From positions 1 to 26,075 of the IMG/VR virus record IMGVR_UViG_3300035698_000669: DNA of 26,075 nt. One strand, given 5' to 3'. This DNA is from a virus. Both the position numbers and the translations under genes were made by a program. This document shows, one piece after another, positions 1-26,075 of the stretch (its first letter is position 1; every line of letters starts with the position of its first letter). The notes beneath the pieces are model-generated. The model was not told the origin of the DNA, made no database searches, and was given only the letters and a program-made list of their open reading frames with translations.

Positions 1-627
1 CGTGGAGCCAACGGCAATTGATATATCTCTTGAATATTCCGCGATATCTTTAGTCTGAAACCCCGGAGAGTTAAACATCGTTACCTTTCCGGTATCCGGG
101 TTTGTATAAATAAAATTATCCTCACCAAAACGCATAGCGTCCTTAAAATATGACCGTATGGTGGCAAGTTTATCTTCAGGTTTAAGTGAGTCGCCGACAG
201 CTTTTACAACATTCCACGGAGCGCCCGTTGTTCGGTCCATCCCCTTATAAAAGTCAATGTCTTCTTGCACATAGTTTGAAATTGCTTTTTGTACGACTTC
301 AGGAGTAGCTCTTGAGTCTATTTTAAAAGAACCGTGTCCGACATTAACTGTCTTATATGTTGGTTTTACAGGGGCAACTGGCGTCACAGCTTCAGGTTTG
401 GCGTTTTCTGTCGCGTAGCGTGTCTTGTTTTCTTCCATTACAAATGGAAGGCCCATACGCCAATCATCTTCAAGGGTCATGCCTCCCCCTTGCTGTTCTT
501 GTGCCGCATCTTGGACAACAGACGTGTCTTCTATAACCGCGTCTTCAACCACGGGTGGGGGCTGGATTGGATCAGATGACGGAACCCCCAGAATGTTATC
601 TGGAATTGATAATGTTAAATCAGCCAT
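1..627 (-). CDS. N-terminal part of a virion-associated protein, cut by the window edge
   Basis: An open frame of 209 codons begins at ATG 625-627 and runs without a stop to the left edge, so the C-terminus is missing. The ATG lies one base after the TAA of the upstream internal virion gene, which indicates translational coupling. The first 45 or so residues are proline- and acid-rich and look disordered. After that comes a stretch with no motif I can name. By position (last after the gp14-like and 625-aa internal proteins) it may be the large internal virion or ejection protein, a slot that in T7-like phages often holds a lytic transglycosylase. This is inference from gene order only, because no catalytic motif is visible in the part present. 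Confidence 0.7.
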   Translation of the reverse strand, partial: MADLTLSIPDNILGVPSSDPIQPPPVVEDAVIEDTSVVQDAAQEQQGGGMTLEDDWRMGLPFVMEENKTRYATENAKPEAVTPVAPVKPTYKTVNVGHGSFKIDSRATPEVVQKAISNYVQEDIDFYKGMDRTTGAPWNVVKAVGDSLKPEDKLATIRSYFKDAMRFGEDNFIYTNPDTGKVTMFNSPGFQTKDIAEYSRDISIAVGST

Positions 628-628
628 C

Positions 629-2506
629 TTATCGCCTCGCACGGGAAGCGGCTAATTCCTCTGGCGACGCAACGCCGTCACCATTCGCGTCTATTTCATC
701 GAATGACTCAGTCTTCAATGACGCTGGAGTCTGTTCATTTCCTACCGGGTTACCATTTAAATCAAGAACTATTTCTTTAACTTCGTCTCCCCCGCCAAGA
801 CCGTCAGAGTCTGTTTTTGCTTCTCCGTACATTGCTTTGATATCTTTTCCCAACGTAGGGAACGCTGCAATTATGGCTATTTGCTGATTCTTAATTACGC
901 TTTGTGTTCCATCGATAAGAGAAACAAGAGTGCTCGCCGTTGCACTTGGTGCGCTAGAACTTAGCGCGCCCTCTTGAAATCTCAGCGCGTTTCCTTCTGT
1001 TTCATTCAGCGCACCCATTCCGCTCGCCCCGTTCGGCGATGATGCTTTCATGGCGGCTAGTGCGTCCAGCATTGCTTTGCCGCCAATTCTTGTGAGAATT
1101 GCGTCAAGCTCGCTTCTATCTGACCCGCCCCTCAGACTTGAGGCAGTACCGATGAATCCGGTCGTCCAGCCGGAGAATGATTTGTTCAGGGCTGCTTTCT
1201 TTGCTTCCATGATGGTCTTTGTGCCGGTTAGATACATAAGAGCTTGTTTTGCATCTTTTTCCAATGACAACGCCTGACGATTGAAAGTTTTGAAAGCAAT
1301 AGATGCGTTGGGCCATTTCACCTTTCTATCTTCAGCGGCAACCCATTCAGGGTTGGATTTATCTATTTGTCTCTTAATTGCCACATGGGCCGGGTCATTC
1401 TGCGGTACACCGGAGTCTTCCATTCTTTTTAAATCTTCAAACAGCTTCCCGGTTGCCGATGATGCTTTTGAAGATGACGCGGCTTTAATAAGAGTGTCGA
1501 ACCCTTTGACAGACGCGTCGTTCTCATCCCCTCCCGCAGCGGCTAAAAGAGCAGCCCTGTCCGCCATTTGTTTTCCTTCAGGAGAAGCCATCTCACGGGG
1601 CGCTTTGGGTAATATTTTAAAACCTGAAGCGAAAGCCATTTTCATGGGATCTGGTACTTCGGAATAATTCCGGTATCCACGATCTATCGCAAACTGATTT
1701 CTTTTATTCGCATACTCATTATTCGCCATGTTCAATGACGTCCGCTGCTCAGATATTTTTCTGTGTATAGCCTGAAGCTGGCTTGGGCTTAGAACTTTCC
1801 CAAAACTAGGGTTCGCGTTGAATTGTTCCAAAGCTGCGTTATTTCCGGCCAGAGTTCCCTTTGTTAAATCATTATTAATAGACCCAATCGCAAGCATACT
1901 CGCCGCAGCGTCGAAGCTATCCATTGAAATTGAGGTCGGCATCGCCTCCCCAATTGAACCCTCCCCGGATGCAAAACTGTTCAATTGTGTCATTGCGGCA
2001 GCATAAGTCATGGTTCCGTTTGAAACAGCAGTAGTCAAAGGAGTAAGTTTATCAGAAAATTGTCCCTGTAGATTAGCTATTACGGCAGTTCTTCCGCCGC
2101 TGATCGCAGCCCTTTCATACCGCCCTTCGAGATTACTGATGGAAGTCTCAAGCATAGCAGAACTGTCTTTGCCTCCGACATGGTTTGACAAAAGTTCTTG
2201 TTTTTTATTGAGGACGAAACGGTTAAAATTTTGGATTGTTTCCGGACTAGTCATATCGTCTTCGTCTTGCACTCGCTGCCACTCGGTTGAAACTGAAGTG
2301 CTAAAGGCGTTCTCGTCACGCCCACGGCTAACAACATCCTGACGCCGCTGCATACGATCCGCAACAACATCAAGCTGCCCGGCGATCTGCGTTATCCCTG
2401 CGCCAACGCCAGACAGGGGGCTGGTTGCCAGCGACAACGGAATATTCTGCATTCCAGTTGAACCGGGAACGCTCTTTTGTCTCTTGTATGTTGGAACCAT
2501 CGCCAT
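629..2506 (-). CDS. Probable internal virion / DNA-ejection protein with C-terminal EF-hand
   Basis: A 625-aa protein, mostly helical, rich in Ala, Ser, Gln and Asn, with low-complexity stretches and no membrane segment. It follows the gp14-like gene and precedes another long frame, the usual place of the ejectosome proteins of podoviruses; that function is inferred from position. The extreme C-terminus carries a canonical EF-hand calcium loop, residues about 606-617 (D-A-N-G-D-G-V-A-S-P-E-E), with ligands at loop positions 1, 3, 5, 9 and 12. The start at 2506 has an AGAAAG-like purine run upstream; a second ATG lies two codons further in and cannot be excluded. The TAA stop is one base from the next start codon. 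Confidence 0.75.
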   Translation of the reverse strand: MAMVPTYKRQKSVPGSTGMQNIPLSLATSPLSGVGAGITQIAGQLDVVADRMQRRQDVVSRGRDENAFSTSVSTEWQRVQDEDDMTSPETIQNFNRFVLNKKQELLSNHVGGKDSSAMLETSISNLEGRYERAAISGGRTAVIANLQGQFSDKLTPLTTAVSNGTMTYAAAMTQLNSFASGEGSIGEAMPTSISMDSFDAAASMLAIGSINNDLTKGTLAGNNAALEQFNANPSFGKVLSPSQLQAIHRKISEQRTSLNMANNEYANKRNQFAIDRGYRNYSEVPDPMKMAFASGFKILPKAPREMASPEGKQMADRAALLAAAGGDENDASVKGFDTLIKAASSSKASSATGKLFEDLKRMEDSGVPQNDPAHVAIKRQIDKSNPEWVAAEDRKVKWPNASIAFKTFNRQALSLEKDAKQALMYLTGTKTIMEAKKAALNKSFSGWTTGFIGTASSLRGGSDRSELDAILTRIGGKAMLDALAAMKASSPNGASGMGALNETEGNALRFQEGALSSSAPSATASTLVSLIDGTQSVIKNQQIAIIAAFPTLGKDIKAMYGEAKTDSDGLGGGDEVKEIVLDLNGNPVGNEQTPASLKTESFDEIDANGDGVASPEELAASRARR

Positions 2507-2529
2507 TTTAGAATCTTTCTATTAATATC

Positions 2530-3066
2530 TTAATACGGCCTCAAGCCAGATTTACCATATGGCCCCGACGTCGGTCCTCCCGACACTGTTGACCCACCAC
2601 TAGGAAGTTTAGAGCCCATTGACAGCGCCGAACCGGCACCAGTTACCAGCGAGCCTATAGCTTTACCCTTGGCAGTTGATTGCGCTATCGCGCCCTCGAA
2701 GCGGGCTGTCGTCGCCCTTTGCTGCGCAGCGCGAGCTGCCATGTCACCGCCGTACAGTGTCGTCAGGTAATCTATTTCCTGATCTTCCGCCGTCATGTCG
2801 AAAACATCGCCCATGTCGAGCAGTTCACCGCCGGTGGCGGACGCGGACGCCCTTTGGGAACCGGCGAACCTTCTCTGCTCTCTGTCCAGCGCCTTGGCGT
2901 CAAACGCAGCCTTCTGACGCGCTGCAATGGCGTCGTTCTGTGCGATTTGCGCGTTATAATTGGCTAGATTGGCAGCGTTCTTACCCTGCTGTGCGGACCC
3001 GGCAGCACTTACCCCCGCCCCGACAACGGCGGTGGCGATTGCTGCGATTGCTAGTGCTGACGACAT
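2530..3066 (-). CDS. gp14-like internal virion protein
   Basis: A 178-aa protein. Residues 1-27 form a hydrophobic Ala/Val/Gly-rich segment suited to crossing a membrane. Then comes a long Ala/Gln/Arg-rich helical region (about 28-140), a second small-residue hydrophobic stretch (about 133-150) and a Gly/Ser/Pro-rich tail. This layout resembles the T7 gp14 family, which leaves the capsid during infection and forms the outer-membrane pore of the ejection tube. The match is by overall character and gene position, not by a motif. The ATG at 3064-3066 has a GGGGGAATAG ribosome site that overlaps the stop of the preceding cupin-like gene. Confidence 0.7.
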   Translation of the reverse strand: MSSALAIAAIATAVVGAGVSAAGSAQQGKNAANLANYNAQIAQNDAIAARQKAAFDAKALDREQRRFAGSQRASASATGGELLDMGDVFDMTAEDQEIDYLTTLYGGDMAARAAQQRATTARFEGAIAQSTAKGKAIGSLVTGAGSALSMGSKLPSGGSTVSGGPTSGPYGKSGLRPY

Positions 3067-3069
3067 AAT

Positions 3070-3534
3070 CTATTCCCCCGTTATCAAAACGTTGTTGCTG
3101 CCGGTGTCTGACCTAGATACCAGCATGTCCGCTTCGTCCGTAAACTCTGCCTCTGCTTCTTCAATGGATGTCGCGTCTGTAGCAAAGACCATCGTTATAT
3201 CCGTGTCAGTATGAGAAATAAAAGCCTGTTTTCTTCCCGCACTAGCAGGGACAACGCCGTATCCATCAAACTCTGCGGACCCGCTGTCCCCCAGATACGC
3301 CGTAACGTGTCCGTTTATAATCAACAACGTGTTTACCTTGACCAAGCTGCCTGTCAACACATGACCCGCTGGCATCGTAATCGTGCGAGAATACATCCCG
3401 CCGTGTATGACGTGATTTGTTTCCAGCGGGAACTGCGGCGCAGCCTTAACAATATCAGTAAGTTCGCGCACCTTATCTATAGCCCGTGCGCTCATGGCCG
3501 GAATCCCTGACTCGGCTATCTGGACGTTGCTCAT
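3070..3534 (-). CDS. Cupin-like phage protein of the tail/head gene block
   Basis: A 154-aa protein. The middle (about 45-120) is a run of short beta strands including GGMYSRTITMPAGHVLTG and LIINGHVTAYLG, then YGVVPASAGRKQAF and ITMVFAT. Strands of this type, with a histidine in the early strand, suggest a small cupin/jelly-roll fold. Similar proteins are common in podovirus structural operons, usually beside an acetyltransferase as here, and have no established role. Its ATG overlaps the TGA of the GNAT gene by four bases (ATGA), so the two are translationally coupled. The stop lies three bases before the gp14-like start. The fold call is by sequence character and the function is unknown. 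Confidence 0.7.
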   Translation of the reverse strand: MSNVQIAESGIPAMSARAIDKVRELTDIVKAAPQFPLETNHVIHGGMYSRTITMPAGHVLTGSLVKVNTLLIINGHVTAYLGDSGSAEFDGYGVVPASAGRKQAFISHTDTDITMVFATDATSIEEAEAEFTDEADMLVSRSDTGSNNVLITGE

Positions 3535-3980
3535 TTCAAACCCTTGAAGAAGATTATATCGCTTTCTTCGTATCCAGACATTGACATAACTTCCGCCAGC
3601 TTGCCGCCGCAGGGTGCGCTCACCAACATACCGAAAGCCCCCAATTCGGTCGCCTTGGCCTCGGCAGCGCGTAAAAGCCTGATGCCCGCCCCCGTCTTGC
3701 GGTGCCTACTCGCAACAAAGAAGCTCTCCGTCGCACCGATAAGTGACGTGTATTTGGGGAGCATTGTGATTATCAGCGTGATAAATCCCAACAATTCCCC
3801 ATCATCCCCAAAGGCACCGAAGGATTGTAGCACCCCGGATTTTTCCAGAGCCTTGTATGTTTCCTCGTTATATGTGTGCGGCAGGTTAGATTTAGGCGGG
3901 CATTCATCAGCATACTCCTGCAAAAGAGCAGAGAACTCATGGCAATTGATAAGTTCATCAACGCTTATTTGCCGGATCAT
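3531..3980 (-). CDS. GNAT-family N-acetyltransferase (first of two)
   Basis: A 149-aa protein of normal GNAT length. The acetyl-CoA binding motif A is visible as a hydrophobic strand followed by SRHRKTGAGIRLL (about 91-103), which fits R/Q-x-x-G-x-G/A, and the following helix RAAEAKATELG. Motif B (MLVSAPCGG... MSMSGYEES) completes the fold. Proteins of this type sit in the structural operons of many podoviruses; their substrate is unknown, possibly a virion or host protein. It starts at ATG 3978-3980, four bases after the nozzle gene, and overlaps the next gene by four bases. It is not closely similar to the second GNAT at 12119-12577. Confidence 0.85.
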   Translation of the reverse strand: MIRQISVDELINCHEFSALLQEYADECPPKSNLPHTYNEETYKALEKSGVLQSFGAFGDDGELLGFITLIITMLPKYTSLIGATESFFVASRHRKTGAGIRLLRAAEAKATELGAFGMLVSAPCGGKLAEVMSMSGYEESDIIFFKGLK

Positions 3981-3984
3981 CGGC

Positions 3985-6060
3985 CTAAACCTTCGTCGTG
4001 TTCAGTTCTGGCATAATTGCCAGAATAGTAAACGGAAGCGGCTGGTCTTGCACTAAGAAAACATATCCATCCTTGTCCCAGTTGCGCGGAAATTCCACTT
4101 CTTTGTCGCCCGTAAACAATGCCGGGGCTTCATCCATGTCATCAGCACTGGACCGGAACGGGATAATGTCTAGCCTATCCGCGCTTGGGCCGTGCTTCAG
4201 CCCCAGCGTATCGAATAGCCGGTATGTAATGCGAGAAATCCGCTTCTTTTTGCCCTGCGCCGTGCCGTCCTTAGCGCCCGCCTCTATTCGCATGGTTTGC
4301 ACGGTGGACGTATAGGACAGCCCAACGTGAACAACGGAATAAGACCCGTTCAGCGTTATGGAACCGCTTGAAACCGTGCGGTCCGGGTGAGCTGCTCCAT
4401 CCGAAAGAACGGACACTGTTTGCCCTTCCAGATGGTCCAAGCCAAACAACGTCGCCGAGGGGTCGCCTTCATACGTTAGCATCGAGTCGAGATACGTTGC
4501 CTGAATTGTATTAACGGCAACCTCCGGCAAACCCGAAGTCATGAACTCTATATACCTGACAGACTGACCGTTGACGGTGCGCTGTATAACTGCCCACAAA
4601 TCGTCCCTGCTGCCCGTAGGGTTGGGCATGACAGCCACACTCTCAATTTTAGCATCTACCCCACCAATAACATGCCTATGCCAGCCCACGACGTCCTGTG
4701 AGCGTTCATATGTCATTCCCACCAGAACACCATCAGACCTGACCAGCCACACGATGCTATCCGGCTCTTGCTGATATGCCATATCAACAACGCCGCCTTC
4801 GGTTATATGCTCCGAAAGGATGGAAAGGTCGGGCGCGGTGTATGCGTCTGACTCAAACTGATAAACGTATTCGCGAACCTTACGGTTGGCACGTTGCAGG
4901 AACAGAACGGAATTTCCAACCTGCGGAGGCGTCACCGCTGCGCTGCCAAACGTAGTCTGACGAACAACGCGAGTATTTGTGGGTGATAGCGGGCTGTTCT
5001 GATCGCCCTGCGAAACAATAAACTCACCGCCGGCAGTGCCTACAGACAGCACCTTCCCGGATCTCATCCAGCGGATTGTGTTCACCTGATCCGTCGCAAT
5101 CGTGTAAACAAACCCGCTATCATCCAGCACGACACCATCGTTATCTGTGGGTGCATGGTTTTCGTAATCGGCAGACACAGAAAAGAACATCGACTGCGGG
5201 CGAGAAGTCGTCGCCGCCCAGACCAGACGCTGCTCAAAGAACGTAACAACGGACGGGTATCCGGTTGTTTCAGAAAACGCGCCGAGCCGCCACCCGGTCA
5301 CGGCAGTGGTTGCGGAAGCTGCTGGCCCTATGAAGTCCGCCGTGACACTCGTTGTGGACGCCCGCGCTGTGATTTCCAGATACGTCCAATCATTATCCGC
5401 GTCCTCAAACCTAATCAGACGACCGATATCTGTTGTAAGAAACCCGGAACCGCTATTGATACCCGTTACCGCAGACGCCGTTACCGTTACGCCGGTTCCG
5501 CTTGTGGCGGACAGCCCCAGAGTCGTCTCTGTAGCGTTCACAGAATCATACGGGCCGTCCAGAAACTGAATAATGTCTATCGCCCAGCTCGTGTCCCCCG
5601 ATCTCGATAACGTGCGCGGTTCATGGTTCTGGTGCGCTATGTAAAGAACGTCGGCAGACTGGGTGATGACCAGCTCGAACAATTCAGCTTCAAGATATGG
5701 TGTTGCAACCTCATATACGGCACCCTTGTTGAAGGGGTTGTCGAATACTTCAGAAAATGGCCCGGATGTGATCTGACCATAATTCTTGTAGAACCTGACG
5801 TATAGATCGCCAAATTCAATGATATACGATTGTGTCGCGCTGAACTCGAACGGCAGGATGCGCGTTTTCTTAGCGCTATCCTTAACTTCCGCCGCGAAAT
5901 AGAAACCGCCGCGCCGTGACGCCGGGCCGTGCTTCTGCACAACCATGTTTTCAAGCGTTTTACAGCCGTTATTATACTTTTGAAGGTCTATTCTACCTTC
6001 AAGACGCGGCGAAAACTCACCAGCGGTGAAATTCGTCTGGATTGGCGCCGAACGCACCAT
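3985..6060 (-). CDS. Tail nozzle / stabilisation-like protein (gp12-like)
   Basis: A 691-aa beta-rich protein. The N-terminus, with TNFTAGEFSPRLEGRIDLQKY and then CKTLENMVVQKHGPASRRGG, is the hallmark of the phage stabilisation / tail tubular B family, which forms the nozzle at the end of short tails below the adaptor ring. Length fits the family. The ATG at 6058-6060 follows directly on the TAA of the adaptor gene (TAAATG, no gap), so the adaptor and nozzle proteins, which are neighbours in the virion, are made by coupled translation. No receptor-binding or enzymatic domain is obvious. Confidence 0.9.
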   Translation of the reverse strand: MVRSAPIQTNFTAGEFSPRLEGRIDLQKYNNGCKTLENMVVQKHGPASRRGGFYFAAEVKDSAKKTRILPFEFSATQSYIIEFGDLYVRFYKNYGQITSGPFSEVFDNPFNKGAVYEVATPYLEAELFELVITQSADVLYIAHQNHEPRTLSRSGDTSWAIDIIQFLDGPYDSVNATETTLGLSATSGTGVTVTASAVTGINSGSGFLTTDIGRLIRFEDADNDWTYLEITARASTTSVTADFIGPAASATTAVTGWRLGAFSETTGYPSVVTFFEQRLVWAATTSRPQSMFFSVSADYENHAPTDNDGVVLDDSGFVYTIATDQVNTIRWMRSGKVLSVGTAGGEFIVSQGDQNSPLSPTNTRVVRQTTFGSAAVTPPQVGNSVLFLQRANRKVREYVYQFESDAYTAPDLSILSEHITEGGVVDMAYQQEPDSIVWLVRSDGVLVGMTYERSQDVVGWHRHVIGGVDAKIESVAVMPNPTGSRDDLWAVIQRTVNGQSVRYIEFMTSGLPEVAVNTIQATYLDSMLTYEGDPSATLFGLDHLEGQTVSVLSDGAAHPDRTVSSGSITLNGSYSVVHVGLSYTSTVQTMRIEAGAKDGTAQGKKKRISRITYRLFDTLGLKHGPSADRLDIIPFRSSADDMDEAPALFTGDKEVEFPRNWDKDGYVFLVQDQPLPFTILAIMPELNTTKV

Positions 6061-6663
6061 TTACGGGCTACCGTTTACGCTGACGGAGGCCGTGCCGCCG
6101 TAATTAATGCGGCTGTCTAGCCATGTATCGGCAACAATCTCCAGATAACCGCTCTCCTGTGCGTCCATTGACCGGGCGTCACTGAGCTTCCGGTTGTACA
6201 TTTCCATCATGTTTGAATAGAGCGTATTGCTCTCCGCCAACGTGACAGCCAGCTCGGCTGCAATCCGGGCCGAAAGCGCCTCAACAAACATAGAGTCAAA
6301 CAGGTTTACATCTTCAACGCGGGCCAGATACATAATCTTCGCGGTTCCCTCGTCGGTCAGAAGTTTCCCACCCTCGATCTTGTAAAACATATCAAGGTTT
6401 TCCATCTGCAAAACCCGGAGGCAGTCAGACGGGAGATTGTACTGGTAAGCAAACTCGAAAGCCGGGGCGGTGGAGTTCTGCGCTAACTCCACGCGGTTAA
6501 CGGCAAAATTCCAAACGTGGTCCCGGAGACAAGCGTCTCGAATTTGTTCATAAATGAGATTAGAGGCTCTCGCCGCCTCACTGTCTTCGGTCAAAGTTAG
6601 GATCGCGTTCGCGCCAATCTTAACAAGCGCATTATTTACAATCTGAACAACTGAAGTTGCCAT
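6061..6663 (-). CDS. Tail adaptor protein (gp11 / tail tubular A-like)
   Basis: A 200-aa protein beginning MATSVVQIVNNALVKIGANAIL. It is typical of the T7 gp11-like adaptor family, with an N-terminal helix containing N-x-A-L-x-x-I/L-G, an internal RDACLRDHVWNFA segment and a C-terminal helix containing YNRKLSDARSMDAQE. These proteins form the ring between portal and nozzle. I chose the ATG at 6661-6663, which has the ribosome site GAGAGGGA seven bases upstream; the longer reading frame up to 6711 would run through the hairpin at 6688-6711 and has no ribosome site. Confidence 0.88.
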   Translation of the reverse strand: MATSVVQIVNNALVKIGANAILTLTEDSEAARASNLIYEQIRDACLRDHVWNFAVNRVELAQNSTAPAFEFAYQYNLPSDCLRVLQMENLDMFYKIEGGKLLTDEGTAKIMYLARVEDVNLFDSMFVEALSARIAAELAVTLAESNTLYSNMMEMYNRKLSDARSMDAQESGYLEIVADTWLDSRINYGGTASVSVNGSP

Positions 6664-6687
6664 GCGTCCCTCTCTGATAGATAGAAA

Positions 6688-6711
6688 GTGTGGGGGCCGA
6701 AACCCCCACAC
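6688..6711 (-). terminator. Hairpin after the capsid/decoration genes, probable weak terminator
   Basis: A perfect 9-bp stem, GTGTGGGGG pairing with CCCCCACAC, around a 6-nt loop. It lies 11 bases past the TAA of the decoration gene. In the minus direction it is followed by TTTCT, a poor U-tract, so it may terminate only partly or act as a 3' end protected from decay. It separates the capsid unit from the tail genes. Confidence 0.6.
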
Positions 6712-6722
6712 AGACCAGCTAG

Positions 6723-7226
6723 TTAGTCCACCACATATTCGATGATGAACGACAGATCACCAGCGGCACCCGTGTCCGCTGCCGTAGAAATCGACGCTGC
6801 GATGTAGTACCAGCCACCGCCGTCAGCGGAATCAGCCGCATCCTGCCAAACAGCCTGACCGCACTCGGAAATGTTCCGAGCTTCAAAGGCATATTCGGTA
6901 AACGCCGTCGCAGCCTGACCAAGAGTGACAGCAGATGCAAACGCATCGACATCCTTAACCACACCACCAGAGGAGTAGACACCGATATCCCACGCAAGTG
7001 CGGGAGTGCCGGAGTCAAGGTCATCCGCCGCAAGCCGGATCGAGAAGATCGAGGCATTGGACGGAATCGGGGCCAGCATAACAATATCGCCGGAACCCGT
7101 GCCGTCGGCTGCAACAGCAACCGAACCCTGCGAAACTCGAACACGTCCACCACTGGCAGTCGTGTTATTGAGAATCGGCGGGGTTGCTTCAAAGTTAGAA
7201 ACAATCGTTGAGTTTTGAGTAGCCAT
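6723..7226 (-). CDS. Probable capsid decoration / head protein
   Basis: A 167-aa protein of beta-strand character, rich in Ala, Gly, Ser and Thr, with few lysines and no cysteine-rich motif or signal peptide. It sits immediately downstream of the major capsid gene (13 bases) and shares its transcription unit, the usual place of a head decoration or stabilising protein. I recognise no family motif, so the function is inferred from position and composition. The ATG at 7224-7226 has a GGGAG ribosome site about nine bases upstream. A reading frame in another phase over 6719-7204 is rejected because its composition is Arg/Leu-rich and it has no ribosome site. Confidence 0.75.
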   Translation of the reverse strand: MATQNSTIVSNFEATPPILNNTTASGGRVRVSQGSVAVAADGTGSGDIVMLAPIPSNASIFSIRLAADDLDSGTPALAWDIGVYSSGGVVKDVDAFASAVTLGQAATAFTEYAFEARNISECGQAVWQDAADSADGGGWYYIAASISTAADTGAAGDLSFIIEYVVD

Positions 7227-7239
7227 TATTCAAGCTCCC

Positions 7240-8115
7240 TTATTCAACACAAAGGATTTCGAGAACGCGAGCTTCTTCCATGCGCGTGCCGCCGATGCTC
7301 ATAGAGCAAAAGACCTGCGTTGCATAGTTTTTGTCAGCACGTTCTGAAATCTTCGTGGTCATGTCGGAACCGACGCCGAGAAGCAGTCCGTCCCCTTGGA
7401 AGGCAAAACAACGACGGTCGGACGATCCATCAACCGGGATCAACTTTGAACCGTCAGTGCGTTTGCCGTTTACCGGGATGAACCGGAAACCGAGGAACGT
7501 GTCTACTTCACCGCGAGCCAGAGCTTTGACCGTATTGTAGTCAGCGCTTTGGATTTCCGTGGTGTTCAGCAGATCGGTAACCTGATCTGCGGTGCAAACA
7601 ATAACGCGGCCGTCTTCGGCCACATCGTCGCCGTCCATCGTCTCTTTGGCAGCAAGAAGTTTCGCAAGCGTCATGCCAGTGGCGCTGGCGGCAATAGCCG
7701 TCTGACCGGCAGTCGATGTTCCACCAGAAACGCCCGTGAAGGCGGTGCCGAGTGCTGCATCTACAAGAACTTCGTCCATCGCACGACCCATGGCCATAGC
7801 CGCTGCGCGGGCATAGTCAGAGGTCGGATCGATCAACATACGAACCTTATCCTCATTATCAATGAGGTCGGCCCAATCGAAATCCTCAAGGCTCACGCGA
7901 CGGCGAGAGTGAGGGGTATCAACGCGAGGGGTGTCGGCGTGCCGAGAGACACGACGCTGGGCAGCGGTTGCCCCGATCTGTTCGAAAAAGGCATTTTTGC
8001 CTGTAACGGCTTCTTCGCGAACTGCACCGCGCAACTTCGACCCGTCCTGCTGGACGAGATGCTGAACGTTGGCGCTGTACTGTTCGACGAAAGCCGTTGT
8101 CACTTGGATAGACAT
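7240..8115 (-). CDS. Major capsid protein
   Basis: A 291-aa protein beginning MSIQVTTAFVEQYSANVQH, with the internal block HADTPRVDTPHSRRRVSLED and then DWADLIDNEDKVRMLIDPTS. This is a phage major capsid family common in podoviruses of marine and soil alphaproteobacteria. I recognise it by these motifs, and its position after the scaffold gene supports the call. The fold is expected to be HK97-like. The ATG at 8113-8115 has a clear AGGAG site (TTTAGGAGAAATCCGTATG). It is preceded by its own candidate promoter and a terminator that isolates it from the portal/scaffold transcript. Confidence 0.9.
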   Translation of the reverse strand: MSIQVTTAFVEQYSANVQHLVQQDGSKLRGAVREEAVTGKNAFFEQIGATAAQRRVSRHADTPRVDTPHSRRRVSLEDFDWADLIDNEDKVRMLIDPTSDYARAAAMAMGRAMDEVLVDAALGTAFTGVSGGTSTAGQTAIAASATGMTLAKLLAAKETMDGDDVAEDGRVIVCTADQVTDLLNTTEIQSADYNTVKALARGEVDTFLGFRFIPVNGKRTDGSKLIPVDGSSDRRCFAFQGDGLLLGVGSDMTTKISERADKNYATQVFCSMSIGGTRMEEARVLEILCVE

Positions 8116-8240
8116 ACGGATTTCTCCTAAAGGGTTAAAACAGTAGTTCTTTAGGGTTATCGTCTATAAGGACGGCCCAAGCTGCCTTCGTGCTTGTGCG
8201 GGTTCCGTGAAGAATTGTCCACCTATGGAAAGGCGACTTA

Positions 8241-8269
8241 ACTGTAGCTTATTTTTCTGTATATGCAAA
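8241..8269 (-). promoter_or_regulatory. Candidate sigma70-type promoter for the capsid gene
   Basis: On the minus strand a TTTGCA box (8264-8269) and a TACAGT box (8241-8246) are separated by 17 bases. Each matches the bacterial consensus at 4 of 6 positions. It lies just after the terminator at 8274-8303 in the direction of transcription, which is where a separate capsid promoter is needed. It would give a leader of about 120 bases. Confidence 0.4.
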
Positions 8270-8273
8270 TAGC

Positions 8274-8303
8274 AAAAAACCCAGCTTTTAAGGGCTGGGT
8301 TTT
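8274..8303 (-). terminator. Rho-independent terminator upstream of the capsid gene
   Basis: A perfect 10-bp stem AAAACCCAGC / GCTGGGTTTT with an 8-nt loop. In the minus direction the stem is followed by a run of six T (counting those in the arm), whereas on the plus strand only four follow, so it is best read as ending the portal-scaffold transcript. Confidence 0.75.
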
Positions 8304-8307
8304 CAGC

Positions 8308-8338
8308 GGAAATCCAAGTTTGCCGCAAGGAAATCCAA
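8308..8338. repeat. Pair of 10-bp direct repeats spaced by 21 bp
   Basis: GGAAATCCAA occurs at 8308-8317 and again at 8329-8338. The 21-bp step is two turns of the helix, as expected of two binding sites on one face. The pair lies in the non-coding stretch between the small 8414-8563 gene and the capsid terminator. No protein is known to bind it; the role is open. Confidence 0.5.
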
Positions 8339-8384
8339 ATCGGAATATTAAACCAAGGAAGGATTCAACAATATTAATATACCC

Positions 8385-8391
8385 ACCTCCT
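8385..8391 (-). promoter_or_regulatory. Strong Shine-Dalgarno sequence without a normal start codon
   Basis: On the minus strand AGGAGGT is followed six bases later by ATT, not ATG, GTG or TTG. From that ATT (8376-8378) an open frame of about 46 codons runs through the repeat pair and the terminator. Either the site is a chance purine run, a decayed gene start, or a site for rare ATT initiation. Confidence 0.25.
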
Positions 8392-8413
8392 GTCTTATAC
8401 GCAAACAGTAAAT

Positions 8414-8563
8414 TCAGTCTGTCTTAGGCGGTCGCCCTCGCTTTGGCTTGTCGTTCTTGCCAACAACCCACTCAAAGTATTTTTGCGCGGATTGGATACT
8501 GATCTCCGGTGTTCCGGTCAGTGCCAGCTTCAGACACTCAAGCTTGATAATTACCTCGTCCAT
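8414..8563 (-). CDS. Small basic-tailed protein between scaffold and capsid genes
   Basis: A 49-aa protein, MDEVIIKLECLKLALTGTPE at the N-terminus, ending KPKRGRPPKTD. The first 38 residues predict as one or two helices. The tail has the AT-hook core RGRPPK, which could touch DNA or simply be a basic, exposed tail. The ATG at 8561-8563 lies two bases after the TGA of the scaffold gene and has no clear ribosome site of its own, so it is probably translated by coupling. Small proteins in this slot are common in related podoviruses, without known function. It is the last gene before the terminator at 8274-8303. Confidence 0.75.
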   Translation of the reverse strand: MDEVIIKLECLKLALTGTPEISIQSAQKYFEWVVGKNDKPKRGRPPKTD

Positions 8564-8565
8564 AA

Positions 8566-9396
8566 TCAATCTGCATACGCTTGATTAAACAAGTCAGAAA
8601 CCTTCTTGACCGTGGCAGTATGCTCAGGGTGGCGTTTGTCCGTATATGACGGGTGGGACATGATGGTCGATGCCTCCGAACGTGCTTCTTCAGGCGTCAG
8701 CGCCATCTTTGCCCCGTTCGTTGTACCGGCCAAATCCTTATCAGCCATTGTGGCCTTGGCAATGTTGGCGAATGCTTTCAATACATCAGGGTCATTGCCC
8801 ATCCCGCTTGAAATCATCTTATTCGACAACTCATCGCCGCCGTATTCGTTGAACGCCTTCTTGGCAAACTCTAGGTTCTGGTCATACGCCCGGCCCCACT
8901 CTTGGCGCAATGCGCTTTCACCGTCTTCTATAGACTTGACAGCACCGTTCTCATGCGCGGTGTGCTGGTTAATCATGTTACCGGCCTGCCATGCCACAAG
9001 GCTCTGCACCTGACCGGCGTTCAGCCCAAGCTTATGCGCCTGTTGCTTAAAAGACGAAAGGGTTTCCTCGTTAAGCTGTGCCGATACCGCATCGGGCAGG
9101 TCGTCTGCTAGTGTGATTTCGTATTTGTCGGCGCTTTCAGGGCGTCCGAGGAACTCATAAACTTCATCCCAATCACCTTCGGTGACAGGCTTGGTGATTT
9201 TATCGCGGCCAAGATGGGATTGGAGGTTTACATAAGACGCCGCAAGGCTGTCTACGCTATTGAATTTGGCGAAACTTGGGTTGTCTCGAATTTCTTCTGG
9301 AAGCGACGAACGCCAATCGTCGCTTGATGTTTCGGTTTCTGTACTAACGTCCGGTGCATTATCTACCGTTTCGGCAGGTGCGTCATCGCTAGGCAT
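8566..9396 (-). CDS. Capsid scaffolding protein
   Basis: A 276-aa, acidic, strongly helical protein. The N-terminal 25 residues are Asp/Glu/Thr/Ser-rich and disordered. Then comes the conserved element DWRSSLPEEIRDNPSFAKF with SVDSLAASYVNLQSHLG, typical of podoviral scaffold proteins, and a helical C-terminal half containing TPEEARSEASTIM. It lies between the portal/Bbp19 genes and the capsid gene, the standard place for the scaffold, which shapes the procapsid and is then expelled. The ATG at 9394-9396 overlaps the end of the Bbp19-like gene by eight bases. Confidence 0.85.
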   Translation of the reverse strand: MPSDDAPAETVDNAPDVSTETETSSDDWRSSLPEEIRDNPSFAKFNSVDSLAASYVNLQSHLGRDKITKPVTEGDWDEVYEFLGRPESADKYEITLADDLPDAVSAQLNEETLSSFKQQAHKLGLNAGQVQSLVAWQAGNMINQHTAHENGAVKSIEDGESALRQEWGRAYDQNLEFAKKAFNEYGGDELSNKMISSGMGNDPDVLKAFANIAKATMADKDLAGTTNGAKMALTPEEARSEASTIMSHPSYTDKRHPEHTATVKKVSDLFNQAYAD

Positions 9397-9631
9397 TACT
9401 GGTGATCTCCTGTGAAAGTTCTAAAAACCGTTCCGGTGTTTCATCAAGCGCCGTCAATATCATTAATGCGACGTTTCGCATTCCCTCATTGAAGGCTGTG
9501 TTCTCTAAAGCCTCGCCCGGAACGAACGAAGGCCGGAGAACACCACACTCCCGGCAGATATGAGACAGAACGCGCTTGCCCTGCTCTGAGCCGAAAACGG
9601 TTTGGAAGTCTTCTTTGCTAACCTCCGACAA
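9389..9631 (-). CDS. Bbp19-like small phage protein, TTG start
   Basis: An 80-aa protein with DFQTVFGSEQGKRVLSHI and then CGVLRPSF... TAFNEGMRNVAL, the conserved features of the family named after Bordetella phage BPP-1 protein Bbp19. The family is encoded beside the portal and its function is not known. No ATG is available: an in-frame TGA lies two codons upstream, so initiation must be at TTG 9629-9631, with GGCGGGA about seven bases upstream. It overlaps the portal gene by 14 bases and the scaffold gene by eight. The TTG start and the overlap would keep its level below that of the portal. Confidence 0.85.
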   Translation of the reverse strand: MSEVSKEDFQTVFGSEQGKRVLSHICRECGVLRPSFVPGEALENTAFNEGMRNVALMILTALDETPERFLELSQEITSNA

Positions 9632-11282
9632 GGTTCAATCCCGCCTCTTGTGCCGTTTTGGAAACATTAGCGCCCTTCTGGAGCATGTCCATAACGCCCG
9701 CGCCATCGCTCATTAGCTCACGGCCCGCCATAGATTCCTGCTCTGCCGCAGCAGCCTGCTGCTGCGCTTTGGCTTCTTCCATCAATTCTTCTTCTGATTT
9801 CAAAAGCAGCGGCGGAACGCCGTTAAGCTCCGCAATATGACGCACAGTGTCCGCGCCCTTTATGACTTGAGCAGCCCGTGGGTCCATGCCCGCAATCGGC
9901 CCAATAAACTCAAGCGTCCGCATGATGCCCTGCGTCTCAGTTTGACGCTGCGCTCTAGCAAGCGGCGAGACATATTCAATTTTCAGTTCCTGTTCGGAAA
10001 TGGATTCGGGAGGTTCCGGCAGGCGACCAGCGCGAGATAATACGCCAAAGATGCGGTCGATCATCGGGCCAAGAAATTCGGACTGAAGCCGTCCCAGCGT
10101 CGGGCCGAGCAAGCGCAACGTGCGCTCCGTCCGCTCAACAACCTCGGTCGCAGTCATCCGAGGCGCACCTTGGAACTGCAACTGATCCAAGAAGAACATC
10201 GTGCGAATACGCTCCCGCAAGTCCTGCATCATATCAAAGCTGATCGGAATGTTGCCGCCCGTAAGCAGCGGCTCAATCCGAGCGCCAGACGATGCGCGGT
10301 AATAATTCAACCCGCCCGGAATCGTCCGAACCGGGCCGAGAACACCGTCATCAGGCACCAGCAGCGGCGGATCCACCACCTTCTGCGCGGCCTTGATTGT
10401 GGTCTTCATAATCTCCTGAAGCATCTTAATGTCAGGCAGCGCCGTCATCGCGGGGCTTCTTCCAAAGACCTCGCCAACCACCTTGGACCAGCGGCTGACC
10501 ATATAGGGCATTTCGTCAAAGCCGCCTTCGGCCAGAACGTGCTTGTCTTTCTCATCGATGTAAACCGACGCGACCGGCAGCATGGTTGCCGCTTTCTTGC
10601 CCTTCGCCATATCCTCTCGCGGATAGACGCAGTGCATTAGATCAACGTCTTTGTCGTATTCTTTCTTCTGATACATCTTGGCGATGCGCGGCGAAAGCGA
10701 TTCCTCTCCCCACTTCTGCACAATCTGCCGGACGGTCATCTTAAATTCACGAAACACCGTGTCAACAATGCCGTCCGCATTCTCGGCAATAAATATCTCA
10801 TCGATATGGATTGCCCGGAAGCTGATGCCCTCGCGGGTTACAGGCTCTCCGACAAACATACAAGCGGTGCCAATAGAGCAAAGCGAAAGGTAGTATTCAT
10901 GGATATGCGAGGGGAACGCCACGGATGGCGCGGCAAGCTCCGCGAGGATTATATTAGTGGTTTCTTCAAGCCACTGCTTCGCCTCGGCGCTATCTCTAAC
11001 AGAATCTTCATCGTCCTTTAGGCGGAGGCTGAACCAGTTGGACGCCGGGTTGGTTAGCATCCCGTGCAGACCAGCAGCCAGCATTTCGTTCGCATGTATG
11101 CCGGTGCTGTCGTAAACCAACGTCGTGCGCTTATCGCCCTTGGAACGCTTCAAACTAAAATCTGCTGCGTTAGGCAGGACAAAATTTGCGATGTCCTGCC
11201 AATGCGTTTCCCATGTACCGCGCTGGGCCTTGAGCTTTCCCTTGCGTTTGACTAGGTGAACAATCTGGTCTTGGCTAATCAT
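9618..11282 (-). CDS. Portal protein (head-tail connector, Bbp21-like)
   Basis: A 554-aa protein of the podoviral head-to-tail connecting family. Diagnostic stretches are LKAQRGTWETHWQDIANFVL near the start, YDSTGIHANEMLAAGLHGML and NPASNWFSLRL (about 55-90), FGRSPAMTALPDIKMLQ in the middle and RMTATEVVERTERTLRLLGP in the C-terminal half. The last 70 residues are Gln/Ala/Glu-rich and helical, consistent with a barrel extending into the capsid. It forms the 12-fold ring through which DNA is packaged and ejected. The start at 11282 has AAGGTG eight bases upstream, and length is normal for the family. Confidence 0.92.
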   Translation of the reverse strand: MISQDQIVHLVKRKGKLKAQRGTWETHWQDIANFVLPNAADFSLKRSKGDKRTTLVYDSTGIHANEMLAAGLHGMLTNPASNWFSLRLKDDEDSVRDSAEAKQWLEETTNIILAELAAPSVAFPSHIHEYYLSLCSIGTACMFVGEPVTREGISFRAIHIDEIFIAENADGIVDTVFREFKMTVRQIVQKWGEESLSPRIAKMYQKKEYDKDVDLMHCVYPREDMAKGKKAATMLPVASVYIDEKDKHVLAEGGFDEMPYMVSRWSKVVGEVFGRSPAMTALPDIKMLQEIMKTTIKAAQKVVDPPLLVPDDGVLGPVRTIPGGLNYYRASSGARIEPLLTGGNIPISFDMMQDLRERIRTMFFLDQLQFQGAPRMTATEVVERTERTLRLLGPTLGRLQSEFLGPMIDRIFGVLSRAGRLPEPPESISEQELKIEYVSPLARAQRQTETQGIMRTLEFIGPIAGMDPRAAQVIKGADTVRHIAELNGVPPLLLKSEEELMEEAKAQQQAAAAEQESMAGRELMSDGAGVMDMLQKGANVSKTAQEAGLNLVGG

Positions 11283-11291
11283 TCAGGCACC

Positions 11292-11867
11292 TTAAACAAT
11301 TGGGATGGCGACAGCTTGGAGATTGTAATCAGCAATGGTGAGGTTAGCCGTTGACGTTTCGTTCGTTCCGTGGATTTCGATGTAATCGTTGTTGCTCATC
11401 AGTGCGCTGCCCTGCAAAGTAACCGCGCCAAGCTCTCCCGACGCAGTGATTTTTCGGGTGACCAGTGTCGGTGCGAGCAACGATCCAGATGAATCGCTGT
11501 CGTCATAAAGCCACGCTTTAAAAGAAATGACCTGATCGGTCGATGCCGCAGTGCAGCTCATTGATGCCGAGAACGTGACCACCCGGTTAGGCGCTCCAGT
11601 GTAGCGAAGCCGCCCGGTGTCAGTGCTGTTATTATCAAACAGGAGTTCATTGCCGGAAAGCGCCGTTGTGCCAGCAATTTTCACATAAGTTGTCGCCACG
11701 GCAATCACAGTCTCGGTCGCGTTGCCCTGCATAGAGCACTCGCCGAAGCTTGGCCGAAGGGAAACAATCAAATCGCGGACATCATTGGCAGTGATTGCGT
11801 TTGCGGACTGTCCGTCCTGAAAAACAGCGGAGAGCAACGTTGCCGTTGTCCGAACCGTATCAACCAT
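11292..11867 (-). CDS. Virion-associated beta-structured protein (head fibre or decoration-like)
   Basis: A 191-aa protein. The first 40 residues, with LLSAVFQDGQSANAITANDV and RDLIVSL, form a short domain seen at the N-terminus of many phage appendage proteins and thought to anchor them. The remainder (about 43-191) is all beta in character and resembles the trimeric TNF/C1q-like heads found on phage fibres. It lies between the small Pro-rich gene and the portal gene, nine bases before the portal start. The assignment as a virion surface protein is inference; no enzymatic motif is seen. Confidence 0.65.
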   Translation of the reverse strand: MVDTVRTTATLLSAVFQDGQSANAITANDVRDLIVSLRPSFGECSMQGNATETVIAVATTYVKIAGTTALSGNELLFDNNSTDTGRLRYTGAPNRVVTFSASMSCTAASTDQVISFKAWLYDDSDSSGSLLAPTLVTRKITASGELGAVTLQGSALMSNNDYIEIHGTNETSTANLTIADYNLQAVAIPIV

Positions 11868-11870
11868 TTG

Positions 11871-12080
11871 CTATTCTCCAAGCAGGGTTTTTTTGCCGCC
11901 AGCTTCGTCGTCCGTGGTAGTCCCCGAAGTCAGGATGGTAGAACCTCGACCTTTAGCGCCCGCAGCCCGGCGACGTGCTTCCTGCTCTGCCGCCCTTACT
12001 TCGTCCGCTGATTTCTCAGGCGGCGGGGGCGGTGGTGCAGGCGCTGTCGGCGCTGCTGGTGAGGAGAACATTCCACCCAT
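11871..12080 (-). CDS. Small proline-rich conserved phage protein
   Basis: A 69-aa protein beginning MGGMFSSPAAPTAP, then a run of Pro, a helical Glu/Arg/Ala-rich segment and the ending GSTILTSG... GGKKTLLGE. Small proteins of this layout, including the STILTSG and K-TLLG elements, are widespread beside podoviral portal genes; their role is unknown and they may be minor virion components. I chose the ATG at 12078-12080 (AAAGGATA upstream). A longer frame would begin at 12131 inside the GNAT gene, without a ribosome site. The next gene follows after three bases. Confidence 0.75.
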   Translation of the reverse strand: MGGMFSSPAAPTAPAPPPPPPEKSADEVRAAEQEARRRAAGAKGRGSTILTSGTTTDDEAGGKKTLLGE

Positions 12081-12118
12081 GATGTATCCTTTCAAAGAAC
12101 AGAAGTTATTTACGTTTA

Positions 12119-12577
12119 TTATAGATTGCAATTCGGCTTCTTGTAAATGGTATATTTCTCAGTGTACCCAAGGCGCTCATACAGCCGCCCAATGCGGTCG
12201 GGTGTAATCCCTGCCGACACGCCAAGCAACGGTTCCGATACGCCTTTGTCACTGCACCAAGCATCGTATGACTTTATCAGCCTGACACCGACCATGCCTT
12301 TGCGATGCTCCGGTGTCACATAGATCGCGAGGTCGCCGCTTGTCAGTTCATTGCCAAAGAAATGCGGCGCAACGTAGCCGACACAAAATCCAATAACTTC
12401 GCTATTGCGTTCAGCAACCAAGCAAAGCCATTCATCAGGTTGATCCAGCATATTTGTGCCAAGACGACGAAGCTTTTCAGGATCAAAATCAAGTTCCGCA
12501 TATCTGCTCTCCTTGTGCATCTCCGCGCCAAGGACAATCAGGACGGGGATGTCCTGAACTGTCATAGGTCGGATCAC
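12119..12577 (-). CDS. GNAT-family N-acetyltransferase (second of two), GTG start
   Basis: A 152-aa protein starting MIRPMTVQDIP, the usual N-terminal GNAT motif. Motif A is LAIYVTPEHRKGMVGVRLIK (about 83-102), with H-R-K-G-M-V-G as the pyrophosphate-binding loop, and the C-terminus has GRLYERLGY, the normal motif B. The start is GTG at 12575-12577, directly after the TAA of the upstream gene (TAAGTG) with GGGG upstream; a second start at the internal ATG four codons later is possible. Substrate unknown. Its sequence differs widely from the GNAT at 3531-3980, so the two are not a recent duplication. Confidence 0.85.
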   Translation of the reverse strand: MIRPMTVQDIPVLIVLGAEMHKESRYAELDFDPEKLRRLGTNMLDQPDEWLCLVAERNSEVIGFCVGYVAPHFFGNELTSGDLAIYVTPEHRKGMVGVRLIKSYDAWCSDKGVSEPLLGVSAGITPDRIGRLYERLGYTEKYTIYKKPNCNL

Positions 12578-13039
12578 TTATCGCCCCGCGCTCATCGCAG
12601 ACCGCAGAATTTCCACAAAATCTAACTGGTCTTGCGTTGGTTTTCCCGCGCTCGAATCGCCACTGATTATTCGTGCGGCGATGGTATCCCTTCTGTCTTG
12701 CTCGCTTGCGTTCTTGTATGTCGTAGAGTCAAGGTATTTATCTTGCTGGGGCGTTGTCCTGAAACTGGGCGCATGCTCTTTTTTAGTTCTCATCCAAACA
12801 CGCGCAGCTTCATTTGCGGCAACAGATTTCTGTTGATCTTCGCTATTTTTTGAGAATGGATTCAAAATTATTTTGTTGTCTTCCGCCGCCATTCCAGCAA
12901 CGTTCGGATTTTTCTTGAAATACTCCATCTCGCCGGGGAATGGTGATCTTATGGGAACGCCGGAAACTGACGATGAAGCAGCCTGCGGAGGCGGCGAATG
13001 TGCCATCGTTTGATTCTGTTGCTGCGGTATACCACCCAT
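12578..13039 (-). CDS. Hypothetical protein between terminase and acetyltransferase
   Basis: A 153-aa hydrophilic protein. The first 35 residues are Gln/Ser/Pro-rich and disordered, followed by a helical region with EYFKKNPNVAGMAAEDNK and a C-terminal section ISGDSSAGKPTQDQLDFVEI. I do not recognise it. The ATG at 13037-13039 is preceded by AGGGGAATAG, which overlaps the terminase stop codon. It is coupled directly to the following GNAT gene. The disordered N-terminus and the position beside packaging genes would fit a minor head or virion component, but nothing in the sequence proves that. Confidence 0.75.
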   Translation of the reverse strand: MGGIPQQQNQTMAHSPPPQAASSSVSGVPIRSPFPGEMEYFKKNPNVAGMAAEDNKIILNPFSKNSEDQQKSVAANEAARVWMRTKKEHAPSFRTTPQQDKYLDSTTYKNASEQDRRDTIAARIISGDSSAGKPTQDQLDFVEILRSAMSAGR

Positions 13040-13041
13040 AT

Positions 13042-14349
13042 CTATTCCCCTATCGCCACGGACTGTCTGCCACGGTGGTTGCTGGTTTCATATTGCATCA
13101 CATCGTAGTCCATCTCGGCCATCGCCTGCTGGCGGAACACTTCATTCGATCTGTTGACTAGCTTCGGAAACAACTCCGTGAAGCCCCACACCATAGCATC
13201 AACCCGGTCGGGAGAGCCATCGCCCTCATACCCGGCTGCGGTCATCTGGCACATCTCCGACTCAAGCTCCGGGAACGTGCCGACATGGTGGATGCGACCG
13301 AGTGCATACAGGGCGCTGATTGGTTCCGCCCGGACGTGCTTGCCCCGCGTCGCATGGACCTCGATTATATTGATACCGGGGCGCACGCTGTTGAGGACGT
13401 GGCGGCACATATCACCGCCTTGATTCTTCTCGATAACAATGCCATCGGCTTGATAGTGATCGTGCATGGCTATGGCACGTCGCGCCCAGCGTTCGGGTGT
13501 GCCTCGTGTTGACCCGTCCTCCAGCACATAGCCATGCCCTGACTCGGTAGACGCCACAGCCATAATGCCGTGGCTATCGCTCCGTTCGTGGCTGGATACC
13601 GCCGGATCAACGGCAATCAGGATGCGCCCTATATCATTTGGTATTTCGCGCTCACGCCCTTCGTTGATGTCGCGCATTGTCCAGATCGCGCCGACTGCCT
13701 GCGGTTCGTAGTCGCCTTCCCATATGTGGCTGTATCGGTCGGGGCGCATTCGCTTGTCCAGCGCACGTTCCGCCTCAAGCTCCTTGGGAAACCACGGGTT
13801 GCTGTCATGGTTGACCTGCACAACCGCCGCGTTCTCCGGCACGTCATCACCGCGCAGGAAGCCGTCAACCGGGTCCATGCGGTTGCGCGGATTCCAACTG
13901 AAATACATTTTAGAGCCGGGTGCGCGGATGGTCGGGCGCAGTAGCTCAAGCGACTTAGCCGATAGCGTCTGGGCTTCTTCAACCCACGCAATGCGGAAGC
14001 CTTCCAATGATTTGATTGATTCTGCCGTGTGATCCTGCATACCCATAAAGATAACCACACCGCCCTCCGGGGTTTCAATGCGGTCGTGCAGAACACGGAA
14101 TCGCCCGGCAACACCCAGCGCCTCGATCTTGTCGAGGATTAGCCTGTACGCGCTTTCCTTCAGGGACTTCTGAACCTCACGGATGCAAACCGCCCTGATC
14201 TTGGGGTCGCCGATCATCTCATCAACGATACGCTCAGCGAAATGGTGGGACTTACCAGACCCACGCCCGCCATGTGCGCCGAGATAACGCAGCCCCGGTT
14301 CAAACAGGGGCTGGAACGCTTTAGGCGTCGGGATCGTTAATTTTACCAT
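13042..14349 (-). CDS. terL: Terminase large subunit
   Basis: A 435-aa ATPase-nuclease that drives DNA into the head. Walker A is GGRGSGKSHH (about 27-36), Walker B FRIAWVEEAQ (118-127) with the catalytic glutamates, and the coupling motif SWNPRNR follows (151-157). The nuclease half begins with RILIAVDPAVSS (242-253), whose Asp is the first metal ligand, and includes VIEKNQGGD. These match the PBSX/Terminase_3 type. I chose ATG 14347-14349; a TTG six bases upstream is possible. It overlaps the small subunit gene by 29 bases. Confidence 0.95.
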   Translation of the reverse strand: MVKLTIPTPKAFQPLFEPGLRYLGAHGGRGSGKSHHFAERIVDEMIGDPKIRAVCIREVQKSLKESAYRLILDKIEALGVAGRFRVLHDRIETPEGGVVIFMGMQDHTAESIKSLEGFRIAWVEEAQTLSAKSLELLRPTIRAPGSKMYFSWNPRNRMDPVDGFLRGDDVPENAAVVQVNHDSNPWFPKELEAERALDKRMRPDRYSHIWEGDYEPQAVGAIWTMRDINEGREREIPNDIGRILIAVDPAVSSHERSDSHGIMAVASTESGHGYVLEDGSTRGTPERWARRAIAMHDHYQADGIVIEKNQGGDMCRHVLNSVRPGINIIEVHATRGKHVRAEPISALYALGRIHHVGTFPELESEMCQMTAAGYEGDGSPDRVDAMVWGFTELFPKLVNRSNEVFRQQAMAEMDYDVMQYETSNHRGRQSVAIGE

Positions 14350-14692
14350 CAACAAACACTCGTTCGATTGTTTCGATCTTGCCTGTGTGTTCCTGCACGT
14401 TGGTTTCCTTCCAGCCCATCTGTGTCTTGGCCCAGAAGATAGCCGCCGACGTGTCGCCGTTCATCACCTTGTTGAACAGGGTGCCGCCGACCTTGGCGTT
14501 CGCCAGTATTTTGCTCTCGCGGATTTCCTTCTTGAAATGCTTGGCAAGCGTATCGGCATCAATGCCGTCGCGGATCACCATAGCGATCTGCTCTTGCGGT
14601 ATGCCTACGGCTACCATCTGCCCGACATGCTTGCGCTCCTCATCCGTTGGCTTGAACGGTGGGCGGCCACTGCGGCCTTTTTTACCTGTCAT
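14321..14692 (-). CDS. terS: Terminase small subunit
   Basis: A 123-aa DNA-binding protein. The N-terminus is basic (KKGRSGRPPFKP), with an AT-hook-like GRP core, followed by a helix-turn-helix of the terminase small-subunit type (DEERKHVGQMVAVGIPQE and then IAMVIRDGIDADTLAKHF). The middle, VGGTLFNKVMNGDTSAAIFW with AKTQMGWKE, is a conserved segment of many small terminases. It recognises the packaging site for the large subunit. It is the first gene of the structural block, and the upstream region 14693-14780 must hold its promoter, but I could not pick a convincing minus-strand one. Confidence 0.88.
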   Translation of the reverse strand: MTGKKGRSGRPPFKPTDEERKHVGQMVAVGIPQEQIAMVIRDGIDADTLAKHFKKEIRESKILANAKVGGTLFNKVMNGDTSAAIFWAKTQMGWKETNVQEHTGKIETIERVFVDGKINDPDA

Positions 14693-14716
14693 CTTTTATA
14701 GCCCCGAAAAAAACAG

Positions 14717-14745
14717 TTTACACATAAGTTTAAACCCCTTAGATT
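14717..14745 (+). promoter_or_regulatory. Promoter for the 14781 gene, TTTACAC type
   Basis: TTTACA (14717-14722) and TAGATT (14740-14745) are 17 bases apart; the full 7-mer TTTACAC recurs at the other plus-strand promoters in the window. Three TTAAAC copies follow at 14730, 14744 and 14755, the first inside the palindrome GTTTAAAC. The region is the divergence point with the structural block. Confidence 0.6.
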
Positions 14746-14780
14746 AAACCATAGTTAAACAAACATAAGGATATCATATC

Positions 14781-15017
14781 ATGGAATATAATGGTTGGAC
14801 AAATTACGAAACATGGCGCGTGAACCTCGAAGTCTTTGATGGTGGCGATTGGGAAGGCTACTGCTCTGACGCAATGCGTGATTTTGCCGAGGGCGTGGTA
14901 TACGAAGACGCCAAGGGCTTGGCCCTAGATTATGCACTGGCATTCCTCAATGCGGTAAACTGGGACGAGATCGCCCGCGCATACACCGAAGATGAGGCTG
15001 TCATTGCTTTTGGGTAG
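14781..15017 (+). CDS. Small acidic protein with NGWTNYETW N-terminus
   Basis: A 78-aa acidic protein. The start MEYNGWTNYETWRVNLEV is a signature shared by many small proteins of phages and plasmids, all without established function. The remainder is helical with many Asp/Glu. It is the only plus-strand gene between two minus-strand blocks. AAGGATAT lies upstream of the ATG. It has its own promoter (14717-14745) and a terminator (15046-15076), so it is a monocistronic unit. Its last 17 bases overlap the end of the convergent glycosyltransferase gene. Confidence 0.85.
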   Translation: MEYNGWTNYETWRVNLEVFDGGDWEGYCSDAMRDFAEGVVYEDAKGLALDYALAFLNAVNWDEIARAYTEDEAVIAFG

Positions 15018-15921
15018 TGTCTACCAACCCCATTCCATAATTATTAGTGCCGGGAGAAATCTCGGCACTTTTTTTACGGATAAGTTTATTTCTCTTGAAT
15101 GGCCCATAATCGACGTGATGGTGTATCCTTCCGAACCTATGAACAACCTTAGAGACATCTGGATGTGTTGTTAACATCATCTGAGATTTGTCTATAGTCC
15201 CAGTTTGGGAATATTTTTGCCCCTTTTGCGGCTTATCGTCTGCTTGATACAATTCGGAAGTATTACCGCCAGATAGCGATTGTGTCGGCATTTTTTCTTG
15301 CAGGAATGCATTGAACTGAATGGTACACCATTTAGCCTTTAGCATATCCAAAGAGAGGATGGTGTCCTCATTATACCGCCCACGCCACCTGAACGGAACA
15401 TCGTTCCTGATAAAATTACACGAATATATACGAGTGTTTGTGATGAATGGCGGTTGCTTATTTCTAGCTGAAGCAAACATAAAATAATTTGGCCCAGCCA
15501 TAGACACGTTTTCGTATCTCAGGCAAAAATCTTCCATTGCCTTAAAGAACGAGCTGCTGGCGACTTTAACCTTTTCATTCTTGTTCAACCGCCGGAAGCT
15601 TCTAATATTATCATCCATCACCCAATGCCAGCTATGACCGTTTGCTTTCGAGTGATCCCATGCAAAATTTCTTACTGGCCCCGGTCCGGTTGATTTCGTT
15701 AGGCCGTGATTGTCACAAAGCTCATATTTTTCTTTATATGACATATCCAATTCAACCGCCGTGGCTAACAAATCCATTGATTTAATGGACTTTCTGTATT
15801 CGTCCATTTGGCTTGGCTCAACCACAACATTATGCTTGACGCCCATATAAGTCAGATATTTTGATGTCATCATATGCTCTGACCGGCTTTTGCTGGGGAT
15901 ATATATGGGAAAGTCACCCAT
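15001..15921 (-). CDS. Glycosyltransferase of the TET-associated (TAGT) type, predicted DNA-base modifier
   Basis: A 306-aa GT-A-like protein. The N-terminus FPIYIPSKSRSEHM (4-17), the nucleotide-binding-side strand HNVVVEPSQMDEYRK (30-44), GPVRNFAWDHS (81-91), the metal-binding strand WHWVMDDNIRSFRR (98-111) and RYNEDTILSLDML (182-194) follow the order of motifs in the TAGT glycosyltransferases. Those are predicted to add sugars to modified bases in phage DNA. The substrate here is inferred, and no hydroxylase or hydroxymethylase is present in the window. The ATG at 15919-15921 overlaps the stop of the ParB-domain gene by eight bases. The 3' end contains the plus-strand terminator of the convergent gene. 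Confidence 0.72.
   Translation of the reverse strand: MGDFPIYIPSKSRSEHMMTSKYLTYMGVKHNVVVEPSQMDEYRKSIKSMDLLATAVELDMSYKEKYELCDNHGLTKSTGPGPVRNFAWDHSKANGHSWHWVMDDNIRSFRRLNKNEKVKVASSSFFKAMEDFCLRYENVSMAGPNYFMFASARNKQPPFITNTRIYSCNFIRNDVPFRWRGRYNEDTILSLDMLKAKWCTIQFNAFLQEKMPTQSLSGGNTSELYQADDKPQKGQKYSQTGTIDKSQMMLTTHPDVSKVVHRFGRIHHHVDYGPFKRNKLIRKKSAEISPGTNNYGMGLVDTTQKQ
15046..15076 (+). terminator. Rho-independent terminator of the 14781 gene
   Basis: Stem AGTGCCG (15046-15052) / CGGCACT (15063-15069) followed by a run of seven T. It lies inside the coding end of the minus-strand glycosyltransferase, where it encodes residues near the C-terminus. Confidence 0.8.
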
Positions 15922-16546
15922 ATCTTTTTGCCTCTGTATCCATATTTTCTTGTTCGGGGAACCATATCGATTTTGTTTGATCTGTATGGCTCTGGCCTAT
16001 GATGCTGAAGAACTCCGCCACATCGTCATTATTTTCAAAATGTACAATGACGTGTCGGAATGAAGTTTTATCGTCCTGCTCAAATTCGGGCATTCCCTCC
16101 CATTCTTTTTCCGCATCGGTTTTACCTTCTTCTATTGGTAGAAACATATTTAGCAAGTCACCCTCGCTAAATCCAACCAGCGATAAATCAAACCCCTCTA
16201 CGTTCAAATCTTCCATTTCCAATTTGAGCAAATCCATATCCCACCCGGCATTCTGGGGCAGCTGATTATCCGCCAGCACATAGGCTTGCTTTTGCGCCTT
16301 GCTCCAGCCGGTCGCGGTCATGGTTGGAACTTCCTCGATGCCCAGCTTACGCGCCGCCATAACGCGGCCATGCCCTGCGATGATTTCACCTTCCTCGTCG
16401 ATCAGCACCGGGGTGGTCCATCCCCACTCTTTGATCGACGCTGCGATCTGCGCCACCTGTTCGTCAGAATGCGTCCGAGCATTTCGCGCATATGGAATTA
16501 GTGCTTCCACTTTTTTACGTTCGATTTTGTCTGCTGGCCAATCCAT
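15914..16546 (-). CDS. ParB-domain protein coupled to the glycosyltransferase
   Basis: A 210-aa protein. Residues 1-95 form a ParB/Srx-like domain: VEALIPYARNARTHSDEQV, IAASIKEWGWTTPVLID, the GHGRVMAARKLG loop and AYVLADNQLP. The same domain in phages often stands before a DNA methylase, but here no methylase follows. Instead there is a linker and a short C-terminal module, HVIVHFENNDDVAEFFSIIG with QTKSIWFPEQ (about 165-199), which I recall from proteins beside TAGT genes. I chose ATG 16544-16546, with GGAAAGAA eight bases upstream, over the in-frame ATG at 16561, which has no ribosome site. It may act as a targeting or NTP-dependent partner in base modification; this is inference. Confidence 0.8.
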   Translation of the reverse strand: MDWPADKIERKKVEALIPYARNARTHSDEQVAQIAASIKEWGWTTPVLIDEEGEIIAGHGRVMAARKLGIEEVPTMTATGWSKAQKQAYVLADNQLPQNAGWDMDLLKLEMEDLNVEGFDLSLVGFSEGDLLNMFLPIEEGKTDAEKEWEGMPEFEQDDKTSFRHVIVHFENNDDVAEFFSIIGQSHTDQTKSIWFPEQENMDTEAKRYG

Positions 16547-16589
16547 TTTATTTCTTTCCATGTTGGTTAATAAACCCCTCGCCCGCAGC

Positions 16590-16710
16590 GTACCCCTTTA
16601 ACCCTCCCCTTAAGGGGGGAGGGGTTTTTGGGGTACACGTTTCTGCGGTTTTTGCCCCCTCGTACCCCAAAAACCCTTTTGGTACCCTAGGGGTTTTTAG
16701 GGTAGCACGT
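16590..16710. repeat. Cluster of inverted and direct repeats in the gap before the ParB gene
   Basis: The non-coding stretch 16562-16719 has several related repeats. A GGGTTTTTGGGGTAC arm at 16622-16636 is a perfect 15-bp inverted match to 16662-16676. The latter also pairs with 16691-16703 at 12 of 13 positions. CCCTCCCC (16602-16609) pairs with GGGGAGGG (16616-16623) and is followed by five T on the plus strand. GTACCCC occurs at 16590 and 16662, GGTACCC at 16681. The arms 16621-16640 and 16690-16710 are imperfect direct repeats. Alternative hairpins are possible, so this could be a replication origin, a processing site or a terminator set. Confidence 0.75.
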
Positions 16711-16719
16711 AAAAGTTGT

Positions 16720-18711
16720 TCAAGCATTGCGTGAAACAACCATTGCGGAGGCCCAAACCTTATCAATTATGATCCACCCATCCAAATATTTTTTGATTGT
16801 GTTCGCCATAATTAGAGACCCGATAAGTTTGCTTTCGTATGACGAGTTGGTCATATTTTTAATGGTCCGCTCGGCCATCCCGTCCTCTTTCAATTTTGTC
16901 ATCAAGGCGGATCGGGTCAGATATGGCTGGCCGTCGATATCCTCTGCACCGGATGTCCACCATGCATTCTCGAACAGCTTTTGATGTTTGACGATTGGGC
17001 TGTCCTTTTTGGCTTTAACAGGTTCTGTCCCGGCCACCAACACCGCGCTGGTTACCTGTTCGTTATCCTCGTCAAACCAGCCCTTGATCGGGACCGATTC
17101 AAGCTCGGCGAACACCGCCGGGGCTTCCTCTGCATCTTTAGATTTGCGCTGGACTATCTCGATGGTATCGCCGGGGACAACCGATATTTCGATGTCCAGC
17201 GCCCCGCGCCATGCGCTTGATCCTCGCGCCCGGTGCTGTGCCTTGGATGATACGCCGGTATGATGCACCAATATGACACTGCAATTAAATTCGTGGATCA
17301 GCGCGGCACAAGCGTCGAGCATGGTTTTGGCGTCCATTGCACTGTTTTCGTCGCCGTTCAGGAAGCGATGCAGGGTGTCAACCACGATAATTTCGGGCGG
17401 ATTGGGGAGCGCCCGGATGGAATCGGTCACTTTCTGGTAACCTTCGGGGGTGTTTAGGTCCAAACCGTGCTTGGAAAGCCACATATCCAGCCCCCTGACG
17501 CCCTTGTGCTGCTTCCAAGCCGCGACCCTACCCCGCAGGCCATGATGGCCCTCACCGGCCAGATATACCACCGTGCCGGGCCGAACCTTATTTCCGAACC
17601 ATTCTGTAATCGCGCCTTTTGAGGCCACCGCCAGCACCATGTCGAGGACGAGGAATGTCTTGCCGCCGCCTGATGGGCCGTGAACCATTATCAACGCTTG
17701 AGATTGCAGCCATTTCTTGACCTGCCAGCGTATCGGGGCTGGTTGTTCGGAAAATTCGTCTGCCGGAACCAGCCAATCGTCTGCGGGTGGGAATAGCAGA
17801 GCCAACAGATCACCGCCGCCCTGATGATAATCGTTCGCATCGCCCTCGGTGGGGGGTATTACGATGCGCCCGCCGTGTTTGGCGCTTGCTTCGTCGGCCT
17901 TGTTGCGCCCGACATTGGATGTATCATTGTCTGATACAATCACAATTTCCCTCGTTTGGCCGTGCGTGTCCCTGATTTGCCTGACAATCTCCGGCAGGTT
18001 GTTTGCGCTGTAGGCGATGATACAGGGGCGACCGGAAACCTCATGGATGGTGGCGGCTGTGGCGTATCCCTCTGCGACGAATATTGCGCCCGCCGTGACC
18101 TCGCCCAGCGTCCAACTGCATGATTTGGTCGTGCCGCCGGGGTGATACCGCTTATCTTCATCCGAGATATATTGCAGGGACGCCAGATCGCCGTCCTGAT
18201 TATATAGCGGCACGATCAGGCGACCGTCGCCTGTCAGTCGTGCGCCGTGCGGGGATATGCCCTTGCGCTTTAGATAGGGATGATCCGGGCTGGCGGCTAT
18301 GGCTCCCGTCCAGATGGTGTCAACCGTGTTGGCTGCGACCTCTGCCTTGCGCTGCCGTGCCTGATCGCGTTCTGCTTTGGCCTCCGACTGTCGCCGGATG
18401 ATCGCCATGTTTTCGGCTGCGGTTAATTCCCGGCCCACGTCGGCATTGAATACGCAATCGATCTGATCGCGCCAGCAACCAAACCGGCCCGCGACCGGCT
18501 CATCTGGAAATATGACATACCAGCCGGAGTCGTCGCGTTTGCGGCCCTTGGTGCTAAAGCGATGAAGCTGGCCGTCGATCTGTAGCGAAGCGGGCGGCTC
18601 TATCCCGGCAGACCGCATTGCGTCGGCCAACTGAATTTCCGGCGGATCGGTTGATACAGAGAGGGACGCCGGTACAAACGGCCCGCCGAAGATGTCTTTT
18701 ATATCGGCCAT
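16720..18711 (-). CDS. Primase-helicase fusion: Toprim plus RepA-like ATPase
   Basis: A 663-aa replication protein. The N-terminal third carries a primase-type domain with a Toprim core: FVAEGYATAATI (211-222, catalytic Glu), IVIVSDNDTSN (256-266, the D-x-D motif) and GDANDY (290-295). The C-terminal half is a RepA/RAD55-like P-loop ATPase with Walker A HGPSGGGKT (344-352), Walker B IIVVDTLHR (441-449) and SVILVHHTG. This combination makes a single protein that primes and unwinds, like the D5-type or phage AAA_25 primases. The final 100 residues look like a winged-helix DNA-binding end. The ATG follows directly on the TAA of the DUF6378 gene. Confidence 0.9.
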   Translation of the reverse strand: MADIKDIFGGPFVPASLSVSTDPPEIQLADAMRSAGIEPPASLQIDGQLHRFSTKGRKRDDSGWYVIFPDEPVAGRFGCWRDQIDCVFNADVGRELTAAENMAIIRRQSEAKAERDQARQRKAEVAANTVDTIWTGAIAASPDHPYLKRKGISPHGARLTGDGRLIVPLYNQDGDLASLQYISDEDKRYHPGGTTKSCSWTLGEVTAGAIFVAEGYATAATIHEVSGRPCIIAYSANNLPEIVRQIRDTHGQTREIVIVSDNDTSNVGRNKADEASAKHGGRIVIPPTEGDANDYHQGGGDLLALLFPPADDWLVPADEFSEQPAPIRWQVKKWLQSQALIMVHGPSGGGKTFLVLDMVLAVASKGAITEWFGNKVRPGTVVYLAGEGHHGLRGRVAAWKQHKGVRGLDMWLSKHGLDLNTPEGYQKVTDSIRALPNPPEIIVVDTLHRFLNGDENSAMDAKTMLDACAALIHEFNCSVILVHHTGVSSKAQHRARGSSAWRGALDIEISVVPGDTIEIVQRKSKDAEEAPAVFAELESVPIKGWFDEDNEQVTSAVLVAGTEPVKAKKDSPIVKHQKLFENAWWTSGAEDIDGQPYLTRSALMTKLKEDGMAERTIKNMTNSSYESKLIGSLIMANTIKKYLDGWIIIDKVWASAMVVSRNA

Positions 18712-18978
18712 TTAAATGTCCTTCTCCAAAATGTCCCGCACCAACCTAGCGTAACCCTCGATGTCTAGCCAGTGATCGACGTCATTTGAGTTGCCGCAAA
18801 CTATCCGTGCCATTTTCGTCGCCATCATGTCGAGGCTCTCGCGTTGATATGCGGGCAGAGCATCCCGGTCAACCATTCCCCACATAGCACCCTTGATAGA
18901 CTGAGACACCCGCGACACATCACGATAATCGCCGTACATGTTTGCGCGTTCGTCGAGCGTTTCCTGTACATCAGTCAT
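18712..18978 (-). CDS. DUF6378-like phage protein
   Basis: An 88-aa helical protein with TLDERANMYGDYRDVSRV and then PAYQRESLDMMATKMARIV, DVDHWLDIEGYARLV. These are the conserved elements of DUF6378, common in phage early operons, with no known function. I chose ATG 18976-18978, which overlaps the stop of the Cro-like gene by eight bases; the longer frame up to 18993 would lie further inside that gene. It is translationally coupled to the primase (TAAATG). It may assist replication, judged only from the operon. Confidence 0.8.
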   Translation of the reverse strand: MTDVQETLDERANMYGDYRDVSRVSQSIKGAMWGMVDRDALPAYQRESLDMMATKMARIVCGNSNDVDHWLDIEGYARLVRDILEKDI

Positions 18979-19135
18979 CTGCTGGAAGCCCACCTTTGGT
19001 GAGGCGTTCTATTTCAAACTGACGCAACATGGGCGGGTTTTCGCCCCAGCGATATGTGCCGTGCAGCCCAATGCCGAGCGCCTCGGCCATTTCCTTGCGG
19101 TCGCCAAAGTAGGCAATTGCCTCGTCCGTTGTCAT
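18971..19135 (-). CDS. Cro-like helix-turn-helix repressor
   Basis: A 54-aa protein, MTTDEAIAYFGDRKEMAEAL at the N-terminus, continuing GIGLHGTYRWGENPP and then LRQFEIERLTKGGLP. This is the layout of the P22 Cro / DicC family: an N-terminal helix (about 4-10), a helix-turn-helix (12-30) and a short helix leading to RLTKG(G/K)L. One oddity is the recognition helix, IGLHGTYRWGE, where the usual family pattern is S-x-Q-A-V-x-x-W. The ATG at 19133-19135 has an excellent AGGAG site. It is the first gene of the minus-strand replication operon and lies next to the overlapping divergent promoters, the typical place of an early repressor. No CI-like partner is found in the window. Confidence 0.85.
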   Translation of the reverse strand: MTTDEAIAYFGDRKEMAEALGIGLHGTYRWGENPPMLRQFEIERLTKGGLPADD

Positions 19136-19161
19136 TTTTTGCTCCTGTGTGAAATTAACTA

Positions 19162-19189
19162 TTTACACCATAATACAAACTGTTATTAT
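19162..19189 (+). promoter_or_regulatory. Promoter of the recombination operon, TTTACAC type
   Basis: TTTACA (19162-19167) and TATTAT (19184-19189), 16 bases apart, each match the consensus at 5 of 6 positions. It overlaps the minus-strand promoter. Outer arms ATTTACA (19161-19167) and TGTAAAT (19191-19197) are inverted, with centres 30 bp apart, and are candidate operator half-sites for the Cro-like protein. Confidence 0.7.
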
Positions 19190-19196
19190 ATGTAAA
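19167..19196 (-). promoter_or_regulatory. Candidate promoter of the cro-primase operon, facing the plus-strand promoter
   Basis: On the minus strand TTTACA (19191-19196) is followed after 18 bases by TATGGT (19167-19172), 5 of 6 and 4 of 6 matches. It would start about 20 bases before the Cro ribosome site. RNA polymerase cannot occupy both promoters at once. Confidence 0.5.
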
Positions 19197-19205
19197 TACA
19201 AAATC

Positions 19206-19226
19206 GCAACCGGATAACCCGACCGC
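19206..19226 (+). repeat. Leader element, copy 1
   Basis: GCAACCGGATAACCCGACC and two further bases, beginning about 10 bases after the expected transcript start. A copy with two changes in 21 lies at 24808-24828, also between promoter and first ribosome site. It could be an antitermination, RNA-binding or transcript-level control element. Confidence 0.65.
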
Positions 19227-19247
19227 GATTAAAGAGGAGAAAACGAG

Positions 19248-19421
19248 ATGAACATCAACCTGACCGACATCGAGATCGACCTGATCGAGAGCGCCCTTGG
19301 CGCAGTGTGGTGGCAGCAGGGGGCCACGGACGTGCCCGGCCAATCTGAGGCCCACCGCGTTAAGCGCATCCAGCGCAAGCTGGCCCGCGCAATCGACCAC
19401 GCCGACACCGTAACCGAATAA
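19248..19421 (+). CDS. Small hypothetical protein, first gene of the recombination operon
   Basis: A 57-aa protein, MNINLTDIEIDLIESALGAV at its N-terminus, then WWQQGATDVPGQSEAHRVK and a basic helix (RIQRKLARAID). It is two-helix in character. The ATG at 19248-19250 has a strong AGAGGAG site, so it should be well expressed as the first product of the operon. I do not recognise the family. It is followed by a stable hairpin (19426-19443) before the Sak4-like gene. A regulatory or host-takeover role would fit its place, but there is no direct evidence. Confidence 0.75.
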   Translation: MNINLTDIEIDLIESALGAVWWQQGATDVPGQSEAHRVKRIQRKLARAIDHADTVTE

Positions 19422-19425
19422 AACC

Positions 19426-19443
19426 GGGGGGCTTCGGCCCCCC
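19426..19443 (+). other. Perfect UUCG-tetraloop hairpin between first and second genes
   Basis: GGGGGGC-TTCG-GCCCCCC, a 7-bp stem closed by the very stable UUCG tetraloop, lies five bases after the stop of the 57-aa gene and about 20 bases before the next ATG. No T-run follows, so it is unlikely to terminate transcription and more likely separates or protects mRNA segments. Confidence 0.7.
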
Positions 19444-19462
19444 ACCACCAAGGACAAAAAAC

Positions 19463-20137
19463 ATGGCTATCAATTTAAAATCTACGTCATCGGTCAAAGC
19501 GTCGGGCCTCAAAATGCTCGTATACGGCGCTGCCGGATCTGGCAAGACCAGCCTGATCCCAACGCTGCCCAACCCGGTTATTCTCTCGGCGGAAGGCGGA
19601 CTGCTTTCAATCTCGGACAAGGAAATCCCGTTCATTGAAATCGGCAGCATGGACGCGCTCCGTGAGGCATATAAGTGGCTGGCGGAGAGTGACGAAGCCA
19701 AGCCGTTTGAATCGGTGGCGCTGGACAGCATCAGCGAGATCGCCGAGGTCTGCCTGTCCCACGAAAAGCGGGTCAACAAAGACCCCCGCGCTGCCTACGG
19801 CGAAATGCAGACCACGATGGCCGAGGCCATCCGCATGTTCCGCGACCTGCCACGGCACGTCTATATGACCGCCAAACTGGAAAAGTCTCAGGATGAAATG
19901 GGGCGGATGCTGTACAGCCCATCCATGCCGGGACAAAAAGCCGGACAAGCCCTGCCCTATGCGTTCGACATTATCGGTGCGATGCGGCTTGAGAAGGACG
20001 CCGAGGGCGTAGTCCAGCGGGCACTCATGCTGGAGTCCGACGGAATGTGGCAAGCCAAAGATCGGTCGGGGAAACTCGACCAGTGGGAAGCGCCTGACCT
20101 TGGCGACATTATCAAAAAGATCGGGGGCGCGAAATGA
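19463..20137 (+). CDS. Sak4-like RecA-type ATPase (single-strand annealing/recombination)
   Basis: A 224-aa P-loop protein of the AAA_24/Sak4 family. Walker A is YGAAGSGKTSL (21-31), Walker B SVALDSISEI (84-93), followed by the conserved RAAYGEMQTTMAEAIRMFRD and HVYMTAKLEKSQD. Sak4 proteins are phage RecA-core recombinases that act with a single-strand binding protein. The partner is encoded two genes downstream. Ribosome site AAGGAC. The stop overlaps the next start by four bases (ATGA), and the length is typical of the family. Confidence 0.9.
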   Translation: MAINLKSTSSVKASGLKMLVYGAAGSGKTSLIPTLPNPVILSAEGGLLSISDKEIPFIEIGSMDALREAYKWLAESDEAKPFESVALDSISEIAEVCLSHEKRVNKDPRAAYGEMQTTMAEAIRMFRDLPRHVYMTAKLEKSQDEMGRMLYSPSMPGQKAGQALPYAFDIIGAMRLEKDAEGVVQRALMLESDGMWQAKDRSGKLDQWEAPDLGDIIKKIGGAK

Positions 20138-20517
20138 TTGACGATCTGGCACAGAACTGGCTTGACGCCAAGGAAGCGGAAGCCACAGCGGTCGCTCGCC
20201 GCCGCCATCTTGAGGACAAGCTGATGTCGCTGATCGGCGTACCGGAAACGCTGGAAGGCGTCGAGACGGTGGACACCGACGCCGGGTACAGCATCAAAGT
20301 TACGGGGCGCATGAACCGCAAAGTCAACGGCGACCGCATCCAGGAGATTGCAGCGGAGGAGGGGCTAACGGATCATCTGTCCAGCCTGTTCCGCTGGAAA
20401 CCGGAGATCAATATGACAGCGTGGAAAAGCGCCGACAAATCGATCACCGGGCCGCTACTTGGCGGTATCACCACGCAGCCCGGACGGGCTTCGTTCACCA
20501 TTACAAAGGAAAATTGA
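20134..20517 (+). CDS. Hypothetical protein coupled to Sak4
   Basis: A 127-aa protein. Residues 1-37 are a helix rich in Ala, Glu and Arg, then a beta-containing section with TVDTDAGYSIKVTGRMNRKV, a helix (GDRIQEIAAEEGLTD) and RWKPEINMTAWKSAD. Proteins with this N-x-x-A-W-K element occur commonly between Sak4 and DUF669 genes in phages, so it may be an accessory to recombination. I do not assign a reaction. The ATG overlaps the Sak4 stop (ATGA), and the next gene starts one base after its TGA. Confidence 0.8.
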   Translation: MIDDLAQNWLDAKEAEATAVARRRHLEDKLMSLIGVPETLEGVETVDTDAGYSIKVTGRMNRKVNGDRIQEIAAEEGLTDHLSSLFRWKPEINMTAWKSADKSITGPLLGGITTQPGRASFTITKEN

Positions 20518-20518
20518 G

Positions 20519-21025
20519 ATGGCTTTTTTAGGCGAGACTTTTAATGCGAGTGAAATGCCGGTACCTGAATCGAATTATGATCCCGTTCCTGCTGGTTGGT
20601 ACAACGTCGCAATTGCTGGCGCGGAGATCAAGGACACCAAGGCCGGAACGGGCAAATACATTTCGGTGCGGTTTGATATCACCGGGCCGGAGCATCAGGG
20701 CCGCGTTGTTTTTACCAATCTAAACACGCGCAACCCCAACCCCAAGGCAGAGGAAATTGCGAGGCAACAGCTTGGTGAAATCATGCGGGCCATCGGCGTT
20801 CAGGAGCTGGAAGACACTGACCAGCTTATCGGCGGAAATCTTGCGATCAAGGTGACGGTCAAAGAGTCCGAGCAGTACGGCCCCGGTAACGAAGTTAAAG
20901 GTTTCCGCGCCATTGACGGGTCAGCCCCGCCCTCGACATCCACGGCATCCGCTGCCGCCGCACCGCCTTGGTCGCAGCCAAAAGCAGAAACCCCAGCGGT
21001 TGAAACCGACGACGTTCCCTTCTAA
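20519..21025 (+). CDS. DUF669 protein with an SSB-like acidic C-terminal tip
   Basis: A 168-aa protein. The N-terminal 125 residues, with YDPVPAGWYNVAIAGAEIKD, KYISVRFDITGPEHQGRVVF and NLNTRNPNPKAEEIARQQLG, are the DUF669 core, an OB-like domain associated with phage single-strand DNA binding. A Pro/Ala/Ser-rich linker follows, and the end is ETDDVPF, very like the DDDIPF tip of bacterial SSB that recruits repair proteins. This supports an SSB role in the operon with Sak4, an exonuclease and a helicase. I chose ATG 20519-20521 with AAAGGA upstream, because the longer frame overlaps the previous gene without a ribosome site. Confidence 0.85.
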   Translation: MAFLGETFNASEMPVPESNYDPVPAGWYNVAIAGAEIKDTKAGTGKYISVRFDITGPEHQGRVVFTNLNTRNPNPKAEEIARQQLGEIMRAIGVQELEDTDQLIGGNLAIKVTVKESEQYGPGNEVKGFRAIDGSAPPSTSTASAAAAPPWSQPKAETPAVETDDVPF

Positions 21026-21031
21026 TGGAGA

Positions 21032-21062
21032 GGCCGGGGGCTAATAACCTCCGGCCATTTTT
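21032..21062 (+). terminator. Rho-independent terminator between the SSB-like and methyltransferase genes
   Basis: Nine-base stem GGCCGGGGG (21032-21040) / CCTCCGGCC (21048-21056) with one G-U pair and a 7-nt loop, then ATTTTTC. It would end part of the transcripts within the operon, making the first genes more abundant. Confidence 0.75.
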
Positions 21063-21087
21063 CAACTCAATTAAACAGGAGATTCGA

Positions 21088-21594
21088 ATGGGAAAACGAT
21101 CAAACTTTGAGCGCGTGGAGCGCGACTTTTACCCCACGCCCTATGAGGCAGTGGTTCCGCTGTTGCCGCATCTGCCGGAACCTGCATTTTTCCACGAGCC
21201 GTGCGTCGGAGACGGCGACCTTGTGATGCACCTTGAGCGCAACGGTCATGTGTGCGCTCAACGGGGAGATATTTCGACTGGGCAGGACGCGCTAGAAATC
21301 CATGACACGCAGGGGCAGGTGTTCATTACAAACCCGCCGTGGGACCGAAAGATTTTGCACCCGCTGATCGACGCGCTGCCTCGAACTGCGCCGACTTGGC
21401 TATTGTTTGACGCCGATTGGATGCACACGCGGCAGTCTGCGCAGCTCATGCACAACTGCCGCAAGATCGTTTCAGTCGGTCGGGTGAAGTGGATTCCCGG
21501 CAGCAAGATGACCGGCAAAGACAATTGCGCTTGGTATCTTTTCGAACAGACAAACGATTGGCGCACACCAGTTACAGAATTTTACGGGAGATAA
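21088..21594 (+). CDS. DNA adenine-type methyltransferase, phage type
   Basis: A 168-aa SAM-dependent methyltransferase. FYPTP (14-18) precedes motif I HEPCVGDGDL (36-45), which binds SAM, and motif IV is ITNPPW (80-85), the catalytic N/D-P-P-Y/F/W signature of amino-methylating DNA enzymes. It is shorter than most Dam enzymes and has no visible target-recognition domain, as is common in phage enzymes of this kind. It probably methylates phage DNA for protection. The ATG at 21088-21090 has ACAGGAG upstream. Specificity cannot be read from the sequence. Confidence 0.88.
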   Translation: MGKRSNFERVERDFYPTPYEAVVPLLPHLPEPAFFHEPCVGDGDLVMHLERNGHVCAQRGDISTGQDALEIHDTQGQVFITNPPWDRKILHPLIDALPRTAPTWLLFDADWMHTRQSAQLMHNCRKIVSVGRVKWIPGSKMTGKDNCAWYLFEQTNDWRTPVTEFYGR

Positions 21595-21597
21595 AAT

Positions 21598-22629
21598 ATG
21601 ACCGCTATTCCACCACCCATCCACAGCATTTCAGCGTTGATCGACGCGGCGCATGAGGGTGCCGCCGAGAAGCCCCGGCCCCATATGGGCGCTAGTCAAC
21701 TGGGCCACGATTGCGACCGCTGGCTTTGGCTGTCGTTCCGCTGGGCGGTCGTGGAACCATTCCCCGGTCGCATCCTGCGCCTGTTTCGGCGCGGCCATGA
21801 GGAAGAAAGGAACTTCATATCCGATCTGGAAATGATCGGGATCAAGTTCGAGAACCATCAGGAATATATTGACTTCGGCACTCATATCGGCGGATCGACA
21901 GACGGCACCATTGCCTCCGGCGTTCCGGGCGCGGAGAAAACGCGGCACGTCGCCGAGTTTAAAACCCACGCGCTGAAATCGTTTGACGATATGGAAAAGA
22001 AGGGCGTCGAAAAGTCCAAGCCGGTCCACTACGCCCAGATTCAATTGTACATGCACGGCACCGGAATTGAGCGGGCCTTTTATATGGCGGTCTGTAAAAA
22101 TGATGACCGGCTTTACACCGAGCGGGTGAAATACAACCGAGCGGTGGCGGAAAAATTACTGGAGCGCGGCAGGCGGATTGTGAAATCAGAGCGGATACCT
22201 GATCCGATTTCCACCGACCCTAGCTGGTACAAGTGCAAATTTTGCGCGGCACATAGTTTCTGCCATGAGAGGCAGTTAACGCAAGAGGTAAATTGCCGGA
22301 CGTGCGCCCACGCCACAGCGGAAGATGACTCCACATGGTCCTGCGCCCGTTGGAAGAAGACCATACCCACCGAGTTTCAGCACAAAGGCTGCGACAGGCA
22401 CGTCCTTCATCCTGATCTGGTGCCGTGGCCGATGAAGGATAGCAACACGTCAGATGAGGCCGTTTACGAAATCGCCGGGAAGGATATCCGCAACGGCGAG
22501 GGTGACGCATACGTTTACAGCAGCAGGGAACTGATTGCCGGTGGCGAGGCTTGCGCGAATGAAATGGTCGGGCAGGTGCGTGAGGCATTCCCCGGTGCCG
22601 AGGTTGTGGCGGTGCGCGATGCTTCGTGA
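21598..22629 (+). CDS. Cas4-like PD-(D/E)XK exonuclease with Fe-S and zinc cysteines
   Basis: A 343-aa nuclease. Core residues are GSTDGTI (99-105, Asp102), VAEFKTH (118-124, the E-x-K pair) and YAQIQLY (145-151). Four cysteines at 39, 213, 216 and 222 match the Cas4/AddB-type iron-sulphur cluster arrangement, with the first cysteine next to the N-terminal helix. A second cysteine set (233, 236, 249, 265) suggests an added zinc ribbon. Phage members process DNA ends for recombination with Sak4 and SSB. It starts at ATG 21598-21600, three bases after the methyltransferase stop, and overlaps the helicase gene by 11 bases. Confidence 0.88.
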   Translation: MTAIPPPIHSISALIDAAHEGAAEKPRPHMGASQLGHDCDRWLWLSFRWAVVEPFPGRILRLFRRGHEEERNFISDLEMIGIKFENHQEYIDFGTHIGGSTDGTIASGVPGAEKTRHVAEFKTHALKSFDDMEKKGVEKSKPVHYAQIQLYMHGTGIERAFYMAVCKNDDRLYTERVKYNRAVAEKLLERGRRIVKSERIPDPISTDPSWYKCKFCAAHSFCHERQLTQEVNCRTCAHATAEDDSTWSCARWKKTIPTEFQHKGCDRHVLHPDLVPWPMKDSNTSDEAVYEIAGKDIRNGEGDAYVYSSRELIAGGEACANEMVGQVREAFPGAEVVAVRDAS

Positions 22630-24211
22630 CTACCAGCAGCGCACAATCGATCAGCTTTACCAGTGGTTCAGCGATGGAACGAAGGGTCACCCGTGCATTG
22701 AACTGCCGACCGGATCAGGCAAGAGCCATATTGTTGCGGCCCTGTGCCGGGACGCCCTGACCCAATGGCCTGAAACCCGCGTGCTTATGCTGACGCATGT
22801 TAAGGAGTTGATCGAACAGAACGCCGAGAAAATGCGCGACCACTGGCCGAACGCGCCGCTTGGCATTTACTCGGCGGGCATGAGACGGCGGGATATCGGC
22901 GAGCCGATCACGTTCGCCGGGATTCAGTCCGTCAGAAACAATGCCGACCAGATCGGTCACATCGATTTGATTATTATCGATGAATGCCACCTTGTTAGTC
23001 ATAAACAAGAGGGCGGTTATAGACGACTGATTGACGATTTATTGTTGACTAACCCAGCCCTGCGGGTGATTGGCCTGACGGCCACGCCGTACCGGATGGG
23101 ACACGGTTACATCACTGACGCCCCCGCCCTGTTCGCGGATATCATATCGCCGGTGAGCATCGAGGAATTGATCTATAAGAAATTCCTCGCGCCGCTCCGG
23201 TCGAAGCTGACCGCGCACAAATTGTCGGTGGACGGCGTACACAAGCGCGGCGGGGAGTATATCGAGAGCGAGTTACAAGCCGCCGTTGATACGGACGATC
23301 ATAACGTGTCGGTCGTGGATGAGGTTATAGGCTTAGCCGGTGATCGCCGGTCATGGCTGTTTTTCTGTGCTGGTGTGGCTCACGCCCGGAACGTGGCGGA
23401 AATTTTAACGGCTCGCGGCATTGTCGCGGATTGCATAGTCGGCGAGACACCCAAGGCCGAACGCGAGCGGATCATCGCCGGATTCAAGAGCGGTGAAATT
23501 CAGGCGCTGACAAATGCCAACGTATTGACCACCGGGTTTGACCATCCTGACCTTGATCTGATTGCCATGTTGCGCCCGACGCTATCGACAGGTTTGTACG
23601 TACAAATGGCTGGTCGCGGGATGCGGCCAAAGTCCCACACAGATCATTGCCTTGTGCTGGACTTCGCCGGGGTGGTTCAAACCCACGGTCCCATCACGGC
23701 GGTCAACCCGAAGAAGGCAACAGGCAAAGAAGGTGAAGGCGAATCCCCGGTCAAGGCGTGTGAAAAATGTTTTGAGCTAAACCACATATCCGCACGGGAA
23801 TGCGTGGCTTGCGGCGAACCGTTCCCGTTGCCCAAAGAGCCGAAGGCCAAGCTCCACAATGACGATATTATGGGGATGGATGTTGATGAAATGCCCGTGA
23901 CCGAATGGCAATGGAGCAAGCACACCAGCCGCGCCAGCGGGAAAGAAATGCTGATGGTGACATATTACGGCAGGCTATCCGACAAGCCGGTGAGCGAATA
24001 TCTTACAGTGCTGCACGACGGATACGCCGGGCAGAAGGCCCGAATGGCGATGGTTAAAATAGCGAGAGATGCGGGCTTAAATGGCGTCTTACTAGGTGGG
24101 CAGTTGGATGACGCCGCCCTTGATCTTAACGATGCAACGCCACCGGCATTGATTAAGTTCCGGCAGGATGGCAAATTTTACAGAGTCACAGATAGGAGAT
24201 GGGAATTATGA
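22619..24211 (+). CDS. SF2 DEAD/DEAH-box helicase with zinc finger
   Basis: A 530-aa helicase. The Q-like start LRDYQQRTID leads to motif I LPTGSGKS (29-36), motif II DECH (121-124), motif III TATP (154-157), motif V VLTTGFDHP (302-310) and motif VI QMAGRGMRP (329-337). A four-cysteine zinc finger (381, 384, 395, 398) and a C-terminal domain of about 130 residues follow. This resembles the phage UvsW/Ssl2-like helicases that migrate DNA branches or restart forks. I chose the ATG at 22619-22621, because the frame open from 22535 lies inside the exonuclease gene. The stop overlaps the next ATG. Confidence 0.92.
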   Translation: MLRDYQQRTIDQLYQWFSDGTKGHPCIELPTGSGKSHIVAALCRDALTQWPETRVLMLTHVKELIEQNAEKMRDHWPNAPLGIYSAGMRRRDIGEPITFAGIQSVRNNADQIGHIDLIIIDECHLVSHKQEGGYRRLIDDLLLTNPALRVIGLTATPYRMGHGYITDAPALFADIISPVSIEELIYKKFLAPLRSKLTAHKLSVDGVHKRGGEYIESELQAAVDTDDHNVSVVDEVIGLAGDRRSWLFFCAGVAHARNVAEILTARGIVADCIVGETPKAERERIIAGFKSGEIQALTNANVLTTGFDHPDLDLIAMLRPTLSTGLYVQMAGRGMRPKSHTDHCLVLDFAGVVQTHGPITAVNPKKATGKEGEGESPVKACEKCFELNHISARECVACGEPFPLPKEPKAKLHNDDIMGMDVDEMPVTEWQWSKHTSRASGKEMLMVTYYGRLSDKPVSEYLTVLHDGYAGQKARMAMVKIARDAGLNGVLLGGQLDDAALDLNDATPPALIKFRQDGKFYRVTDRRWEL

Positions 24212-24435
24212 CTTCGATGTTTAGCCTACCGTATTATACTCCTATACCGCCCCCACCCTTTCCTTGGATGAGCAGACTTGAGCTGGCTCGCTGGCAGCAG
24301 AGGTGGTATCCACGCAACCTGACGGTTGACGACATCTGGCTTTTGCGGGACGCCGAAGTTGACACGCGCAACAACAGGCGCGCCCGCGATTGGGAAACAC
24401 GGTTTAAGATACTGGGTCCGAGGGAGATTGATTAA
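24208..24435 (+). CDS. Small hypothetical protein after the helicase
   Basis: A 75-aa protein beginning MTSMFSLPYYTPIPPPPFPW, then a helical region with MSRLELARWQQRWYPRNLT and a basic, charged C-terminus (ARDWETRFKIL). The start at 24208 overlaps the helicase stop (ATGA) and is well placed after AGGAG; the ATG at 24199 is also in frame but is too close to that site. I do not recognise the family. The operon position, between a helicase and a VRR nuclease, suggests a DNA-metabolism accessory, without further evidence. Confidence 0.7.
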   Translation: MTSMFSLPYYTPIPPPPFPWMSRLELARWQQRWYPRNLTVDDIWLLRDAEVDTRNNRRARDWETRFKILGPREID

Positions 24436-24437
24436 AG

Positions 24438-24764
24438 ATGAAAACCGAACACGAGGAACAGCGCGAATTTGTAATGTGGATGCGTCAGACGCACCCCGAC
24501 GCCCGGATATTCGCTATCCCCAACGGCGGGCAGCGGAACCGAGCGACCGGGGCGAAGCTGAAGGCCGAGGGCGTTAGCGCCGGGGTGCCGGATTTGTATA
24601 TTCCAGACTGGAAGGTGTGGGTTGAAATGAAACGTTCGTGGAACGGGAAGCTGTCGCCATTTCAAAAGGATTGGCAGTCCTATCTTGAGTCGATAGGTGA
24701 CACGTTTATCGTTGGAAACGGCTGTGATGATGCCAAAAAGAAAATTGCACTTTTGTGCAAATAG
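24438..24764 (+). CDS. VRR-NUC domain nuclease
   Basis: A 108-aa stand-alone VRR-NUC protein. The conserved features are an N-terminal E-x-x-Q (E6-x-Q8 region), IPNGGQRNRATGAKLKAEGV and then GVPDL (49-53) with the first metal-binding Asp, and VEMKR (62-66) with the catalytic E-x-K. Small VRR-NUC proteins are frequent in phages beside SF2 helicases, as here, and in vitro some resolve branched DNA (Holliday junctions and flaps). It starts two bases after the preceding stop and is the last gene of the operon; no terminator follows before the next promoter. Confidence 0.9.
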   Translation: MKTEHEEQREFVMWMRQTHPDARIFAIPNGGQRNRATGAKLKAEGVSAGVPDLYIPDWKVWVEMKRSWNGKLSPFQKDWQSYLESIGDTFIVGNGCDDAKKKIALLCK

Positions 24765-24767
24765 GTG

Positions 24768-24796
24768 TTTACACCCGCTTTGAACCTGTGGATAAA
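24768..24796 (+). promoter_or_regulatory. Promoter of the small-gene operon, TTTACAC type
   Basis: TTTACA (24768-24773) and GATAAA (24791-24796), 17 bases apart; the -35 lies in GTGTTTACAC. It begins four bases after the VRR-NUC stop. Its design and downstream leader match those at 19162-19226. Confidence 0.65.
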
Positions 24797-24807
24797 CTAG
24801 GTATAGG

Positions 24808-24828
24808 GCAACCGGATGAACCGACCGC
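24808..24828 (+). repeat. Leader element, copy 2
   Basis: GCAACCGGATGAACCGACC and two further bases, differing from copy 1 (19206-19226) at two of 21 positions. It begins about five bases after the expected transcript start and ends 21 bases before the ATG at 24850. Confidence 0.65.
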
Positions 24829-24849
24829 CCCCAACAGGAGACAAACAAA

Positions 24850-25023
24850 ATGATCCGCGCTGAAATAAAGACACCCCACAAAGCCTTCGTTTTTTGCGAA
24901 GAAACCTTGGCCGATGCGCAGGAATACACCGCCGCGATGGTCGCAAACGGAGTCACTGTTTTGAAGGCGGAATATTTCGACCGAGAGACCCGCGTTGCTG
25001 ATATTCGCGCCGGACTCGTTTAA
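24850..25023 (+). CDS. Small hypothetical protein, first gene of the second early operon
   Basis: A 57-aa protein, MIRAEIKTPHKAFVFCEETL at its N-terminus, then ADAQEYTAAMVANGVTVLKA. It alternates strand-helix-strand and looks like a compact globular domain with one cysteine. The ATG at 24850-24852 has ACAGGAG upstream. I do not recognise it. Being first in an operon with its own promoter, it is probably made early and in quantity. Confidence 0.75.
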   Translation: MIRAEIKTPHKAFVFCEETLADAQEYTAAMVANGVTVLKAEYFDRETRVADIRAGLV

Positions 25024-25057
25024 TCAAGACACGATAATGCAACAAGGAGACAAACAG

Positions 25058-25144
25058 ATGACCAATTTTCAGACCGGCATTATAATCATGGTTTGTTCGT
25101 TCGCATTTTTTTACATAATTGCATTAGCAGGATCAGTTATATGA
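25058..25144 (+). CDS. 28-aa single-pass membrane peptide
   Basis: A very short gene coding 28 residues: MTNFQTG, then the hydrophobic run IIIMVCSFAFFYIIALAGSV and a final Ile, enough for one membrane span. The ribosome site AAGGAG is strong and well spaced. The stop overlaps the next gene's ATG by four bases (ATGA), which supports real translation. Small membrane peptides of phages act as holin-like, superinfection or host-inhibiting factors; which, if any, applies here is unknown. Confidence 0.65.
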   Translation: MTNFQTGIIIMVCSFAFFYIIALAGSVI

Positions 25145-25446
25145 CCTATTACCAGATGTTCAGAAACCCCGAAGCGGCTCAAGAAGATGACATGGATATC
25201 ATTTATGATGCGATGACGCTGGCGCGGACATTGCGCGACGATGTTTATAATATTCCAACATTCTCGTTCCAAATATCTCGGATGATACGCGATGTCTCCA
25301 AGAAAATAAACCACGCGGGAGCGCGGAACGAGATGTGGAAATTTGGCGGGTTCCTGCCTAGCGCAGACCGGGGCGAAATTGACGACCTGATATTCGACTA
25401 TCTGGGCGCGGCACAGCACATGATCGAAACGGGGTATGACGCATGA
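25141..25446 (+). CDS. Hypothetical helical protein
   Basis: A 101-aa acidic, mainly helical protein with EDDMDIIYDAMTLARTLRDD and KFGGFLPSADRGEIDDLIF. I do not recognise the family. I chose the ATG at 25141-25143, which overlaps the stop of the 28-aa peptide; the frame open from 25093 would extend back through that gene without a ribosome site. The four-base overlaps on both sides make it part of a tightly coupled operon. Confidence 0.75.
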   Translation: MTYYQMFRNPEAAQEDDMDIIYDAMTLARTLRDDVYNIPTFSFQISRMIRDVSKKINHAGARNEMWKFGGFLPSADRGEIDDLIFDYLGAAQHMIETGYDA

Positions 25447-25586
25447 ACATATTCAAACGAATTAGGGCTGCCAAAGCCCGGCCACTCCCGAAGGCTGTCC
25501 AGCCGGTTGAAATGTCGAGCGAAACGAGTTTGAAATTGCTAGCAGTTGCGATTGCATCGACAACATCAAACGGGAGAATAAAATGA
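25443..25586 (+). CDS. Small basic hypothetical protein
   Basis: A 47-aa protein, MNIFKRIRAAKARPLPKAVQ at its N-terminus, followed by a more hydrophobic stretch LKLLAVAIAS and a polar end. The amphipathic, basic N-terminal helix could bind nucleic acid or a membrane. Both ends overlap neighbours by four bases (ATGA), which is the main evidence that it is translated. Family unknown. Confidence 0.65.
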   Translation: MNIFKRIRAAKARPLPKAVQPVEMSSETSLKLLAVAIASTTSNGRIK

Positions 25587-25765
25587 AAACCGGAGACATC
25601 GTATACGGCGACAATCAGCGTCAATGGAAACTGGTGTTAGACCGGGGTGACGGAATGTTTCTGGCCCACGTCGTGACAAGCGAGACTGCTCACATCAAGG
25701 GGATTTCACCGCCGCTGCATTTGGTCAGCGCGAAGCACATGTCGGAGGTTGTGACCGATGGCTAG
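25583..25765 (+). CDS. Small beta-barrel-like hypothetical protein
   Basis: A 60-aa protein, MKTGDIVYGDNQRQWKLVLD then RGDGMFLAHVVTSET. The strand pattern with KTGDIVYG and WKLVLDRGDG resembles small SH3-like barrels common in phage early regions. The ATG is coupled to the preceding stop (ATGA) and the CGGGAG upstream is a ribosome site. Function unknown; the fold is a guess from the strand pattern. Confidence 0.7.
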   Translation: MKTGDIVYGDNQRQWKLVLDRGDGMFLAHVVTSETAHIKGISPPLHLVSAKHMSEVVTDG

Positions 25766-25961
25766 GGGCAGACCACGCAGCCCCGTCAGGGGTGAGCACC
25801 TCGGCCTGACGAAGCCGTTGACTGTGCCTGACGTGGATTGGGGTGGAAACTTCGCGGCAACACCCGCACCCCTCGCCATATCGAATGACCGGCTCGACCT
25901 GCTAAAAAAGCTGCTGGATGAAAACCCGGATATCGCCGCAGAGATTGAAATGGAGAACTGA
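25758..25961 (+). CDS. Small hypothetical protein with AT-hook-like N-terminus
   Basis: A 67-aa protein beginning MARGRPRSPVRG, with the AT-hook core RGRP, followed by LTKPLTVPDVDWGG and a C-terminal helix (LDLLKKLLDENPDIAAEIE). The combination of a basic N-terminus and acidic helical C-terminus suggests a small DNA-binding or assembly-regulating protein, but the hook could be chance in a short basic run. It overlaps the previous gene by eight bases, and no independent promoter is visible. Confidence 0.7.
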   Translation: MARGRPRSPVRGEHLGLTKPLTVPDVDWGGNFAATPAPLAISNDRLDLLKKLLDENPDIAAEIEMEN

Positions 25962-25998
25962 TTGATGGCCGGTTCGTTTTAGAAATTGGAGAAGATAA

Positions 25999-26075
25999 AT
26001 GAAATACGAAATCAAAAACCGTTATACAGCGGCTGTTCAGTTCACCGATGAGATTGATGCCCTCAAAGACGCGAA
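25999..26075 (+). CDS. Start of a possible pentapeptide-repeat protein, cut by the right edge
   Basis: ATG 25999-26001 after TTGGAGAAGATAA opens a frame that runs to the window end, MKYEIKNRYTAAVQFTDEID and then ALKDA. This N-terminus is one I recall from phage pentapeptide-repeat proteins, where the repeats follow about 20 residues later. The repeats themselves lie outside the window, so the call is tentative. Confidence 0.5.
   Translation, partial: MKYEIKNRYTAAVQFTDEIDALKDA

Follow-up and report, generated by a model that had tools for sequence, protein, structure and literature searches.

A hairpin shared by the leaders of phage early operons: a candidate for a new RNA control element

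Two plus-strand early operons of a marine phage open with copies of one small RNA hairpin. Homologous hairpins head unrelated genes in dozens of related, uncultured phages, nearly always just downstream of a promoter, and the hairpin seems to be an RNA control element that has not been described before. The DNA analysed, here called the window, is a stretch of 26,075 nt from a virus (positions 1 to 26,075 of IMG/VR record IMGVR_UViG_3300035698_000669). A first-pass annotation had proposed that the untranslated leaders of the two operons hold a shared control element, a proposal now strongly supported by covariation, by the occurrence of the element in many relatives, by its fixed placement between promoter and Shine-Dalgarno (SD) sequence and by the unrelated genes that follow it. 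In what follows, "marine" rests on the sources of the isolates and "early" on gene content.

Two leader hairpins in one phage

The TTTACAC motifs on which the proposal had been built were found at 19162-19168 and 24768-24774, and the 21-nt cores behind them, GCAACCGGATAACCCGACCGC (19206-19226) and GCAACCGGATGAACCGACCGC (24808-24828), begin 44 and 40 bases past the starts of the two hexamers and, as had been claimed, differ by two mismatches, 19 of 21 bases being alike. The first motif belongs to a putative sigma70-like promoter (19162-19189, + strand; TTTACA and TATTAT separated by 16 nt), recognised from the sequence and a consensus scan, and the second to another (24768-24796, + strand; TTTACA and GATAAA separated by 17 nt, the latter preceded by TGTG), recognised from the sequence and a distance table. 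Copy 1 of the hairpin (19202-19230, + strand) reads AAUCGC-AAC-CGG-AUAAC-CCG-ACC-GCGAUU and folds with -10.2 kcal/mol (z -3.4 to -4.6); copy 2 (24806-24830, + strand), as folded, reads GGGC-AAC-CGG-AUGAA-CCG-ACC-GCCC. Their scores with the covariance model described below are 51.7 and 45.6 bits, respectively. Both cores lie between the sigma70-like promoter and the first SD and ATG, as the first-pass annotation had it, the transcript starts being placed from the promoter-like sequences.

In operon 1 the hairpin is followed by the SD (GAGGAG) and start codon of the first gene (19235-19250, + strand), which is an ORF of 57 aa (19248-19421, + strand), and then by a gene for a Sak4-like AAA ATPase (AAA_24; 19463-20137, + strand; Pfam AAA_24 2.7e-30, with tblastn matches to annotated Sak4-like proteins), the hallmark of the hairpin-led replication operon. 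The first ORF behind copy 2 (24850-25023, + strand) also encodes 57 aa and is unrelated to that of operon 1, and neither of the two has a Pfam or PHROG match. A search of the window with GCAACCGGATNNNCCGACCGC, allowing up to three mismatches, gave no third match; 0.03 matches are expected in the shuffled window, and two matches arose in none of 100 shuffles. A chance origin of the two copies was considered and is ruled out by these shuffles together with the covariation.

Divergent from operon 1 is a gene for a P22 Cro-like repressor (18971-19135, - strand; P22_Cro 2.4e-15; PHROG 409, transcriptional regulator), whose own leader in the window is, by its sequence, devoid of the hairpin. Between the two, at 19162-19196, promoter-like sites of both directions overlap almost fully, with TTTACA...TATTAT readable on both strands, and a single face-to-face promoter region, open to one polymerase at a time, may thus serve both the Cro-like and the Sak4 operon.

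Covariation and conserved residues

The hairpin has an outer stem, a 3x3 internal loop (AAC/ACC), an inner stem of 3 bp (CGG/CCG) and a 5-nt loop that starts with A-U. That the rest of the two leaders differ, as had been stated, held for the flanking letters and failed for what they form, as the differences are compensatory and pairing is kept (AAUC/GAUU versus GG/CC). The complete outer stems, AAUCGC/GCGAUU in copy 1 and GGGC/GCCC in copy 2, are unlike in sequence and both pair, and such compensatory changes in the flanks indicate a structured RNA that extends beyond the 21 nt of the core.

The wider set of hairpins bears this out, and judged from covariation the hairpin is a conserved RNA secondary structure. 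Across 41 distinct members, the covariation score of the outer stem was 0.357, versus 0.084 in shuffles and no more than 0.098 when the partners were slid, and the columns beside the core (8-32 and 9-31) always formed standard pairs, with five pair types each, in a set of related sequences whose counts are not independent events. With 50 distinct arm pairs the score was 0.435 versus 0.115 for the control, and six of nine pairs changed on both sides, in an alignment that leans toward structure because its loops were removed and some of its members were picked by the covariance model. Among these arm pairs, G-C in the inner stem was replaced by A-U or C-G in seven, and one G-C pair of the core became A-U as well. 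RNAalifold on its own predicts the same structure. A prospective test of inner-stem variants points in the expected direction with small numbers: one of eight matches with the paired variant CAG/CTG lay in a leader context (L199), versus none of 18 with the unpaired control CAG/CCG. Covarying helices within a 5' UTR are the mark of a structured cis-regulatory leader RNA, and the present leaders bear it.

Conservation of the bases themselves is concentrated elsewhere. The internal loop is AAC on one side in 55 and ACC on the other in 58 of 65 parsed sequences, the apical loop begins with A in 59 of the same 65 and takes the form A-U-N3 in 38 of 42 members, and the GC/GC pairs that flank the internal loop are near-invariant. 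An internal loop that hardly varies while the sequence of the stem is free suggests that the element is read by a factor, and of the explanations that the first-pass annotation had listed, an RNA-binding protein is favoured for this reason. It had also listed the target of an sRNA, and a conserved leader sequence adjoining the SD is what a site for a trans-encoded sRNA would offer; the conserved bases, however, are buried within a covarying hairpin, and the unpaired conserved runs are just 2-3 nt long, which makes this explanation very unlikely.

Occurrence in phages and in host genomes

The search of the phage and its relatives that the first-pass annotation had recommended found the element repeatedly. 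A scan of 2.9 million viral contigs (IMG/VR) with the pattern GCAACCGG-N5-CCGACCGC gave 82 stretches, and about 55 of the matches had the leader setting of the window: a sigma70-like promoter, the hairpin at the inferred RNA 5' end, an A-rich linker, an SD and a start codon. The roughly 25-30 matches outside leaders look like chance matches in coding sequence and are explained by the 10-20 or so chance matches that are normal for such a pattern. A covariance model built from the members, the E-values of which are rough, recovered further and more divergent copies.

An independent route led to the same hairpin, in that loci were fetched by their Sak4-like protein (window 19463-20137) and not by the motif. 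Among the 59 Sak4 loci with more than 1.5 kb upstream, 47 had a hairpin at E<=0.01 and another 7 had a match of lower significance, and of the last five, four (L169, L172, L175 and L188) had one by eye, L184 being ambiguous. All matches at E<=0.01 were on the strand of the Sak4 gene and none on the opposite, late-gene strand. Homologous forms occur in the Idiomarinaceae phage 1N2-2 (CAGCGC-AACA-UGA-AUUGG-UCA-AACC-GCGCUG), in the Salicola phage CGphi29 (GUCGC-AACC-UGC-ACACA-GCA-AACC-GCGAC) and in the metagenome-assembled record ct3Oc712 (UGCGC-GAA-CGG-AAUUGG-CCG-AAG-GCGCA), and the Alteromonas phages PB15 and XX1924 have a more degenerate form. No hairpin of this type was found in the farther Sak4 phages, i.e., those of Stenotrophomonas, Microcystis and Rhizobium, Sulfitobacter phage M39 and Escherichia phage GottfriedDienst, and BLAST of the leaders against phage isolates gave nothing relevant.

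These occurrences bear on the suggestion that a promoter-leader cassette had simply been duplicated of late within this phage, without function, for which two copies with 19 of 21 bases alike would be natural evidence. The copies differ, however, by compensatory changes, other phages hold multiple copies whose outer stems are unlike one another, and distant phages have homologous hairpins; with an ancient, covarying element that heads unrelated genes, recent duplication was rejected and its probability is close to nil.

As a separate observation, one contig (G008, locus L178) holds four or more leader hairpins, which vary in inner stem and internal loop and lie without exception on the Sak4 strand.

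In bacteria and archaea, a scan of one genome per species, about 85,000 species in all, gave 32 pattern matches, each a chance-like match in coding sequence except for those on one MAG contig, JAQCKY010000050.1 (L094; 'Proteobacteria bacterium' MAG). This contig is phage-like and has two copies arranged as in the window, and it looks like a member of the hairpin group of phages that ended up in a bacterial MAG bin. Elsewhere in this MAG, and in 40 related bacterial genomes, there was no convincing hairpin (one weak match, 8.9e-4). A host origin of the hairpin was considered and rejected, the phage-like L094 being the only real case among the 85,000 or so genomes and the 40 related genomes lacking a convincing copy.

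Leader geometry and the genes that follow

Where the promoter is good, nearly all members have 37-44 nt between the start of the -35 hexamer and the core, and about 20 nt separate the end of the core from the start codon. The first paired base lies 9.8 +/- 1.35 nt (n = 61) from the end of the -10 hexamer, and from such spacing we infer that no more than a few nucleotides precede the hairpin in the RNA. The short distances would leave a leader that is little more than hairpin and SD. In addition, the stem becomes longer as the distance from the promoter increases (r = 0.51, n = 61, for related sequences taken without phylogenetic correction), as would be expected if only a short 5' overhang were tolerated. 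The hairpin leaves the SD uncovered, and simple sequestration as a means of repression is therefore not apparent.

The first genes behind the hairpins encode 95 distinct proteins that fall into 54 clusters, mostly small ORFans. With so many unrelated first genes, the element is not a gene-specific autoregulatory site, and a hairpin that is tied to promoters and heads many unrelated genes is better understood as acting at the level of the transcript than on any one gene. One copy departs from the rule: at L065:2740-2780 (also L141, 6380-6470) there is no visible promoter, and the hairpin comes directly behind a terminator-like hairpin inside an operon, a position that is unsuited to a strict 5'-end role.

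The same copy bears on whether the element works as DNA, i.e., as an operator or downstream promoter element. Its fixed distance from the -35 hexamer and its quasi-palindromic outer arms would suit such a role; on the other hand, the bases of the outer stem vary freely provided that pairing is kept, the AAC/ACC parts are not palindromic, and a promoter is not visible at the copy just described. An action at the DNA level is accordingly judged highly improbable.

In the window, a promoter can also be present without the hairpin. A monocistronic unit inside the late region (14717-15069, + strand) has a TTTACA promoter at 14717, an ORF (14781-15017) with a weak DUF7249 match and a terminator (15046-15069), and its leader lacks the hairpin despite the promoter. 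Promoters kept without the element, which the first-pass annotation would have counted against its proposal, thus do occur, mildly, in the window; the related gene in L066, however, does carry the hairpin. As another observation in the window, a gene for a TET-associated glycosyltransferase (TAGT, 6e-42) adjoins one for a ParB_N-domain protein (15001-15921 and 15914-16561, both - strand), and the pair is a hint, from gene content, of hypermodified DNA.

Terminators and the case for and against antitermination

The main rival to a role at the mRNA level is processive antitermination of the put or nut kind, in which the nascent 5' hairpin would bind RNA polymerase itself or a polymerase-associated factor of phage or host origin, and cause read-through of terminators in the early operons. 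The hairpin is specific to early operons, promoter-proximal and ahead of unrelated genes, which would suit this. Moreover, the Sak4 operon has kept a terminator-like hairpin 3' of its DUF669 gene (in the window at 21032-21056, + strand, and kept in relatives), a conserved structure additional to the leader hairpin. With a U-run (GGCCGGGGGCUAAUAACCCCCGGCC type) it was present in about 30 of 48 distinct loci. It consists of GGCCGGGGGCUAAUAACCUCCGGCC and a short U-run behind it, and most loci have it 1526-1581 nt from the start of the Sak4 gene, ahead of the gene that comes after DUF669 (e.g., L117, L124, L131, L148, L158 and L165). In many phages a GGAG immediately precedes this hairpin and the following ATG is just some 8-12 nt 3' of it, which usually leaves no room for a promoter. 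The same features allow two descriptions, and structures of the 21032-21056 type may be either terminators or hairpins that bridge an SD; their U-runs, often of only 3-4 U, count against the terminator that antitermination needs.

Other terminators argue against read-through more directly. The hairpin-led operons of site 2 are about 0.6-1.5 kb long and, where they meet the convergent late operon, end in canonical strong terminators (G002, G005, G006 and G007), which durable antitermination would defeat, so a role at the mRNA level fits these operons better. Terminators are also not enriched overall on the hairpin strand downstream (36 sense, 48 antisense).

A near precedent is the put RNA of HK022, which spans about 70 nt with a pair of stem-loops and needs no dedicated protein to suppress termination, intrinsic as well as Rho-dependent, and the putL site likewise lies just downstream of an early promoter (PMC9378689). 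Like put, the element described here is a cis-acting structured RNA in early phage leaders and is promoter-proximal; unlike put, with its two adjacent stem-loops, it is a single hairpin of 25-30 nt (typically some 29 nt, less than half the length of put) with the SD directly after it, in operons closed by strong terminators. In lambda, the nut sites common to both early operons contain the boxB hairpin with its 5-nt, GNRA-like loop, the site of the arginine-rich N protein. Our hairpin resembles boxB in its small size, its 5-nt loop and its place in early leaders, but the loop is A-U-N-N-N, not GNRA-like, and conservation resides mostly in the internal loop. No boxA-like sequence was noticed in the leaders by eye, and Pfam and PHROG scans of selected ORFs gave no N-like gene. 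Antitermination, which the first-pass annotation had put forward, is in short weakened by the strong terminators that close several hairpin-led operons; we regard it as unlikely, if worth keeping in mind.

A proposed factor-read hairpin at the 5' end

The geometry, with the hairpin at the predicted 5' end and beside the SD, suits mRNA stability or translation. The simplest form of such a role would be passive, a 5'-terminal stem that blocks decay by the RppH / RNase E route with no specific factor, and 5' hairpins are known to stabilise mRNAs (PMC3997798). The inferred 5' overhang of a few bases and the longer stems at promoters farther away are what would be expected of it, and, as in the stabilising stem-loops of the ompA and papA type, the hairpin is just upstream of the SD and, with the start placed from promoter-like sequences, would stand at the 5' end with a short overhang. 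Those stem-loops, however, require only a stem, whereas here the bases of both loops are conserved; a passive stabiliser has no need of a near-invariant AAC/ACC loop, of an A-U loop start or of flanking GC/GC pairs, and the unpaired internal loop even weakens the stem. A purely passive role is thus considered improbable.

The explanation that we prefer, and to which we give about an even chance, is that the hairpin together with an RNA-binding factor controls translation initiation and/or 5'-end-dependent decay of the early mRNAs. A single kind of RNA acting in cis, folded as a hairpin of 25-30 nt or so and placed at or near the 5' end of early phage mRNAs, directly 5' of the SD, would be recognised through its invariant internal-loop and loop bases by a factor of host or phage, and the two would regulate all the early mRNAs that bear the hairpin, e.g., by shielding of the 5' end or as a switch of early translation. 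No RNA-binding protein is evident among the conserved genes of the module. The DUF7173 protein (20134-20517, + strand), which adjoins the Sak4-like gene in 14 of the 16 genomes that were compared and is the sole conserved protein of the module without a known role, was examined as a candidate binder and not retained, as its high-confidence AlphaFold model had no PDB match.

There are precedents for a structured or specific site that adjoins the ribosome-binding site of phage mRNAs in the targets of T4 gp32 and RegA and in the operator hairpin of MS2, but those serve the genes of one phage, and here many unrelated genes in many phages are involved. ANTAR RNAs are paired hexaloop hairpins, and LoaP is associated with operons of Firmicutes; as is proposed for ours, these leader RNAs are 5' hairpins read by a regulatory protein, and no gene of the ANTAR or LoaP type was recognised in the phages analysed. 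Rfam 15 gave no match at the gathering score for 10 sources and, at permissive E-values, none that was relevant in the window region or at six further loci. Likewise, the literature searched on phage leader RNAs and candidate structured RNAs, mostly outside subscription journals, held no match. On these searches, the hairpin is a phage leader RNA element outside any named family.

Implications

A broader reading, which we offer tentatively and at clearly less than even chances, is that the hairpin and its factor amount to a phage-specific 5' RNA tag, by which a large group of marine phages would co-control all their early operons, through either a new minimal RNA of about 30 nt that modifies the polymerase or a new translation or decay switch that tells phage mRNA from host mRNA. 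The hairpin itself would represent a phage leader RNA family not described before, present in many uncultured marine phages and, in homologous forms, in at least a few cultured ones. It provides a handle on the control of early expression in these phages, a subject on which the papers searched were silent, and could serve to locate early promoters in phage metagenomes. It is small enough for testing in a single series of reporters, and, if the factor that reads it is found, the two would constitute a new RNA-protein pair with an RNA element of only about 30 nt.
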